A stretch of 64,000 nucleotides of DNA from Pseudomonadota bacterium (GTDB lineage Bacteria > Pseudomonadota > Gammaproteobacteria > Burkholderiales > Thiobacillaceae): NCBI GenBank assembly GCA_021802555.1, contig JAJZRU010000014.1:1-64000 (forward strand). Reading direction: 5' to 3'. Both the position numbers and the translations under genes were made by a program. The notes below the pieces were generated by a model. The model searched no databases and was not told where the DNA came from. It worked only from the letters and a program-made list of their open reading frames with translations. This document shows positions 1-64,000 of the stretch, one piece after another. The first letter of the stretch is position 1. Each line of letters starts with the position of its first letter.

Positions 1-170
1 ACCCCGCCGTGGAAAAAATGCGCGACCTGGACGGCCGCGAGTTCACCCTCCTCGCCCTGCTCGCCGTCCTGGTGCTCGGCCTGGGCCTCTACCCCAAACC
101 CTTCACCGACGTCATGCACGCCTCGGTAAGCCATCTGCTGGCCGGGGTGGATCACAGCAAGCTGCTGTAG
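1..170 (+). CDS. nuoM: NADH-quinone oxidoreductase subunit M, C-terminal end (partial)
   Basis: Only the last 55 codons are in the window, read in the frame starting at base 3 and ending at TAG 168-170. They encode a short cytoplasmic stretch (EKMRDLDGREF), a hydrophobic helix, and the tail GLYPKPFTDVMHASV. This closely resembles the C-terminus of betaproteobacterial NuoM, the antiporter-like proton-pumping membrane subunit of complex I, where YPxPFTxVMH is typical. Another Mrp/NuoM-type subunit is possible because so little is visible. The gene normally expected next, nuoN, is absent: the following gene begins 21 bp away on the opposite strand. Confidence 0.6.
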   Translation, partial: PAVEKMRDLDGREFTLLALLAVLVLGLGLYPKPFTDVMHASVSHLLAGVDHSKLL

Positions 171-191
171 CCGGTCAGGCTTGGCCGTGCG

Positions 192-580
<389 letters not shown>

Positions 581-584
<4 letters not shown>

Positions 585-1489
585 GCGGCGCCGCTCCGCG
601 GCTTGAGCGTGGGCGCGTTGCGCAGCTCGCGCAAGAACCACTGCAGCGCGCGCCCGCTGGCATCGGCGCGCCAGGCGACAAATAAGGTCACGACCTGCGT
701 CCGGCTGGCGACGGCTTTTTCCACCAACCGACCGGCGCAGATTTCCGGCTCCGCCGCCCAGCGCGGCAGCCAGCCCACGCCCAGCCCGGCCACTTGGGCC
801 GCAACCTTGGCCGCCAGATGGGGCACGGTCAAGACTTCCTGATCATCCAGCAGCCCTACGGTGCGCACCGGCAGGCTGCGCGCCGTGTCCGCGATCGCCA
901 CAGCGCGGTGGTTTTCGATCGCAGCGTCGGAAAGCGGCGCGTCCACCCGAGCCAGAGGATGGTGCGGCGCGACGGCAAAGACGAATTCCATCGGCGGCAG
1001 GGGCCGCGTCTTGTATCCGCCGCCCGCCGGCCCCGGCGCCGGGGCGCCCACCACCAGATCGACCTCGCGCGACAGCAGCGCGTCCCACCCTCCGGCCAGG
1101 GCCTCGTGACGCAGCACCAGGCGCGTACCCTGCGCTTCCCGATAGAACTTGGCCAGCAGCGCGGTGACGGAATCCCACGGCCATACCGCGTCGATAGCCA
1201 GAGAGAACTGCGGCTCCCAGCCGTGCGCGGTCTGCAGCACGCGATGCTCCAGGGCCTGGGCCACCGCGAGCAGGCGGCGGCCCTCGTCCAGCAGCAGGCG
1301 GCCGGCCGGCGTCAGGCGCGCGCGATGGCCGGAACGGTCGAAAATGAGCACGTCCAGATCGGCCTCCAGCTTTTGCACGGCATAGGTCACGCTGGAGGTG
1401 GCGCGATCGAGCTCCTGCGCCGCGAGCGAAAACGAGCCGCGCCGTTCGATGGCGTCCAGGATGCGCAGGCTTTCAAGGCTGAGTTTCAT
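581..1489 (-). CDS. LysR-family transcriptional regulator (divergent from pirin operon)
   Basis: A 302-residue protein of usual LysR length. An N-terminal winged helix-turn-helix (residues 1-60, LRILDAIERRGSFSLAAQEL) is followed by the linker helix and a periplasmic-binding-protein-like effector domain. It is transcribed away from the pirin/FMN reductase/b561/yceI operon across a 95 bp intergenic region containing a 17 bp palindrome next to its own start. LysR regulators usually control the divergent genes and themselves, so control of that redox operon is the natural inference. The effector is unknown. Its stop codon overlaps the start of hslR. Confidence 0.88.
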
Positions 1490-1490
1490 T

Positions 1491-1507
1491 GTTCGGATAT
1501 GTCGAAC
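1491..1507. promoter_or_regulatory. 17-bp palindrome, candidate LysR operator
   Basis: GTTCG-N7-CGAAC, perfect 5 bp arms, lies one base upstream of the LysR start codon in the lysR/pirin divergent region. A second related half site, ATTCGAAC, occurs at 1566-1573 close to the pirin start. Position and symmetry fit a LysR autoregulatory recognition site. The same geometry recurs at the second LysR gene of this window (5971-5987). Confidence 0.45.
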
Positions 1508-1584
1508 GCTTTGGCCGGATTATCTCCCTTTTTCTTCCCGGACCATTCACTACACTGGAACAACCATTCGAACAAAGAAATGTC

Positions 1585-2283
1585 ATGATCGAGGTACGCA
1601 AAGGCGCGTCGCGCGGCCATGCCCGCCACGGCTGGCTGGAGAGCTGGCACAGCTTTTCCTTCGCCGACTATTACGACCCGGCGCGCATGGGTTACGGCGC
1701 CTTGCGCGTCATCAACGAAGACCACATCGCGCCGGGCGCGGGCTTCCCCACGCACGGCCATCAGGACATGGAAATCGTCACCTGGATGCTTGCCGGCGCC
1801 CTGGAACACAAGGACAGCCTGGGCAGCGGAGGCATCATCCGGCCGGGCGAAGTACAGCGCATGAGCGCGGGCACCGGCATCCGCCACAGCGAGTTCAACG
1901 CATCCGCCCGGGAAGAGGCGCGTCTGCTGCAAATCTGGCTGTTGCCGCAGCAAAAAGCGCTCCCGCCGGGCTACGAGCAAAAGCGCATCGCCGCCGAAGA
2001 CATGCAGGGGCGCTTCCGCATCATCGCCTCGCCGGACGGGCGCGACGGCTCGGTGCGCATCCATCAGGACGCGGCCATTCATGTCGCCCGCCTGGGCAGC
2101 GGAGAAGGCGCCGATCTCGCGCTCGCGCCGGGGCGCCGCGCCTATCTGCAAATGGCGCGCGGGGCGGTCGAGCTCAAGGACTACCCCCTGCAGCAAGGCG
2201 ATGCGGCCTTGCTGCAGCACGAAACCCAGGTGCAAATACGGGCGCTGGAAAGCGCGGAAGTGCTGCTGTTCGATCTGGCCTGA
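1585..2283 (+). CDS. Pirin family protein
   Basis: A 232-residue bicupin of the pirin family. The metal ligands are visible as His57 and His59 in FPTHGHQDME and His101 and Glu103 in GTGIRHSEF, almost the same numbering as human pirin. Bacterial pirins such as YhhW bind iron or another metal; some show quercetinase activity and others act as redox-linked regulators, so the exact role is open. The start is the ATG at 1585, where the family alignment begins (MIEVRKGASRGHARHGWL). It is the first gene of an operon with an FMN reductase, cytochrome b561 and YceI, suggesting a job in flavin or electron-transfer homeostasis or stress response. Confidence 0.9.
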   Translation: MIEVRKGASRGHARHGWLESWHSFSFADYYDPARMGYGALRVINEDHIAPGAGFPTHGHQDMEIVTWMLAGALEHKDSLGSGGIIRPGEVQRMSAGTGIRHSEFNASAREEARLLQIWLLPQQKALPPGYEQKRIAAEDMQGRFRIIASPDGRDGSVRIHQDAAIHVARLGSGEGADLALAPGRRAYLQMARGAVELKDYPLQQGDAALLQHETQVQIRALESAEVLLFDLA

Positions 2284-2328
2284 GGCTGCGTTGCCCACGG
2301 CGCCCCATCCCACCCGACGAGACTGGAC

Positions 2329-2901
2329 ATGATCCCGAAAATCCTCGCCTTCTCCGGCTCCGCCCGCAACGAGTCGTACAATCGCCGCGCCCTGGAGCAT
2401 GCCGTGGCCGGCGCGCGCAACGCCGGGGCGGAAGTCACCCTCATCCAGTTGCGGGAATTTTCATTGCCCATCTATGACGGCGACCTGGAAACGCAGTCCG
2501 GCCTGCCCGCAGGCGCGCTGGAACTGAAGGCGCTCTTCAAGGCCCACCAGGGGCTGCTGATCGCCAGCCCGGAGTACAACAGTTCCTTCAGCGCCCTGCT
2601 CAAGAACACGCTCGATTGGGTGTCGCGCGCGCATGCGGGCGAGTCGGGCCTCGCGCCCTATCGCAACAAGGTCGCCGCGCTGCTCGCCGCCTCCCCCGGA
2701 GCGCTGGGCGGCGCGCGCGGCCTGCGCCAATTGCGCGAAATTCTTGCCGTGCTGGGTGTGCTGGTGCTGCCCCGGCAGCACACCATTCCTCATGCGGACC
2801 AAGATCTGCTGGCCGACCAGGAATCGCCCCACCATATCGATGCCCTCATGGGCGTGGGCGCCGAACTGGCGCAGGCCTGCCGCAAATGGAACGCAGCATG
2901 A
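2329..2901 (+). CDS. NAD(P)H-dependent FMN reductase (ChrR/YieF type)
   Basis: A 190-residue flavodoxin-fold reductase. The phosphate-binding loop for FMN is seen in FSGSARNESYNRR (residues 8-20). The motif SPEYNSSFSALLKNTLDW (about residues 80-97) is the family signature around the isoalloxazine. Relatives reduce quinones, chromate, azo dyes or free FMN using NAD(P)H in the cytosol. It starts 45 bp after the pirin stop and ends in an ATGA overlap with the cytochrome b561 gene, so it sits in the same operon. The physiological acceptor cannot be read from sequence. Confidence 0.88.
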   Translation: MIPKILAFSGSARNESYNRRALEHAVAGARNAGAEVTLIQLREFSLPIYDGDLETQSGLPAGALELKALFKAHQGLLIASPEYNSSFSALLKNTLDWVSRAHAGESGLAPYRNKVAALLAASPGALGGARGLRQLREILAVLGVLVLPRQHTIPHADQDLLADQESPHHIDALMGVGAELAQACRKWNAA

Positions 2902-3437
2902 CCGCGCGCCATTCCGCGCCGACGATTCTTTTTCACTGGCTCATGGCGCTGGGCCTCGCCGCCAATTTTGCGCTGGGGCTCACCATGGCGGACATGGCGC
3001 TGTCGCCCGAAAAGCTGAAATTCTTCTCCTGGCACAAATGGGCAGGGATCACGCTGCTGGGCCTCGTCGCCCTGCGCCTGCTCTGGCGCCTGCTGCGCCG
3101 GCCGCCGCCCCTGCTGCCCATGCCCGCGTGGCAGAAATACACGACCGAGGCCGTACACGGACTCATGTATCTGCTGATGTTCGCCATCCCTCTGTCCGGC
3201 TGGCTGATGAGCTCCGCAGCAGGCGTCCAGGTGGTCTATCTGGGCATGTTCCCCCTGCCCAATCTGGCGGCCAAGGACAAGGCCCTCTTCGACCTGCTGA
3301 AGGAAGTGCACGAGAGCCTCAACTACGCCCTGCTCGCGCTCGTGCTGGCCCACGTCGCCGGCGCGCTCAAGCATCAACTGCTCGACCATGACGCCACGCT
3401 GGCGCGCATGATCCCCTGGATGAGGAGCAAGCCATGA
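2898..3437 (+). CDS. Cytochrome b561 family membrane protein
   Basis: A 179-residue four-helix membrane protein with the conserved histidines of the b561 family: ILFHWLMALGL in helix 1, SWHKWAGITLLG in helix 2, EAVHGLMYLLM in helix 3, and HVAGALKHQLLDH in helix 4. Two haems b are expected, moving electrons between the quinone pool and a periplasmic partner. The chosen ATG at 2898 overlaps the reductase stop. A second in-frame ATG 12 bp earlier is possible. The 3' end overlaps yceI by ATGA. The b561-yceI pair is common in proteobacteria and suggests the two proteins work together. Confidence 0.9.
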   Translation: MTARHSAPTILFHWLMALGLAANFALGLTMADMALSPEKLKFFSWHKWAGITLLGLVALRLLWRLLRRPPPLLPMPAWQKYTTEAVHGLMYLLMFAIPLSGWLMSSAAGVQVVYLGMFPLPNLAAKDKALFDLLKEVHESLNYALLALVLAHVAGALKHQLLDHDATLARMIPWMRSKP

Positions 3438-4000
3438 GCAAAACCTTCCTGCTGGCGCTGGCCTTGATACCCGCCTGGGCGCAGGCCGCGCCTTACGCCA
3501 TCGGCGCGGCGGGCAGCCGCATCGGCTTCGGCTACCAGCAGATGGGCGTTGCCATGCAGGGGAGCTTTCGCAGCTTTGCCGGCAGCGTCGATCTGGACGC
3601 CGCCCAACCACAGAAGAGCACGGTCGATATCAGCGTGCAGACCGCCAGCATCTCGCTGGGCTCGCAGGACGCCGACCGCACGGCGGCGGGCGCCGAATTT
3701 TTCGACAGCAAGGTTTTTCCCCAGGCGCGCTTCGTCTCCCGCCAGGTGCAGGCGCTGGGCAGCGGCCGCTATCGCATCACCGGCACCTTCACCCTCAAGA
3801 ACCTGAGCCGCCCGCTCACCGTGGACGCCGCCCTGCAGCCCCAGGGCGCGCAACGGCTTTTGACCGGCGGCTTTTCCCTCAAGCGGCTGGACTGGGGCAT
3901 AGGTACGGGAGACTGGGCCGACACCTCCACTCTGGGCAACGACGTGCGCGTGAGCTTCACCTTGCGGCTGGTGCCGGCGGCGAATGAGCATATGCGTTGA
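3434..4000 (+). CDS. YceI family periplasmic lipid-binding protein
   Basis: A 188-residue protein with a clear signal peptide (MSKTFLLALALIPAWAQA, cleavage near residue 19) and a YceI lipocalin-like beta barrel. Motifs include AGSRIGFGYQQMG, DRTAAGAEFFDSKVFPQARF and GRYRITGTFTLKNLSRPL. YceI proteins bind long polyprenyl chains such as isoprenoid quinones in the periplasm. Coupled by ATGA overlap to the b561 gene, it may carry the quinone that b561 reduces or oxidises. It is the last gene of the pirin operon. Confidence 0.92.
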   Translation: MSKTFLLALALIPAWAQAAPYAIGAAGSRIGFGYQQMGVAMQGSFRSFAGSVDLDAAQPQKSTVDISVQTASISLGSQDADRTAAGAEFFDSKVFPQARFVSRQVQALGSGRYRITGTFTLKNLSRPLTVDAALQPQGAQRLLTGGFSLKRLDWGIGTGDWADTSTLGNDVRVSFTLRLVPAANEHMR

Positions 4001-4124
4001 GCCGTCGGGCACGGGCGTCGCGGCCCGCGACACGGGAGCGCCCCCTGCCCCCCGGAAGAGGGGTTGATCGGCGCGCCCGGAAGCGTCATGCTTCCCGTCC
4101 GGCAGGCTGATGCAGGAGTTGGTC

Positions 4125-4238
4125 TTGAACATCCTTCTGGTTGACGGCCGTGCCTTACTCCGGGCAGGCCTGCGGCTCCTGCTTTCCACGCTGGCGGCTT
4201 GGCGCCGCCGGCATCTCACCAGCCCGACTTTGTCCTGA
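4125..4238 (+). pseudogene. Remnant of a response-regulator receiver domain
   Basis: A 37-codon reading frame beginning with TTG at 4125 encodes NILLVDGRALLRAGLRLLL, which matches the first strand and helix of NarL/LuxR-type receiver domains (typical form ILLVDDHALFRxGLRxLL). It then runs into unrelated sequence and a TGA. One of the paired acidic residues is already Gly (VDG rather than VDD). Nothing else of the receiver or the helix-turn-helix domain follows, since the PEP-CTERM gene starts 12 bp later. I read it as a 5' fossil of a lost regulator. It is too short to exclude chance completely. Confidence 0.5.
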
Positions 4239-4250
4239 AGCGAGACAGCC

Positions 4251-5000
4251 ATGAAAAACTTACTGATGCTATCCAGTGTCCTGGTCCTGGTCCTGGCCCT
4301 GGCCGTCGCCACGCCGGCCCGGGCGGCCATCGCCCTCTACACCGATCCGGTGAACTTCCAGACAGCCGCATCCAGTGCGACCTTCACGCTGCTCAACTTC
4401 GACAACCTGGCCGACGCCTCGCCTTGGTACACCTACTACGGCCAGAGCGCGGCCATGGGCGGCGTGCAGTTCTCCGTACCGGACAACCTCAGCGCCACCA
4501 ATCCGAACTATGGCTCCGGCTACGACTACTTGCTCGGCAGCTACAGCCTGGGGACGGCGCTGACCTCATATGCGAACACACCCACGGAAACCGCCGGCAA
4601 CGGCTACTACGTCACCCTGCCTGCCGGCGTCACCGCCCTGGGCTTTTTCCTCGGCAATACCTTCGCGGGAGGCAGCGCGCCGGGCAGCTTCACTTTCCAG
4701 TTCTCGGATGGATCGCAGTTCGTCGAGACCCCCACGCCGGGCACGGCCGCATTCTACGGCTTCGTATCCGGCACACCCATCGCCAACCTCAAAATCTTCA
4801 ACTCCACACCCAGCGTCAATGCCTCCGATACGGCTTTAACCAACCTCATGCGCTTCGAATATGCGGTGTCCCCGGTGCCGGAACCGGCCGAGTGGCCGCT
4901 GATGGGCGCAGGCCTGGCGCTCCTGGGCTTGCGCCGGCGCCGCCAAGCAAAACGCCGCCCGCCGCCGCACCCCTCCTTTGCCGCGCCGGAGGCTGCCTGA
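4251..5000 (+). CDS. PEP-CTERM sorting domain protein
   Basis: A 249-residue exported protein: signal peptide at residues 1-25 (ending in TPARA), a Ser/Thr/Asn/Gly-rich middle with Tyr-Gly repeats, and near the C-terminus the tripartite PEP-CTERM signal VPEPAEW, a hydrophobic segment PLMGAGLALLGL, and RRRR. Such proteins are processed by an exosortase (EpsH/XrtA type) and associated with exopolysaccharide. No exosortase is in this window. The arginine cluster is followed by about 18 further residues (QAKRRPPPHPSF...), whereas the signal usually ends the protein. Its specific function is unknown. Confidence 0.88.
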   Translation: MKNLLMLSSVLVLVLALAVATPARAAIALYTDPVNFQTAASSATFTLLNFDNLADASPWYTYYGQSAAMGGVQFSVPDNLSATNPNYGSGYDYLLGSYSLGTALTSYANTPTETAGNGYYVTLPAGVTALGFFLGNTFAGGSAPGSFTFQFSDGSQFVETPTPGTAAFYGFVSGTPIANLKIFNSTPSVNASDTALTNLMRFEYAVSPVPEPAEWPLMGAGLALLGLRRRRQAKRRPPPHPSFAAPEAA

Positions 5001-5108
5001 GCCGCAACATGTTCTGCCGCGGCATCTGGCAGAATCGGCTCGAAAGCTGCGGCATCCGCCGAGGCCCCCAGGCGCATGCATCGATAACGCCGCCGACAAA
5101 CCCCAGCG

Positions 5109-5969
5109 TCACTTCCGTGGCCGCCGCCCCTCCTCCCGCCCCAGCAGGCGGAGGCCTTCCAGGGCCTGCTCGACGCATCCCTCCGCACGCGCCAGGGGGA
5201 ACACCATATATGCCGGCAGCGTAAAGGGCGGGCCGTGCGGCACGCGGTGCAGGCGCTTGTTGCGCAGCGCCTCGCGCACCATGCGCAAGGGAAAATAGCC
5301 CGATCCGCCGCCGGCATCGAGGCGCTGCATCCCCAGCCAACCGATATTGGCGTACAAGGGCGGCGGCGGATGGTCGGGAAAGTGCACGGAAAACTGGTGG
5401 AAGAATTCCGGCCCCCAGTCCACGTGCACATAGTCAGGATCGGGCCAGGGGCACCGCGGGTCGGTGGACACCAGCACGAGCGTTTCGTCGAACAGGCGTT
5501 CGACCGCCAGGCCCGGGCGCGCCTCGGGCGTGTACAGGACGCCGACGTCTATGGTGTTGTGAATCAGCCCCTGCATGATGTCTGCTTCAAAGCCGATCTC
5601 CAGACGCAGCGAGATGGCGGGCGCGGCCTTGCGCATCCACGCCACCCAGCGCGGCAGGAAGCCTTCCCACAAGGCGATGCGGCCGGACAGCGTGAGGCCC
5701 GCCGAATAGCCTTCCGGCAGGCCGACATCCTGGCGCGCAATTTCCACCGTGCGCACCAACGCCTGGGCATGGCGCAGAAAGCGCTGCCCCGCGGCGGTAA
5801 GTTCGGCGCCGTGCTTGCCGCGGCTGAACAGCCGCGCCCCCAACTGGTTTTCCAACGCCAGGATGCGCGCGCTCACCGTGGACTGAGTGATGTGCAGCTT
5901 CTGCGCCGCACCGAGGAAATTTCCCGCCGCCACGACATGCAGGAAAGTGCGCGCTTGTTCCGTGTCCAT
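5109..5969 (-). CDS. LysR-family transcriptional regulator (divergent from DsrC-like gene)
   Basis: A 286-residue LysR regulator. Its HTH lies at residues 1-60 (ARTFLHVVAAGNFLGAAQKLHITQSTVSARI). The effector domain has ALWEGFLPRWVAWMR and the C-terminal lobe ending in a basic tail. It differs clearly from the LysR at 581-1489. It is divergent from a DsrC-like gene whose start is 149 bp away, so it may respond to sulfur status. That is inferred from position only. A 17 bp palindrome (5971-5987) abuts its start and no obvious Shine-Dalgarno lies between the palindrome and the ATG. Confidence 0.87.
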   Translation of the reverse strand: MDTEQARTFLHVVAAGNFLGAAQKLHITQSTVSARILALENQLGARLFSRGKHGAELTAAGQRFLRHAQALVRTVEIARQDVGLPEGYSAGLTLSGRIALWEGFLPRWVAWMRKAAPAISLRLEIGFEADIMQGLIHNTIDVGVLYTPEARPGLAVERLFDETLVLVSTDPRCPWPDPDYVHVDWGPEFFHQFSVHFPDHPPPPLYANIGWLGMQRLDAGGGSGYFPLRMVREALRNKRLHRVPHGPPFTLPAYMVFPLARAEGCVEQALEGLRLLGREEGRRPRK

Positions 5970-5970
5970 T

Positions 5971-5987
5971 TATCGAATAACCCGATA
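5971..5987. promoter_or_regulatory. 17-bp palindrome, candidate LysR operator
   Basis: TATCG-N7-CGATA with perfect 5 bp arms lies one base upstream of the second LysR start codon. This is the same offset and spacer length as the palindrome beside the first LysR gene, but with different arm bases. A further short perfect palindrome, CTTATATAAG, lies at 6013-6022 in the same divergent region and may overlap the promoter. Confidence 0.45.
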
Positions 5988-6057
5988 CAAAACCGCAAAA
6001 TATTTCGTTTTTCTTATATAAGCAACTCCCCTAGACTTAGGCCAACGGTTCATGCCA

Positions 6058-6080
6058 GCCGCTGCCTTCGGGCAAGCGGC
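6058..6080 (+). promoter_or_regulatory. UUCG-capped hairpin in the DsrC-like gene leader
   Basis: GCCGCTGCC, the loop TTCG, then GGC-A-AGCGGC can fold into a nine-pair stem with one bulged A and a stable UUCG tetraloop, 38 bp before the start codon at 6119. No run of T follows, so it is not a simple terminator. It could stabilise the transcript or be a protein-binding leader element. Confidence 0.35.
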
Positions 6081-6118
6081 TCGACGCGAACCCAATTGTT
6101 GGCACCACGGAGGAACGC

Positions 6119-6442
6119 ATGACTACAGCAACGCTGCACATGAATCTCGACGAAGAAGGCTATCTCATCGAGCCCGGGGAGTGGACCGAAGACGCCGCGC
6201 AGGAACTGGCCCAGCGCGAGAACATCGAGTTGACGCCGGAACACTGGGACGCCATCCGCTTCATGCGCGAGTTCTACGACGAGCACCAGGTGGCGCCCGA
6301 CGCGCGCTTCGTCATCAAATATCTGAGCGAAACCAGCGGCGCGGACCGCAACGTGCTCTTCCGCCTGTTTCCCTATGGCTACGTCAAGCAGGCCTGCAAG
6401 ATCGCGGGCATGAAACGGCCGCGTGCCTGGAGCACCGGTTGA
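6119..6442 (+). CDS. DsrC/TusE-like protein 1, keeps only the inner cysteine
   Basis: A 107-residue protein aligned over its whole length with the DsrC/TusE family: DEEGYL near the N-terminus, ELTPEHWDAIRFMREFYDEHQVAPD, and LFPYGYVKQACKIAGMKRP. DsrC carries sulfur as a trisulfide between two cysteines of its mobile C-terminal arm. Here the inner cysteine (QACKIAG) is kept, but at the position eleven residues later, where DsrC and TusE have the penultimate Cys, there is Trp (RAWSTG). That is the reverse of TusE, which keeps the outer one. A good SD (GGAGG at 6109-6113) precedes the start. It could be a sulfur carrier with single-thiol chemistry or a regulator. Confidence 0.88.
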   Translation: MTTATLHMNLDEEGYLIEPGEWTEDAAQELAQRENIELTPEHWDAIRFMREFYDEHQVAPDARFVIKYLSETSGADRNVLFRLFPYGYVKQACKIAGMKRPRAWSTG

Positions 6443-6751
6443 CGCCGGGCGGTTGCACCCCAGCGGCACCCCTGCGCCCGGCATTCGTTCGTCCCCCAAA
6501 CACGCGGCCGCCAACCGCCGCGCACCGCGCACTGCCGGCAGACGGCCAACGCTCCGTTGAGCCCAGAAACCGCATCCGAGCCACAAAAGCACTGAGGAAG
6601 CTGCACCGCGATCGCGGCCGCTTATCGGGTGAATTTTATACGTCGCCGACCTATTGATTCCTTTTATCGTCCCGCCGGCGCAACTATGCCCTGAAGCAGA
6701 ACCGCCGCCATCCGTAAAATTATTCGAACCACGCAACGCCCAAAAACAATC
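6443..6751. other. 309-bp intergenic region between DsrC-like 1 and the HPP gene
   Basis: I see no convincing gene here. The first half is GC-rich with no long frame resembling a protein. From about 6630 the sequence becomes AT-rich (GTGAATTTTATACG, TTGATTCCTTTTATC, GTAAAATTATTCG) and probably contains the promoter of the HPP gene, but I cannot fix a -35/-10 pair. No hairpin followed by a T-run is present for the upstream gene. Confidence 0.5.
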
Positions 6752-7456
6752 ATGGAACTCTTGCTGAAAATATTCACCACGCCCACCGTAGGCCATCTCC
6801 CCATCCCGGGCCATCGCGAAAAATGGCTCTCCGGCCTCGGCGGTGTCGCGGGAATCGCCCTCACCGTGCTGGTGAGCCGCCTGGCGCTGGGGGAGCAGTT
6901 CGCGGTGCCGGTGGCGGCCTCCATAGGGGCGAGCGCGGTGCTGCTCTACGCCGCGCCCCACAGCGCCTTCTCCAGCCCCTGGGCGGTGCTGGGCGGCAAC
7001 GGTGTCTCCGCATTGATAGGCGTCGCCTGCGCCCTGCTGATCCCCAACCCGATCATGGCCGCATCGCTGGCCGTGGGGCTCGCCATCACCGCCATGTATT
7101 ACCTGGACTGCATCCATCCGCCGGGCGGCGCTTCCGCCTTTTTCGCCGTCATGGGCGGCCCCGCCGTGCACGCCCTGGGTTTTGACTATGTGCTTTTTCC
7201 CGTGCTGGTGAACGCCGCCATCCTGGCGGCCGCGGCGGTGCCGTTCAACAGGATTCTGCGCGCCAAGCAGGAAGCGCATGTCGTCGAAATCGAGTCGCAC
7301 CTGCATCTGCCGGAAAAATACCTCATCCGCCACAGCGACCTGGTGTATGCGCTTTCGGAAATCCAGTCCTACATCGACGTCAGCGAAGAGGACCTCATGC
7401 ACATCTACAACTTGGCGGTGCAGCACGCCCACCCAGGCAAAATCGCCAAGGCGTGA
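6752..7456 (+). CDS. HPP family integral membrane protein
   Basis: A 234-residue protein. An N-terminal four-helix HPP domain (about residues 25-160) bears the family signature CIHPPGGAS near residue 120. A cytoplasmic tail follows, with LPEKYLIRHSDLVYALSEIQSYIDVSEEDLMHIYNLA, which is conserved in this bacterial subfamily. A plant chloroplast HPP member has been linked to nitrite transport; for bacterial members substrate and direction are not established. It lies between DsrC-like genes but has its own upstream region, and it converges 12 bp from the molybdenum hydroxylase remnant. A Shine-Dalgarno is not obvious. Confidence 0.88.
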   Translation: MELLLKIFTTPTVGHLPIPGHREKWLSGLGGVAGIALTVLVSRLALGEQFAVPVAASIGASAVLLYAAPHSAFSSPWAVLGGNGVSALIGVACALLIPNPIMAASLAVGLAITAMYYLDCIHPPGGASAFFAVMGGPAVHALGFDYVLFPVLVNAAILAAAAVPFNRILRAKQEAHVVEIESHLHLPEKYLIRHSDLVYALSEIQSYIDVSEEDLMHIYNLAVQHAHPGKIAKA

Positions 7457-7468
7457 CGGAATGAGCCG

Positions 7469-7796
7469 TTACACCAGATCGAACGGCAGACGCGCGATGG
7501 CATTGGCATAGGCCGGCGCCAAAGGGGGCAGCCCAGGTTCCCCCATGCTCGTGGGCGAATCGAGACGGCGCGTGGGTTTGCCGATGAGCACGAAGTTCCG
7601 CGCCGCCGCCGCCACGAACATGGCGCGCGGGCGCCCAGTTCGCGGTATTGCAGCCACGAGTTCTTCACCAACAGGGAGCCGCCCTTCATCTGCATACCCA
7701 TGAACGGATCCTTGTAGGCATCGCCGGCCGGCGCCAGATGGGGCCGGATACGCGCCCAAGCGAAACCCTGCAGCCGTTAAGCTCGAACTCGATCAT
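7469..7796 (-). pseudogene. Decayed molybdenum hydroxylase (isoquinoline 1-oxidoreductase-like) remnant
   Basis: Three pieces in different frames are seen on the minus strand. ATG 7796, with a preserved GAGGA ribosome site, encodes MIEFELNG, the usual start of the [2Fe-2S] small subunit. After a deletion and frame change comes DPFMGMQMKGGSLLVKNSW and LQYRELGARA (about 7720-7630). After another shift comes MFVAAAARNF, then SMGEPGLPPLAPAYANAI to a TAA at 7469-7471. The latter two match the middle and C-terminal end of the large molybdopterin-binding subunit. A small-subunit start joined to large-subunit fragments implies large deletions within a former two-gene operon. No function is expected. 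Confidence 0.8.
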
Positions 7797-8035
7797 GGGG
7801 ATTCCTCGGCATGCGGCGTTTGGAAAGCACCGTCCCGGCACGAGAGGCGGCTCGCACAGGGGCTGGCATGCCCTACCAGATAAAACTAGGTTTTTTTGCC
7901 TCGATTGCAAGCAAGCGCCGCACGCCCGCGCGCCGGGCAGGCCGCCGGTGCCTTACCGCGCCAGGCGTAAGGCGTTAAACTTGTCCGCGATTAAGCCATG
8001 CTTCAATTTCCGCCAGCTCGTCCGCGCCCGACCCC
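7797..8035. other. 239-bp region upstream of the SUMF1-like gene
   Basis: It contains the old ribosome site and probable promoter area of the decayed hydroxylase on the minus strand and the leader of the SUMF1-like gene on the plus strand. An AT-rich patch (GATAAAACTAGG followed by seven T, about 7879-7897) has no stem before it, so I do not call a terminator. GTTAAACTTGTCC near 7974 could be part of a plus-strand promoter. No gene is supported. Confidence 0.35.
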
Positions 8036-8896
8036 ATGCCCGCCGCCGCTCCCCGCCTCCAGCTCTACGACACGTTCGCGCTCACCCCCGACGAACTCAA
8101 GGCGTTGCAGGAAGAAGCGGCCCACACCCTGTGCCTGCCCGGCATACGCTTCCGCGATGACATGGGCCCCGGGCTGTACGGTCCCGAGCTCATGGTCATT
8201 CCGCCCGGCCTGTTCGAGATGGGCGCGCCCAAGGACGAGATGCGCCCTAACGACCAGCCCCGGCGCCACGGCTATGTGAGCCAGCCGTTCGCTCTCGGCC
8301 GCTGCACCGTAACCACGGAAGAGTTCGAGGCCTATGCCCGTGCCACGGGCTGGACGCCGCGGCGCGAACTGGTCTGGCTGTCGGGGCGCTATCCCGTCAT
8401 CAATGTGCGCAAGGACGAAGCCGAGGCCTACTGCGCCTGGCTTAGCCGGCAGACCGGCCAGCGTTACCGCCTGCCCAGCGAAGAAGAGTGGGAGTTCGCC
8501 TGCCGCGTCGGCACCGCCACTGCCTATTTTTTCGGCGACCGCATCAACCCCGATCTGCTCCACTACAACGGCAGCACCAGCTTCAATGCGCGCGGCGGAC
8601 GCAGCCCGGGCCTGCTGTCGCGCTGCTTCTTCAACTGCCGCGCCGTAGAGGTCGGCAGCCTGCCGGCCAACCTGTGGGGCCTGCACGAGATGCACGGCAA
8701 CGTGTGGGAATTCACCACTACGCCCTGGGTGTGGGGCCGCATTCCGCACTACCCCGTCACCAAGAAGGCCGTGGTGAGCAAGGGCGGCTCATGGTTCGAT
8801 CCGCCCGAAGCGGCCCGCTCGGCCGCGCGCCGCCCGCGTCTGCTCGACGAGCTGGACCTCAACCTCGGCTTCCGCGTGGTGCGCGAAATCGTCTGA
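8036..8896 (+). CDS. SUMF1/PvdO-fold protein (formylglycine-generating enzyme superfamily)
   Basis: A 286-residue protein with the FGE-sulfatase fold from about residue 50: MVIPPGLFEMGAPKDEMRPND, RYPVINVRKDEAEAYCAWLS, YRLPSEEEWEFACRVGT, NLWGLHEMHGNVWEF, and VSKGGSWFD ... NLGFRVV. True formylglycine-generating enzymes carry two copper-binding cysteines shortly after the GGS motif. Here the corresponding stretch (SWFDPPEAARSAARRP) has none, so sulfatase activation is unlikely. Better comparisons are NirV, PvdO and other accessory members whose chemistry differs. No signal peptide is visible, so it is probably cytosolic. It lies 107 bp upstream of two DsrC-like genes. Confidence 0.85.
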   Translation: MPAAAPRLQLYDTFALTPDELKALQEEAAHTLCLPGIRFRDDMGPGLYGPELMVIPPGLFEMGAPKDEMRPNDQPRRHGYVSQPFALGRCTVTTEEFEAYARATGWTPRRELVWLSGRYPVINVRKDEAEAYCAWLSRQTGQRYRLPSEEEWEFACRVGTATAYFFGDRINPDLLHYNGSTSFNARGGRSPGLLSRCFFNCRAVEVGSLPANLWGLHEMHGNVWEFTTTPWVWGRIPHYPVTKKAVVSKGGSWFDPPEAARSAARRPRLLDELDLNLGFRVVREIV

Positions 8897-9003
8897 GCGC
8901 GGCGGCGCTTCGCATATTTCGCATATAAGGGATTGCTGGCCGCGCCGTTTGCCGCTGCATGCTATACCGGTAGCAGTTCGGCACACTTCTTGGGGAGACG
9001 GAC

Positions 9004-9333
9004 ATGGACATGCCGTCATCGCAGGCCAAGCGGCCGGAATTGTTCGATGCCAACGGCTTTCTGCGCAACGGCGGCGATTGGAACGAATCGCTGGCGCGCG
9101 AAATCGCCGCGCTCGACGGCCTCGGCCCGCTCACGCCGCATCACTGGAAAGTCATACAAGTGCTGCGCGCCCACTGGCGCGATTGTCAGTCGCTGCCTGC
9201 GCTCTCGCACGTCTGCCATCTTGCCGGGCTGCGCGGCGACTGCGTCAGCGCATTGTTTCGCGGCGCGCGCCACGCCTGGCGCATCGCCGGCCTGCCCGAT
9301 CCCGGCAGCGAAGCCCGGGCCTACCTCGGTTGA
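9004..9333 (+). CDS. DsrC-like protein 2, without C-terminal arm cysteines
   Basis: A 109-residue divergent DsrC/TusE relative: FDANGFLRNGGDWNESLAREI, PLTPHHWKVIQVLRAHWRD and ARHAWRIAGLPDPGSEARAYLG. The inner-cysteine position (QAC in DsrC) is Trp and the outer position is Glu, so the sulfur-carrier chemistry of DsrC is not possible through the arm. Three other cysteines (DCQS, HVCHLAG, GDCVS) lie in the middle. GGGGAGA about 4 bp upstream serves as ribosome site. It is followed by a third family member 15 bp later, almost certainly cotranscribed. A structural or regulatory role, as proposed for cysteine-less family members, is more likely. Confidence 0.82.
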   Translation: MDMPSSQAKRPELFDANGFLRNGGDWNESLAREIAALDGLGPLTPHHWKVIQVLRAHWRDCQSLPALSHVCHLAGLRGDCVSALFRGARHAWRIAGLPDPGSEARAYLG

Positions 9334-9348
9334 CCAAGGAGACGCATC

Positions 9349-9708
9349 ATGGACATCCTCACCAGCATAGACAAGGAAACCCGCCATGCCATCCCCGGCG
9401 ACCATTTGTGCGAACTGCCGGAATGGGACGAGGATCGCGGCCGCGCACTGGCGCGCGCCGAGGGCATCGGGCTCACGCCGGACCATTGGGAAGTGATTCA
9501 TTTCCTGCGCGAGCACTACGACCGCGAAGGCAACATCTGCAGCGGCACCGCCATGCTGCGCGCCCTGGGGGAACGCTTCGAGCACCAGGGCGGCGGCAAA
9601 TGGCTGTACACCCTGTTTCCCGGCGGCCCCGTGCATCAAGCCTCGAAAATCGCCGGCCTGCCGGAGCGGCCTTTCAGCGCCGACCGCTCCTTCGGCAGCG
9701 TGAGTTGA
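9349..9708 (+). CDS. DsrC-like protein 3, both arm cysteines replaced by serine
   Basis: A 119-residue DsrC/TusE relative closer to the canonical fold than its upstream neighbour: EWDEDRGRALARAEGIGLTP, DHWEVIHFLREHYDREGN, and LFPGGPVHQASKIAGLPERPF. In the arm, the inner position is Ser (QASKIAG) and the residue eleven positions on is also Ser, followed by an eight-residue extension (ADRSFGSV). It is thus an apparent double Cys-to-Ser natural variant. AAGGAG 11 bp before the start gives strong initiation. It ends 6 bp before the convergent acetyltransferase-mutarotase gene. I infer a non-catalytic partner-binding or antagonistic role. Confidence 0.85.
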   Translation: MDILTSIDKETRHAIPGDHLCELPEWDEDRGRALARAEGIGLTPDHWEVIHFLREHYDREGNICSGTAMLRALGERFEHQGGGKWLYTLFPGGPVHQASKIAGLPERPFSADRSFGSVS

Positions 9709-9714
9709 GGGGCA

Positions 9715-11034
9715 TTACTCCACGCCGATGAAAGCCACCAGGCGGTGCTCGCCGCCGGGCGGGACGGTCACGCTGTCGGTGGCCGCATTGGTGGTTTCCA
9801 CGCATAGCATGTCGCGGTATTCGCCCTCTGCCATGTCGGCGAAGCTCTTTTCCTTCCCGCTCCAGGGATTCCATACCACGCTGGAGCGGCTGCCGCTTTT
9901 GGCAACGCGGATTTTGCGCCCCAGCACGGCGTCGTCGATGATGCAGTCCGCCGAGGTGTCCAGGTACACGCGGTCGGTCTCGCCGTCGAACGCCACCGCG
10001 CCGCGCTGGCGGAACTCCTGCATGCCCTGCACCTTGTCCAGATAGGCCGCATCCTCCAGCCCCAGCACATGCGTCTTGCCGATATCGCCCACGCGAAAAT
10101 ACGTGTGCAGGCCGTCGGTGAGGGTAAAAGGCTGCGCCCCGGGGTTGCGCGTGATGAGTTCCATCTTGAGCGCGGCGCCCACGCTGACCACCAGTTCCAG
10201 ATCGAAGGCGTGGTTCCACAGCGCGCGGGTGGATTCGTCGTCGGTGAGGCCCAGGCGCAGGAACGCCGTGTCGGCCGGGCCCAGCCCCGTTTGTCTCACC
10301 TGCCACAGGCGCGTACGCACGAAGCCGTGCGCGGGCCTGCCGCCCTCTCCGGCGCCGAACCAGGGCCAGCACACCGGCACGCCGCCGCGCACGCCCTTGC
10401 CGGCCTGGTACACTGCCGCGCGGCTCACCCAGATGACGGGCGGGTGGCCGGCCGGCGCCCATTCCAGCACCTGGGCGCCGTTCACGGCGATGCGCGCGCT
10501 GGCCTGCGGCAGGGTGACTTCCGCCACCGGCAGGCCCGGCGCGGCATCGACAAAGCGCAGCTTGCCGGCGATGGCATGCCGCTGATTGAGTTGCTGGGTG
10601 AGGTTTTCCATTGCGCGCTCCATGCGTAAGTGAGGGATGCCGGCATCCAAAAATTCGCCGCCGACGGCATGAAACCCCAGGCGGCGGTAAAAATCCAGCG
10701 CCGCGCATTGCGCGTTGAGGAACACCAGCCCATGCCCGCGCGCGCGGCAGGCATCCAACACCGCGTGCAGCAGCGCCGTGCCTATGCCGCGTCCGCGCCA
10801 GGGCTTCAGCACCGCCATGCGGCCGATGTGGCCGTCGGGGAGCAGGCGCGCGCAACCCACCGCGGCGCCGTCGGCCTGTGCGAGGAAGTGGCAGGCGTCG
10901 ATATCCAGGCCGTCCCATTCCAGCGCCTCCGGCACGCCCTGCTCTTCCACGAAGACGCGGCGCCGCACGCTGCCGAGCGCCTCGCCCGCCGCGCCCCAAG
11001 CCGCGATTTTGATGTCCAGTTTTATCCTATCCAT
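9715..11034 (-). CDS. GNAT acetyltransferase fused to hexose-6-phosphate mutarotase (YeaD-like)
   Basis: One uninterrupted 439-codon frame encodes two domains. Residues 1-142 are a GNAT acetyltransferase with VRRRVFVEEQGVPEALEWDG and the acetyl-CoA loop MAVLKPWRGRGIGTALL. Residues about 148-439 are a YeaD-type aldose-1-epimerase with WAPAGHPPVIWVS, GVPVCWPWFGAGEG, PAHGFVRTRLW (catalytic His) and LHTYFRVGDI. YeaD equilibrates alpha and beta hexose-6-phosphates in the cytosol. The two domains meet at HLRMERAMENLTQQL, where internal Met codons could also allow separate translation. Whether it is a true bifunctional protein is unproven. The minus-strand start ATG is at 11034. Confidence 0.85.
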   Translation of the reverse strand: MDRIKLDIKIAAWGAAGEALGSVRRRVFVEEQGVPEALEWDGLDIDACHFLAQADGAAVGCARLLPDGHIGRMAVLKPWRGRGIGTALLHAVLDACRARGHGLVFLNAQCAALDFYRRLGFHAVGGEFLDAGIPHLRMERAMENLTQQLNQRHAIAGKLRFVDAAPGLPVAEVTLPQASARIAVNGAQVLEWAPAGHPPVIWVSRAAVYQAGKGVRGGVPVCWPWFGAGEGGRPAHGFVRTRLWQVRQTGLGPADTAFLRLGLTDDESTRALWNHAFDLELVVSVGAALKMELITRNPGAQPFTLTDGLHTYFRVGDIGKTHVLGLEDAAYLDKVQGMQEFRQRGAVAFDGETDRVYLDTSADCIIDDAVLGRKIRVAKSGSRSSVVWNPWSGKEKSFADMAEGEYRDMLCVETTNAATDSVTVPPGGEHRLVAFIGVE

Positions 11035-11141
11035 ATGCGCCTTGCGCGCTGCCGGCCCTGCCGAATTTGCGCGCCGCGCCGCACCGCTCGCCGCAGCGGC
11101 GGGCGATCGGCCGGACCCATTTTACGGTAATGCATCGAAGG

Positions 11142-11170
11142 TGTTCCGCGCCAGTCATTGGCGTTATAGT
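11142..11170 (+). promoter_or_regulatory. Possible sigma-70 promoter of the small acidic protein gene
   Basis: TATAGT at 11165-11170 is a good -10 hexamer. The best spaced -35 (TGTTCC, 11142-11147, 17 bp spacer) is poor. It would give a leader of roughly 35 bases before the strong ribosome site AGGAGG. Weak support only. Confidence 0.3.
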
Positions 11171-11210
11171 TGGCCTTGCCTGTATACGACTGCCGGCCCA
11201 GGAGGATGAA

Positions 11211-11495
11211 ATGAAGCGCACCGAACCGCCCACGCTCGCCGAACCAGCAGACACCTCGACCATCATCGAACGCCCGGACGGCTACTACTGGCGCGATGAA
11301 GAAACCGGAGAGGAGTTCGGCCCCTTCGCCACCCTGGCCGACGCCATCGCCGACCGCGATCAGCCGGTGGACGACACCAGCTTCGAACCCGGGGAAACGG
11401 TGGAGGAGGCCGAACAGGAGCTGGGCATCGCCGAATGGGTGGACCCCGACACCGGCCAGCCGGCCGAGGACACCCTGCACCGCTACAACGACTGA
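11211..11495 (+). CDS. Small acidic conserved-type hypothetical protein
   Basis: A 94-residue, strongly acidic protein with no signal peptide or membrane segment. The central GYYWRDEETGEEFGPFATLADAIAD and the end EWVDPDTGQPAEDTLHRYND look like an ordered small domain, but I do not recognise the family. The start is decided by a perfect AGGAGG (11200-11205) five bases before the ATG at 11211. Upstream in-frame codons give a basic, unrelated leader. It is divergent from the acetyltransferase-mutarotase gene and converges with pilE, nine bases away. Confidence 0.75.
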   Translation: MKRTEPPTLAEPADTSTIIERPDGYYWRDEETGEEFGPFATLADAIADRDQPVDDTSFEPGETVEEAEQELGIAEWVDPDTGQPAEDTLHRYND

Positions 11496-11504
11496 GTCGG
11501 CGGT

Positions 11505-11963
11505 TTATTTTCCCCAGCAGTCAGTGGCCGTGGCGGTAGCCCCCACGACATTCTGCTGCCCCGTATTTGTAAGAGTGAAAGAACCGCATTCGTCGTTCGC
11601 CATGGGCCCTCCGGCCACCGGTTGTGCGGTGAGAGTAAAATCCATCGCCGGGTTGGTGTTAAACGCCACGCTGACGTTGTAGATAGCGGTGCCACTGACC
11701 GGCGCTTGCTGGATGATCTGAGTACTTGTCGCCGTCCCGTTGCCAGCCAGCGCCGTATTGTCATAGCGGTTTGCCGTCGTAAAGTTGCGCTCCAGGATAG
11801 TTGCATCCTGCAATAATACCGACTTCGCTTCCGAGCGATAGCCGCGTTTCACATAGGCCGAATAGCTGGCGTAAGCAATGGTCGATAGGATGGCGATCAC
11901 CGCTACAGTGACCATGAGTTCTATCAAGGTAAATCCGCGCTGTTTCACGACGGCCTCCTTCAT
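11505..11963 (-). CDS. pilE: Type IV pilin PilE-like protein
   Basis: A 152-residue class III prepilin. The leader MKEAVVKQRG is cut before FTLIELMVTVAVIAIL, which has Glu5 and the N-methyl-Phe position, and the globular domain ends with a Cys pair (ECGSF ... TDCWGK) forming the usual D-loop. The chosen ATG at 11963 overlaps the pilY1 stop (ATGA) and gives a 10-residue leader. PilE of this operon class is a minor pilin at the tip or base of the type IV pilus, not necessarily the major subunit. It is the last gene of the fimT-pilVWX-pilY1-pilE operon. Confidence 0.9.
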   Translation of the reverse strand: MKEAVVKQRGFTLIELMVTVAVIAILSTIAYASYSAYVKRGYRSEAKSVLLQDATILERNFTTANRYDNTALAGNGTATSTQIIQQAPVSGTAIYNVSVAFNTNPAMDFTLTAQPVAGGPMANDECGSFTLTNTGQQNVVGATATATDCWGK

Positions 11964-14900
11964 TGAATCTGACTCCACGACGCACGCGGATTGCCTTGTT
12001 TATTGAGTACTGACCAATTCTGAAGCGTATTGGAGGAGGAATTGGTCAGAGTTATCGAGGTGGCCCCATTGCTCAAAGTTACAGAAGAGGACGGGATGCC
12101 GCTGGTGATCTGCACCCCCGCTGCCACGCCCGGCGAGCCATTGGGCAGAGTGATGGACGGCGTGCTACCGTTGACGCTGAGGAAGGCCGAGGCCGGCGAT
12201 CCGCCGGTGGCGGGGTCCAGATAATTCTTCCAGCCAGTGCCGCCGTAGGCACACTGCCCGGAGTTGGGAATCATCGAGGTGAAGAGGATGTTCCCGCTGG
12301 GGTCGAACTGCGCCGCCAGCAGCACGCGCTCGCCGATGTTCGCCGTGCCGGTGGGTTCCAGCAGATCCATGTACCAGCCGTACTGGCTGCCGCCCGAGGG
12401 ATAGCTCACCGTGTTGGAACTGTAGGCGCGGTAGCCGCCCGATTCCGCCAGGATGGTCTGCTGCTGCAAGTTGCTGCGCGTGAGCTGCGACTGTCCGCCG
12501 CTGAAGGCCCCCGAGGCAAAGGTACTGCTGTCAAGCACGCCATAGAGTGTCTGCGTATTGGTATTGGTGGTGTCGGCAGGCGCCAGATACTGGCCGGTGC
12601 CGAAGAACACCAGCGCAGTGCCGGGCACGCCGCTGGGCACGCTGCCCAGCACGAGTGGCGCCGTGATGGGCTGCAGGTTGCCGGCGCTGTCCTTAGCGGT
12701 GAACAGGGGTAACGGCGCACCCTTGTTCGACCCAGAAGCCACCGTGAAAGCCACGCCCCATTTACTGGCGTTGGTATTGCTTACATCGAACTTCCACACA
12801 TTGCCGCAGAGATCACCCGCATAGATGGCATCGATGGTGCCGTTCTGGTCGGCGTCCACCAGCGCGGCGGGTGAGAGACCATCGGCGCTACACCCGCTTG
12901 GCGGGCCGCTGGGCGTGGCATCCAACGCAATGACCTGTGGCCCGCTGCCGCCGGGCACGTAATTCACCGGGATGAGGAACAGCACGGCGTGGCCGCTCGT
13001 CGAATCGTAGCCGTTGCTGACCGCGGCATAGTAGTTGCCGTCGTTGAAGCGCGCAATGACGGGCGGACCCCAAGTGTAGCCCATCTCGCTGGCGAAGGTG
13101 GCGTAGTTCGGGTCCAAGGTATTGGGAAACTCCCACAGCACGGCGCTAGAGGCATTGCTTTGGGTGTCCTGCAGCGGATTGGTCACGTCCATGGCAAACA
13201 CGGAAGGGCCACCGCCCCCCAAGGTACCCACCAGCACGGTGTGCCAAGTGGGTGTGGCGCCGCCCAAGCCATAGAAAGCATCGCCTATGCCGGGGGTACC
13301 ATCCACGTAATAGCGATGGTTGGCGTTGTATGAGGTCTGCGTGAGGGCGGGTAGATTAGCGTACACCGCGCTGGGGACGTAGGCAAAGAGCTCCTGACCG
13401 GGGGAAGCGCCCGAAGGGCAATTTCCGGAGGCGCAGGCTGCAAAAGCATGCAGCATGCCATCGTTAGCGCCCACGTAGATCATGGGCAGATAAGTTGAAC
13501 TATATTTATTCTGCACATAGGCCAGATAGCTGGAGCCCTCGGTGCCAGGGAGCACGCTGTAGCCGTAGTCCTGGGTACCGGCGTACAGCGGGTTGGAATC
13601 GACGATGTCGCCCAGCAGATCGGTGCGCGTGCGGAAAGCCGTGCTCACCTGATAACCGCGCACATAGTGCAGTACGTTCTGGCCGTTGGTCACATCCGTG
13701 CCGGTAAGCGTGCAACCCGGCGCCAGCCCAGCCAAGAGGCATTGCTCGTTGTTGCTCAGCGCGGTGCTGCTGGTCCAGTGGAAGGCCACCCCAGTCGCGG
13801 TACTGTCGTTATAGGTGAGGAGGTTGCGGTTGACCGGTGCGGGAATCTGGTTGGCCGCATCCCAATACACCGTTGCCGTATTGGTCGCGCTCTCAGCCTG
13901 CAAGTGTCCAGACCAGTCCGCCGTGTCGTAACTGGCCTGATACACCGCCGTGGTGCTGGCGTACTGGGTGGAGTTGGACGTTAGCGCGGCCGAGGAGCCG
14001 GATTTCTGCAGGATGGAGTTGAAGATGGTCTGTAAATTTTGCTGTATCGCGGCCGGATTGTCGGCGAGGAAGGACTGCCCCGAACCGCCCGCCGCCGCAA
14101 GGGCATCGAGCGGATTGCCGCTTACCCCGCAGGAGTTGTCAAAATAGTCTTGCGCGTAAGTGGTCAGCTCGTAGCCGGCAACGTAGAGTGTGGGGCCTTT
14201 GCCGCCGTTGTAGAGACTGCCTGCGGCAGTGATGGCATTCTGCATCATGCTGCACGCGCTGGTGGTGGTGGCATCATCATTCACGCTGGGCAAGCCATTG
14301 GAAAACAGCACCACGTAATTCTTGCTGCAGGAATTCGGAATGGTGTACCCGGAAGGCGCGCCCTTGCTGGTGGACAGGCTGCCCTTGAAGTACGTGGCGG
14401 CATCCTCCAACGTGCCCTGGATGGCGGTGAGCCCGGAGTTGAGAATGCTGCTGCTGCCCTGACCGGCCGGCGTGGAGTTGCTGTTGCAGGTGCCGGAAGT
14501 AGGAGTCGGGTTGGGCAGCGGAGCATTGGCTGGCGCCGTCGGTACGTTGCAAGTCAGCTTGTTGTTGATCGTCGACTGCTGGGTCGACGTCAGGGTTGCA
14601 AGCGGCACCTGCAAATACCCCCCGCCGGGCGAGTTGTTATTGAACCAAGCGGTGGAGGTATAAACCGAGGGGATGCGCTGGCCGAAGTCCACGATGTTGT
14701 TCGCGTAGTCGCTGTCGGTCGGAACGAAACCGGAACTGAACAGATAATTAGAATACAAGGCACCAGCGCTGCCAGGTGCGCCATCGGTGGTGCCAGCACC
14801 CAGGTTTGCCCAGCAAGAATAATTGTCCGATCCCGCAGGAATATTCGTGGTGTTGTCGAACTTTGCGGTGGAGGAATAGCAGAAGCTGGCCAGCGTTGGT

Positions 14901-15517
14901 GTTGAGCCATCATAAAATGGCGAGGCGTAATTGTAATACGCCGTGGCATTGCCTGGAATCTGAGCCTGGAACAGCTTGGTGGTGGCGGCACGGCACTGGA
15001 TGGCCGTCCACCCTGCCGTGCCGGTTGAAGCCGACGGGCATTGGAAGTTTGGGTTGTAGTTGGCCGGATTGTAGCTCGAGTCGTAATACGAGTTGTACAT
15101 GTAGATCATGTTGGGGCTGTACTGCGCAAAAGTCATCAGCCCGAGGTTGATCTGCCCCATGTAAGTCGTTTCCAGGCTGCGTATGGCAGCGCGCGCGATC
15201 TCGGATTTGCTGTACTGGCTGCTGCCGCCGATGGCGGCGCCTATCATGCCCTGCGAGGGATCGCCGTTCTCGTCCATGTTCTGCGAGTTGGCGAGGATGA
15301 ATAACACATTGGGCGGCACACCACTGCCCAGATAAAGCGGCATGTTGTTGATGCAGGTACCCCCTTGGCTGTTGGCGCAAAACGAGTTTGCACCCCAGGC
15401 CGGGCTTGTAGTGGCAAGCAACAATACCAGAAGGGCGCGCAGCCAAGCGGCGGTCTTGGTGTGCGCCTGATCCAGGGATGGCTCGATCCTGTGCTGTAAA
15501 ACCCCAAGTGTAGCCAT
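11960..15517 (-). CDS. pilY1: Type IV pilus tip adhesin / calcium-binding protein PilY1
   Basis: A 1185-residue exported protein: signal peptide around residues 25-43 (LRALLVLLLATTSPAWG), an N-terminal von Willebrand A-like half, and a C-terminal seven-bladed propeller typical of PilY1. A calcium loop is visible near residue 887 as DADQNGTIDAIYAGDL. The usual MIDAS opening DxSxS (NVLFILDNSGSM in many homologues) reads NVLFILANSQNMD here (residues 70-82), losing the first Asp and the last Ser. PilY1 opposes PilT-driven retraction and can act as adhesin or surface sensor. The gene lies between a small exported protein and pilE in the minor-pilin operon. Confidence 0.92.
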   Translation of the reverse strand: MATLGVLQHRIEPSLDQAHTKTAAWLRALLVLLLATTSPAWGANSFCANSQGGTCINNMPLYLGSGVPPNVLFILANSQNMDENGDPSQGMIGAAIGGSSQYSKSEIARAAIRSLETTYMGQINLGLMTFAQYSPNMIYMYNSYYDSSYNPANYNPNFQCPSASTGTAGWTAIQCRAATTKLFQAQIPGNATAYYNYASPFYDGSTPTLASFCYSSTAKFDNTTNIPAGSDNYSCWANLGAGTTDGAPGSAGALYSNYLFSSGFVPTDSDYANNIVDFGQRIPSVYTSTAWFNNNSPGGGYLQVPLATLTSTQQSTINNKLTCNVPTAPANAPLPNPTPTSGTCNSNSTPAGQGSSSILNSGLTAIQGTLEDAATYFKGSLSTSKGAPSGYTIPNSCSKNYVVLFSNGLPSVNDDATTTSACSMMQNAITAAGSLYNGGKGPTLYVAGYELTTYAQDYFDNSCGVSGNPLDALAAAGGSGQSFLADNPAAIQQNLQTIFNSILQKSGSSAALTSNSTQYASTTAVYQASYDTADWSGHLQAESATNTATVYWDAANQIPAPVNRNLLTYNDSTATGVAFHWTSSTALSNNEQCLLAGLAPGCTLTGTDVTNGQNVLHYVRGYQVSTAFRTRTDLLGDIVDSNPLYAGTQDYGYSVLPGTEGSSYLAYVQNKYSSTYLPMIYVGANDGMLHAFAACASGNCPSGASPGQELFAYVPSAVYANLPALTQTSYNANHRYYVDGTPGIGDAFYGLGGATPTWHTVLVGTLGGGGPSVFAMDVTNPLQDTQSNASSAVLWEFPNTLDPNYATFASEMGYTWGPPVIARFNDGNYYAAVSNGYDSTSGHAVLFLIPVNYVPGGSGPQVIALDATPSGPPSGCSADGLSPAALVDADQNGTIDAIYAGDLCGNVWKFDVSNTNASKWGVAFTVASGSNKGAPLPLFTAKDSAGNLQPITAPLVLGSVPSGVPGTALVFFGTGQYLAPADTTNTNTQTLYGVLDSSTFASGAFSGGQSQLTRSNLQQQTILAESGGYRAYSSNTVSYPSGGSQYGWYMDLLEPTGTANIGERVLLAAQFDPSGNILFTSMIPNSGQCAYGGTGWKNYLDPATGGSPASAFLSVNGSTPSITLPNGSPGVAAGVQITSGIPSSSVTLSNGATSITLTNSSSNTLQNWSVLNKQGNPRASWSQIQ

Positions 15518-15543
15518 GATATCTCCTGCTTTTCGAAGGATGC

Positions 15544-15762
15544 TTAGTGTTGCGCGCCCGGCGGCGGGTTGACCGGGGTTGAGAGCGTACGTTGCTGCGC
15601 TTGCTCCTCGTTACGCGGCTTGCGGGGTTTTTTCGGCACCGGGGGTTGCGCCGGCGGCGCGGCGTTTTCCGCCCGGACGGCATCGACCGTGGTCATCGCC
15701 GGCGACAGCCCGGGCAGCATCAACAACACGCTCATCACGAACAGGCTCGACAAGGCTTTCAT
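15544..15762 (-). CDS. Small exported Pro/Lys-rich protein of the pilus operon
   Basis: A 72-residue protein with a signal peptide (MKALSSLFVMSVLLMLPGLSPAM) and a mature part of about 50 residues rich in proline, lysine and arginine (PPVPKKPRKPRNEEQAQ) that looks unstructured. It lies 10 bp after pilX and 26 bp before pilY1 on the same strand, so it is part of the operon. Pseudomonas has a small pilY2 gene nearby in the equivalent operon, but I see no sequence evidence that this is the same protein. Function unknown. The charge suggests contact with pilus proteins or cell wall. Confidence 0.7.
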   Translation of the reverse strand: MKALSSLFVMSVLLMLPGLSPAMTTVDAVRAENAAPPAQPPVPKKPRKPRNEEQAQQRTLSTPVNPPPGAQH

Positions 15763-15772
15763 GGCAACTCCC

Positions 15773-16315
15773 TCAATTGCAACGCAAATAGATTTCTTGC
15801 AGGATCACCGCAGCGTTGGTCGTGCCACCGACGCCGCGGGCGGTAATGCGGAAATAGCCATCCCCCGGCGTGGGGCCGAAGGTGATGTTGCCCACGCCAC
15901 CGCCGCTACAGCCGGTGGGTTTGGTGAGCGTGAGTCGCTCGACCACATACCGGGGCGGCTGCGCCACGCCGTTGAGCGTGCCGCTGTAAGTGGCGGCAGT
16001 GCCGCTGCTCCAGTTGTATGTGGTCCAATCCTGGCTGGAAGTAAAATTCGACGATGGCAGGCTGCCAGGAGACATATAGAAACCCGTTCCACTCGGCAGG
16101 CTGCCGAGCCCGAGGCTGGCTGCACCAGCATTGAGTGCCGCCTCGGCAGCCTGAAAGGCGAGCATGCGATTGCGCGTGTTACCAGCCATGCGTTCCTGCA
16201 GTATTGTGCCCTGCATGGCGGACACAGCGATCAGCGTCAGCAGCACCAAGAAGATCAGGCTGATGATAAGGGCGGCTCCACTTTGCCTAAAGTGCAGCGA
16301 TGGATGTAATTTCAT
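15773..16315 (-). CDS. pilX: Minor pilin-like protein PilX
   Basis: A 180-residue protein with the PilX N-terminal signature QSGAALIISLIFLVLLTLIA ending in MAGNTRNRMLAFQAAEAAL (about residues 11-61). As in other PilX/GspK-like members the mature protein lacks Glu5, consistent with a place at the very tip of the priming complex. A C-terminal domain follows with Cys near its end (IYLRCN). Its ATG overlaps the pilW stop (ATGA). It works with FimT, PilV, PilW and PilY1 to initiate pilus assembly. Confidence 0.9.
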   Translation of the reverse strand: MKLHPSLHFRQSGAALIISLIFLVLLTLIAVSAMQGTILQERMAGNTRNRMLAFQAAEAALNAGAASLGLGSLPSGTGFYMSPGSLPSSNFTSSQDWTTYNWSSGTAATYSGTLNGVAQPPRYVVERLTLTKPTGCSGGGVGNITFGPTPGDGYFRITARGVGGTTNAAVILQEIYLRCN

Positions 16316-17349
16316 AGGCGGTTACGGATAGCCACGGTGGCCACCGCCTCCTGGTACAACCGGTTGTCGGGCGCCGCCCAAGGCGCATTGTTGAAAGTGA
16401 GCAGCTGCGGCGTGCCGACCACGTTGGCATCGCTGTCCCCGCTGGCAGCACCCACCAAAAGCAGATGGATCTGCACCGAAAGCACCTGGGCCCAGTTAGT
16501 CACCTGATTGGGCGCCAGATAAGTCGTCACCGCCTGCGGATTGGCACCCGTAGCGTTGACCCCCAGGTCGTATGCAACATCCTCCACGTTATCGATCAAA
16601 GGATTGGGTGTACCGTTGACAGACTGGTACAGTGCCCAAGGCACGCTGCACTTTCCGCCGCTGTAGGAAGCGCTCGGGCAACCAATGAAATAGTCGGTCT
16701 GATAGAACTTAAAGACTTGGGCCGGGGGCGGCCCTGCGCCATAAGCGGTGCTGAATTTATTGGGCTGAACGTTGTTGGACGCCCCGATAGTGAGCGTCGT
16801 TCCGCCCGATGTAGCGTTGGTTACGGCAAAGACGTCTGCGCTACTGCAGTCGCTGACCAACAACACATCATTTTTCTTAAAATTATAAGGATTGCTCGAA
16901 ATTTGCAATGTCGAGCCGTTCCCTCCTCCCGGGACTGTTCCATTTACTCCGCCACCCGCGGCGCGGCTGATGCGCAGCACATCCGTATTTGGCTTGAGTG
17001 TGATGGTCGCAGGTGGCGTCCAGCCTGCCCCGCCGGGGAACACCTGCACCGCGGTAGCGTAGCTTACCGCAGAGATATTCTGGGCAAGGATATGCGGTGT
17101 GACAGCACTAAGATTGCCACACCCCATATAGCCGGCCATGCGTATATCGTGAGTCATCGTCTCCAGCGCGAAGCGGGCGTTTTCCTGGATGGCAGTGAGG
17201 TTGTCTTGGGTGCGGAAGGCCTGGCGGCTGCCCAGATATAGGTACCCCACGCCGCCAATGATCATGAGCCCTATGGTCAGCGCTATCATTATTTCCACTA
17301 GACTCAGACCGGCCTGGCGGAATATGCTTGATGAATAGTTCTGCCTCAT
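16312..17349 (-). CDS. pilW: Minor pilin PilW
   Basis: A 345-residue class III prepilin, the longest of the set as expected for PilW. The leader MRQNYSSSIFRQAG is followed by LSLVEIMIALTIGLMIIGGV with Glu5, then FALETMTHDIRMAGYMGCGN, a motif conserved in PilW. The remainder is Ser/Thr/Gly/Asn-rich beta structure with a cysteine pair near SDCSS and IGCPSASYSGGKCS. It overlaps pilV at its start and pilX at its end by ATGA-type junctions, so synthesis is coupled along the operon. Confidence 0.92.
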   Translation of the reverse strand: MRQNYSSSIFRQAGLSLVEIMIALTIGLMIIGGVGYLYLGSRQAFRTQDNLTAIQENARFALETMTHDIRMAGYMGCGNLSAVTPHILAQNISAVSYATAVQVFPGGAGWTPPATITLKPNTDVLRISRAAGGGVNGTVPGGGNGSTLQISSNPYNFKKNDVLLVSDCSSADVFAVTNATSGGTTLTIGASNNVQPNKFSTAYGAGPPPAQVFKFYQTDYFIGCPSASYSGGKCSVPWALYQSVNGTPNPLIDNVEDVAYDLGVNATGANPQAVTTYLAPNQVTNWAQVLSVQIHLLLVGAASGDSDANVVGTPQLLTFNNAPWAAPDNRLYQEAVATVAIRNRL

Positions 17350-17843
17350 AGCTGGCTCACGATGGTCAAAGGCAGGGCGCTCGACCCTGAAAACTGCGAG
17401 TTGGCGTTGGTGTTGGTGGTAAGCAGACCCAGCCCCCGGGAGTCGTTCCAGTACACCGTTATGGTCGCCACCCCCTGGTTATTCACGCTGACGCTACCAT
17501 CCCCTGAGGGCAGGGCGGCGGCTAGTTCCGCCTCCCATTGCGACTTATCGCATTGGACCACCTGTGCAGACGTGTTCGCATTCGCCGGGCATGCGGGCGC
17601 GGTGGCCCCTTGCGTAATGTTGTACGCTCCCGACAGGGCCAGTGTCTCGTTGGCACGCATGCGATCCAGAATGTCATAAGCTAGCCAAGTCGCCTGGGAA
17701 CGCTGCGACGCCCCCTGATTGTTCTTCAGGCTGGTGGACATGAGAGCTGCCAAGCCGAGCAGACCGATGGAGACGATCAATAGCGCCACCAAAACTTCCA
17801 GGAGAGTGAATCCATGTTGCCGTTGCAAGACCGTCTCCTTCAT
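17346..17843 (-). CDS. pilV: Minor pilin PilV
   Basis: A 165-residue class III prepilin: leader MKETVLQRQHG, then FTLLEVLVALLIVSIGLLGL with Glu5, and AYDILDRMRANE, a helix continuation typical of PilV. The start at 17843 overlaps the fimT stop (ATGA). An upstream in-frame ATG would add a Cys/Pro-rich stretch that overlaps fimT and is not pilin-like. Its 3' end overlaps pilW. It contributes to the minor-pilin priming complex of the type IV pilus. Confidence 0.92.
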   Translation of the reverse strand: MKETVLQRQHGFTLLEVLVALLIVSIGLLGLAALMSTSLKNNQGASQRSQATWLAYDILDRMRANETLALSGAYNITQGATAPACPANANTSAQVVQCDKSQWEAELAAALPSGDGSVSVNNQGVATITVYWNDSRGLGLLTTNTNANSQFSGSSALPLTIVSQL

Positions 17844-18403
17844 GGGCAAGTGGTGAGCGCAGTCGCCGGGTCTTGGGACGACACCAAGCCGGAGGGGCCA
17901 ACAACGACTTGGCGTGAGACAGACAAATCGCTTGGGGTACATACATTGACGGTGTCGCCAGTGGTTGCGTAAGTCACCCCATTTTCTGGCGTGGCGCTAA
18001 GTGCCCCTTGGGAACTGAAGGCAAAGCCGGACTGGGTGCCGATTGTGCCGACTAGGGTGGCATCGCCCGCATTTATAGCGCCATGCACTCGCACGATGTA
18101 GTTCGAACTGAAGGTTCCTCCTCCGGTACGATCCACCCAGATGATCCAGCCATTGGCCCAACCCGTGCCGCTCGTGCAACTCGTCTGGTTATTAGACATG
18201 CAGACGACTGTGGTCTGCGAGTTCTTTACCGCTTCGCTACGCGCATAATTGAGTGCAGTAAGAAAATCATTGGTGACTGTCGCAACGCGATTGCGATAGA
18301 AAAGCTCCTGGAAGCTAGGCACCCCAATGGTCAACAGAATTGCGGCCACCGCAATGGTGACTAGCAACTCGATGAGCGTAAAACCCACAACCCTGGGCTT
18401 CAT
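17840..18403 (-). CDS. fimT: GspH/FimT family pseudopilin
   Basis: A 187-residue protein: short leader MKPRVVG, then FTLIELLVTIAVAAILLTIG with Glu5, FYRNRVATVTNDFLTALNYARSEAV, and GWANGWIIWVDRTGGG, all standard for FimT/GspH. I start at ATG 18403, which gives a canonical leader. A GTG at 18424 would add seven residues. It is the first gene of the six-gene pilus operon, so the 130 bp before it must hold the promoter. FimT proteins of this type have been shown in some bacteria to bind DNA for uptake, but many are only minor pilins. Confidence 0.88.
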   Translation of the reverse strand: MKPRVVGFTLIELLVTIAVAAILLTIGVPSFQELFYRNRVATVTNDFLTALNYARSEAVKNSQTTVVCMSNNQTSCTSGTGWANGWIIWVDRTGGGTFSSNYIVRVHGAINAGDATLVGTIGTQSGFAFSSQGALSATPENGVTYATTGDTVNVCTPSDLSVSRQVVVGPSGLVSSQDPATALTTCP

Positions 18404-18554
18404 TGTCCGATTCCAGAATTCCACATTTGCACGCTAATCCCCCGCTTTGTCCAACGCCAGCGTCTTCCGACCGGAGGCAGATTTGCGCAGATGGCTGGAT
18501 GAAAAGCGTCTGAATGGGGGGAATAACGGCGGAATTGGGAGGCTCTTGAGGCGC

Positions 18555-19916
18555 TCAGCCCCGCCGCCAGCCCGTCCCCTGCGGCCCGTCCTCCAGCACG
18601 ATGCCCTCGGCCTTGAGGGCGTCGCGGATGCGGTCGGCTTCGGCCCAGTTCTTCGCCTGTTTGGCGGCCTGCCGCGCGGCGATGAGGGCTTCGATGCGCG
18701 TGCCGTCGGCGTCGGCCCCGCCCTGGAGGAATTCCTGCGGCGCGCGCTGCAAGAGGCCCAGGATGCCGCCCAGGGCCTTCAATTGGCCGGCCAGCCTGGA
18801 GCTCGCTGCCTTGTTGGCGGCATGGGCCAGGTCGAACAGCACGGCGACCGCCTCCGCGCTGTTGAAGTCGTCTTCCATGGCAGCCTTGAAGCGTTGCGCA
18901 TGGGCTTCACTCCAGTCCGTGTTCCCATCGTCGGGCGCGACATTGGCCAGCGTGGTGTATAGCCGCGTGAGCGCGCCCTTGGCGTCTTCCAGATGCGCGT
19001 CGGAGTAGTTGAGCGGGCTGCGGTAATGGGCGCGGGCGATGAAGAAGCGCACCACTTCGGCGTCGTATTTTTCCAGCACTTCGCGGATGGTGAAGAAGTT
19101 GCCCAGCGACTTGGACATCTTCTCGTCGTCCACGCGCACGAAGCCGTTGTGCATCCAGTAGTTCACGAAAGTGCAGCCGTGCGCGCCCTCGGATTGCGCG
19201 ATCTCGTTCTCGTGATGCGGAAACTGCAAATCCTGGCCGCCGCCGTGGATGTCGAAATGCCAGCCCAGCAGCTGCTCGCCCATGGCCGAGCATTCGATAT
19301 GCCAGCCCGGGCGGCCCGCACCCCAGGCGGCCGGCCAGGCGGGCTCGCCGGGCTTGGCGGCCTTCCACAGGACGAAGTCCATGGGATCGCGCTTGTGCGG
19401 ATCGACCTCGACGCGCTCGCCCGCGCGCAGCTCGTCCAGGCTCTTGCCGGACAGTTTTCCATAGGTGGGAAAGCGGCGCACGGCGTAATAGACATCGCCG
19501 TTGTCAGCAGCATAGGCCAGCCCCTTGTCGATCAGGCTCTGGATCATGGCCTGCATCTGCGCGACGTACTCGGTGGCGCGCGGTTCGTGGTCGGGCCTAA
19601 GCACGCCCAGGCGCGCCTCGTCCTCGTGCATGGCGGCGATGAAGCGCTCGGTCAGCGCGGCCGTGGTCTCGCCATTCTGGGCAGCGCGTTGGATGATCTT
19701 GTCATCGATGTCGGTGATGTTGCGCACATAGTCGACCCGGTAGCCCTGGGCGCGCAGCCAGCGCACCACCAGGTCGAAGACCACGAAGACGCGCGCATGG
19801 CCCAGGTGGCAATAGTCGTACACGGTCATGCCGCACACATAGAGGCGCACGCGGCCGGGCTCGATGGGAACGAATGCTTCCTTGCGGCGGGTGAGGCTGT
19901 TGTACAGGGTCTGCAT
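18555..19916 (-). CDS. cysS: Cysteinyl-tRNA synthetase
   Basis: A 453-residue class I aminoacyl-tRNA synthetase of normal length, charging tRNA-Cys in the cytosol. The HIGH-type motif is HLGH (residues 37-40) just after the zinc ligand Cys28 ([15 protein letters not shown]). KMSKSLGN lies near residue 270 and GWHIECSAM with [15 protein letters not shown] carries the remaining zinc ligands. It is divergent from a TPR protein gene, with the 87 bp between them containing an AT-rich TTAAAAT element. Confidence 0.97.
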
Positions 19917-20003
19917 GGGGAACGGGCTCGGGCGCTGCTGCCGGCGCGACGCCGATGGATGTTAAAATCTGCGGGCTTACACAACGCCCAGCGAGTATAA
20001 CCC

Positions 20004-20555
20004 ATGAGCCGCCTGCGCCGCCTTGCCCTCTTCGCCGCCCTGTGCCTGACGGTTGCCGCCGCGCGCGCGGACGAGGTGCAGACCATCGACCAGTTGTTCC
20101 GCCAGGGCGATCTCCCGGCCGCGCTCGGCCAGGCCGACCAGTACCTGGCCAAGAATCCCAAGAACGCGCAGGTGCGCTTCATCAAGGGTCTGATCCTGAG
20201 CGAGCAGGGCCAGACCGATGCCGCCATCGCGGTCTTCCTGGGCCTGACCCAGGACTACCCCGAACTGCCCGAGCCCTACAATAATCTCGCCGTGCTGTAC
20301 GCCGCCCAGGGCAAATACCAGGACGCCAAGAACGCCCTGGAGATGGCCATCCACACCCATCCCGGCTACGCCACAGCGGAAGAGAACCTGGGCGACCTGT
20401 ATGCCCGCATGGCGGCGGACGCCTACGCCCGCGCGCTGCAGCTCAAGGGCGGCAGCCCCGCCCTGCAGGGCAAGCTCGACACCCTTAACCGCATGCTGGC
20501 GGCAAACAAGAATTTCGTGCCCGCGGCAACCCCCAAGGCGGCCGCCGGAAAGTAA
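20004..20555 (+). CDS. Periplasmic TPR-repeat protein
   Basis: A 183-residue exported protein: signal peptide at residues 1-22 (ending in AAARA), then tetratricopeptide repeats. Readable units include [57 protein letters not shown] and [20 protein letters not shown]. This is the small TPR protein commonly found directly upstream of ppiB in Betaproteobacteria. TPRs mediate protein contacts and the partner is unknown; envelope protein folding with the peptidyl-prolyl isomerase is a reasonable guess. ppiB starts 31 bp after its stop. Confidence 0.88.
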
Positions 20556-20586
20556 CCTCCCTCCCACTCCCACAGGCCAACCTCCC

Positions 20587-21081
20587 ATGATCCGACTGCA
20601 TACCTCGCTGGGCGCCATCACCCTGGAACTGGATGCCGAGCGCGCCCCCAAGACGGTGGAAAACTTTCTGCGCTACGTGAAGGAAGGCTTCTACGACGGC
20701 ACCATTTTCCATCGCGTCATCGACGGCTTCATGATCCAGGGCGGTGGCTTCACCGAAGACATGCAGCAAAAGGATACCCACGCGCCGGTGGAAAACGAGG
20801 CGGTCAACGGCCTCAAGAACGCGGCCTACACTATCGCCATGGCGCGCACGCCCAACCCGCATTCGGCCACGGCGCAGTTCTTCATCAACGTGGCGGACAA
20901 CGGCTTTCTCAATCACACGGCACCCACGCCGCAGGGTTTCGGCTACTGCGTGTTCGGCCGCGTGGTGGAGGGCCAGGACGTAGTGGACAAGATCAGGAAG
21001 GTGAAAACCGGCAACCGCTCCGGCCACCAGGACGTGCCGGTGGACAACGTCGTCATCGAGCGCGCGGAAGAAATCGCCTGA
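20587..21081 (+). CDS. ppiB: Peptidyl-prolyl cis-trans isomerase B (cyclophilin)
   Basis: A 164-residue cytosolic cyclophilin without signal peptide. Catalytic and drug-pocket motifs are [14 protein letters not shown] (Arg and Phe of the active site), [12 protein letters not shown] and [17 protein letters not shown]. It accelerates proline isomerisation during folding. The start is the ATG at 20587, where the family begins ([15 protein letters not shown]). Its TGA stop forms a CTGA overlap with the apparent start of lpxH, indicating coupled translation. Confidence 0.95.
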
Positions 21082-21827
21082 ACGCACCCACCCCCGGCCG
21101 CCGCGGCATCAGCCATTTCATTTCCGACCTGCACCTGGAGCCGGGCCGGCCCGACATCACGGCGCGCTTCTTCGCCCTGCTCGACCGCCTGCAGGGCAAC
21201 GGCGACGCGCTCTACATCCTCGGCGATTTGTTCGAGGCCTGGATCGGCGACGACGATGCCGAGCCGCTGCACGCCGAGGTGGCCAGTCGCCTGCGTGAAT
21301 TCTCCGACGCGGGTGCGCGTATTTATTTTCTGCACGGCAACCGCGATTTTCTGCTCGCCGGGGACTACGCTGCACGCGCCGCGCTGAGCCTGCTGCGCGA
21401 CCCCAGCGTCATCGACCTCTACGGCACGCCCACCCTGCTCATGCACGGCGACAGCCTGTGCACGCAAGACCTCGCCTACCAGCGCTTCCGCGCCGTCGCG
21501 CACCAGCCCTGGATGCAACATGCTTTCCGTGCCCTGCCGCTGGCGCTGCGCAATGCCGTGGCGCGCCGGCTGCGCCAAGCCAGCACGAATTCTAAGGAGC
21601 ACAAGCCTCTCGCCGTCATGGACGCCGCTCCCGCGGCCGTCTCACAGGCGCTAGGCAGTTCGGGCTGCGCGCGCTTGATTCACGGCCACACCCACCGCCC
21701 GGCATGCCATGAAGTGGAATTGGACGGCCGCGCCTGCGAGCGCTGGGTGCTGCCGGACTGGGATGCGCGCGGCGGCTGGCTCAGCTGCAGCGCCGAGGGC
21801 TGCGGGCTGCATTTTTTGGACACATGA
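21078..21827 (+). CDS. lpxH: UDP-2,3-diacylglucosamine diphosphatase LpxH, apparent CTG start
   Basis: A 249-residue metallophosphoesterase cleaving UDP-diacylglucosamine to lipid X in lipid A synthesis at the inner membrane face. Motifs are [40 protein letters not shown] and [10 protein letters not shown], a full set of manganese ligands. The first motif lies only about 15 codons after the ppiB stop. In this frame no ATG, GTG or TTG occurs over at least 46 codons upstream of it. The best start is CTG 21078, overlapping the ppiB TGA, preceded by GGAAGA at 21066-21071. A start at ATG 21228 would remove the first two motifs. Confidence 0.9.
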
Positions 21828-21830
21828 GCC

Positions 21831-22508
21831 TCAGCCTTCCCTGGCCATCAGCTTCTCGGGGTCTATGGTCTGGTAGCCCTTGGGCAGGACGAACAAGGCG
21901 GGATCGTAGGCCACCCTGCCCTCTTCCTGGATGCTGCGCGCGCGGCCGTCGGCGTCATCTTGCTCAAGCAGCAGCCCCTGGGAGAATTGCAGGGGGATCT
22001 CCAGTACCTGAAGGGCGAGGTCGCAGGGGTCGCGCAGGTCGGCAGGCGTGTTCTGCCAGGTGCGCCATTGCGTCGCCGCCAGCACTTCCTTGTACTCGCG
22101 CTGGGCGGCCACCGCGTCGGGAAACAGCTTCGCCGCCGTCACCAGGGTGGCGCACAGCTTGCCGTCGACGCTGATCTCCTGGCGCACCGTGCCGGGCCGC
22201 ACCATCGCCACGCGGCTTCGCACCCGCCAGTGCTTGGGTGCCCGCGCCGCCACCTTGTGCTGCGCGACGACCAGGATTTGGCGGGAGGAACGATCCACGC
22301 TGTAGACCTTGTGCGCGGCGCGGTCCAGCAGGATGAAATCGCCCCCATCGCGGCCGCTGTCGATGCGCAGGTATTGCGGCGTGATGAGCATGCGCGTGGT
22401 ATAAGGCGGCCCGCCCGGATCGCGGTCCTGATACACCAGGCGGATCATGTCGGCCGCGTTCGCCCAGGCCGGCACCAGCAAAGCCAGCAGGAACAGAAAG
22501 CGCGTCAT
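21831..22508 (-). CDS. Exported hypothetical protein next to metZ
   Basis: A 225-residue protein with a signal peptide (MTRFLFLLALLVPAWANA) and no lipobox Cys right after it. The mature part contains MLITPQYLRIDSGRDGGDFILLDRAAHKVYSVD, similar in style to DUF4412-type periplasmic proteins that begin with a property-of-sample strand pattern, but I do not recognise a characterised family with confidence. Two cysteines (KLCATL, DPCDLAL) may form a disulfide. Its ATG overlaps the metZ stop by four bases (ATGA), so it is cotranslated with metZ for no obvious metabolic reason. It ends three bases from the convergent lpxH stop. Confidence 0.72.
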   Translation of the reverse strand: MTRFLFLLALLVPAWANAADMIRLVYQDRDPGGPPYTTRMLITPQYLRIDSGRDGGDFILLDRAAHKVYSVDRSSRQILVVAQHKVAARAPKHWRVRSRVAMVRPGTVRQEISVDGKLCATLVTAAKLFPDAVAAQREYKEVLAATQWRTWQNTPADLRDPCDLALQVLEIPLQFSQGLLLEQDDADGRARSIQEEGRVAYDPALFVLPKGYQTIDPEKLMAREG

Positions 22509-23677
22509 GCGCGCGCCCCGCGCAGCAGATCGGCCTCGATGTCGGCCACGCTTTCCAAGCCCACCGCCACGCGCAGCAATCCTTCGCTGATGCCGGCCGC
22601 GGCGCGCTGCTCCTCCGACAGGCGCCCGTGGGTGGTGGTGGCCGGGTGGGTGATGGTGCTCTTGGCGTCACCCAGGTTGGCCGTGATGGACAGCATGCGC
22701 GTGCGGTCGATGACGTGCCAGGCCGCCTCGCGCCCGCCCTTCACTTCGAAGGAGACGATGCCGCCGCCGCTTTTCTGCTGGCGCATGGCCAGTTCATGCT
22801 GCGGGTGACTTTCCAGGCCGGGGTAAAACACGCGCGCCACCCAGGGCTGCGCCTCCAGCCAGCGTGCCAGTTCCAGGGCGCTTCGGGAATGGCGCTCCAT
22901 CCTCAGCGCCAGGGTTTCCATGCCCTTGAGCAGCACCCAGGCGTTGAAGGCCGACAGCGTCGGCCCGGCCGTGCGCAGAAAACCGAACACGCCCTCCAGC
23001 AGGTCTTTGCCCCCCAACACCGCGCCGCCCAGCACGCGGCCCTGGCCGTCGAGATACTTGGTGGCGGAGTGGATGACCAGATCGGCGCCCAGCTTGAGCG
23101 GCTGCTGCAGCGCGGGCGAGCAGAAGCAGTTGTCCACCGCCAGCCAGGCGCCGCACGCCTTGGCGATGGCGGCCAGGGCGGCGATGTCGCTCACCTCGGT
23201 CATGGGATTGGAAGGCGACTCCAGAAAGAACAGCCGCGTATTGGGCCGCACGGCGCGGCGCCATTCCTGCGGATCGGTGGCGGAGACGAAAGTGGTCTCG
23301 ACGCCGAAGCGGCCGAGGATGTTGCCGAACAGCTGCACCGTGGCGCCGAACAGGGAGCGCGACGCCACCACATGCTCGCCCGCTTTCATGAGCCCCATCA
23401 CGGTGGCGAGGATGGCCGCCATGCCCGAGGCGAAGGCGACGCAGCGCTCGGCCCCTTCCAGGGCGGCCAGGCGCGTTTCGAACATGGTCACCGTGGGGTT
23501 GGTAAAGCGCGCGTAGATCGGCCCCGGTTCTTCGCCCTTGAAGCGTGCCGCCGCCTGGGCGGCGCTGTCGAAAACGAAGCTGGAAGTGAGGAACAGGGCC
23601 TCGGAATGCTCGTGGAATTCGCTGCGCGCGGTGCCGGCGCGCACCGCCAGGGTGTCGATGTGGAAGTCGTCGCTCAT
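22505..23677 (-). CDS. metZ: O-succinylhomoserine sulfhydrylase
   Basis: A 390-residue PLP enzyme of the Cys/Met metabolism family making homocysteine from O-succinylhomoserine and sulfide. Visible features are PGPIYARFTNPTVTMFE, CVAFASGMAAI, the PLP-binding lysine in HSATKYLDGQG (around residue 205) and LSITANLGDAKSTITHPA. Gene context (downstream of purF in the trp-acc-fol cluster) is the standard betaproteobacterial position of metZ. Cystathionine gamma-synthase is the main alternative; the direct sulfhydrylation assignment rests on family resemblance and context. A terminator of the purF transcript lies just upstream. Confidence 0.9.
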   Translation of the reverse strand: MSDDFHIDTLAVRAGTARSEFHEHSEALFLTSSFVFDSAAQAAARFKGEEPGPIYARFTNPTVTMFETRLAALEGAERCVAFASGMAAILATVMGLMKAGEHVVASRSLFGATVQLFGNILGRFGVETTFVSATDPQEWRRAVRPNTRLFFLESPSNPMTEVSDIAALAAIAKACGAWLAVDNCFCSPALQQPLKLGADLVIHSATKYLDGQGRVLGGAVLGGKDLLEGVFGFLRTAGPTLSAFNAWVLLKGMETLALRMERHSRSALELARWLEAQPWVARVFYPGLESHPQHELAMRQQKSGGGIVSFEVKGGREAAWHVIDRTRMLSITANLGDAKSTITHPATTTHGRLSEEQRAAAGISEGLLRVAVGLESVADIEADLLRGARA

Positions 23678-23692
23678 GTCGGCTCCAGAATG

Positions 23693-23724
23693 AAAAAACC
23701 CGGCCGTTCAGCGGGGCCGGGTTT
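23693..23724 (-). terminator. Rho-independent terminator after purF
   Basis: Read on the minus strand, AAACCCGGCC and GGCCGGGTTT form a perfect ten-pair stem with a nine-base loop, followed by TTTTTT (A-run at 23693-23698 on the plus strand). It ends the purF transcript before metZ, so metZ probably has its own promoter or is reached only by read-through. Confidence 0.85.
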
Positions 23725-23812
23725 CCCTCGCTTTAGCGGCATTTATTGCGCGCCCGCAAGCTGTAGTCAAATCGGCGCGTGGCCGCCATCATGCGCGCCG
23801 CCGCCGCGCCGG

Positions 23813-25336
23813 TCAAGCCTGGGCCGAAGCGAGATTGAGATCCAGTTGCTGGGTGGACAGCGCCGGCGTGCTGGGCGCCTGGCCGTTGCGCAGCGCCTCG
23901 ATATAATCGAGGTAAGCGGGCGTCACGTCGCCGGCGAGGTAGCGCCCGTCGAAGCAGGACGTGTCGAAGTCCTTGATGCGCGCGTTGTCTGCCCGCACCG
24001 CCGCCACCAAGTCGGGGAGATCCTGGTAGATGAGCGCATCGCAGCCGATTTCGCGCGCGATCTGCTCGTCGCTGCGGTTGTAGGCCAGAAGTTCCGAACG
24101 GGTGGGCATGTCGATGCCGTAGACGTTGGGGTAGCGCACCGGCGGCGCGGCGGAGGCAAAGAACACATGGCGTGCGCCGGCATCGCGCGCCATCTGCACG
24201 ATCTCGCGGCTGGTGGTGCCGCGCACGATGGAATCGTCCACCAGCAGCACGTTCCTGCCCTTGAATTCCTCGGCGATGGCATTGAGCTTCTGGCGCACCG
24301 ATTTGCGCCGCTGCGTCTGCCCCGGCATGATGAAGGTGCGGCCGATGTAGCGGTTCTTGATGAAGCCTTCGCGGTATTCCAGCTTGAGGTGGTTGGCCAG
24401 CTGCAGGGCCGACGGGCGGCTGGTGTCGGGAATGGGGATGACTACGTCGATCTTGAGATGGGCGAACTCGCGCTCGATCTTCTTGGCCAGCGCCACGCCC
24501 ATGCGCAGGCGCGTGCTGTACACGGAAATGCCGTCGATCACCGAATCGGGGCGCGCCAGATAGACGTACTCGAAAATGCAGGGATTGAGCTGACTGCCCG
24601 GAGCGCACACGCGGCTGTGCAGGCGGCGCTCGAAATCGACGAACACCGCCTCCCCGGGCGCCACGTCGCGCAGCAGCTTGAAGCCTAGCGCATCCAATGC
24701 CACCGACTCCGACGCCACCATGTACTCGGGCAGCGCGCCGCCCTCGTTGACGCCGATGACCAGGGGGCGGATGCCGTGCGGATCGCGGAAGGCCAGCAGG
24801 CCGTAGCCCGCGATCAGCGCCACCACGGCGTAAGCGCCGCGGCAGCGCTTGTGCACCGCCGCCACGGCTTCGAAGATGGTATCGCGCTCCAGGCGCGCGC
24901 CCTTGCTGCGCGCCTGGAGCTCGTGCGCCAGGACGTTGAGCAGCACCTCGGAATCTGAATTGGTGTTGACGTGGCGCAGGTCGTCGCGGAACAGCGCCTC
25001 TTTCAGTTCCTCGGTGTTGGTAAGGTTGCCGTTGTGCCCCAGTACGATGCCGAAGGGCGAGTTGACGTAGAACGGCTGCGACTCCGCCGCGCTCGCCGCG
25101 CTGCCCGCCGTGGGATAGCGCACATGGCCGATGCCCATGTTGCCCAGCAGCTCACGCATGTCGCGCGTACGGAAGACGTCGCGCGTGAAGCCCTTGCCCT
25201 TGTGCATGTGGAAGCGGTTGTCTTCCACCGTGACGATGCCCGCCGCATCCTGGCCGCGATGCTGCAGCACCATGAGGCCGTCGTAGAGCAGCTGGTTCAC
25301 GGGAATGTTGGCGACGATGCCGATGACTCCGCACAT
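23813..25336 (-). CDS. purF: Amidophosphoribosyltransferase
   Basis: A 507-residue enzyme making 5-phosphoribosylamine from PRPP and glutamine, the first committed step of purine synthesis. The N-terminal nucleophile is Cys2 (MCGVIGIV). The glutaminase domain shows [14 protein letters not shown] and LGHNGNLTN, and the phosphoribosyl site reads [17 protein letters not shown] around residue 365. No iron-sulfur cluster propeptide is seen, as in E. coli. It follows cvpA by 3 bp. Confidence 0.97.
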
Positions 25337-25339
25337 AAC

Positions 25340-25825
25340 TCACCTGTATTGGATGTATCTGGCCAGCTCCGGCGGCAGGAAGGGCTTGCTCAGCAGCGCC
25401 AGCCGCTCCAGCGCGCCGGCGAACGGCGATGCGCGCCAGAGATGGGTCTGCGGCAGGTGCGTGAGCCCCGCCGCGAGGGTCAGCCCCACCAGGATGACAC
25501 CGCCCTTGAGCGTGCCCAACACGCCGCCCAGCACCACGTCGGCGGCGCCCAGGCCGGCAGCATCGACCACGCGCTTGAGGAGATGGCCGGCAAGCGTCGC
25601 GAGGATGGCGAGCGCCAGAAACAGGATGGCAAAGGCGGCGAAATACCGCAAGGGCGGGCTGTCCACGGGCAGATAGGGCGCCAGCGGCACGGCCCCCCAC
25701 TTGGCGCCGAGGAACGCACCGATCCACGCCAGCAGCGAAAACAGCGCCAGCACCAGCCCGCGCAGGAGGCCTTGAACAATGGCGACTATGAGGATCAGGA
25801 GGATGATCCAGTCCAGCACGTTCAC
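25340..25825 (-). CDS. cvpA: CvpA family membrane protein
   Basis: A 161-residue inner-membrane protein with four predicted helices: VLDWIILLILIVAIVQGLLR, VLALFSLLAWIGAFLGA, FAAFAILFLALAILATLAGH, and LGGVLGTLKGGVILVGLTLA. CvpA was named for colicin V secretion in E. coli; its general role appears to be in envelope integrity and is not biochemically defined. Placement directly before purF is conserved across proteobacteria. It overlaps the upstream SPOR gene by ATGA. Confidence 0.92.
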   Translation of the reverse strand: MNVLDWIILLILIVAIVQGLLRGLVLALFSLLAWIGAFLGAKWGAVPLAPYLPVDSPPLRYFAAFAILFLALAILATLAGHLLKRVVDAAGLGAADVVLGGVLGTLKGGVILVGLTLAAGLTHLPQTHLWRASPFAGALERLALLSKPFLPPELARYIQYR

Positions 25826-26397
25826 GGCGTTTCCACCTGGCCGGAGATGCCCCGCATGCCCATCAGGGCGGCAGCCCGTTCGGCCGCATCCTTGGTGGCG
25901 AAAGGGCCCACGCGCAAGCGCGTCATGCCGTTGAAGCTGTCCGTGTAAACAGGCAATTTGAGGGCGGCGATGCGCGTCTTGAGCTTGCTTGCGTTGGCGG
26001 CGTCGGCGAAGGCCCCCACTTGCACCACATATTTCGCGGCCGCGCCGGCGGGAGCCGCGGCGCCTTGGCCCGCCGCACTCGCTGGAGCAGCTGCGGCGGC
26101 GGCCGGTTTTTGCGCCGCCGGCGCGGCGGCCGTGCCGGGGGCGGGCGCCGCCTGGGGCTCGGCAGCGGTGGAAGCAAGAGGCGCGGCGGGCGCGGGCGCC
26201 GTCTGCCCGTCCGCCGCGCCACCCGAACCGGCCGGCGGCACCGGCGGCATTTCCACCACCAGCCCCCCCGGCGGCGGCGGCTGGTTCTGCAGCAGCCTGG
26301 GCAGCACGGCCACCGCCAGCACCACCAGGGCTACCGCACCGATGAGACGGCGGCGGGCGCGGCGCTTGAATTCCTCTTCCGTCAGCTGAACTGCCAT
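25822..26397 (-). CDS. SPOR-domain cell-division protein (DedD-like)
   Basis: A 191-residue bitopic protein: a short basic cytoplasmic N-terminus (FKRRARRRLIG), one membrane helix (AVALVVLAVAVLPRLL), a long Ala/Pro-rich periplasmic linker, and a C-terminal SPOR domain from about residue 118 (KYVVQVGAFADAANASKLKT ... RLRVGPFATKDAAERA). SPOR domains bind denuded glycan strands at the septum. Position between folC and cvpA is that of dedD. The start overlaps the 3' end of folC by 16 bp. Confidence 0.9.
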   Translation of the reverse strand: MAVQLTEEEFKRRARRRLIGAVALVVLAVAVLPRLLQNQPPPPGGLVVEMPPVPPAGSGGAADGQTAPAPAAPLASTAAEPQAAPAPGTAAAPAAQKPAAAAAAPASAAGQGAAAPAGAAAKYVVQVGAFADAANASKLKTRIAALKLPVYTDSFNGMTRLRVGPFATKDAAERAAALMGMRGISGQVETP

Positions 26398-27647
26398 TCC
26401 GGGTGGGCTTCCAGCACGGCTGCTACCGTGCGGAACGATCCAAAAACGAGGATTCTATCACCAGCCCGAGTCGCCTCCAGGGCGCCGGCAAACGCATGCG
26501 CGGGGTGTCCGTGCAGCGTCGCCCGAGCGCCCGGCACCAAGCGCCGCAGAATCTCGCCCAGGCTTTGCGCGCTGGCACCGCGCGCTCCGTCCAGATCGGC
26601 CAGAAACCAGGCGTCCACCGCGGGAGCCACTGCTCCCAGCACCCCTTCCCTGTCCTTGTCCGCAAGCATGCCTGCCACGGCCAGCGTCCTCCCCGCCGGC
26701 GGCAGCCCGGCGAGATTGGCAGCCAGGGCACGCGCGGCTTGCGGATTGTGGGCGACGTCCAGATACACTTCCGGCACCTCCGCCACGCGCTGGAAGCGCC
26801 CGGCGAGGCGCGCCCCGCGCAGCCCTTGCTCGACGGCGCGGCGCGGCACGGACAGCTTTCCCGGCAAGGACAGCAAGGCCGCGATCGCGGCGGCCGCATT
26901 GTGCAGCTGGTACGCGCCCGCCAGGCAGGGCAAGGGCAAATCCGCGAACGCGGCCTCCCGGCCATGCCACCGCCAGCCGTCTGCACCCGGCCCATAACCG
27001 TAGTCGCACCCCGCCAGGCGCAGGTCCGCGCCGATGGCGGCGGCATGCCGCAACAGGCTGGAGGGCGGCGCCGGGTCCGCGCAAATCGCGGGCCGGCCTG
27101 CGCGGTACACGCCGGCCTTCTCGTAGCCTATCGCCTCGCGGTCGGGGCCCAGGTATTCCATATGGTCGAGATCCACGGTGGTGAGTATCGCGGCGTCGGC
27201 ATCGAATACGTTCACGGCGTCCAGACGCCCGCCCAGCCCCACCTCCAGCACGCCGGCATTGACTCCGGCGCGCTGAAAGTGCCACACGGCGGCAAGCGTG
27301 CCGAATTCGAAATAAGTCAGCGGAATGCCGCCCCTGGCACGCTCCACCGCCGCAAACGACTCGACGATGTCCGCGTCCGGAGCGGCCTGTGCCGCCACCC
27401 GCACGCGTTCGTTGTAGCGCAGCAAATGGGGCGAAGTATAGAGGCCCACGCGATAACCCGCCGCCGCCAGCATTGCTTCCAGGTAAGCGCAGGTCGAGCC
27501 TTTGCCGTTGGTGCCCGCCACCGTGACGAGCGGGAACGCGGGCGCCAGGCCCAGGGCATCCCTGACCCGCCGGACCCGCTCCAGACCCAGCGCAATGGCG
27601 TTGGGGTGCAGGGTTTCGAGACGGGCGAGCCAGTCGGCCAGCTGCAT
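26382..27647 (-). CDS. folC: Folylpolyglutamate synthase / dihydrofolate synthase
   Basis: A 421-residue Mur-ligase-like enzyme adding glutamate to dihydropteroate and folates with ATP. P-loop TVAGTNGKGSTCAYLEAML is near residue 45, GLYTSPHLLRYNERV follows, then EVGLGGRLDAVN, TTVDLDHMEYLG and DVAHNPQAARAL. The chosen ATG at 27647 starts MQLADWLARLETLHP, matching the family; longer in-frame extensions run into accD. It lies 32 bp after accD in the conserved trp-acc-fol operon. Confidence 0.95.
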   Translation of the reverse strand: MQLADWLARLETLHPNAIALGLERVRRVRDALGLAPAFPLVTVAGTNGKGSTCAYLEAMLAAAGYRVGLYTSPHLLRYNERVRVAAQAAPDADIVESFAAVERARGGIPLTYFEFGTLAAVWHFQRAGVNAGVLEVGLGGRLDAVNVFDADAAILTTVDLDHMEYLGPDREAIGYEKAGVYRAGRPAICADPAPPSSLLRHAAAIGADLRLAGCDYGYGPGADGWRWHGREAAFADLPLPCLAGAYQLHNAAAAIAALLSLPGKLSVPRRAVEQGLRGARLAGRFQRVAEVPEVYLDVAHNPQAARALAANLAGLPPAGRTLAVAGMLADKDREGVLGAVAPAVDAWFLADLDGARGASAQSLGEILRRLVPGARATLHGHPAHAFAGALEATRAGDRILVFGSFRTVAAVLEAHPEWQFS

Positions 27648-27679
27648 GCGTTGGCGGCGGGGGTGGCCGCAGATCGGAA

Positions 27680-28549
27680 TCAGGCGGCGCGGGCGCTGCA
27701 TCCCATCAGCATGGCGAGGGATGCGGCCAATTCGTCGCGCAGCTTGCGGCGGTCGACGATGCGGTCGACGGCGCCTTTTTCCAGCAGGAATTCGGAGCGC
27801 TGGAAACCCTCCGGCAGAGTTTCGCGCACCGTCTGCTCGATCACGCGCGGACCGGCGAAACCGATGAGCGCGCCGGGCTCGGCGACGATCAGGTCCCCCA
27901 GCATGGCGAAGCTGGCCGACACGCCGCCCATGGTGGGGTCGGTAAGCACGGAAATGAAGGGCAGCCGTTCCCGCGCCAGACGCGTGAGCGATGCGCTGGT
28001 CTTGGCCATCTGCATGAGGGAGAACAGGCCTTCCTGCATGCGCGCGCCGCCGCTGGCGGCAAAGCACACGAGTCCGCTCCTGGATACGATGGCCGCGTCG
28101 ATGCCGCGCACGAAGCGCTCGCCCGCCACCGAGCCCATGGAGCCGCCCATGAACTTGAATTCGAAGGCCGCGGCCACCACCGGCACGCCCTTGACGGTGC
28201 CGCCCATGACCACCAGGGCATCGCTTTCCGCGGTGGCCGCCTGGGCTTCTTTGAGGCGCTCAGGATATTTCTTGCTGTCCTTGAACTTGAGCGGATCCAG
28301 CGGTTGCACTTCGGCGCCGATTTCGCGGCGCGCCTCGGCGTCGAGGAACACGTCCAGGCGCTTGCGCGCGGTGATGCGGTGATGATGTCCGCACTTGGGG
28401 CAAACCTCAAGATTGTTCTCCAGATCCGCCTTGTAAAGCACTTCGTTGCAGGCCGGGCACTTGCTCCACAGCCCCTCGGGCACCGATTTTTTGTTCTCTC
28501 TCGCGCGCCGCTGGATCTTCGGCGGCAATAATTTCTGAAACCAACTCAT
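27680..28549 (-). CDS. accD: Acetyl-CoA carboxylase carboxyltransferase subunit beta
   Basis: A 289-residue subunit of the carboxyltransferase that forms malonyl-CoA with AccA. The zinc ribbon is Cys31-X2-Cys34 ... Cys50-X2-Cys53 ([14 protein letters not shown]). The catalytic domain has [41 protein letters not shown] and [17 protein letters not shown]. The start ATG at 28549 ([12 protein letters not shown]) overlaps the trpA stop by ATGA, so fatty acid and tryptophan genes are translationally linked. Confidence 0.97.
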
Positions 28550-29346
28550 GCTGCATCCACCCCTTTTCTCAACGCGGCCATGAGGGCCGTCACGTTCTCC
28601 GCAATTTTTTCCCTGGGGGAATTCTCGATTTCCTGGATCACCCGGCTGCCCACCACCACGGCATCGGCCAGGCCGGCGATGGCGCGCGCCGTATCCGCGT
28701 CGCGTATGCCGAAACCCACGCCCACCGGCAGGCCGCAATGCTTTCTCAACAGGGGAATCTTCTGCGCCACCTCCTCCAGATTGAGGTGCGCCGCCCCCGT
28801 CACGCCCTTGAGCGAGACGTAGTAGACGAACCCGCGCGCCAGCCTGGCCACGGCATCCATGCGCGCTTCCGGCGTGGTGGGCGACAAGAGATAAATGGGA
28901 TCAAGCCCGTGGGCCGCAAACACGTCCGCCACGCCCGGGCTTTCCTCGGGCGGAATGTCCACGATCAGCACGCCGTCCACCCCCGCCGCGCCGGCGGCCT
29001 GGGCAAATGCCTCGTAGCCCATGTGCTCGATGGGGTTGGCATAGCCCATCAGCACCACCGGCGTCGCCGCGTTGCCGGCACGAAACGCCTTGACCATGCC
29101 CAGCACGTCGCGCAGCCCCACCTTGTGCGCGAGCGCCCGCTCGGAGGCCCGCTGGATGGTCGGCCCGTCGGCCATGGGGTCAGAGAACGGCACGCCCAGC
29201 TCGATGATGTCCGCCCCGCCCGCCACCAGCGCGTGCATGAGCAGCACGGTGAAGGCCGGTTCGGGATCGCCCGCGGTGATGAAGGGGATGAGGGCTTTCT
29301 TGTGCTGCGCCTGGAGCGCGGCGAAGGTGGGGCCGATGCGGCTCAT
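28546..29346 (-). CDS. trpA: Tryptophan synthase alpha subunit
   Basis: A 266-residue TIM-barrel subunit cleaving indole-3-glycerol phosphate to indole. The catalytic Glu and Asp are seen in [19 protein letters not shown] (around residues 47-65), and the phosphate site in [15 protein letters not shown] and [11 protein letters not shown]. It forms the channelled alpha2-beta2 complex with TrpB, whose gene lies 62 bp upstream. Confidence 0.97.
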
Positions 29347-29408
29347 GTATTGATCTTCCAGGTATCGAGCTTGTCTTGACGAGCCGTTTCCTCAGCCGGG
29401 TATGCCAT

Positions 29409-30604
<1,196 letters not shown>

Positions 30605-30608
<4 letters not shown>

Positions 30609-31216
30609 GCTTTCGCTCGCTCGATGAATAGGCTGACCTTGGCGGGGTCTTTGCAGCCGGGGCTGGCTTCGACGCCGGAGGCGACGTCCACGGCCCAGGG
30701 ATGGACCTGGCCGATCGCTTGCCGGACGTTGTCCGGCGTGAGCCCGCCCGACAACACGATGGGTTTGGGGAGCACCGCCGGAATCCAGGTCCAGTCGAAG
30801 CATTCGCCCGTGCCGCCCGGCACTCCGGGGACGTAAGTGTCCAGCAACAGCGCCTGGGCTGTGGCGTAATCCGCGGCGCATTGTAGCAAATCGGTGTCCT
30901 CCCCGACGCGCACGGCCTTGAGGTAAGGCCGGCCGTAGCGCGCGCAATAGGCCGGGCTTTCCTTGCCGTGGAATTGCAGGACGTCCAGGGGCACGCGCTC
31001 CAGCACCGCGCGCACATAGTCCTCCAGCGCATCGACGAACAGCCCCACGACGGTGACGAAAGGCGGCAGGGCGCGGACGATGGCCGCGGCGGCGGCCGCT
31101 TCCACATAGCGCGGGCTCTTGGCGTAGAACACCAGACCGATGGCATCAGCGCCGGCCTGCGCCGCGTGCAAGGCGTCTTCTGTGCGGGTGATGCCGCAAA
31201 TCTTGACCCGGGTCAT
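30605..31216 (-). CDS. trpF: Phosphoribosylanthranilate isomerase
   Basis: A 203-residue TIM-barrel enzyme converting phosphoribosylanthranilate to the deoxyribulose form. Signature residues are [12 protein letters not shown] (catalytic Cys) and [37 protein letters not shown] and [14 protein letters not shown] (catalytic Asp). It is a stand-alone protein, not fused to TrpC. First gene of the trp-acc-fol-pur run; its promoter must lie in the 61 bp upstream or read through from the pseudopilin gene. Confidence 0.95.
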
Positions 31217-31277
31217 GGCTATCGCAACACAAAGTCACAAGTATGCCTGTTTCCCGCTGAGAGGGTACCGACGGTGG

Positions 31278-31802
31278 TCAGGGGCAGATGTCCGCTCCCT
31301 TGTCGACCCGCACCCGGCCCTGGTTGCTGACGATGATGCTGCGCCCATGGGCCGGGCCGCGCGCATCGCACAAACGAAAGGTATCGTTGTAGCCGGCAGC
31401 GAAACCCTGGGCGTCGAAGCGCACGCGCACTTTCTTGCCTTTGTTCAGGCTGTGGCTGTCGTGCACCGCGGGCCAGCGCCGCAACAGCGCCTCCCCGGGA
31501 TCGAGAACGCCGTCGCCGTCGGCATCGGCGAAGGCCACCCAGCCCTGGGCCCAGTCGCTCGTGCCCAGGCAGGCGCCTGCGCTTTCGGCGCAGAGCGTCA
31601 CGTGGCCGCCTCTCATCACCGCTTCGCTGCGCGCATACTGCAAAGCCCCCAGCACGGCGTTGGCCTGGGCGCTGAGACGGTTCTCCTGCATCAGGTTCGT
31701 ATAGGCCGGCGCGGCGGCCGCGGCGAGCAAAGCGGTGATGGCCGTCACCGACAGTGCTTCGACCAGGCTCACGCCGCGCTGCCGCTGATGGACAGCGTTC
31801 AT
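31278..31802 (-). CDS. Second GspH/FimT-type pseudopilin, isolated
   Basis: A 174-residue class III prepilin distinct from the fimT of the pilus operon: leader MNAVHQRQRG, then VSLVEALSVTAITALLAAAA with Glu5, QANAVLGALQYARSEAVMRG, and a calcium-like loop ADADGDGVLDPGE before the C-terminal strands. GGGGGAG five bases before ATG 31802 decides the start. No other pilus gene is adjacent. It is divergent from thiO and upstream of trpF. It may be an additional minor pilin or a DNA-binding FimT; which cannot be told. Confidence 0.87.
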   Translation of the reverse strand: MNAVHQRQRGVSLVEALSVTAITALLAAAAAPAYTNLMQENRLSAQANAVLGALQYARSEAVMRGGHVTLCAESAGACLGTSDWAQGWVAFADADGDGVLDPGEALLRRWPAVHDSHSLNKGKKVRVRFDAQGFAAGYNDTFRLCDARGPAHGRSIIVSNQGRVRVDKGADICP

Positions 31803-31880
31803 TTTTCTCCCCCTTTTTCTCTCCCCAGTCGACGGTATTGTTAGAATCGTCGCGTGACTTAGCACTATAGATCGTTAATC

Positions 31881-32969
31881 GTGGATGTCATTCTCCTGGG
31901 TGCCGGGGTGTCCGGGCTGTCCGCGGGGCTGGAACTGGCCCGCCGCGGCGCCCGCGTCACGCTGCTGGATCGCGGCACCCTGGGTGGAGAATCCACCTGG
32001 GCCGGCGCGGGCATCGTCTTCCCCCTCCTGCCCTGGCAGTACGGAGCAGACTTCAACCGTCTGGCCCTGACATCCCTGGCGCATTACCCCGATTGGGTCG
32101 AACAGCTGCGCGAACTGTCGCACACCGACCCGGAATACCTCGTCAGCGGATTGCTCGTACTTCCGCCGATAGAGGAGGAAGCGGCGCCGTGGTGCGCCGA
32201 ACATGGCCTGCAATGCGGTGCGCCCCCGGCTGATCTTCCCGGCTTCGCGCTCCCTCCGCCGGACAGTCTGTGGCTGCCGCAGGTCGCCCAGATACGCAAT
32301 CCGCGCCTGGCGCGCGCCCTGGCGGAAGCGATACGCGCCCTGGGCGGCCACATCGAAGACAACGTCGCCGTCGAAGACATCGGTCTGCAAGGTTCGCGCC
32401 TCACCAGCGTGCGGGCCGGCGGCAAGATCTATCGGGCGGATCATTTCGTGCTTGCCACCGGCGCGTGGTCCAGCCTGCCGCTCGCCAACCTGCCGGCGCT
32501 GCCCGCCATCCGCCCGGTGCGCGGTCAGATGCTGCTCTACCCGCCGGGCAGACACCGTTTGCAGCAGATCGTCTATCAGGACGGCTTCTATCTCGTGCCG
32601 CGCAAGGACGGCCATCTGCTGGCCGGCAGCACGTTGGAGTTCGGCAGCTATGCCAAGGAAACCAACGAGACGGGCCGCCGGCGCCTGCACCAGCGCGCCA
32701 GCGGCCTGCTGAGCGGCCTGCCCGAGCCGATCCGCCACTGGGCGGGCATACGCCCCGGCAGCCCGGACAACCTGCCCGTCGTCGGCCCGCACCCCGATTA
32801 CGTGAATCTATATCTCAACGTCGGCCATTACCGTTACGGCGTAACCCTGGCGCCGACTTGCGCACGCCTGCTGGCCGACCAGATGACCGGCGCAGTGCCC
32901 GAACTGCCCACGGCGCCCTATTCCCTGCAAGCGGCTTCGGCCCGAACCTGGCCGGAGCCGGCCGTTTGA
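31881..32969 (+). CDS. thiO: Glycine oxidase ThiO-like FAD enzyme, GTG start
   Basis: A 362-residue DAO-family flavoenzyme. The dinucleotide-binding loop is ILLGAGVSGLSAGLELARRG at residues 4-23, with FAD contacts in GGESTWAGAGIVFPL and VGHYRYGVTLAPTCARLLAD near the end. ThiO oxidises glycine to dehydroglycine for the thiazole of thiamine. No thiS or thiG is adjacent, so another amine substrate cannot be excluded. Start is GTG 31881. The stop overlaps the TTG start of a glycosyltransferase (TTGA). Confidence 0.87.
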   Translation: MDVILLGAGVSGLSAGLELARRGARVTLLDRGTLGGESTWAGAGIVFPLLPWQYGADFNRLALTSLAHYPDWVEQLRELSHTDPEYLVSGLLVLPPIEEEAAPWCAEHGLQCGAPPADLPGFALPPPDSLWLPQVAQIRNPRLARALAEAIRALGGHIEDNVAVEDIGLQGSRLTSVRAGGKIYRADHFVLATGAWSSLPLANLPALPAIRPVRGQMLLYPPGRHRLQQIVYQDGFYLVPRKDGHLLAGSTLEFGSYAKETNETGRRRLHQRASGLLSGLPEPIRHWAGIRPGSPDNLPVVGPHPDYVNLYLNVGHYRYGVTLAPTCARLLADQMTGAVPELPTAPYSLQAASARTWPEPAV

Positions 32970-34087
32970 ACGGCACGCGCCTGACCGTGCTGCAAGTTCT
33001 CCCCGCCCTGGAATCGGGCGGAGTGGAGCGCGGCGTGCTGGAAGTCACGCGCGCCCTCGCCGCGGCGGGACACCGCGCCCTGGTCATGTCGGCGGGCGGC
33101 AGAATGGTCAAGGACATCGAGGCCGTCGGCGGCGTACACCATGCCTGGCCGATAGGCCAAAAATCCCTCTGGACGCTGCGCTGCGTCGCCCCGCTGCGCC
33201 GTTTCCTGGCGCGCGAACAAATCGACATCCTGCACGCCCGTTCGCGCATGCCGGCCTGGGTCGCCTGGCTGGCCTGGCGCGGCATGGCGCCGGGGCGCCG
33301 CCCGCGCTTCGTCACCACCGCGCACGGCCTCTATTCGGTCAGCCGCTACAGCGCGGTGATGATGAAGGGCGAGGCCGTCATCGCCGTGTCGGAAACCATG
33401 CGCGATTACATCGTCGCACACTACCCCCGGGTGCCGCCCGAGCGCATACACGTGATCCATCGCGGCGTCGACGCGGGCGAATTCCCCTACGGCTACCATC
33501 CGGACATACTCTGGGAGCAAGCCGTGGCGGCGGAATACCCCGCAGCGGCGGCGGGGCTGCGCCTGCTCTTGCCCGGGCGCATCACGCGCCTGAAAGGCCA
33601 CGAGGATTTCATCGAAATCATCCGGCGCCTGAAAAAGCGCGGCCTGCCCGTGCACGGCCTCATCGCCGGCGGCGCCGCGCCTTCCAAACGCAAGTACCTG
33701 CAAAAGCTGCGCTACCGCGTGCGCGCGCTGAACCTGGAGCGCGACATCAGCTTCACCGGCCAGCGCCAGGACTTGAAGAACATCATGGCGTGGTCGCATC
33801 TCGTGCTGTCGCTCTCCCGCCGGCCCGAGTCCTTCGGGCGCACCACGCTGGAGGCGCTGCGTTTGGGCGTGCCCACGGCCGGCTACGACCACGGCGGCGT
33901 CGGGGAAATCCTCTCCCGCGTCTATCCCCAGGGTCTCCTGCCGCTGGACGATCTCGATGCCGCCACGCGCCGCATCGAATCCCTGCTCAAGGAGCGGCCG
34001 GCCGTGCCGCCGGGGAATTTCTTTCCCCTGCAGGACATGCTGGACAAGACGCTGGCGCTCTACACGCGCCTGGCATGCGAAAGGTGA
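32966..34087 (+). CDS. Glycosyltransferase family 4, TTG start
   Basis: A 373-residue GT-B enzyme: acceptor-side N-terminus VLQVLPALESGGVERGVLEV, nucleotide-sugar domain with LLLPGRITRLKGHEDFIEII, and the family Glu motif SLSRRPESFGRTTLEALRLG. It resembles the LPS core transferases that accompany WaaE-like enzymes in Betaproteobacteria. Translation starts at TTG 32966 sitting on the thiO stop. Alternatives far upstream run through thiO out of phase with the family. Sugar donor and acceptor cannot be read from sequence. Confidence 0.88.
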   Translation: MNGTRLTVLQVLPALESGGVERGVLEVTRALAAAGHRALVMSAGGRMVKDIEAVGGVHHAWPIGQKSLWTLRCVAPLRRFLAREQIDILHARSRMPAWVAWLAWRGMAPGRRPRFVTTAHGLYSVSRYSAVMMKGEAVIAVSETMRDYIVAHYPRVPPERIHVIHRGVDAGEFPYGYHPDILWEQAVAAEYPAAAAGLRLLLPGRITRLKGHEDFIEIIRRLKKRGLPVHGLIAGGAAPSKRKYLQKLRYRVRALNLERDISFTGQRQDLKNIMAWSHLVLSLSRRPESFGRTTLEALRLGVPTAGYDHGGVGEILSRVYPQGLLPLDDLDAATRRIESLLKERPAVPPGNFFPLQDMLDKTLALYTRLACER

Positions 34088-34905
34088 GCGCCGTGGAACC
34101 CATCTCCGTCTTCATCACCACCTACAACAACGCCCGCACGCTCCCCACCTGCCTGGCAAGCGTCGAATGGGCAGACGAAGTGCTGGTGCTGGACTCTTTC
34201 AGCACGGACGAAACCCCGGCCATTGCCCAGCGCCACGGCTGCAAATTCCTGCAGCACGAGTTCCTCGGCTACGGTCCGCAGAAGCAGTTGGCTCTGGAGC
34301 ACACCGCGCACCGCTGGGTGCTGCTGCTGGATGCCGACGAGGCGCTCTCGCCGGCCTTGATCGGGGAGATCCAGGCGTTGCGCGCGCGCGGCTTCGATGC
34401 CCACGGCTATGAAATCCCGCGCCAGGAGCAGTTGTTCTGGCGCATGTCTTCGCCCAAAGTGCGCATGAACGGCTTTCTGCGCCTGTTCGACAAGACCCGC
34501 GGGCGCGTCTCCGACATGCCGGTGCATGCCGCGCCCAAAGTGGACGGGCGCATCAAATGGCTAAAGCGCCCTTTCTACCACTACGCGGAAACCAGCCTGC
34601 ACGTGAAGGTGGAGAAGATCAACGCCTATTCCACCGGCCTGGTGGCCGACAAGGTGGCGCGCGGTTTCCACCCCAGTCCCTGGAAAATGGCCCTGTATCT
34701 GCCCTATGCCTTTGTGCGCAGCTATGTTTTCAAGCGCAATTTCCTCAACGGCTGGGGCGGCTTCATCACCTCGGTCACCATGAGCTATTACGCCTTCCTC
34801 AAATACGCCAAGCTGTATGAGCACGCACAATTCGAGCGCTACGGCCAGAGCCTGATGCCCGAAGGCGCCCCGCCGCCCCCGCCGCCGCCGTCGGTGCCCT
34901 TGTAA
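34075..34905 (+). CDS. WaaE-like glycosyltransferase family 2
   Basis: A 276-residue GT-A enzyme starting ISVFITTYNNARTLPTCLAS, with LVLDSFSTDETPAIA, the metal-binding LLLDADEAL, and a C-terminal amphipathic part (YAFVRSYVFKRNFLNGWGG) that binds the membrane. This is the WaaE/KdtX pattern for adding a glucose to the heptose core of lipopolysaccharide. The tail ends in a run of seven prolines, an odd extension. The start is uncertain: ATG 34075, GTG 34084 (GTGA overlap with the upstream stop) or GTG 34093, which has AAGGTGA in front. Confidence 0.87.
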   Translation: MRKVSAVEPISVFITTYNNARTLPTCLASVEWADEVLVLDSFSTDETPAIAQRHGCKFLQHEFLGYGPQKQLALEHTAHRWVLLLDADEALSPALIGEIQALRARGFDAHGYEIPRQEQLFWRMSSPKVRMNGFLRLFDKTRGRVSDMPVHAAPKVDGRIKWLKRPFYHYAETSLHVKVEKINAYSTGLVADKVARGFHPSPWKMALYLPYAFVRSYVFKRNFLNGWGGFITSVTMSYYAFLKYAKLYEHAQFERYGQSLMPEGAPPPPPPPSVPL

Positions 34906-34915
34906 GCGGACGCCG

Positions 34916-36106
34916 TCAGGCCAGGGCGGCGGCGATGCGGCTCAAGGCCTTTTGCAGATTTTCCAGGGACGTGGCGAAGGACAGGCGCAAACAGCCTTCG
35001 GCGCCGAACGCCGAGCCCGGCACCGCCGCCACGCCAGCGTCGAGCAAATAGGCCGCGAGCGCCAGGTCGGTGGGCTCGGCCAGCCTGCCCTGGCGATGCA
35101 GGCGCGCGATGGCTGCGGACATGTCGGGGAAGGCGTAGAAGGCGCCGCCGCTGGGCACGCAGTTGACCCCGGGCATGGCATTCAAGATCTCCACGACGTA
35201 GCGGTGCCGCGCGCGGAAGGCTTCCAGCATGGGCGCCATGCAACCCTGGTCGCCGTTCAGGGCCGCTTCCGCCGCTACCTGGGAAATAGAGGTCGGATTG
35301 GACGTGGACTGGGACTGGATGTTCTCCATCGCCGCAATCAGAGGCTCGGGTCCGGCACAGTAGCCGATGCGCCAGCCGGTCATGGCATAGGCCTTGGACA
35401 CGCCGTTGAGCACCACCGTGCGCTCATACAACTCCGGGCAAGCATTGACGATGTTGCAAAACGCGCCGTCCCGCATGAGGATGTGCTCGTACATGTCGTC
35501 GCTGGCGATGAGCACTTCCGGATGGCGGCGCAGCACTTCGCCGAGCGCGGCCAGCTCTTCGCGGCGGTAAACCGCGCCCGTGGGATTGCCGGGGCTGTTC
35601 AACACCAGCAGGCGGGTGCGCGGCGTGAGGCTTTGTTCCAGCTGCGCCGGCGTGAGCTTGAAGCCCTGGTCGATGCCGCAGGCGACAAACACCGGCACCC
35701 CCTCGGCCAGCAGCACCATGTCCGGATAGGACACCCAGTAGGGCGCGGGTATGATGACTTCGTCGCCGGGGTTGAGGTAGGCCTGCGCCAGGTTGTAAAA
35801 ACTCTGCTTGCCGCCGCAGGACACCAGAATCTGCCTGGTGCCGTAATCCAGCCCGTTGTCGCGCTTGAACTTGGCCGCCACGGCAGCCTTCAGGGAGGGT
35901 GTGCCGCCCACCGCGGTGTATTTGGTGAAGCCCCTGCGTATGGCCTCGATGGCCGCCGCCTTGATGAAATCCGGGGTGTCGAAATCGGGTTCGCCCACCC
36001 CCAGATTGACGATGTCTCGGCCTTCCGCCTTGAGCGCGCCGGCCTTGGCGGAAATGGCCAGCGTGGGGGAAGGCTTGATGGCTTGAACGCGGCGCGAGAG
36101 CTGCAC
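34916..36106 (-). CDS. Class I aspartate/aromatic aminotransferase, GTG start
   Basis: A 396-residue PLP fold-type I enzyme: NLGVGEPDFDTPDFIKAAA, NSPGNPTGAVYRREEL, SDDMYEHIL, and PLP lysine in VLNGVSKAYAMTGWRIGY. It is the bacterial 1-gamma aspartate aminotransferase type, transferring amino groups between aspartate and 2-oxoglutarate. Some members also accept prephenate. I start at GTG 36106 (VQLSRRVQAIKPSPTL, the family start). A longer frame beginning at 36205 would cross the divergent promoter region and the uvrB start. Confidence 0.9.
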   Translation of the reverse strand: MQLSRRVQAIKPSPTLAISAKAGALKAEGRDIVNLGVGEPDFDTPDFIKAAAIEAIRRGFTKYTAVGGTPSLKAAVAAKFKRDNGLDYGTRQILVSCGGKQSFYNLAQAYLNPGDEVIIPAPYWVSYPDMVLLAEGVPVFVACGIDQGFKLTPAQLEQSLTPRTRLLVLNSPGNPTGAVYRREELAALGEVLRRHPEVLIASDDMYEHILMRDGAFCNIVNACPELYERTVVLNGVSKAYAMTGWRIGYCAGPEPLIAAMENIQSQSTSNPTSISQVAAEAALNGDQGCMAPMLEAFRARHRYVVEILNAMPGVNCVPSGGAFYAFPDMSAAIARLHRQGRLAEPTDLALAAYLLDAGVAAVPGSAFGAEGCLRLSFATSLENLQKALSRIAAALA

Positions 36107-36157
36107 GATGGAGTCCTGGGAGTCCCCCGGCCGCAATTGCGCCGGATGGTAGAATGA

Positions 36158-36173
36158 AAAATTTGCAAATTTT
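36158..36173. promoter_or_regulatory. 16-bp perfect AT-rich palindrome in the uvrB/aminotransferase divergent region
   Basis: AAAATTTGCAAATTTT is a perfect palindrome, followed closely by TTTGCAAGTTT which repeats its centre. It ends 12 bp before the uvrB GTG start and lies inside the 79 bp shared by two divergent genes. A TAGAAT box at 36150-36155 immediately precedes it. It is not the LexA consensus (CTGT-N8-ACAG). An operator for an unidentified regulator is the simplest reading. Confidence 0.4.
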
Positions 36174-36185
36174 GCAAGTTTACCC

Positions 36186-38213
36186 GTGATCGCCACCTTC
36201 CCCAACAGCCCTTACCGCCTGGATCAGCCCTTCGAGCCGGCGGGCGATCAGCCCGAGGCGATAAAACGCCTGGTGGAAGGATTGAATGACGGCCTGGCCT
36301 ACCAGACACTGCTGGGCGTCACCGGTTCCGGCAAGACCTACACCATGGCCCACGTCATTGCCCGCACCGGGCGGCCGGCCATCATCATGGCCCCCAACAA
36401 GACCCTGGCGGCCCAGTTGTACGCCGAGATGCGCGAGTTCTTCCCGGAAAACGCCGTGGAGTATTTCGTCTCCTATTACGACTACTACCAGCCCGAAGCC
36501 TATGTCCCGGCGCGCGATCTGTTCATCGAGAAGGATTCCAGCATCAACGAGCATATCGAGCAGATGCGGCTCTCGGCCACCAAATCGCTGCTGGAGCGGC
36601 CGGACTGCGTGATCGTCGCCACCGTGTCGGCCATTTACGGCATCGGCGACCCGGTCGACTACCACAGCATGATCCTGCATCTGCGCAAGGGCGAAAAGTT
36701 GGAGCAGCGCGAGATCATCCAGCGGCTGGCCGTCATGCAGTACGAGCGCAACGAGTTCGATTTCCATCGCGGCATCTTCCGCGTGCACGGCGAAGTGATC
36801 GATGTGTTTCCCGCAGAGAATGCCGAGCAGGCTCTGCGCATTACCCTGTTCGATGACGAGGTCGAGCGGCTTTCCGTATTCGATCCGCTCACCGGCAAGG
36901 TTTTTTCCGAGGTGCCGCGCTACACGGTCTTTCCCTCCAGCCATTACGTCACGCCGCGCGAAACCACGCTGAAGGCCATCGAGGCCATCAAGGCCGAGCT
37001 GCGCGAGCGGCTGGATTTCTACTACGCCAACGGCAAACTGGTGGAAGCCCAACGCCTGGAGCAGCGCACCCGCTTCGATCTGGAAATGCTCAACGAGCTG
37101 GGATTCTGCAAAGGCATCGAGAACTATTCGCGCCATCTCTCGGGCCGCAAGCCCGGGGAACCGCCTCCAACCCTGATCGACTACCTGCCGCGCAACGCCT
37201 TGATGTTCATCGACGAATCCCATGTCGCCGTCCCCCAGATCGGCGGCATGTACAACGGCGACAAGGCACGCAAGGAAAATCTCGTGGAATACGGCTTCCG
37301 CCTGCCGTCCGCGCTGGACAACCGGCCGCTGAAGTTCGCGGAGTTCGAGCGCCTCATGCCGCAGGCCATCTTCGTCTCCGCCACCCCCGCGGCCTATGAA
37401 GAACAGCACCAGGGTCAGGTGGTCGAACAGGTGGTGCGCCCCACGGGCCTAGTGGACCCGGTGGTCGAGGTGCGGCCGGTGATCACCCAGGTGGACGACC
37501 TGCTGTCCGAGGCCAAGCGGCGCGTGCTGGTCAACGAGCGCGTGCTGGTGACCACGCTCACCAAGCGCATGGCCGAGGAACTGACCGACTACCTGTCCGA
37601 GCACGGCGTCAAAGTGCGCTATCTGCACTCCGACATCGATACCGTGGAGCGCGTGGACATCATCCGCGACCTGCGCCTGGGCGTCTTCGACGTGCTGGTG
37701 GGCATCAACCTGCTGCGCGAGGGCCTGGACATCCCCGAGGTCTCGCTGGTGGCCATCCTCGACGCCGACAAGGAAGGCTTTCTGCGCTCCACCCGCTCGC
37801 TCATCCAGACCATCGGGCGCGCCGCGCGCCATCTCAACGGCATGGCCATCCTCTACGCCGAAATCGTGACCGAATCCATGCGCCGCGCCATCGACGAAAC
37901 GGAACGGCGGCGAAAAAAACAACTGGCCTACAACGCCGCCCACGGCATCACGCCGCGCGGCGTGCAAAAGCGCATCAAGGACATGATCGAAGCGGCCATC
38001 GATCTGGGCGAGGCGCAGCTGGACCTCAAGGCGGCGCAGACCGTGGCCGCTTACAAGGTGATGAGTGAAAAAGACCTGAACAAGCAGGTGAAAAAACTGG
38101 AGAAGGACATGCTGGACGCAGCGAAAAACCTGGAATTCGAGAAGGCCGCGGAACTTCGCGACCGCTTGCGGGCACTCAAGGAGGTCTTGTTCGGCGTGGA
38201 GCAACATGATTAA
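36186..38213 (+). CDS. uvrB: Excinuclease ABC subunit B, GTG start
   Basis: A 675-residue DNA repair helicase-like protein. Walker A GVTGSGKT at residues 44-51, the DNA-clamping beta hairpin [12 protein letters not shown] near residue 95, helicase motifs including [29 protein letters not shown] and QTIGRAARH, and the C-terminal UVR domain ([21 protein letters not shown]) that binds UvrC. The start GTG 36186 gives the conserved N-terminus [21 protein letters not shown]. It overlaps the phosphatase gene downstream by 8 bp. Confidence 0.97.
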
Positions 38214-38700
38214 TGTGCTGATGGTCTGCATGGGCAATATCTGCCGCTCGCCCATGGCGGAAGGCGCATTGCGACGCGCGCTGCAGGACGCCGGCCTGGA
38301 GCGCTGGATCAGCGTGGATTCGGCCGGCACCCACAGCTACCATATCGGCGACCCGCCCGATCCGCGCGCGCTGGGCACGGCGCGCCTGCGCGGCATCGCC
38401 ATCGGCGATCTGCGCGGCCGGCAGGTGGCGGACGTGGATTTCGAGAAATTCGACTACATCCTCGCCATGGACGGCAGCAACCTCGCCACGCTCAAGCGCC
38501 GTGCTCCCGCTCGCAGCCAGCACAAGCTGCGCCTGTTTTTGTCCTTCAGCCGCAAATACCCCAATCTGGACGTGCCCGACCCCTACTACGGCGGCGCGCA
38601 GGGCTTCGAGGACATCATGGACATGATCGAGGACGGCGTTGCCGGGCTGCTCAAGGAGCTGCGCCTGGCGCTCGACAGCCGTCAGGGCGCGGCCGGGTAA
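38206..38700 (+). CDS. Low-molecular-weight protein-tyrosine phosphatase
   Basis: A 164-residue phosphatase with the P-loop [10 protein letters not shown] (Cys8-X5-Arg14-Ser15) and the general-acid loop VPDPYYGG near residue 125. In many bacteria such enzymes are paired with tyrosine kinases controlling exopolysaccharide export. No kinase is in the window. It overlaps the end of uvrB by 8 bp, so it is cotranscribed with a repair gene. It converges with the envelope operon, 14 bp away. Confidence 0.93.
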
Positions 38701-38714
38701 GGCGCAGCCCAGCC

Positions 38715-39641
38715 TCAGGAGAACAATTCTGCCGGGCTGACCACGGCGGTGCCCAGCTTGCCCACCACGATGCCGGCTGCGCGGTTGGCCAGTATCACCG
38801 CCTCGTGATAATCGGCGCCGGCTGCCAGGGCCGACGCCAGCACCGCGATCACGGTATCGCCCGCGCCGCTCACGTCGTACACCTCGCGCGCCACCGCGGG
38901 TTCGTGGAACGCCTGCTCCTCGCGAAACAGGGTCATGCCTTCTTCGCTGCGCGTGATGAGCAAGGCTTCCAGGGCGAGTCTTTCGCGCAAGGCCTCCGCC
39001 TTGAGCGCCAGCTCCTGCTCGTTGCGCCAGCCGCCGGCCACCTCGCGGAATTCGCTGCGGTTGGGGGTGAGCAGGGTGGCGCCGCGGTAACGCTCGTAGT
39101 CCTCGCCCTTGGGATCGACCAGCACCGGCTTGCGATGGCGGCGCGCCAGTTCGATCATGCCGGCCACGTGGGCAAGCCCGCCCTTGCCGTAATCCGACAG
39201 CACCACGACGTCGCAGTCCCCCACCAGGCTTTCGTAGTCTTTCAGCTTGGCGGCAAGCACCTCCTGCTTGGGCGGCGCTTCGAAATCGATGCGCAGCAGC
39301 TGCTGCTGGCGGCCGATCACGCGCAATTTGAGCGTGGTCTGGTAATCCGCGTCTTCGTGCAGACGCGCGGCAAACGCCTCAGCGGCGATGCGCTGGGCCA
39401 GCGTCCGTCCCACTTCGTCCGCGCCCACGACGGAAAGCAGCGTCACCTGGCCGCCCAGCGCGGCGGCATTGCGCGCCACGTTGCCGGCGCCGCCGATGCG
39501 GTCCTCGCTGCGCGAAACCTTCACCACCGGCACCGGCGCCTCCGGGGAAATGCGCGCCACGTCGCCGAACCAGTAGCGGTCCAGCATGACGTCGCCCACC
39601 ACAAGGAGGCGGGCGGCGCGGAAATCCTCGCTGCCTATCAT
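38715..39641 (-). CDS. hldA: D-glycero-beta-D-manno-heptose-7-phosphate kinase
   Basis: A 308-residue PfkB-family kinase phosphorylating heptose-7-phosphate at C1 for ADP-heptose, the LPS core precursor. Motifs are [41 protein letters not shown] and the ATP/catalytic signature [16 protein letters not shown] with its Asp base. It matches only the kinase half of E. coli HldE (RfaE1); no nucleotidyltransferase half follows. It is last in the lapA-lapB-pyrF-udg-hldA operon and its ATG overlaps the udg stop. Confidence 0.93.
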
Positions 39642-40960
39642 GCCCGCCCGATGGGGAAATGCTCGAAGCCCTGGGCACGCAGCAAGGCCGGGTCGTATAG
39701 ATTGCGCCCATCAAAGATCACCGGCTGCTTGAGCAGCCTCTTGAGCGCATCGAAATCCGGGCTGCGGAACACTTTCCACTCCGTCACGGCCACCAGCGCG
39801 TCCGCTCCCTTCGCTGCCGCCATCGGATCCTGCTCCAGCGTGAAATCCGCCCGCTCCCCATAGAGACGCCGCGTCTCCTCCATCGCCGCCGGGTCGTAAG
39901 CCGCCACCTGCGCGCCGCGCTGCCACAGCCCTTCCAGTATCACCCGGCTGGGCGCTTCGCGCATATCGTCGGTGTTGGGCTTGAACGCCAGCCCCCACAA
40001 GGCGAAACGACGGCCGCTGAGGTCTTCGCCGAAGCGCCGCGTGATCTTGTGCAGCAGCAGGCGCTTCTGCGCTTCGTTGGCATCCTCCACCGCATCCAGC
40101 ACGCGCAGGGGGACGCCGCTCTCCTGGCCGGTGCGCCGCAGCGCCTGCACGTCCTTGGGAAAGCACGACCCGCCGTAGCCGCAGCCGGCGTACAAAAAAT
40201 CGTAGCCGATGCGCGGGTCGGAGCCGATGCCCCGACGCACGTGCTCGATGTCGGCCCCCAGCCCTTCGGCCAGCACCGCCAGTTCGTTCATGAAGGAGAT
40301 GCGCGTGGCGAGCATGGCGTTGGCGGCGTACTTGGTCAGCTCGGCCGAGCGGATGTCCATGACGATCAAGCGCTCGTGATTGCGCTGGAATGGCGCATAG
40401 AGCTGACGCAGCAGCTGCGTGGCCCCTTCGCTGTCGGTGCCCGCGACGATGCGGTCGGGTTTCATGAAATCCTCCACCGCAGCGCCTTCCTTGAGGAATT
40501 CCGGGTTGGAAGCGACATCGAAAGATATGGCCTGGCCGCGCTTGGCCAGCTCGTCGGCCACGGCCGCGCGCACCTTGTCGGCCGTGCCCACCGGCACGGT
40601 GGATTTGTCCACCACCAGCTTGTACTCCGCCATGTGGCGGCCGATGCTGCGCGCGGCGGCCACGACATACTGCAGGTCCGCGGAGCCGTCCTCGTCGGGC
40701 GGCGTGCCCACGGCGATGAACTGGATGTTGCCGAAAGCGACGCTTTCTTCGATGTCGGTGGTGAAGCGCAGGCGTCCGGCGGCCACGTTGCGCCTGACCA
40801 TGTCTTCCAGCCCCGGCTCGTAGATGGGGATGCCGCCGCTTTTGAGTATCTCGATCTTGCGCGGATCCACGTCCAGGCACAGCACCTGGTTCCCCACTTC
40901 GGCCAGACAGGTGCCCGTGACCAGGCCTACATAGCCCGTGCCGACGACGGTGATTTTCAT
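39638..40960 (-). CDS. udg: UDP-glucose 6-dehydrogenase
   Basis: A 440-residue NAD-dependent enzyme oxidising UDP-glucose twice to UDP-glucuronate, a precursor of polysaccharides and of aminoarabinose. NAD loop [15 protein letters not shown] is at the N-terminus, [13 protein letters not shown] follows, the catalytic cysteine is in [14 protein letters not shown] near residue 260, and [16 protein letters not shown] is present. Overlaps pyrF upstream and hldA downstream by ATGA junctions, linking it to LPS core sugar supply. Confidence 0.95.
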
Positions 40961-41664
40961 TTTCCTTCCTTGCGGGATTTCAGATTTCTGTTCAATTCCT
41001 CAAGCGCGCCGAGCGGATCGGCCGCGGCGGTCACGGGGCGCCCCACTACCAGATAATCCGCGCCCGCGGCCAGCGCCTGCGCCGGAGTCACGGTGCGGTT
41101 CTGATCGTCCGGCGGGCTCTCCGGCAGACGTATGCCGGGCGTGACCAGCTTGAAGTCCGCGCCCAGCGTCTTGCGCAAGTCCGCCGCCTCGCGCCCGCTG
41201 CACACCACGCCGTCCATGCCGCACGCCTGCGCCAGCGCGGCGAGGCGGCGCACCTGATCGGCCGGCTTGCCCTTCACGCCCGTGGCGGCGAGATCTTCCG
41301 CGCCAAGGCTGGTCAGCACCGTGACGGCCGTGATGAGCGGCGGCCGCGGCAGATGCGCGACGGCAGTACGCGCCGCCTCCATCATGGCGCGCCCGCCGCT
41401 CGCGTGCACGTTGACCATCCACACCCCCAGCCTGGCCACCGCCTGACAGGCCCCCGCGACCGTATTGGGGATGTCGTGGAATTTCAGATCCAGGAACACG
41501 TCGAAGTCGTGCAGGGTGAGGCCGCGCACCAGATCGGGGCCGGCAGCGGTGAACAATTCTTTGCCTATCTTCAGGCGGTAGCGCCGCGGATCGAGGCGAT
41601 CCGCAAGCTCCCAGGCCTGCGAGGCCTTGGGAAAATCCAGGGCGATGATGAAAGGTGTCTTCAT
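40957..41664 (-). CDS. pyrF: Orotidine 5'-phosphate decarboxylase
   Basis: A 235-residue TIM-barrel enzyme making UMP. The catalytic Asp/Lys network is visible as Asp10 (IIALDFPK), Lys33 (RLKIGKELF), and Lys61/Asp64 in [12 protein letters not shown]. The phosphate site ends in [16 protein letters not shown]. Start ATG 41664 overlaps the lapB stop. Location between lapB and udg is frequent in Betaproteobacteria, and in many bacteria pyrF follows lapB. Confidence 0.96.
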
Positions 41665-42824
41665 TCTTCTCTGCGCTCCGGGTCGAAGCTGTCCCAGCGT
41701 CCGCACGCCGGACAGCGCCAAAAAAACTGCTTGGCCTTGAAGCCGCAGCTCACGCACTGATAGCGGGTGAGACGCTGGCTGTGTGCCTGGATGAGTTCCT
41801 TGGCGCTTTGCATGACATCGCGCCGCTCGCTGGTGGTCTGCAGCATCTCCGCCTCTACAAGCTTGTCCAGCGCCCGCAGGCTGGGGTGGCGGCGCAGCTC
41901 TTCCTTGGCGAGCTGATAGGCTGCCGCCGAACCCTGCACTTGCAGCACGGCATTGTATAGGCTGTTGAACAAATCCAGCGACGGCTGGCGCGCGAGCAGC
42001 CCGCGCAGCCAGGCAAGCCCCTCTTCCATGCTGGCGGTTGCGCCGAACGCCTGCAGCAGCTTGTCCACCACCAGCACCATGTGCGGCGCGCTTTGCGCCT
42101 CCACTTCGCGCCAGCGCGCGATGGCGGCGCGCGGCGCTGCGGCCGAGGCTTCCAAGTCTCCCAGCATCATGGTCGCGCGCACGCATTGCCGATTGATGTC
42201 GAGCGCCTGCTGCAGGTGCCCTCGCGCGTCATCGTTGGCGCCGCGCACGGCGTCGAGCAGCGCCAGCTCGCAATGGAAATGCGCGATCTCGGCATTGAGC
42301 GGGCGCGAAGAAAGCTTGTCCAGCACGGCCGCCGCCTCGATGGCCTTGTGCCAATCTTTTTCCTGCACGTAGATCTCGAGCAACTGACTGCGCGCCAAGC
42401 CCTCCATGGGCGAGCCGAGAAGGCGGTTGAAAACCTCCTCCGCGCGATCCAGCAGGCCGGCCTTCAGATAATCGGTGCCCAGTTCGGCGAGGGCCTTGAG
42501 GCGGTATTCCTGGCTCAGGCCTTCGCGCTCCAGCAGGTTTTCATGCATGCGGATGGCGCGGTCCAGTTCGCCGCGCTTGCGGAACAGCCCACCCAGGGCG
42601 AAATGCAGGTCTATGGTCTCCGGCTCCAGCTTGACCACTTCGATGAAGGCCTCGATGGCCTTGTCCGGCTGCTCGCTGAGGAGAAAGTTAAGGCCCTTGA
42701 AGTAGGAATTCGGCAGCGCGCGCGATTCCGTCACCACCTGCTTGATGTCGATGCGCGCGGCCAGCCAGCCGAGGGCGAAAAACAGCGGGAAAGCGAGCAG
42801 CCACCAGGAACCGAATTCCGTCAT
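41661..42824 (-). CDS. lapB: Lipopolysaccharide assembly protein LapB (YciM)
   Basis: A 387-residue inner-membrane protein: one N-terminal helix ([19 protein letters not shown]), then TPR repeats through the cytoplasmic part ([55 protein letters not shown]), and a C-terminal rubredoxin-like zinc site CVSCG ... CPACG near residues 358-376. LapB links FtsH proteolysis of LpxC to LPS supply. ATGA overlaps join it to lapA and pyrF. Confidence 0.95.
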
Positions 42825-43099
42825 TGCGGCGGCTCGCCGGGCGGCTGCTGCGCCTGCCCCGCCTTGATCTGGCGCCGCAGCAGAGAAATCTCGCGGCGCA
42901 TGCGGATGAACGCCGGGATTACCGCCAGGATGCCCAGCGCGGTGCCCAGCGCAAAGCACAGGAGTATTACGACCACCAGGGGCGCCTGCCAGGGCGCGGG
43001 ACCGAAATATTGCAGCGCGACGACTTGGCTGTTTTCGAGCGCAAACGCCAGCACCAGCAGGAAGAGGGTAATGCGGACGATCCAGGCAAGATAGCGCAT
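42821..43099 (-). CDS. lapA: Lipopolysaccharide assembly protein LapA (DUF1049)
   Basis: A 92-residue membrane protein with two helices: ITLFLLVLAFALENSQVVAL and PLVVVILLCFALGTALGILA, followed by a coiled segment (RMRREISLLRRQI) and a Gln/Pro tail. This is the LapA/YciS pattern, the partner of LapB in LPS assembly. I start at ATG 43099 (MRYLAWIVRITLF). Longer frames run into the region before the opposite-strand SDR gene. Its promoter must lie in the 144 bp shared with that divergent gene. Confidence 0.92.
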   Translation of the reverse strand: MRYLAWIVRITLFLLVLAFALENSQVVALQYFGPAPWQAPLVVVILLCFALGTALGILAVIPAFIRMRREISLLRRQIKAGQAQQPPGEPPQ

Positions 43100-43243
43100 G
43101 AGCGTGACGGCATTATGCACAATGGCGGCGATTTTAACGCCTCGCTCCATAAATCCGAACCACGCGGGTGCGGAACCAATTTCGCCCCTCCAGGCTCTCT
43201 TTGCTATCGCGTCCGTCGAGACGCTGCCCAAGGAGCACCCCCC

Positions 43244-44029
43244 ATGCTAGGCATCGATCTCAGCGGCAAGCGCGCCCTAGTCACCGGTTCCGGTTCGGGC
43301 CTGGGCGAAGCCATGGCGAAAACCCTCGCCCAGGCCGGCGCCGCCGTGGCCGTGCATGACCGCGGCAAGAGCGCCGCCGCCGAGGCCGTGGCCGCCGCCA
43401 TCCGCACCGCAGGCGGTACGGCGCAGGCCTTTGGCGGCGACGTGTCGCGGCGCGAGGACATGGACGCGCTGTTCGCCGCCCTCGACCACGCCTGGGGCGG
43501 GCTGGACATCCTCGTCAACAACGCCGGCATGGACGGCGCGCGCGCGGATTGCGCAGCGAGCGACCCGGACGCCTGGCAAAAAACCATCGCGGTCGATCTT
43601 TTCGGCGCCTATTACTGCGCCCGCCTCGCCCTGCAGCGCATGCTGCCGCAAAAGCGCGGCGTCATACTCAACATCACCTCGGTGCACGAATTCATCCCCT
43701 GGGAGGGCTACAGCGCCTACACCAGCGCCAAGGCGGGGCTGTCCATGTTCACCAAGACCCTGGCCCAGGAAGCGGCGGGCGACGGCATACGGGTACTGGC
43801 GCTCGCGCCGGGAGCGATCCGCACGCCCATCAATGCCGACGTTTGGCAGGATCCCAAGGGATTGGCGGACCTGGATGACAAGATCGCCATGGGCCGCCTG
43901 GGCGAGCCCTCGGAAATCGGCAGCGTGGCAGCGTTCCTGGTGAGCGACCTGGCCAGCTACATCACCGGTACTACGGTGGCAGTGGATGGCGGCATGCTGA
44001 TCTATCCCGACTTCCGCCACGGCGGCTGA
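43244..44029 (+). CDS. Glucose 1-dehydrogenase-like short-chain dehydrogenase
   Basis: A 261-residue classical SDR: NAD(P) loop ALVTGSGSGLGEAMA, NNAG in DILVNNAGMDG, active-site Ser in NITSVHEF with YSAYTSAKAGL (Tyr and Lys), and GTTVAVDGGML near the C-terminus. It resembles sugar dehydrogenases oxidising glucose to gluconolactone, but SDR specificity is hard to assign. AAGGAG lies 8 bp before ATG 43244. With a GMC oxidoreductase and a sugar-type transporter it forms a cassette on the opposite strand to its surroundings. Confidence 0.87.
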   Translation: MLGIDLSGKRALVTGSGSGLGEAMAKTLAQAGAAVAVHDRGKSAAAEAVAAAIRTAGGTAQAFGGDVSRREDMDALFAALDHAWGGLDILVNNAGMDGARADCAASDPDAWQKTIAVDLFGAYYCARLALQRMLPQKRGVILNITSVHEFIPWEGYSAYTSAKAGLSMFTKTLAQEAAGDGIRVLALAPGAIRTPINADVWQDPKGLADLDDKIAMGRLGEPSEIGSVAAFLVSDLASYITGTTVAVDGGMLIYPDFRHGG

Positions 44030-44077
44030 CGGCATCGGACATACCCACTCCATCATGCGGCGCGCTGCGGCTTAGAC

Positions 44078-45610
44078 ATGGACGCTGATGTGCTCATCAT
44101 CGGCAGCGGCGCGGGTGGCGGGACCCTGGCCCGAGCCTTGGGTAACTCCGGGTTGAAGCTCCTGGTGCTGGAACGCGGCGACTACCTGGTGCGGGAAAAG
44201 GCCAATTGGAGCGCCGAGGCCGTTTTTCGCGAACACCGCTACCACACGGCCGAAGACTGGCAGGACGCCTCCGGCCAGCCCTTTCGGCCCATCACCGGCT
44301 ATCACGTGGGCGGCAACACCAAGCTCTACGGCGCGGCGGTGCTGCGCCGGCGCGAAAGCGACTTCCGCCGGCGCCGCTACCCGGAGGGCGAGACGCCCGA
44401 GTGGCCCATCCGCTACGATGACCTGCGGCCCTATTACGACCAGGCGGAGGCCTGGTACTACTGCCATGGGGAAAAAGGCCGGGACCCTTGCGAGCCGCCC
44501 CGGGATGACTTCCCCTATCCGGCGCTGGCTCATGAACCCTATATCGCGCAAGTCGCCGCAGCGCTTGAAGCCCGCGGCCTGCATCCTTTTCCCCTGCCCC
44601 TGGCTATCCACCGCAACGAGACCGAGCCGCGCCTGGCGCCCTGCATCCGCTGCGACACCTGCGACGGCTTTCCCTGCCTGCTGCATGCCAAGGGCGATGC
44701 CGAGGTATGCGGCGTGGCACCGGCGTTGGAGATGCCTGAAACCAAGCTGCTCACCGGCATACGCGTGCGCCGCCTGCTGACCGGCCCCGACGGGCGCCAG
44801 GTGGTGGCGGTGCAATGCGACACGCCTGACGGTGCGCAAAGCTTCCGCGCCCGCGTCGTGGTGCTCGCTGCCGGCGCGGTCAATTCCGCCGCCCTGCTGC
44901 TCGCCTCGCGCCAGGACGCCTGGCCCCAGGGCCTGGCCAATGCCAACGACCTCGTAGGGCGGCATTACATGTGCCATCGCAACAGCGTCTGCGTAGCCGT
45001 GGACCCGCGCCGCGTAAATCCTACGGTGTTCCAGAAGACCATAGGCATCAACGATTTCTACGAGGCCTCTGGCGACGCCGATTTTCCCCATCCCCTGGGC
45101 CATGTGCAGAACCTTGGCAAGCTCACGCCCGAAGTGCTGGAAGCTCAGAAAATCCATTGGCCCGAGGAACTGGCCAAACTGGTGGCGCGCCATTCGCTAG
45201 ACTGGTGGCTTACCACCGAGGACCTGCCCGATCGCGCCAATCGCGTGCAGGTGGACGAACGCGGCGCCATCCGCCTGGCCTACACGCCCAACAACGTGGC
45301 GACGCACGAACGCCTCATCCGCCAATGGGAAGGCATCCTGCACCAGCTCGGCTATCCGCTGGTGAAAACGCAGACCATGGGCATCGAAGCCGTGGCCCAC
45401 CAGGCCGGCACGCTGCGCTTCGGCCACGATCCCGCCGACAGCGTGCTGGACGTGAACTGCCGCGCCCATGGCGTCGACAACCTCTATGTCGTGGATGCGT
45501 CCTTCATGCCTTCCATCGCCGCCGTGAACCCTTCCCTTACGGTGATGGCCAACGCGCTGCGGGTAGCGAAGCATTTGCGCGCGCGCTTCGCTGCCGGTCT
45601 CGGCCCTTGA
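44078..45610 (+). CDS. GMC-family sugar/alcohol oxidoreductase
   Basis: A 510-residue FAD enzyme of the glucose-methanol-choline family. FAD loop VLIIGSGAGGGTLARAL at the N-terminus, YHVGGNTKLYGAAVLRRR binding flavin, a cysteine-rich stretch CIRCDTCDGFPCLLHAK near residue 190, and the C-terminal VVDASFMPSIAAVNPSLTVM carrying the catalytic Asn. Members with SDR partners oxidise sugars or gluconate-type acids. It follows the SDR gene by 48 bp, and its stop overlaps the TTG start of the transporter. Confidence 0.88.
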   Translation: MDADVLIIGSGAGGGTLARALGNSGLKLLVLERGDYLVREKANWSAEAVFREHRYHTAEDWQDASGQPFRPITGYHVGGNTKLYGAAVLRRRESDFRRRRYPEGETPEWPIRYDDLRPYYDQAEAWYYCHGEKGRDPCEPPRDDFPYPALAHEPYIAQVAAALEARGLHPFPLPLAIHRNETEPRLAPCIRCDTCDGFPCLLHAKGDAEVCGVAPALEMPETKLLTGIRVRRLLTGPDGRQVVAVQCDTPDGAQSFRARVVVLAAGAVNSAALLLASRQDAWPQGLANANDLVGRHYMCHRNSVCVAVDPRRVNPTVFQKTIGINDFYEASGDADFPHPLGHVQNLGKLTPEVLEAQKIHWPEELAKLVARHSLDWWLTTEDLPDRANRVQVDERGAIRLAYTPNNVATHERLIRQWEGILHQLGYPLVKTQTMGIEAVAHQAGTLRFGHDPADSVLDVNCRAHGVDNLYVVDASFMPSIAAVNPSLTVMANALRVAKHLRARFAAGLGP

Positions 45611-46734
45611 ACCGCCGGCTCGTCGTCGGCGCGGTATACGCCGCCGGCATATTGCAGGGTGCTGCCTTCGTATTGGTGCCTTCCCTGGGCAGCATCCTGA
45701 CAGCCGCCCCCTATGGCTTCAGCGCCTCCGCTTATGGTTGGTTGTATTTTCCCGAAATCGGCGGCGCCATCGCCGGCGCACTGGCCGCCCCTCTGCTGCA
45801 GCAGCGCGCAGGCAGCCAGGGAGTGCTGCGCGTGGGCCTGGCCGCCAACCTGGCCGGCATGGCCTTGCTGGTCATCGCCTCCCGCGCAACGGGAACGACC
45901 GCGTACACCGCCATCCTGCTGGAAACCCTGGCCCTGGGGCTGGGGTTCGGACTCACGCTGGCGGCGGTCAATCATTATGCCGCCCTGCTGTTCGCCGCCA
46001 GCGAGACTGCCGCCGTCACCGTGCTGAACGGTCTGGTGGGGGGTGCCACTGCGCTGTCGCCCCTGCTGCTCGACGCCGCCCAGCGCTACGCCGGCTGGGG
46101 GGCGTGGCCGGCCTTGCTGCTGGCCGGTTTCGCAGTGCTGCTTTTCGCGCCCTTGCCGGAGCACCGCCCTGCCTCGCAGGGACCAACCTGGCAGCCGGCC
46201 ATGTTGCCCTTCGCCCTGGCGGTGCTGTTCTACGCGTTGTGCGAGGGCACATTCAGCAGCTGGGCGTCGGTTTACGTGGGCCGCGGCGCCGGTTCCTGGG
46301 GCACTCTCGCCTTATCCGCTTTTTGGGCCGGCATGACGCTGTTCCGCTTGCTGCTTGCCTTCCTCCCGCAACGGCTGGTGTCCCGCGCGGCCTTGCTCGC
46401 GGCCTCGGGGCTCGCCGTGGGCGCCGCGTTCCTACTGGTGGGAAGTCTGCACGGACAGCCTGCCGCTCTGATCGTCGCCTTCGCCCTGGCCGGAGCGGCA
46501 TGCAGCATCTACTACCCTTACGTGATGGCCCTGGGCTTGGCCATCTGGCCGCAGCGCCAGGTCGCGCTGGCGGGCCTCCTGGTGGCTGCCTTGATGATAG
46601 GCGAAGGCCTGGGCTCCACCGCGCCTGGAGCGCTCCAGCGCTGGGTGCCTCTGGAGCAAATCTACCGCTACTCCGCCTTGTGGGCCCTGCCGCTGGCGGG
46701 CTTGGCCTACGCCTTGGCGCGGCGGCGCGGCTGA
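45607..46734 (+). CDS. Major facilitator superfamily transporter, TTG start
   Basis: A 375-residue membrane protein with about 11-12 helices (for example VVGAVYAAGILQGAAFVLVP, TAILLETLALGLGFGLTLAA, LLLAGFAVLLFAPLP, LIVAFALAGAACSIYYPYVM). It looks like a FucP/sugar-type MFS member. Start TTG 45607 sits on the stop of the GMC gene (TTGA), the only start giving a full first helix. It probably imports the sugar or sugar acid oxidised by its two neighbours, an inference from the operon. Confidence 0.85.
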   Translation: MNRRLVVGAVYAAGILQGAAFVLVPSLGSILTAAPYGFSASAYGWLYFPEIGGAIAGALAAPLLQQRAGSQGVLRVGLAANLAGMALLVIASRATGTTAYTAILLETLALGLGFGLTLAAVNHYAALLFAASETAAVTVLNGLVGGATALSPLLLDAAQRYAGWGAWPALLLAGFAVLLFAPLPEHRPASQGPTWQPAMLPFALAVLFYALCEGTFSSWASVYVGRGAGSWGTLALSAFWAGMTLFRLLLAFLPQRLVSRAALLAASGLAVGAAFLLVGSLHGQPAALIVAFALAGAACSIYYPYVMALGLAIWPQRQVALAGLLVAALMIGEGLGSTAPGALQRWVPLEQIYRYSALWALPLAGLAYALARRRG

Positions 46735-46752
46735 CCGTCCGGAACAGCGCAC

Positions 46753-46788
46753 AAAAAAAAGCCCCTTGCAGCAAACCTTGCAAGGGGC
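46753..46788 (-). terminator. Rho-independent terminator after ihfB
   Basis: On the minus strand GCCCCTTGCA and TGCAAGGGGC form a perfect ten-pair stem around an eight-base loop, followed by eight T. It ends the cmk-rpsA-ihfB transcript just before the opposite-strand MFS gene end (46734). There is no comparable T-run in the plus direction. Confidence 0.88.
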
Positions 46789-46806
46789 CGCACACTCTGA
46801 TGCGCC

Positions 46807-47091
46807 CTATTGGCGATAGTCCACCCGTTCACGCAATTCCTTGCCGGCCTTGAAGTGCGGCACGTGCTTGGACGGCACCAGCACCTTCTCGCCGGATTTC
46901 GGATTGCGCCCCTGGCGCGCCGGGCGATAGCTCAGGCTGAAGCTGCCGAAGCCGCGAATCTCGATGCGCCCTCCGGCTGCCAGCGCCTGCACCATGGCAT
47001 CCATGACGGTGCGCACGGCAAGCTCTGCGTCCGCCGGAGAAAACTGCGGATGGCGGGCCGCCAGCTGGTTGATCAGTTCCGATTTCGTCAT
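46807..47091 (-). CDS. ihfB: Integration host factor beta subunit
   Basis: A 94-residue HU/IHF family DNA-bending protein: [17 protein letters not shown] at the N-terminus as in IHF-beta, [20 protein letters not shown], and the DNA-intercalating arm with RNPKSGEKV. It pairs with IHF-alpha. Placement 18 bp after rpsA is the conserved proteobacterial arrangement. Normally lapA-lapB would follow on the same strand; here they are 3.7 kb away behind an inserted cassette. Confidence 0.95.
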
Positions 47092-47109
47092 CGTCGCCCA
47101 GCCGGCCGT

Positions 47110-48834
47110 CTACTGGCCGCCTCCCTTGTTGTCGAGCTTGGCTTTCAGCAGCGCGCCGAGGTTGGTCGATCCCGTGGCGGCGGCAGCGGCCTCGGCGCTG
47201 TATTTCTTCATCGCCGCATCCTGTTCGGCGGAATCCTTGGCCTTGATGGACAGGTTGATGACGCGGTTCTTGCGGTCCACGTTGATGACCATAGCTTCCA
47301 CCTCGTCGCCTTCCTTCAGGTGGGTGCGGATGTCCTCCACGCGGTCGCGCGACACTTCGGAGGCGCGCAGATAGCCCTCCATGTCGCCCCCCAGATCGAC
47401 CGCCGCGCCCTTGGCGTCCAGCGACTTCACCCGGCCCTTGACGACGCTGCCCTTGTCATGACTGCCGACAAAGGAATTGAACGGGTCGCCCTCCAGCTGC
47501 TTGATGCCCAGGGAAATGCGCTCGCGCTCCATGTCTATGCCCAGCACCACGGCTTCGACATCCTGCCCCTTGCGGAAATTGCGCACCGCCTCCTCACCCG
47601 GCAGGTTCCAGGACAAGTCGGACAAGTGCACCAGGCCGTCGATGCCGCCGGGCAGGCCGATGAAGACGCCGAAATCGGTGATGGACTTGATCGCGCCGGA
47701 AACCTTGTCGCCTTTCTTGTAGTTCATGGAGAATTCTTCCCACGGGTTGGGCTTGCACTGCTTCATGCCCAGGGAGATGCGGCGCTTGTCCTCGTCGATG
47801 TCCAGCACCATGACTTCCACTTCGTCGCCCAGCGCCACGACCTTGGCGGGGTTCACGTTCTTGTTGGTCCAGTCCATTTCGGAAACGTGCACCAGGCCCT
47901 CGATGCCCGGCTCGATCTCGACGAAACAGCCGTAGTCCGTCAGGTTGGCCACCTTGCCGAACATGCGGGTACCCTGCGGATAGCGCCGCGCGATGCCCAC
48001 CCAGGGATCGTCGCCCAGTTGTTTGATGCCCAGGGAAACGCGGTTCTTTTCCTGATCGAACTTGAGGATCTTGGCTTCCAATTCCTGCCCAACCTGCACT
48101 ACCTCGGAGGGATGGCGCACGCGCCGCCAGGCCATGTCGGTGATGTGCAGCAGGCCGTCGATGCCGCCGAGATCGACGAAGGCGCCATAGTCGGTGATGT
48201 TCTTGACGATGCCTTTGACCACGGTGCCTTCCTTCAGGCTTTCCAGCAGCGCCTCGCGATCCGCGCCCATGGCCTCTTCCAGCACGGCGCGGCGCGACAC
48301 CACCACGTTGTTGCGCTTGCGGTCCAGCTTGATGACCTTGAACTCCATTTCCTTGCCTTCATAAGGCGTGGTGTCCTTCACCGGCCGCATGTCCACCAGG
48401 GAGCCCGGCAGGAAGGCGCGCAGGCCGTTCATGAGGACGGTGAGGCCGCCCTTCACCTTGCCCTGCACCAGGCCGGTGACGATGCGGCCCTCTTCCATGG
48501 CATGTTCGAGGTCGAGCCAGGCGGCCAGGCGCTTGGCCCGGTCGCGGGAGAGCTTGGTGGAACCAAAGCCGTCTTCCAGGGACTCGATGGCGACCTGGAC
48601 GAAATCGCCAGCCTTGACCTCGATTTCGCCGCGGTCGTTCTTGAATTCTTCGGTGGGAATCAGGCTCTCGGATTTGAGGCCGGCATTCACCACCACGAAG
48701 TTGTCATCCACGCTCACGACTTCGGCCGTGATGACCTCGCCCTGGCGCATTTCCTGCCGCGCGAGGGATTCCTCGAACAGGGCGGCGAAGCTTTCCGCAG
48801 AGGACGTGGATTGGGAGATTTGGGTTGCAGACAT
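47110..48834 (-). CDS. rpsA: 30S ribosomal protein S1
   Basis: A 574-residue protein with six S1 RNA-binding repeats. The first two bind the ribosome and the later ones bind mRNA. Repeats are recognisable by the recurring [30 protein letters not shown] pattern, for example [19 protein letters not shown] near residue 192 and [20 protein letters not shown] near 365. It loads mRNAs with weak ribosome sites, which matters here given several non-ATG, SD-poor starts. Length is usual for Betaproteobacteria. Confidence 0.97.
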
Positions 48835-48901
48835 AAAAAACCTTCATTCCGCCCGCGGGCGGGGTTGGTTGAACACTGCGCCGGCCGCAAGCCCGGCGCA
48901 C

Positions 48902-49558
48902 CTAGAGGCGCGTATTGCGATAATGTTCCAGCACGGCATCCACGGCCTCGCCTATGGTGAGGTTCGTGGTGTCCAGCAGCAACGCACCCGGCGCGGGCCG
49001 AAGCGGCGCCACCGGGCGGTGCATATCGCGTTCGTCGCGCGCGCGCATTTCATTTACAAGGGCGGCAAGGTTAGCAGATAAGCCCTTTTCCATCAACTGC
49101 TTATATCTTCTTTCGGCACGCGCCTCGGGGCTGGCGTTGAGAAACACCTTGGCTCGCGCCGCCGGGAACACCACCGTCCCCATGTCGCGGCCGTCGGCCA
49201 CCAGTCCGGGGCTGCGGCAATAGGCGTGCTGGCGCGCAAGCAGGGCCTCCCGCACGCCGCTCAGGGCCGCCACCCTGGAGGCCGCCTCGCCCACGCTTTC
49301 GCTGCGCAGTTCGTCGCTCACGTCCCGCTCCTCCAGCAAGACCTTGTCGCCTTCGAAGCGCGCAGGCAGGGTCTGCGCCAACGCAGCCAGCTGCGCCTCG
49401 GAGGGGGTTTCCAGCTTGCGCGCGGCGAGCGCGACCAATCGATAAAGCGCGCCGCTGTCCAGATAATGGAAACCCAGCCGGGCCGCGACCCGCGCCGCCA
49501 CAGTGCCCTTGCCCGATGCGGAAGGACCGTCGATGGTGATCACGGGAACAGGCTTCAT
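48902..49558 (-). CDS. cmk: Cytidylate kinase
   Basis: A 218-residue nucleoside monophosphate kinase phosphorylating CMP and dCMP. P-loop [17 protein letters not shown] at residues 7-23, [28 protein letters not shown] and [10 protein letters not shown] (lid) are present. The start ATG at 49558 gives [11 protein letters not shown]; upstream in-frame codons run into the divergent sigma-factor gene. In relatives aroA usually precedes cmk, but here an ECF sigma gene sits there on the other strand. Confidence 0.96.
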
Positions 49559-49664
49559 AAAAAACCGGAGCGCACGGAAGATTGCGATTCTACCGGCTCG
49601 ATCCCGTTTTTCCCCAAGGGAATATTTCTTTTTCTCCCGCCCTCCTAAGTAAAAAGCACACTCG

Positions 49665-50147
49665 ATGAACAGGGACGCCAAACGCTTTGCCGCCTGGGTG
49701 AAAACCCACCGCGCTTTTCTCACCCGCGCGGCCTGGGCGCTCACCGGCGACAAAGCGGCGGCGCAGGACCTCGTGCAGGATACCTTTGTCCTCGCCTGGC
49801 GGCACCGCGCCGCCCTGCGCGACGAGGGCGCCGTGCAGGCCTGGCTATATCGCATCCTGCGCCGGGAGGCCGTCCGTCATTGGGAGAAGCGTCCGCCCTG
49901 GGACGAGTGGCGGGAGGAACTTGCGGAAACGGCAGCCTGTGCGGCGGAAAGCGAAGATTTGCGCATCGACTTGCTGCGCGCCCTGCAGGCGCTGAGCGAG
50001 CCGCACCGGGAGATCCTGGTGCTGTTCTATCTGTCCGACATGAGCTACGAGGAACTGGCCAACAGCCTGGATATCGCCCCCGGCACGGTGATGAGCCGGC
50101 TGAACCGGGCACGCGCCGCGCTCAAGGCGCTGCTGGGCGAGGATTGA
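49665..50147 (+). CDS. ECF (sigma-70 family) RNA polymerase sigma factor
   Basis: A 160-residue sigma factor of ECF size. Region 2 is [29 protein letters not shown] (DNA melting and -10 recognition), and region 4 is [40 protein letters not shown] (HTH for -35). The next gene, 17 bp downstream, encodes a short membrane-anchored protein in the usual anti-sigma position. A di-haem peroxidase follows, pointing to an oxidative or envelope signal, by inference. Confidence 0.92.
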
Positions 50148-50164
50148 TCGGGAGAACGACTGCC

Positions 50165-50716
50165 ATGACGCCTACAGATCACGAATTCGATGCCCGCATG
50201 CGCGCTCTGCTGCGCACTCTACCGGTCGACGGCGGCGCGCCGATCGCGCTGCCGCGGCGCCGTTTTCTGCGTGCCGCCATCGCGGCAGCCGGCGGCGCCC
50301 TGTTGGCTGGCGGCGCCGGCGGACTGGGCCTGGCCTATGCGGCCACGCCGGCGCTGGTACGCGCTGCCGCAGCCCACGTGCGGGAAGAATCCGGCCTGCG
50401 CGGCGAATTCGCCCCGCTCGCGCCCGTGCGCCAGGCGCTCGGTTTGGGCCCGAACGCTCCCTTCCCCGGCACCTTGCAGCTGTGCAAGCGCTGCGTGGTG
50501 GCCGGCCGGCCGGGCTGGCACGTGAGCGTATTTCTCGACGGCCTGGGCTACGTGCAAATCATTGCCCTGCGCGAAACGGTGGATATTCCTGCCGGCCGCG
50601 GCTGGTGGCTGGGCGAGCACTGGCAGGTGCTCGCCCAGCCCCATCGCGACCCTCTGATATTGCTGTCCCCCAGCGCCGCGGCCTTGCATGAAGTGGCGCG
50701 CCGTCTGCAATCCTGA
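50165..50716 (+). CDS. Probable anti-sigma factor, single membrane anchor
   Basis: A 183-residue protein: about 33 cytoplasmic residues (MTPTDHEFDARMRALLRTLP), a hydrophobic segment FLRAAIAAAGGALLAGGAGGL preceded by PRRR, and a periplasmic domain with a CKRC motif near residue 105. Architecture and position directly after an ECF sigma gene suggest an anti-sigma factor, although no ZAS or other known anti-sigma domain is clear. The RRRFL start of the helix also resembles a twin-arginine signal, an unusual alternative. The CxxC could sense redox state. Confidence 0.7.
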   Translation: MTPTDHEFDARMRALLRTLPVDGGAPIALPRRRFLRAAIAAAGGALLAGGAGGLGLAYAATPALVRAAAAHVREESGLRGEFAPLAPVRQALGLGPNAPFPGTLQLCKRCVVAGRPGWHVSVFLDGLGYVQIIALRETVDIPAGRGWWLGEHWQVLAQPHRDPLILLSPSAAALHEVARRLQS

Positions 50717-50740
50717 ACCACCTTCCCAGGGAGAACTTTC

Positions 50741-51772
50741 ATGAAACACAGCCTTTGCGCCGCCGTCCTGGCCATCTTTTTTCCCGCCGCCGCACAGGCC
50801 GACGCCCTGCTCAACCAGGCCCGGCAAATCTTCCAGCCCTTGCCCGCGGTGATGGCAAGCCCGGACAATCCCGTCACGCCCGCCAAGGTGGCGCTGGGCC
50901 ATGCGCTGTTTTTCGATCCGCGCATCTCCCTGGACGGCACGGTGAGCTGCGCGCGCTGCCATCAGCCGGCCCTCTACGGCACCGACGGCTTGGCCAAATC
51001 GATAGGTGTGAAAGACCGCCTCAATCCGCGCAACGCCCCTACGGTGTTCAATGCCGCCCTGGAGTTCGCCGCTCACTGGCGCGGCGACCGCAAGAACGTC
51101 GAAGACCAGGCGACCCAGGCGCTGGTGGGACCGCCCAGCTTTGGCGAGCCCGGTTATGAGGCCGCCATGGCCAAGCTGAAGTCGATCCCCGGCTACAAGG
51201 AGATGTTCGCGCAGGCCTTCCCCGGTGTATCCAACCCCGTCACGCCGCAGAACTGGGGGCTGGCCATCGGCGCCTACGAACGCACCCTGGTGACCCCCGC
51301 GCCCTTTGACGCCTATCTCAAGGGCGACACCAAGGCGCTCAACCCCCGGGCGAAAGCCGGCCTGCAGAAATTCATCTCCTACGGCTGCATCGCTTGCCAC
51401 AACGGGGTCGACGTCGGCGGCGGCAGTTTCCAGAAATTCGGCGTCCTGGAAGACTATTGGAAAGCCACCGGCAGCCGGGAAATCGACAAGGGTCGCTTCG
51501 ATGTGACCCACAACCCCGCCGACTTGTACGTCTTCAAGGTTCCCAGCCTGCGCAATGTGGCCATGACGCCGCCCTACTTCCACGACGGATCCGTGGCAAC
51601 CCTGCCCCAGGCGGTGCGGATCATGGCCAAGGTGCAACTGGGACGCACCCTTACCGACACCGAGGTAAGCGACATCGTCGCCTTCCTGGACAGCCTCACA
51701 GGCAAGCTGCCGAAAAATTTCATGGCCTCCCCGGTGCTGCCGCCGGCTCCCTTTACCCCCGCCAAACCCTGA
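50741..51772 (+). CDS. Di-haem cytochrome c peroxidase (CcpA/MauG family)
   Basis: A 343-residue periplasmic protein: signal peptide to residue 20 (AAAQA), haem c sites Cys70-Cys73-His74 (SCARCHQP) and Cys216-Cys219-His220 (GCIACHNG), and the core FFDPRISLDGTVSC, VFKVPSLRNVAMTPPYFHDGSV. It reduces hydrogen peroxide to water using electrons from a soluble cytochrome. It lies 24 bp after the anti-sigma gene and is likely a target or partner of that sigma system. Confidence 0.92.
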   Translation: MKHSLCAAVLAIFFPAAAQADALLNQARQIFQPLPAVMASPDNPVTPAKVALGHALFFDPRISLDGTVSCARCHQPALYGTDGLAKSIGVKDRLNPRNAPTVFNAALEFAAHWRGDRKNVEDQATQALVGPPSFGEPGYEAAMAKLKSIPGYKEMFAQAFPGVSNPVTPQNWGLAIGAYERTLVTPAPFDAYLKGDTKALNPRAKAGLQKFISYGCIACHNGVDVGGGSFQKFGVLEDYWKATGSREIDKGRFDVTHNPADLYVFKVPSLRNVAMTPPYFHDGSVATLPQAVRIMAKVQLGRTLTDTEVSDIVAFLDSLTGKLPKNFMASPVLPPAPFTPAKP

Positions 51773-51804
51773 AGCGGCGGAGAAAAATACCGGCCAAAAA
51801 AACT

Positions 51805-51832
51805 TTGCAGGGACAGCCGATGATGGTATAAA
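51805..51832 (+). promoter_or_regulatory. Sigma-70 promoter of feoAB
   Basis: TTGCAG (51805-51810) and TATAAA (51827-51832) are separated by 16 bp and lie 38 bp before the feoA ATG. The -10 abuts the Fur-like box, as expected for repression by iron-loaded Fur. Confidence 0.6.
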
Positions 51833-51849
51833 TAAGAACGTTTCTCATT
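51831..51849. promoter_or_regulatory. Fur-box-like operator of feoAB
   Basis: AATAAGAACGTTTCTCATT; its complement AATGAGAAACGTTCTTATT fits the palindrome AATGAGAAT-N-ATTCTCATT over most positions. It covers the end of the -10 box and the likely transcription start of feoA. Iron repression of ferrous uptake is the expected logic. Confidence 0.68.
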
Positions 51850-51869
51850 TTTATTACTGCCTGCGAATC

Positions 51870-52109
51870 ATGGACACCCCTCTGGACCAGCTTCATCCCC
51901 GCCAAACGGCGGAAATTCAATCCATCCAGGCGGAGAGGGAATTTTCCCGGCGGCTGTTCGCGCTGGGCCTGCGCCCCGGCCAGCTGATACGCGTGCTGCG
52001 CAGCGGGCCGCTCAAGGGGCCGCTGCATATCCGCGTGGGACATACCGACGTCATGATCCGCCGCCAGGATGCCCGCCGTATCCAAGTGCGCTTGGCGCCC
52101 CAAACTTGA
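51870..52109 (+). CDS. feoA: Ferrous iron transport protein FeoA
   Basis: A 79-residue SH3-like cytosolic protein: AEIQSIQAEREFSRRLFALGLRPGQLIRVLRSGPLKGP then RVGHTDVMIRRQDARRIQV. FeoA is thought to help FeoB function or assembly. The start ATG 51870 follows the promoter and Fur-like box closely. Its TGA overlaps the TTG start of feoB (TTGA), giving coupled, probably equimolar synthesis. Confidence 0.93.
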   Translation: MDTPLDQLHPRQTAEIQSIQAEREFSRRLFALGLRPGQLIRVLRSGPLKGPLHIRVGHTDVMIRRQDARRIQVRLAPQT

Positions 52110-53950
52110 GTTCCCTGACGTCGCGGCCTGAAGCCGTGCCGGCCGTTGCCCAGGCGCGGGCGCAACCCAAGCGTCTTGCGCTCGTAGGCATGCCCAATAC
52201 GGGCAAATCCACCCTCTTCAATCGCCTGACCGGCGCCGCGGCCCGCATCGGCAACTGGCCCGGCATCACGGTGGACTTGCTCTCCGCCAAGGTTCTGCTG
52301 GCCGGCGCCATGGTCGAAGTGGTGGATCTGCCGGGCATCTACAACCTGCACGGATTCTCCGACGATGAGATGGTGGTGCGCCGCTTTCTGGAAACCCAGG
52401 CGGTCAACGGCCTCGTCGTGGTGCTGAACGCCACCCAGCTCGATCGCCAGCTTTCCCTCGCCCTGCAGCTCAAGCGCCTGGGTCTACCCCTGGTGGTCTT
52501 GCTCAACATGGTGGACGAAGCCAAGCGCCTGGGCATACGCGTCGATACCGAAGCGCTGGCGCGCAGCCTGGGTGCGGAAGTCGCGCTCCTGAGCGCCAAA
52601 TACGGCCAGGGGTTCGAGCGCGTTCGCGGGCTCGTCGAAAACCTCCTGCGCCGTCATCCTGCGGCGCAACATGGACATGCGGAGGCTTTCCGCGAGGACG
52701 AAGACATCGAGGCGGAGCTCGCCAGCCTGGTCGCGCAGAGCGTGCACGCCCCGGCGCTTTTGGACGATGCCCGCGTGCAAGCGCTGGACCGCTGGCTGCT
52801 GCATCCCTGGCTCGGCCTGCCCCTCTTCTTCGGCGCCATGTTCCTGCTCTTCCAGCTGGTCTACGGCGTGGGCACGCCGCTGCAGGATCTGATGGAATGG
52901 CTGCTGGTGCACTTTCAAAGCCTGGCGCTGGATCCTCTGCTGGCCGGCGCGCCGCCGCTGCTCAAGAGCTTCGTGGAAGACGGGCTGTTCAACGGCGTGG
53001 GCACGGTGCTCACCTTCCTGCCCATCATCGTGGTGTTCTTCCTCTTCATGGCGGTCGTGGAGGACAGCGGCTATCTCTCGCGCGCGGCCTTCCTCATGGA
53101 TGCGGTAATGGCCCGCCTGGGCCTGGACGGGCGTTCTTTCGTCATGCAGCTGATGGGCTTCGGCTGCAACGTGCCGGCGCTCATGGGCACGCGCGTCATG
53201 CGCTCGCGCGCCCTGCGCCTGCTCACCATGCTGGTGCTGCCCTTTTCCCTGTGCTCGGCGCGCCTGCAGGTGTTTCTCTTCCTGACCACCGCCATCTTCT
53301 CGCCCCGCGCGGCGCCGGTGGTGATGTTCAGCCTCTACCTGGCCAGCATCGCCATCGCCTTCTTCACTGCCCTGCTGTGGCGCAAGCGCTTCCAGAGCCA
53401 TGAACCCCTGCTGCTGGAGCTGCCGCCTTACCGACTTCCCACGCTGAAGCAGTTGGTGCTGCAGGCCTGGCAGCAGTCCGGTCATTTTCTCAAGGGCGCT
53501 TCGGGCTTCATCGTCATCGGCGTGATGCTGGTGTGGCTGCTCACCCATCTGCCGGTGGGCGTGGCCCCCGCCAGCGCGCAGAGCTGGGCCGGCGCCATCG
53601 CGGACTGGATGGCCCCGGCCTTCCGGCCCCTGGGCATCGATGCGCTGCAGTCCATCGCGCTGCTCTTCGGCTTCGTCGCCAAGGAGGTGATGATAGGCGC
53701 CCTCGCGGTCATCTACGGGGTCGGCGAGGATGCCCTCAAGGCGGCGCTGGCGGCGCGCATGGACTGGGTGTCCGCCTACAGCTTCATGCTGTTCACGCTG
53801 ATCTACACGCCCTGCCTGTCCACCGTGGCGGTGCTCAAGCAGGAATCCAAAAGCTGGGCCTTCACCGCCCTGGCGGTGGCTTGGCCGCTGGCCCTGGCCT
53901 GGGGCATCAGTTTTGCCTTCTACCAGACGGCCAGGGCGCTGGGGTTTTGA
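52106..53950 (+). CDS. feoB: Ferrous iron transporter FeoB, TTG start
   Basis: A 614-residue inner-membrane Fe(II) permease. The N-terminal G domain has G1 GMPNTGKST near residues 29-37, the switch GNWPGITVD, G3 DLPGIYNL and G4 NMVD, followed by a GDI-like helical part and 8 or so membrane helices with the Gate motifs FGCNVPALMGTR and TLIYTPCLSTVAVL. It starts at TTG 52106 on the feoA stop. It is shorter than the 770-residue E. coli form, which is common for this clade. No FeoC is seen. It converges with fliA, 6 bp apart. Confidence 0.95.
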   Translation: MSSLTSRPEAVPAVAQARAQPKRLALVGMPNTGKSTLFNRLTGAAARIGNWPGITVDLLSAKVLLAGAMVEVVDLPGIYNLHGFSDDEMVVRRFLETQAVNGLVVVLNATQLDRQLSLALQLKRLGLPLVVLLNMVDEAKRLGIRVDTEALARSLGAEVALLSAKYGQGFERVRGLVENLLRRHPAAQHGHAEAFREDEDIEAELASLVAQSVHAPALLDDARVQALDRWLLHPWLGLPLFFGAMFLLFQLVYGVGTPLQDLMEWLLVHFQSLALDPLLAGAPPLLKSFVEDGLFNGVGTVLTFLPIIVVFFLFMAVVEDSGYLSRAAFLMDAVMARLGLDGRSFVMQLMGFGCNVPALMGTRVMRSRALRLLTMLVLPFSLCSARLQVFLFLTTAIFSPRAAPVVMFSLYLASIAIAFFTALLWRKRFQSHEPLLLELPPYRLPTLKQLVLQAWQQSGHFLKGASGFIVIGVMLVWLLTHLPVGVAPASAQSWAGAIADWMAPAFRPLGIDALQSIALLFGFVAKEVMIGALAVIYGVGEDALKAALAARMDWVSAYSFMLFTLIYTPCLSTVAVLKQESKSWAFTALAVAWPLALAWGISFAFYQTARALGF

Positions 53951-53956
53951 CAGCCC

Positions 53957-54667
53957 TCAGCCCTTCCAGGGCTTGAGCTTGGCACGCAGGCGCGCCACGG
54001 CCTGGGAATGCAACTGGCAGACGCGCGACTCCGAAACCCCCATGACCGCCCCGATTTCCTTCAGGTTCATGTCCTGCTCGTAATACATGCCCATGAGGTT
54101 TTTCTCGCGCTCGGGCAGTTCCCCGATGGCGTCCACCAGGCCATGGCGAAAGCCGTCGTCTTCGAGCAGCGCGAGCGGATCCGCCGCACCGTCAACGAGA
54201 TAGCGCTCCAGAAAATCGGTGCTTTCATCGTCGTTGAAGTCTTCGTAATAAAGCAGTTGGTTGCCCTTCACGCCCCCCAGCATGCTCTGGTATTCGCCCA
54301 GCGCCACGCCCATTTCCGCGGAGATTTCCGATTCCGCGGGGGGGCGGCCCAGGCGCTGCTCCAGGCGGCTGATGGCGGTTTCGATCTGGCGGGACTTTTG
54401 CCGGATGTGGCGCGGCAGCCAGTCGGCATCGCGCAGATCGTCCAGCATCGCCCCGCGTATGCGCTGCGTGGCATAGGACTCGAATTGCGCGCCCTGATTG
54501 CCGTCGAAGCGTTCCAGCGCATCCATGAGGCCGATGAGTCCGACTTGGATCAGGTCATCCACCTCCACGCTCGCCGGCAGGCGCGCCATGAGGTGATAGG
54601 CAATTTTCTTGACCAGCGGCGCATGCTGGCGGATGAGATCTTCCTTGCTAGGCTTTTTCTTAGGCAT
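53957..54667 (-). CDS. fliA: Flagellar sigma-28 factor FliA
   Basis: A 236-residue sigma factor: region 2 (HLMARLPASVEVDDLIQVGLIGLMDALERF ... RIRGAMLDDLRDADWLPR), region 3 (RLEQRLGRPPAESEISAEM), and region 4 (LPEREKNLMGMYYEQDMNLKEIGAVMGVSESRVCQLHSQA). These are clear FliA signatures for class III flagellar and chemotaxis promoters. Its start overlaps the FlhG-like gene end by 8 bp. Anti-sigma FlgM is not in the window. Confidence 0.95.
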   Translation of the reverse strand: MPKKKPSKEDLIRQHAPLVKKIAYHLMARLPASVEVDDLIQVGLIGLMDALERFDGNQGAQFESYATQRIRGAMLDDLRDADWLPRHIRQKSRQIETAISRLEQRLGRPPAESEISAEMGVALGEYQSMLGGVKGNQLLYYEDFNDDESTDFLERYLVDGAADPLALLEDDGFRHGLVDAIGELPEREKNLMGMYYEQDMNLKEIGAVMGVSESRVCQLHSQAVARLRAKLKPWKG

Positions 54668-55322
54668 GTAGGCGAACTCGGCTCCAGATTTGCCCCCCGT
54701 CGCGCATTCTAGCGGCTAAGGCTTGCGCGGCACAGGCCGGATCGGCAGCCGGCAAACATATTTCGCCGGCGATTTCGGCGCACAGGAAGCGCCGCGCCGC
54801 TTCGGCCAGGCGCAGATAGCCCGCCTCCGCACCCACCCAGAACAGCAGGGCATGCCCGAGCAGCCCTTGCTGCGCCAGCGTCTTCAGCCAGGCATAGGCG
54901 CGCTCGGGCGCGTCGTTGGCGCCCAGCACTGCCAATTTGGGCGCCCCGGCGGCCGGCGCCAGATCGACGGCATCCTCCGCCGCCACATAAAGCAGCGCGC
55001 GGTGGCCCAGACGCGCGGAAAAATGCGTGAGCGCATCGTGGCTGGCACCCCGAGGCGGACACAGCAGGCGGCATCCGGCAACTTCGGCAACCGCGCGCTC
55101 TTCCAGGGCCGCAAACAGCGGCTGGATTCCCCCCTGCGCAAAACAAACCCCCGCGGGATCCGCCACGAGGACGCTGCCCCAGGCCTGCGTGCAGGCCCGC
55201 GCCAGCGCCAGCGCCGCCGCAGCCGTCGCGGCGCCGGCGCCCAAGGCCACGATCTGCTCGCCAGCCCAGGCGGCACGGCGCAAGCCCGCGGCCTGATCCT
55301 CGGCCAGCGGATCAGGAAGCAT
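54660..55322 (-). CDS. FlhG-like MinD-family protein without a P-loop
   Basis: A 220-residue protein at the place of flhG (between flhF and fliA). The start AAWAGEQIVALGAGAATAAAALALARA is laid out like the MinD/FlhG first strand and helix, but the expected KGGxGKT is missing: the loop reads GAGAATAA with no lysine. Later strands (VLVADPAG, LLYVAAEDAVDLAP, KLAVLGANDA) keep the fold. FlhG normally hydrolyses ATP to limit flagellar number and activate FlhF. Without the P-loop lysine this one is probably not an ATPase. It could be a degraded or purely binding version. Confidence 0.72.
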   Translation of the reverse strand: MLPDPLAEDQAAGLRRAAWAGEQIVALGAGAATAAAALALARACTQAWGSVLVADPAGVCFAQGGIQPLFAALEERAVAEVAGCRLLCPPRGASHDALTHFSARLGHRALLYVAAEDAVDLAPAAGAPKLAVLGANDAPERAYAWLKTLAQQGLLGHALLFWVGAEAGYLRLAEAARRFLCAEIAGEICLPAADPACAAQALAARMRDGGQIWSRVRLHA

Positions 55323-56388
55323 TTTCCAGCAGGAACATGTCGTCCTCCCGCAGTCGATGCGGCTGGGTCGCGCGCTGCCGCAGGGCGCGTTCGACCAGCC
55401 AGGAAACGCGCGCGGGGAACAAATCCTCAGGCACCCGCTGCCCTAGGCTCAGCCGTGCCAGCGGCAGCTTCCAGCGCAGCAGGGTATCGAGCGCCGGAGC
55501 GGTGAGCAGGGCCTCGTCCAGCTTGCTCAGCACGCAGCCGGAAAGCTCCGTACCGCCGAAGGCATGCACCACGGCATCCGCCACCGCGCCTTGCAGCGTG
55601 GCCGGCAACACCAGCCAGCGCATGACCTGCAAGGCGGCAAGTTTTTCGTGCTGCAGGCGGATACGTTCGTCGTGCTGGGCATGCCCCGCAACGTCGATCA
55701 GAACCAGCGCGCCGACGGGCAGATCCGCGCACGTGCCGCGCCAGTCTGCACCGCCGTCCCAAGCGCGGAATTCGCAACCGAGCAGTTGGGCATATTCGGC
55801 CAACTGCGCGCGCGCGCCGACGCGATAATCGTCCAGCGCAACCAGGCACACTGCGCCCGCCCCCCAACGCGCCGCTGCCTGGGCGGCGAGCTTCGCCAGG
55901 GTGGTGGTCTTGCCCGCGCCCGTGGGTCCCACCAGGGCCAGGCGCATGCCCGGCCGCGGCGTGTCATCCTCCAGCGCGGTGAGGTTCTTCAGCAGCACCT
56001 GACGCACCCAGCGCAGCGCCGCCCCTTCCTCCAAGCCCCGCGGACAATGTGCCGCCAGGGCGCGCGCCAGCTGCGGGCTGAAGCCCGCCTGCAGCAGAAC
56101 GCCTGCGAGCAGCACCCGAGCCGGGTCGCGGCGCTTCCATTGGCTGAAAGCCAGTCCGCCCAGTTGCCGGCCGACCAGGCGGCGCAGCTCCCGCAGCTCT
56201 TCCAGCAACCCGTGCGCCGGCCGGGGCTCCTGCGCTTCCACCGCCAAGTCGCCATAGGCGCTGGCGAGGAATTCCACGCCTCCCGGCACCGGCCGAGAGC
56301 CCAGCACCACCGCGTCCTCTCCAAGTTCGGCACGAATGCGCGCCAAGGCCTCGGCGGCGTGGGCGGCCACGTAGCAGCGCGGCGTCAT
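55312..56388 (-). CDS. flhF: Flagellar biosynthesis GTPase FlhF
   Basis: A 358-residue SRP-type GTPase that recruits the first flagellar parts to the pole. Short N-terminal B-like part (MTPRCYVAAHAAEALARIRAELGEDAVV), N domain, then G1 LALVGPTGAGKTTTLAKLAA (P-loop at 154-161), DDYRVGARAQL, the G3 region LIDVAGHAQHD, and LSKLDEA. G3 normally reads DTAGR/M; the T-to-V change and loss of the following Arg are unusual. The N-terminal B domain is short. It overlaps flhA by ATGA and the FlhG-like gene by 11 bp. Confidence 0.9.
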   Translation of the reverse strand: MTPRCYVAAHAAEALARIRAELGEDAVVLGSRPVPGGVEFLASAYGDLAVEAQEPRPAHGLLEELRELRRLVGRQLGGLAFSQWKRRDPARVLLAGVLLQAGFSPQLARALAAHCPRGLEEGAALRWVRQVLLKNLTALEDDTPRPGMRLALVGPTGAGKTTTLAKLAAQAAARWGAGAVCLVALDDYRVGARAQLAEYAQLLGCEFRAWDGGADWRGTCADLPVGALVLIDVAGHAQHDERIRLQHEKLAALQVMRWLVLPATLQGAVADAVVHAFGGTELSGCVLSKLDEALLTAPALDTLLRWKLPLARLSLGQRVPEDLFPARVSWLVERALRQRATQPHRLREDDMFLLENAS

Positions 56389-58436
56389 GCGGGAAACCTC
56401 AGCTCGTTGCCGATCTCGACCGCCTTCTCCAGCGGGATTTCGGCATAGGAGATGACGGCCAGGCCGATCTGCCCACGCCTCAGGATGCGTGACACGACGG
56501 GCCGCAGTGCGGGCTGCACCAGCAGCACCGGCGGATAGCCCTCCTCCAGCTGCTCGGCAAGCGCCACCTGGGCGCCCTCGATGATCGCTTCACTCAGCTG
56601 CGGCGATATCAAGGCCTCGCCTTCTTCGCCCATTTCCTTGAGCAAGCGCTGCTCCGCCGCATCGGCCAGGGCAATGACGTGCAGCGTTTCCGCGCCCTCG
56701 AACAGACGGTCGACGATGGCCCGGCCGAGCGCTGCGCGCACGGTCTCCGTCAATTCTTCCAGATTCTGCGTGCGCGCGCCCTGCGCCGCCAGCGTCTCCA
56801 GGATGGTGCGCACATCGCGGATGCTCACGCCCTCGTTCACCAGATTCTGCAGCAGCCCCTGCACCAGGCTCAAGGACAGCACCTTGGGCACCACTTCTTC
56901 CACCAGCCCCGGCGTGGTGCGCGAAACGCTTTCCAGCAACTGGGCCAGTTCGCTGCGGCCCAGCAACTCTCCGGCATGGGAGCGGTAGACCGCTTCCAAA
57001 TGGCGCGCGATGACATCTGCGGGGGCCAGCGCGCCTACCTCGCCCTGCGCCTCATCCTCCGCCATCCACAGGCCGGAAATGCCGCTCAGCGGATCGCGCC
57101 CGGCACGTCCGTTTTCATCCTCTTCGGCGTCTAGCACCAGCAGCCGTCCGGGAAGCACCTCGCCGCGCACCATTTCCACGCCTTTCAGGGTGATGCGGTA
57201 CTGGTTGGGCTTGAGCTGCAGATTGTCGCGCACGCGGATGGGCGGCACCACCACCCCCATTTCCAAGGCAAAGCGGCGCCGTCCGTCGGTGATGCGCTGC
57301 AGCAGCACGCCGTCCTTGTGGCGGTCGAGCAGCGGAATGAGCCGATAGCCGACTTCGAGGGCGAGCACATCGACCGGCGGCACATCGTCCCAGGTCACCT
57401 CGGCAGGCGTGTCCTCTTCCGCGGCGGGGATTTCCTCCTCCCCCGCCGCCGCGCGCCGCAGGCCGTACTGCTGCCACTGCCCCGCCGCCAGCAGCAGCGC
57501 GCCGATGAGCAGGAAGGCCAGATGCGGCGTGCCCGGCAGGATGCCGAGCAAGACCAGCACGGCGCCGGCCACGTAGAGCGTCTGCGGGCGCCCGAAAACC
57601 TGCAGCAGGAACTCCCGGCTCAAGTCCTGGGCATAAGTGGCGCGCGACACCACGATGCCCGCCGAGGTCGAGATGATCAGCGCGGGTATCTGCGCCACCA
57701 GCCCGTCGCCCACCGTGAGCAGGCCGTAGCGGTTGAACGCCTCGCCTATACCCATGCCGTACTGAAACAGCCCGAGGCTGACCCCGCCCAGCAAATTCAC
57801 CGCCATGATGATGATGCCGGCGACCGCATCGCCGCGCACGAACTTGGAGGCGCCGTCCATGGCGCCGTAAAAATCCGATTCCCGGCCCAGGTCTTCGCGC
57901 CGCGCGCGGGCCTCCTGTTCGCTGATGAAACCGGCGTTCATGTCCGCGTCGATGGCGAGCTGCTTGCCCGGCAGCGAATCCAGCGTGAAGCGCGCCGCGA
58001 CTTCGGCGATGCGTCCCGCGCCGCGGGTAATGACGACGAAATTGATGATCACCAGGATCACGAACACCACCAGGCCCACGGCGTAATTGCCGCCCACGAG
58101 AAAATTGCCGAAGGATTCGATCACCTTTCCCGCTGCCGCCGGCCCGGTCTGCCCCTGCATCAGCACCAGGCGCACGGAGGCCACGTTGAGCGACAGGCGC
58201 AACAGGGTGGTGAGCAGCAGGACGGTCGGGAACACCGAGAAATCGAGCGGGCGCGAGGCATTGAGACTTACCAGCAGGACGATCATGGCCAGCGCGATAT
58301 TGCTGGTGAACAGCACGTCCAGCGCGATGGGCGGCAGGGGCAGCACCATCATCGCCAGGATGAGCAGCACCAGCACCGGCCCGGCGAGCCGCCCCACCGG
58401 GTGAGTCCAGGCCAGCGCCCCCTGCACGGCGCTCAC
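56385..58436 (-). CDS. flhA: Flagellar export apparatus protein FlhA
   Basis: A 683-residue protein of normal length forming the export-gate ring. Eight N-terminal membrane helices carry the FHIPEP hallmarks (PTVLLLTTLLRLSLNVASVR, ARFTLDSLPGKQLAIDADMNAG, GDAVAGIIIMAVNLLGG). A large cytoplasmic domain follows from about residue 330 with DVLALEVGYRLIPLLD and LADAAEQRLL. It looks intact, in contrast to the truncated FlhB just upstream, with which it overlaps by ATGA. Confidence 0.95.
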   Translation of the reverse strand: MSAVQGALAWTHPVGRLAGPVLVLLILAMMVLPLPPIALDVLFTSNIALAMIVLLVSLNASRPLDFSVFPTVLLLTTLLRLSLNVASVRLVLMQGQTGPAAAGKVIESFGNFLVGGNYAVGLVVFVILVIINFVVITRGAGRIAEVAARFTLDSLPGKQLAIDADMNAGFISEQEARARREDLGRESDFYGAMDGASKFVRGDAVAGIIIMAVNLLGGVSLGLFQYGMGIGEAFNRYGLLTVGDGLVAQIPALIISTSAGIVVSRATYAQDLSREFLLQVFGRPQTLYVAGAVLVLLGILPGTPHLAFLLIGALLLAAGQWQQYGLRRAAAGEEEIPAAEEDTPAEVTWDDVPPVDVLALEVGYRLIPLLDRHKDGVLLQRITDGRRRFALEMGVVVPPIRVRDNLQLKPNQYRITLKGVEMVRGEVLPGRLLVLDAEEDENGRAGRDPLSGISGLWMAEDEAQGEVGALAPADVIARHLEAVYRSHAGELLGRSELAQLLESVSRTTPGLVEEVVPKVLSLSLVQGLLQNLVNEGVSIRDVRTILETLAAQGARTQNLEELTETVRAALGRAIVDRLFEGAETLHVIALADAAEQRLLKEMGEEGEALISPQLSEAIIEGAQVALAEQLEEGYPPVLLVQPALRPVVSRILRRGQIGLAVISYAEIPLEKAVEIGNELRFPA

Positions 58437-59182
58437 GCCTCATCCTCCAGCAGCATAGCCCTGCGTTCGGCGGCGCGCTCGCGGATGCGTGCGAGCACCT
58501 GCGGCGATATTTCCGCCTCGCGCGTTTCCGCCAGAATTTCCGCCGCGCTCATGCGCAGGCTGCGCCTGTGCCGCCACCATTGATCCAAGGCATCGAGCAG
58601 CGCCGGCAGCGTCAGTACCGTCGCCATAATCAAGCTCGCGTGCATCAGCAGGGCCGCGGCCGCGCCCATGCCTCGAGAGGCAGACATGCCGAACCAGAGC
58701 GGCAGCGCCGACAGGCCTTGCCCGGCCAGCCAGGCCAGCGCGGCGCCCAGCACGGCCAATTTGACGGCCGCCTTGACCAGATCCGCCACCCCCGCCCACT
58801 GCCAGGGGCGCAGCACGCCGCGCCACAGGGCGACGCGGCCGAGTTTGAATTCAAACTGCGCGGGGGCGAAAACCCAGCCGGACAGCAGCAGCGGCGCCGC
58901 CAGTTGGCACAGGAAAATCAGCAGCAAGAGGGGCAGCGCAAACATTGCGCCGGCGTGCAGTACATTCGCCCAAGCCAACTGGCCGCTCCAGGCGGCGGCC
59001 AACAGGGCGCGCAAACGTTCCAGCCAGGCGGCGCCGAAGAAAAACGCCAAAGCCGCCGCAAACAGCAGCACGCAAAAGACGCTCAGGTCGGCCGAACGCG
59101 GCGCGATGCCCTGGCGTCGGGCATCCAGCAGGCGGCGCGCGGTCGGCGCCTCGCTGCGCGACGATGCATACTCCTCTGCCAT
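58433..59182 (-). CDS. flhB: FlhB-like export protein lacking the autocleavage domain
   Basis: A 249-residue protein instead of the usual 350-380. Residues 1-35 (EAPTARRLLDARRQGIAPRSADL) and four membrane helices match FlhB. The linker RMSAAEILAETREAE and RIRERAAERRAMLLEDEA follows, and the protein then stops exactly where FlhB continues into the NPTH-bearing domain. The stop is in an ATGA overlap with flhA, so no domain sequence is left between. The NPTH domain switches export from rod-hook to filament substrates after self-cleavage. Here switching would need another protein, or the system is defective or specialised. Confidence 0.85.
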   Translation of the reverse strand: MAEEYASSRSEAPTARRLLDARRQGIAPRSADLSVFCVLLFAAALAFFFGAAWLERLRALLAAAWSGQLAWANVLHAGAMFALPLLLLIFLCQLAAPLLLSGWVFAPAQFEFKLGRVALWRGVLRPWQWAGVADLVKAAVKLAVLGAALAWLAGQGLSALPLWFGMSASRGMGAAAALLMHASLIMATVLTLPALLDALDQWWRHRRSLRMSAAEILAETREAEISPQVLARIRERAAERRAMLLEDEA

Positions 59183-59328
59183 GCTCCCCTCGGCTGTTTT
59201 GGCCAGTTTAGCACATGGAAAATGTTATCTGTCCACTAGTTAGGCAGGAATTCTCGAAACTTCCTCCGCCTTCTTTCCGCTTTTGCCACAAAACCGGAAA
59301 CGAGGACGCGCCCTGCCGGGCGCACCAT

Positions 59329-59352
59329 AAAAAAACCCCGCCACAGCGGGGT
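59329..59352 (-). terminator. Rho-independent terminator after the cold-shock gene
   Basis: On the minus strand ACCCCGC and GCGGGGT form a stem with a short TGTG-type loop followed by seven T. It lies 20 bp after the cold-shock gene stop and serves that gene alone. Confidence 0.85.
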
Positions 59353-59372
59353 CTTGCGCAGGCAAGCGCAGT

Positions 59373-59576
59373 TCAGGCCGTCTGGATATTGGAAGCCTGC
59401 TTTCCCTTGGGACCCTGGCTCACCTCGAAGCTGACTTTCTGGCCCTGCTTCAGGGTCTTGAAGCCATTCATGTTGATGGCGGAGAAATGCGCAAATACGT
59501 CCTCGCCGCCGTCGTCCGGGGTGATGAAGCCAAACCCTTTGGCGTCGCTGAACCACTTGACGATACCCGTTGCCAT
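59373..59576 (-). CDS. Cold-shock domain protein (CspA family)
   Basis: A 67-residue single cold-shock domain with both RNA-binding motifs, [11 protein letters not shown] (RNP1) and DVFAHFSAI (RNP2), starting [16 protein letters not shown]. It binds single-stranded nucleic acid and melts RNA structure. GGGAGG precedes ATG 59576 by seven bases. The region upstream up to about 59750 probably is a long 5' leader as in other csp genes, where temperature control often resides. Monocistronic, with its own terminator. Confidence 0.96.
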
Positions 59577-59874
59577 GAAAATCCTCCCTTGGCATAAAAA
59601 GTCGCGATGAAGAAAAGCGCGCGACATTGCGCTTGCGGGCACACTGCCGTCGTGCGTACTCTTGCCGCGACTGCCGCGGGAGACCGAATTCCGACTTCTA
59701 GCTACCCACACCCCCCGGCATACTTAACAAATAATTAAACCGAGGCTATAGTCCCCAGATGCTGGATTAACGCTTTTTCTACACGGCCCATCCAGCTTTG
59801 ACAAGCACCCGGGCGGTCTGCCGGGGGGTTTGCACGACACTTGTGGTTCCCGTCCAACTCAGAGAGGAGATGAC
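59577..59874. other. 298-bp divergent region between the cold-shock and PsiF-like genes
   Basis: It should hold the csp leader and promoter on the minus strand (AT-rich TTAATTATTTGTTAAG around 59725-59740) and the promoter of the PsiF-like gene on the plus strand. TTGACA occurs at about 59797 but no good -10 is found at the right distance. No further gene is supported. Confidence 0.4.
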
Positions 59875-60177
59875 ATGAAGAAAACCCTGCCCATCCTGCT
59901 TGCCGCCGCCCTGTGGCTCGCGGCCCCGGCCCACGCCGAATCCGCCCAGCAGACGAAGATGAAGGAGTGCGCCACCCAGGCCAAAGGCAAGACCGGAGCC
60001 GAGCGCAAGGCCTTCATGAAGGAATGCCTGGCCGGCAAGGGCGCGGAAGCCCCGGCCGCCGAGAAAAAACTCACCGCCCAGCAGATGAAGATGCGCGAGT
60101 GCAACGGCCATGCCAAGGGCATGAAAGGCGAGGAACGCAAAAAATTCATGAAAGAGTGCCTCAGCAAGAAAAAATAG
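59875..60177 (+). CDS. PsiF-like exported protein with two repeats
   Basis: A 100-residue protein: signal peptide MKKTLPILLAAALWLAAPAHA, then two copies of the PsiF repeat, QQTKMKECATQAKGKTGAER-KAFMKECL and QQMKMRECNGHAKGMKGEER-KKFMKECL, each with two cysteines. PsiF was first seen as a phosphate-starvation-inducible protein of E. coli; its function is unknown. GAGAGGAG lies just before ATG 59875. It ends before a strong terminator, so it is monocistronic. The paired cysteines suggest disulfides in the periplasm. Confidence 0.88.
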   Translation: MKKTLPILLAAALWLAAPAHAESAQQTKMKECATQAKGKTGAERKAFMKECLAGKGAEAPAAEKKLTAQQMKMRECNGHAKGMKGEERKKFMKECLSKKK

Positions 60178-60198
60178 CCGCTTTCAGCAACCATGAGG

Positions 60199-60223
60199 AA
60201 GGCCGGGCAACCGGCCTTTTTTT
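60199..60223 (+). terminator. Rho-independent terminator after the PsiF-like gene
   Basis: AAGGCCGG, the loop GCAA, CCGGCCTT and a run of seven T (60217-60223) form a compact GNRA-capped terminator on the plus strand, 22 bp after the stop codon. It lies just beyond the 3' end of the convergent glucokinase gene. Confidence 0.9.
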
Positions 60224-60228
60224 CGTCC

Positions 60229-61197
60229 TCAACGAGCCCGCGCCGCGTATAGTGCCGCGCCGCGCAACCCCAGATCGTCGGCCAGCACCACCGCCACGGG
60301 AAACTTCTCCAGCGCGGCGCCGAAACGCCCCTTGGCCCGAAAGGCCGGCATGAAGAAGCTTTCCAGCAAGGGCAACAGCCTGGGTGCGATCCCGCCGGCC
60401 ACATAGACGCCGCCGCGCGGCAAGGTGAGCAGAGCAAGATTGCCGGCCGCCGCCCCGTAGGCGCGGGCGAAGATCTCCCCGGCCAGGCACGCCGCCGCAT
60501 CCTGCCCCGCCAGGGCGGCAGCGCCGATGGCGGCCGGCTTGTCGAGGCTGCCGGCGTACAAATCGGACAACCCCCGCTCGGCGCAAACGAATTCATGGAT
60601 GGCCGCCAAGCCCTGGCCCGACACCACGCGCTCCCAGGACACATGGCCGTGGCGCGCGTGCAGAAAGGCCCACAGCTTCGCCTCCATGGCCTCGTTAGGA
60701 GCGAAATCGCAATGCCCGCCCTCGCCCTCCAGCACCTGCCGGGCGCCGGCCGACCCCGCCAGCAAGGCAATGCCCAGCCCCGTCCCGGCGCCCAGCAGCA
60801 CCTGCACGCCGTCGGGGTCGACGCGGCCCGCCTGCAATACGGCCAGTTCTCCCGCATCCAGGGCGGCCAGGCCGTGCGCCGCCGCGGCAAAATCGTTGAG
60901 CAGCCGCACCGGCATGCCCCATGCCTGCCCCAAGGCCTCCGCATCCAGATGCCAGGGCAGATTGGTCATGCGCGCCGTGCGGCCATCGGTCGGCCCGGCC
61001 ACGGCCACGGCGGCGCGCCGGGGCCGTTCGCCCTCTGCGTCGAGAAATTCCGCCAGCGCCTGGGCCAGGCCGGCATGGCTGGCCGTATCCGTCTGCACGC
61101 GGCGCAGCCAATGCACGCGGCCGGCTTCCACGCGCGCGAGCCCGCAACGCACATGCGTGCCGCCCAGATCGACGGCGAGGTAGCAAGCTTCTTCCAT
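60229..61197 (-). CDS. glk: Glucokinase
   Basis: A 322-residue ATP-dependent hexokinase of the bacterial Glk family. Phosphate loop YLAVDLGGTHVRCGLA at residues 6-21, the catalytic Asp in LLNDFAAAAHGLAAL, LGAGTGLGIALL and EGGHCDFAPNE binding glucose, and GGVYVAGGIAPRLLPLL near the C-terminus are all present. Start ATG 61197 gives MEEACYLAVDLGG. It feeds glucose into glycolysis or the pentose phosphate route. Confidence 0.93.
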   Translation of the reverse strand: MEEACYLAVDLGGTHVRCGLARVEAGRVHWLRRVQTDTASHAGLAQALAEFLDAEGERPRRAAVAVAGPTDGRTARMTNLPWHLDAEALGQAWGMPVRLLNDFAAAAHGLAALDAGELAVLQAGRVDPDGVQVLLGAGTGLGIALLAGSAGARQVLEGEGGHCDFAPNEAMEAKLWAFLHARHGHVSWERVVSGQGLAAIHEFVCAERGLSDLYAGSLDKPAAIGAAALAGQDAAACLAGEIFARAYGAAAGNLALLTLPRGGVYVAGGIAPRLLPLLESFFMPAFRAKGRFGAALEKFPVAVVLADDLGLRGAALYAARAR

Positions 61198-61207
61198 AGA
61201 CGCAAGC

Positions 61208-61627
61208 TTACCGCGGGCGCGAGGCTTTGCGCGCCGGCCGCACCCAAACCCACAGCAGCAGCACATACAACCACACCAGCACGTACAGCATCGTGAAGAA
61301 TGCCATGGGCAGATTCCAATAGATCATCCGGTCCACCCAGGTCTGGATGAAGGGCTCGGCATAGCCCCGGCGGCCTGCACTGAGCAGGAGGTCGCTCTCC
61401 CATGCCGTGAGGAAGCAGTCGTCCCCCAGCAGCGCCTGCAGCGCCACCAGGCTCAAGGCCGCCAGGTGCAGCACGCGCCACCAGCGTATCCTCACCCAGG
61501 CCCAGCCGCGCCACGCGCCCAGCGGCACGGCGACGAGGCCGAAGATGTTGAAAGCGATGACCGCGACATGCAGCGCGAGGACGATCTGGGCAAGCTGGAG
61601 TGTGGTGGCGGGCGACATCTCGGGCAT
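61208..61627 (-). CDS. DUF2784 family membrane protein
   Basis: A 139-residue membrane protein with four hydrophobic stretches (LQLAQIVLALHVAVIAFNIFG, VLHLAALSLVALQALLGDDC, LPMAFFTMLYVLVWLYVLLL among them) and CFLTAWESDLLLSAG, which is the conserved loop of DUF2784. Function unknown. It lies 10 bp upstream of glk on the same strand and may be cotranscribed with it, without an obvious functional link. It is divergent from selO. Confidence 0.85.
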   Translation of the reverse strand: MPEMSPATTLQLAQIVLALHVAVIAFNIFGLVAVPLGAWRGWAWVRIRWWRVLHLAALSLVALQALLGDDCFLTAWESDLLLSAGRRGYAEPFIQTWVDRMIYWNLPMAFFTMLYVLVWLYVLLLWVWVRPARKASRPR

Positions 61628-61691
61628 AGGCGGAACGGCTGTTCCCAGAGTAGTTCATAATGCCGCCAAGCTCTCCCTCGCCGCCCTGTCC

Positions 61692-63152
61692 GTGTTCAAG
61701 CCCCTGGATTTCGACAACCGCTACGCCCGCCTGGGCGAACCTTACGCCAGCCGCGTGACGGCCACGCCCGTGCCTGCGCCCTATGTCGTGAGCGTCAACC
61801 CCGATGCCCTGGAATTGCTCGATCTGACGCAGGAAGACGCCCGGCGTCCCGAATTCGTCGAGTATTTTTCCGGCAACCGCGCGCTGCCCGGCAGCGAGCC
61901 CGTGGCGGCCTTGTACGCCGGGCACCAGTTCGGCCATTACGTCCCCCAGTTGGGCGACGGCCGCGCCCTGCTGCTGGGCGAAGCGCGCAACGGCCGCGGC
62001 AACGGCTGGGAAGTGCAGCTCAAAGGCGCCGGCAAGACGCCTTATTCGCGCGGCGGCGACGGCCGCGCCGTGCTGCGTTCCAGCATCCGCGAATATCTCT
62101 GTTCGGAAGCCATGCACGGGCTGGGCATCCCCACGACGCGCGCGCTGTGCATCATCGGCACCGACCTGCCGGTGTATCGTGAAGAAGACGAAACCGGCGC
62201 CATCGTCACGCGCCTGGCGCCCAGCTTCCTGCGCTTCGGCTCTTTCGAGGCCTTCTTCTACCGCGGCCAGCGCGAGGCCCTCAAGACGCTGGCGGATTTC
62301 GCCCTCGCGCATTATTTCCCGGAGCAGCGCGAAGCCCCCGACCCCTATGGCGCCCTGCTGCAAGAGGTCGTGCGCCGCACCGCGCGCCTGATGGCGCAAT
62401 GGCAGGCGGTGGGCTTCAGCCACGGCGTCATGAATACCGACAACATGAGCTTGCTGGGCCTCACCCTCGACTACGGCCCCTACGGCTTCATGGACGCCTT
62501 CGACCCCGGCTACATCTGCAACCACTCCGACAGCTACGGCCGCTATGCCTTCGACCAGCAGCCCGACATCGGCGGCTGGAACCTCGCCTGCCTCGCCCAG
62601 GCCCTGAGCCCGCTCCTGGAGGCGGACGCCGCGCAGGCGGCCCTGCAAACCTATGCGCCGGTCTTCACCGACGCTTATGCGCAGCTCATGGCCGCCAAGA
62701 TCGGCCTCGATGCCGACGCCGAGACGGCCGACCTGCTCGCCGGGCTGCTGCGTTTGCTGGCGCAAAACCGCGTCGATTACACGAACTTCTTCCGCCGCCT
62801 GGGCGGCTTCGATTCGTCCCCCGACGCGCGCAATGCGCCGCTGCGCGACTTGTTCCTCGACCGCACCGCCTTCGATGCCTGGGCAACGCGCTATGCTGCC
62901 GCACTGCGCGCGCGCCATAGCGCGGATGCCGTGCGCCGCGCGGCCATGAACCAGGTCAATCCCAAATACGTGCTGCGCAATCATCTGGCCGAAATCGCCA
63001 TCCGCAAGGCGCGCGACGAACGCGACTACGGCGAGATCGAACGCCTGCGCGCGCTGCTCTCGCGCCCATGCGATGAACAGCCCCAATTCGAGGCCTACGC
63101 CGCCGAGCCGCCGGATTGGGCGCAGCACATCGAGGTAAGCTGCTCGTCCTGA
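61692..63152 (+). CDS. selO: Protein adenylyltransferase SelO (YdiU), GTG start
   Basis: A 486-residue pseudokinase-fold enzyme that transfers AMP from ATP to proteins. Conserved parts include LYAGHQFGHYVPQLGDGRALLLGE, VQLKGAGKTPYSRGGDGRAVLRSSIREYL, SHGVMNTDNMSLLGLTLDYGP and FLRFGSFEAF. The C-terminus is SCSS, the cysteine form seen in E. coli, so the final TGA is a real stop and not selenocysteine. The best start is GTG 61692 (FKPLDFDNRYARLGEPY). Frames further upstream overlap the opposite DUF2784 gene. Confidence 0.93.
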   Translation: MFKPLDFDNRYARLGEPYASRVTATPVPAPYVVSVNPDALELLDLTQEDARRPEFVEYFSGNRALPGSEPVAALYAGHQFGHYVPQLGDGRALLLGEARNGRGNGWEVQLKGAGKTPYSRGGDGRAVLRSSIREYLCSEAMHGLGIPTTRALCIIGTDLPVYREEDETGAIVTRLAPSFLRFGSFEAFFYRGQREALKTLADFALAHYFPEQREAPDPYGALLQEVVRRTARLMAQWQAVGFSHGVMNTDNMSLLGLTLDYGPYGFMDAFDPGYICNHSDSYGRYAFDQQPDIGGWNLACLAQALSPLLEADAAQAALQTYAPVFTDAYAQLMAAKIGLDADAETADLLAGLLRLLAQNRVDYTNFFRRLGGFDSSPDARNAPLRDLFLDRTAFDAWATRYAAALRARHSADAVRRAAMNQVNPKYVLRNHLAEIAIRKARDERDYGEIERLRALLSRPCDEQPQFEAYAAEPPDWAQHIEVSCSS

Positions 63153-63212
63153 AATCCGGGCGGAAAGAATTCCGCTATCATGGCGGGCCGACCTTATGCA
63201 GGAACCTACCCC

Positions 63213-63539
63213 ATGAGCGAACTCGCGATCGAAGACTTGGTAACCGGCCAAGGCGACGAAGCCGTCGCCGGCAAGCGCGTCACCGTGCACTACACCGGCT
63301 GGCTGACCAATGGCAGCAAATTCGACTCCAGCAAGGACCGCAACGATCCCTTCGTCTTCCCCCTGGGCGCGGGCCATGTCATCAAGGGCTGGGACCAGGG
63401 CGTCGCCGGCATGAAAGTGGGCGGCAAACGCAAGCTCACCATCCCGCCCGAGCTGGGCTACGGCGCGCGCGGCGCAGGCGGCGTGATTCCGCCCAACGCC
63501 ACCCTGGTCTTCGAGGTGGAACTGCTCGCCGTCTCCTGA
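63213..63539 (+). CDS. FKBP-type peptidyl-prolyl cis-trans isomerase
   Basis: A 108-residue single FKBP domain without signal peptide: [59 protein letters not shown], and [16 protein letters not shown]. These include the rapamycin-pocket Tyr, Asp, Phe, Trp and Tyr positions. It is a cytosolic folding catalyst. The start is ATG 63213, with AGGA nearby; an ATG 33 bp upstream would add a non-conserved stretch. It follows selO after 60 bp. Confidence 0.93.
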
Positions 63540-63551
63540 CGGCTCCCCGGT

Positions 63552-64000
63552 TCAGGAGGCGTCCGGCGCGGCCTTGGTAAAGGCGGCAAGATAGCGCGCG
63601 AACAGCTCATCCGGCTGCGGGCGGCTGTAGTAATAGCCCTGCACGAAATCGCAGCCCTCGTCGCGCAGGAACTGCAGCTGCTCGCGCGTTTCCACGCCCT
63701 CCGCGATGGTGCGGATGTGCAGCCGATGCGCCATGGCGATGATGGCCGTGGCAATCGCGGCGGCGTCGTCGTCGCCGGGCAAGTCGCGCACGAAGGAGCG
63801 ATCTATCTTCAAATGGCTCACGGGAAAGCGCTTCAGGTAGGACAGCGACGAATAGCCGGTGCCGAAATCGTCCAGCGTCAGGCAGATGCCGGCGTCGCGC
63901 AGCTTTCCCAGCGCCGCCTGCGCAATGTCCGGATCATGCATGAGGACGCTTTCGGTGATTTCCAGCTCCAGGCGTTCGGCGGGCAGCCCGCTCTGCGCCA
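63552..64000 (-). CDS. EAL-domain cyclic-di-GMP phosphodiesterase, C-terminal part (cut by window edge)
   Basis: The frame is open through the window end; about 149 C-terminal residues are visible. They contain LELEITESVLM, LTLDDFGTGYSSLSYLKRFP (metal-binding DDFG), HLKIDRSFVRDL, IAEGVETREQLQFLRDEGC and the typical end VQGYYYSRPQPDELF. The catalytic residues seen are those of an active EAL domain hydrolysing c-di-GMP. Upstream sensory or GGDEF domains would lie beyond base 64000. It converges with the FKBP gene. Confidence 0.93.
   Translation of the reverse strand, partial: AQSGLPAERLELEITESVLMHDPDIAQAALGKLRDAGICLTLDDFGTGYSSLSYLKRFPVSHLKIDRSFVRDLPGDDDAAAIATAIIAMAHRLHIRTIAEGVETREQLQFLRDEGCDFVQGYYYSRPQPDELFARYLAAFTKAAPDAS

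Follow-up and report, generated by a model that had tools for sequence, protein, structure and literature searches.

DsrC-fold proteins that keep the inner arm cysteine of DsrC but carry tryptophan in place of the outer, sulfur-carrying cysteine form a widespread clade whose genes are often linked to those for nitrate, nitrite, and NO handling. We put the probability at roughly 0.4 that these proteins are non-carrying mimics of DsrC, which would dock into one of its clients and regulate it while N-oxides are being handled. One member of this Cys/Trp clade, P1, is encoded together with two further DsrC-fold proteins, P2 and P3, in the window, by which we mean the whole 64,000-nucleotide stretch that was analyzed from the genome of a sulfur-oxidizing member of the Thiobacillaceae.

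DsrC-fold genes of the window

As originally predicted, the window contains three open reading frames of the DsrC fold, each preceded by an RBS-like sequence (ggagga, ggggaga, and aaggag for P1, P2, and P3, respectively) and each scoring above the gathering cut-off of the Pfam DsrC family (PF04358, 24.9 bits), and a LysR gene diverges from the first. The cluster comprises the following features:

5109..5969, minus strand: LysR-family regulator, divergent from P1 (Pfam HTH_1, 69.5 bits; LysR_substrate, 58 bits)
5972..5986, no strand assigned: putative LysR operator ATCG-N7-CGAT between lysR and P1, proposed from sequence conservation
6119..6442, plus strand: P1, DsrC-fold protein of the Cys/Trp clade, 107 aa (PF04358, 110 bits)
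6395..6397, plus strand: codon of the P1 inner-arm Cys, placed by alignments (arm-pattern match at 6389)
6428..6430, plus strand: P1 codon of the Trp that replaces the sulfur-carrying outer Cys, placed by alignments
6752..7456, plus strand: HPP-family membrane protein, putative nitrite transporter (TM_HPP, 146 bits)
8036..8896, plus strand: FGE-like (SUMF1-fold) protein, upstream of P2 and P3 (PF03781, 144 bits)
9004..9333, plus strand: P2, DsrC-fold protein of the Trp/Glu clade, 109 aa, with a shortened hairpin (PF04358, 55 bits)
9349..9708, plus strand: P3, DsrC-fold protein of the ...SFGSV class with a Ser/Ser arm, 119 aa (PF04358, 81 bits), starting 15 bp behind P2

The HPP (6752-7456) and FGE-like (8036-8896) genes had not been remarked upon before. 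The register of the arm was taken from alignment to the genome's own canonical DsrC, which bore out the predicted inner/outer residues of Cys/Trp in P1, Trp/Glu in P2, and Ser/Ser in P3; this alignment and the comparison with 145 DsrC-like places rule out a mis-registered arm. None of the three proteins has both arm cysteines of DsrC sensu stricto. The outer Cys typical of TusE is likewise replaced in each (by Trp, Glu, and Ser, respectively), and the TusE equivalog scores (83.8 for P1, 31.9 for P2, and 66.5 for P3) all fall below the cut-off of 191. The genome encodes eight DsrC domains in total, the other five lying elsewhere. Its canonical dsrC sits within a reverse-dsr operon on one contig (C16), and P1, P2, and P3 lie outside that operon on another (C37); dsrEFH and dsrAB are also present (all dsr gene names except dsrC were assigned by inspection).

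The three proteins had been read as one set with complementary losses. Our trees contain about eight arm classes and assign each of the three proteins to a different clade; on this sequence evidence none is a recent decayed copy. P2 falls within a 14-row clade with support of 99. The class of P3 mostly has Cys at the inner position, and the double-Ser form, previously considered an unusual type, is a local variant of it. Homologues of the FGE-like gene adjoin TusE-class genes in six further genomes. P2 and P3 are probably docking or regulatory proteins with a client other than that of P1.

The Cys/Trp clade and its conserved arm

The Cys-inner-only form had also been thought unusual; it is the signature of a single clade (inner Cys, AGM, and outer Trp), to which P1 belongs and whose arm pattern occurs in 71 of 117 Thiobacillaceae genomes. 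Among the best 80 of 339 matches in a scan with P1, relatives were found in genomes titled Gallionella, Sulfuritalea, Sulfuricella, and Ferrovum. In the main tree, from which rows with X or fewer than 85 residues were dropped and in which named Cys/Trp loci were held to at most five per context, the TusE-like genes of the family form a separate clade, as they do in a tree built without the arm. The latter, using every third named locus, still has a single branch that sets the Cys/Trp class apart (support 96). All but three of the 37 genomes tested contain dsrA (29 over the cut-off and 5 as fragments). A phage origin is unsupported: one scan of viral_contigs found no relatives of the clade, and the best match to a phage record was 43% identical. 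In the plasmid collection 18 records matched, and the annotated ones among 15 of the 18 are TusE.

The arm is the most strongly conserved part of these proteins. Inner Cys and outer Trp are present in all 81 named-locus sequences, and in the relatives set all 18 members of the class have the inner Cys, with Leu for Trp in one. Using sequences taken without an arm-motif filter, we obtained mean entropies for arm versus core of 0.11 versus 1.20 for the 81 named-locus sequences (window included), 0.46 versus 1.33 for the 18 from the relatives set, and 0.21 versus 1.27 for the two sets combined, although only 7 of 21 arm columns in the relatives set are at least 97% one residue.

In the window the P1 arm reads KQACKIAGMKRPRAWSTG, with one conserved thiol and Trp at the position that carries sulfur in DsrC. 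A structural model of P1 (pLDDT 84) matches eight DsrC/TusE chains at E < 0.001, among them the DsrC structures 1yx3 (TM by query 0.78) and 1sau (0.82); the end of the arm is disordered in the model. The original proposal that selection has kept the structure is supported by the modeled fold of P1 and by the purifying selection described below. The motifs said to remain are kept less fully: P2 has HWK for HWD and has lost the LFPYG hairpin, and P1 reads KIAGM where KIAGLP was expected.

P1 is 41% identical to the genome's own DsrC and shares with DsrC of the rDsr pathway the fold, the HW..R core, and the arm KQACKIAG. It differs from DsrC in the Trp that replaces the outer Cys, in a pre-hairpin loop three residues shorter than that of canonical DsrC, which may contact clients, and in the location of its gene outside the dsr operon. 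TusE, the relay protein of tRNA 2-thiouridylation, has the same fold, but is described as keeping the outer Cys without the inner (PMC3397948), the reverse of P1. The DsrC-like proteins of SUP05 phages (dsrC_1 group) are reported to lack the second C-terminal Cys, as P1 does, and also an insertion of 7-8 residues, whereas P1 is short by only three (PMC4164917). Our literature searches on DsrC with RspA or TusE and with nar or NnrS genes found no description of the Cys/Trp clade, though an earlier mention elsewhere is possible, and they turned up neither a relevant paper nor a reference sequence for RspA. DsrC homologues of the RspA type, which lack cysteines, might correspond to the Asn/Glu (NE), VK, and P3 states.

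Linkage to nitrate, nitrite, and NO genes

The original prediction did not foresee that the Cys/Trp clade, and a second clade, Asn/Glu, that lacks both arm cysteines, are linked to N-oxide genes. Genes of the P1 clade often occur with narGHJI and an SQR-like gene, with HPP behind a divergent LysR, or with hemerythrin/nrdD, and further NO-related neighbors are NnrS, an NsrR-like Rrf2 gene, and DUF2249 (one with a TusA match). Of 30 Cys/Trp or Asn/Glu genes, 27 have at least one gene for nar, NnrS, HPP, hemerythrin, an NsrR-like protein, or NMT1_2 within 4.5 kb, versus 2 of 99 genes of other classes in the same genomes, a comparison in which 16 of the 145 places had no flank and which is partly circular because the list was made after P1's neighbors had been seen. 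With HPP left out, N-oxide neighbors accompany 7/17 Cys/Trp and 10/13 Asn/Glu genes versus 1/99 in other classes. Of the 81 Cys/Trp loci, 33 have none of four N-oxide context types, and two of these (L180 and L219) have NnrS.

The association with nar operons follows narG type. We considered narG matches above about 1180 bits, together with three fragments sharing a contig with a DsrC site that were left out of the counts by type. Downstream of type a narG, at a distance of about 5 kb and on the same strand, lies a Cys/Trp DsrC in 20 of 30 cases, and 7 of the 10 without DsrC end at a contig break. With type b, an Asn/Glu DsrC, which takes the slot behind narI, is found in 20 of 35 cases and a Cys/Trp DsrC in 2. 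Strict dependence on Nar is ruled out by the 16 of 71 Cys/Trp genomes, many of them drafts, without a narG match of at least 129 bits, so that Nar is not required. The nar operon of the window organism yielded no DsrC, and its P1 gene is located away from nar.

The SQR-like neighbor in nar operons resembles type I sulfide:quinone reductase over its whole length (E 7e-106 to the A. ferrooxidans enzyme). In contrast to that enzyme, other residues occupy the positions of Cys128, Cys160, and Cys356, which we take to be the redox cysteines of SQR, in 20 of 20 cases. This rules out the idea that, in the nar operon, P1 receives sulfur that the SQR has taken from sulfide.

At the window locus and its counterparts, HPP adjoins a P1-type gene in 17 loci, of which 15 have the ATCG-N7-CGAT palindrome upstream of that gene; a divergent LysR of the same cluster is found in 15 P1-type loci (window included in each count). 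Nitrite transport has been reported for a plant HPP protein (PMC4137279). FNR/DNR boxes found no support as a common control of P1-type genes, being present in 11 of 76 upstream regions at up to two mismatches and clearly above shuffles only in the MarR-type group (5/8 versus 1.2).

A possible role as DsrC mimics

P1 and its clade retain the body of DsrC, and their arm is under strong selection, but they lack the sulfur-carrying outer Cys. Because Trp replaces this persulfide-carrying residue, P1 should be unable to run the DsrC sulfur cycle. We propose that its arm would dock into a DsrC client and block or regulate that client when nitrate, nitrite, or NO is handled. The likeliest client would be the siroheme channel of DsrAB, such that the rDsr pathway is gated in nitrate/NO respiration, because siroheme sulfite reductases bind nitrite and NO too and the clade is found almost only in dsrA-bearing genomes. 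For the P1 of the window we predict that the divergent LysR controls its gene and that HPP, the putative nitrite transporter, acts together with it. Among the roles originally suggested, we favor a regulator or decoy for P1, P2, and P3, and consider a single-thiol carrier possible for P1.

Such a carrier would hold a persulfide, nitrosothiol, or mixed disulfide on the one conserved Cys of P1, delivering it to an N-oxide enzyme or sensor or accepting it from one. That the inner Cys is conserved suggests a role for a thiol in the Cys/Trp clade, and the NO-related neighbors, hemerythrin and NnrS included, would suit a relay. However, the outer Cys on which the DsrEFH-DsrC interaction is reported to depend (PMC3397948) is Trp in P1, the SQR-like neighbor is without sulfur cysteines, and occupation of the same nar slot by a class free of arm Cys argues for binding over thiol chemistry. 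We regard the relay as unlikely.

P1 and Asn/Glu proteins could instead be accessory subunits or maturation factors of membrane N-oxide complexes that, as NarJ does, bind NarGHI or its neighbors directly, leaving Dsr untouched. Consistent with this, one slot is used by two DsrC clades, on the same strand and directly behind either narI (Asn/Glu) or narI and the SQR-like gene (Cys/Trp). Yet P1-type genes, that of the window included, also occur away from nar, and their near restriction to dsrA-bearing genomes would be needless for a role in Nar alone, making this account doubtful.

DNA binding has been suggested for DsrC, and proteins of its fold might work on promoters through their helical part. 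Winged-helix chains do appear low in the P1 fold search, but at E ≥ 2, that is, as noise, and conservation peaks in the arm, whose end is disordered in the model; we think this quite improbable. The idea that these are degenerating surplus dsrC copies without function, which eight DsrC domains in a single genome and the score of P2 below the NCBIfam TusE/DsrC cut-off (47.1 versus 53.5) might invite, is contradicted by the conservation of arm (across many hosts), neighbors, and palindrome, and by pairwise dN/dS against the nearest relative of 0.024 for P1, 0.17 for P2, and 0.11 for P3 (canonical dsrC, in a frame that includes 7 codons ahead of the start, 0.035); this range of 0.02-0.17 indicates purifying selection on all three and rules out pseudogenes.

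Returning to mimicry of DsrC, a more elaborate version is conceivable but rather unlikely as a whole: mimics made with N-oxide enzymes would plug the DsrAB channel, shield siroheme from nitrite and NO, and switch sulfur flux in chemolithotrophic sulfur oxidizers while they denitrify, the nar operon having also recruited a cysteine-stripped SQR. The frequent tie of the Cys/Trp clade to nitrate/NO genes in Thiobacillus hints at a regulatory link between sulfur oxidation and nitrate respiration, and the cysteine-free SQR of the nar operons is a further hint that folds for handling sulfur have been put to new use in nitrate respiration. Many DsrC-like genes may be misnamed when they are labeled "sulfur relay protein." The findings bear on the balance of sulfur flux and denitrification and on the many DsrC paralogues of sulfur oxidizers, as in A. 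vinosum, where the role of four extra dsrC copies was described as still to be established (PMC3368242), and the Cys/Trp genes offer a concrete gene set for functional work.

DsrC-fold genes of the window and its genome

Three DsrC-fold genes scoring above the Pfam DsrC cut-off, P1, P2 and P3, lie among the following neighbors.

6119-6442, plus strand: P1, DsrC-fold gene
9004-9333, plus strand: P2, DsrC-fold gene
9349-9708, plus strand: P3, DsrC-fold gene
5109-5969: LysR gene, divergent from P1
6752-7456: HPP membrane protein, between P1 and P2
8036-8896: FGE-like protein, between P1 and P2

The three ORFs are real genes. Each is preceded by a ribosome-binding-like sequence, and dN/dS against the nearest relative (P1, 0.024; P2, 0.17; P3, 0.11; canonical dsrC in the same two genomes, 0.035) indicates purifying selection on all three. 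Alignment with the genome's own DsrC reproduced the predicted residues at the inner and outer arm positions, both Cys in canonical DsrC: Cys/Trp in P1, Trp/Glu in P2, and Ser/Ser in P3. The accompanying list of retained fold motifs (HWD, LFPYG, KIAGLP) requires correction, as P1 has KIAGM and the LFPYG hairpin is gone from P2.

The window organism's genome (2.77 Mb, 48 contigs, completeness 99.99) encodes eight DsrC domains. Canonical dsrC and dsrEFH, which the original prediction proposed to look for, are present, with dsrC amid dsrAB, dsrEFH, and dsrMKLJOP (named by inspection of translations). The remaining domains comprise P1–P3, a Val/Lys form, a Thr/Cys form, and two joined in a tandem fusion (Thr/Asp and Ser/Cys arms); none represents the KQAGRYAGTPKPTGC (TusE-like) type. 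The fusion, of 239 aa, lies at about 14687-15400 of contig C5 (L010:6682-7401). The Val/Lys gene (L011:9961-10401, contig C6) has 17 relatives in its class; in relatives, it lies divergently close to dsr genes, with a rhodanese-like gene after it (names by inspection). The short Thr/Cys protein (L012:7207-7500, contig C45) follows an ABC transporter pair (named by inspection) and is conserved in several relatives.

P2 and P3, separated by 15 bp, are probably co-transcribed. The FGE-like gene upstream of them is kept in both sister genomes, and its relatives adjoin a TusE-class gene in six further genomes and an SFG-class (P3-type) gene too in two; several Thiobacillaceae show this link between the FGE-fold protein (8036-8896) and DsrC/TusE-like genes. 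FGE requires a cysteine pair; the C-terminal stretches of the FGE-like proteins examined contain no cysteine. Elsewhere in the window, a PilY1-type type IV pilus protein is encoded at 11960-15517 (minus strand), and the next ORF in its direction (11505-11978) is pilin-like and carries QRGFTLIELMVTV close to its start.

Arm classes and the Cys/Trp clade

A Pfam search found DsrC in 26 of 41 related genomes. None of the 25 from the window's family, taken as Thiobacillaceae and counting the window's own genome, lacked it, and one genome outside the family had it too. Aligning 145 DsrC-like places from fetched stretches, among the matches listed, yielded the arm classes Cys/Cys, TusE-like Gly/Cys, Cys/Trp (P1), Trp/Glu (P2), SFGSV-ending (SFG; P3), Val-Ser-Ala/Lys, Asn/Glu, and Thr/Cys. 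A quick tree with 186 rows placed every class on one side of a branch (support: Cys/Trp, 91; Trp/Glu, 99; Asn/Glu, 99) apart from the SFG class, which required three changes and two members of which had been labeled "other". Because the arms themselves had named the classes, we built a second tree without them (167 rows); the same seven classes again each fell on one side of a branch, with support of 96 for Cys/Trp and five changes for SFG. Deeper forks were unresolved in both trees owing to the few columns (120 and 100). P1, P2, and P3 thus come from three old lineages. The inner residue of the P3 class in the 145-place alignment is mostly Cys and sometimes Ser or Met, so Ser/Ser is a local state.

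Scanning named genomes with P1 and taking the best 80 of 339 loci encoding a relative, ranked by likeness to P1, we found inner Cys and outer Trp in 81 of 81 sequences (window included), the inner Cys being covered by one of six seed words. In the Pfam-only set, inner Cys occurs in 18/18 members and outer Trp in 17/18, with Leu in the other. Mean entropy of arm versus core, with no arm filter, was 0.11 versus 1.20 (n = 81), 0.46 versus 1.33 (n = 18), and 0.21 versus 1.27 (combined); the arm is therefore far better conserved than the core. Its conservation is near the level of canonical DsrC (arm 0.06, core 0.60; n = 23) in the named set and lower in the relatives set. The arm, written as a DNA pattern that includes Cys and GM but leaves out Trp, matches in 71 of 117 family genomes, among which the reversed control gave no matches. 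The AlphaFold model of P1 (pLDDT 84) resembles the DsrC structures 1sau (TM 0.82) and 1yx3 (TM 0.78), with low confidence for the final four residues, W-S-T-G. Among 37 clade-carrying genomes, traced through 38 of the 80 loci, chiefly those not titled Thiobacillus, dsrA was above cut-off in 29, fragmentary in five, and matched only weakly in three.

DsrC relatives lacking one Cys are already known in general. Excerpts of earlier papers describe four extra DsrC copies in A. vinosum with a role yet to be established (PMC3368242), a SUP05 phage dsrC_1 without the second C-terminal Cys (PMC4164917), and phage DsrC counts of one with the first Cys motif only and five with neither (PMC8190135). No account of the Cys/Trp clade, its nitrate/NO linkage, or the cysteine-free SQR (sulfide:quinone reductase) came up in the literature searched, mostly without subscription papers.

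Gene neighborhoods of the Cys/Trp and Asn/Glu classes

Contexts of the 81 Cys/Trp loci were assigned by clustering neighboring ORFs and searching representatives against Pfam and NCBIfam. An SQR-like gene and/or narI marks 16 loci, 13 of them with NnrS; narG, H, J, and I clusters occur in 11, 13, 10, and 14 loci, respectively, within limited flanks. HPP marks 17, with divergent LysR in 15 and an upstream NsrR-like Rrf2 gene (133 bits; NsrR cut-off, 182) in four. Ten have MarR, a Yip1-domain gene, or nrdD, mostly with DUF2249 and hemerythrin, and five have an ANTAR regulator and NMT1_2 gene, which we read as NasT- and NrtA-like. The other 33 (LOG/homoserine kinase, 5; DUF2844, 7; MFS, 5; MarR, 9; other, 7) nonetheless include two with NnrS. 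A plant HPP protein expressed in a cyanobacterium moves nitrite, according to an excerpt of PMC4137279. A palindrome, ATCG-N7-CGAT, lies upstream of the P1-type gene in 15 of the 17 HPP-type loci (window 5972-5986, in the lysR-P1 gap), which are kin and so do not represent 15 independent events. Two proteins without Pfam matches (L161:6329-7606, 426 aa; L160:3250-4377, 376 aa) recur near DUF2249, hemerythrin, and DsrC-like genes.

By score, narG in the 117 family genomes is of two kinds. Behind those above 2100 bits (n = 30), a Cys/Trp DsrC lies 4.9–5.3 kb downstream on the same strand in 20 and an Asn/Glu DsrC in none; contig ends cut seven of the ten misses. Behind those of 1850–2000 bits (n = 35), an Asn/Glu DsrC lies 3.3–4.2 kb downstream in 20 and a Cys/Trp DsrC in two; contig ends cut seven of 13 misses. 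Contig ends were judged from coordinates for all of these misses except the one in genome G109. In genome G128, the Cys/Trp gene directly follows narI, taking the place that the Asn/Glu gene holds elsewhere. Genome G131 carries a tandem pair of narG of different types at one contig end (C37, 376-10765).

Of the 30 Cys/Trp and Asn/Glu genes whose flank reaches 4 kb or more, 27 have within 4.5 kb a gene from an N-oxide list (nar, NnrS, HPP, hemerythrin, NsrR-like, NMT1_2), compiled only after P1's neighbors were known; the control count for genes in other classes is 2 of 99. These two exceptions are a P2 relative near a sister genome's HPP gene and a gene near an Rrf2 gene. Without HPP on the list, the counts are 7/17 for Cys/Trp, 10/13 for Asn/Glu, and 1/99 for other classes.

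The protein encoded between narI and the Cys/Trp gene matches A. ferrooxidans SQR over its full length (E = 7e-106).

L165:4326-5873: SQR-like flavoprotein in a nar operon
L223:5019-6548 (contig C31): SQR-like flavoprotein in the window organism's nar operon

The positions of SQR Cys128, Cys160, and Cys356 are replaced in 16/16 copies and in 4/4 further ones (20/20, some possibly from the same species), the latter including the window genome's own. That operon holds narGHJI and the SQR-like gene; we looked for a DsrC gene behind it and found none. With all three redox-cysteine positions replaced, we rejected a sulfur hand-over from SQR to P1.

Proposed role of the Cys/Trp clade

The outer Cys of DsrC is required for the DsrEFH-DsrC interaction, according to an excerpt of PMC3397948. 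Because Trp replaces this residue, P1 is predicted to be unable to join the DsrEFH-DsrC cycle, though its arm is strongly selected. Of the two clades that occupy the place behind narI, Cys/Trp has a single arm Cys and Asn/Glu has none, and the simplest property for both to share would be binding without sulfur transfer. Rival explanations cast P1 as a single-thiol relay, as a Nar accessory protein, or as a DNA-binding regulator. Under the binding model, a Cys/Trp-clade protein would engage its partner without transferring sulfur. A DsrC client is the probable partner, as the clade is found almost only in dsrA-bearing genomes, and the signal, given the clade's gene neighbors, is probably nitrate, nitrite, or NO. 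Our guess, a conjectural one, is that the client of a P1-type protein may be the siroheme channel of DsrAB.
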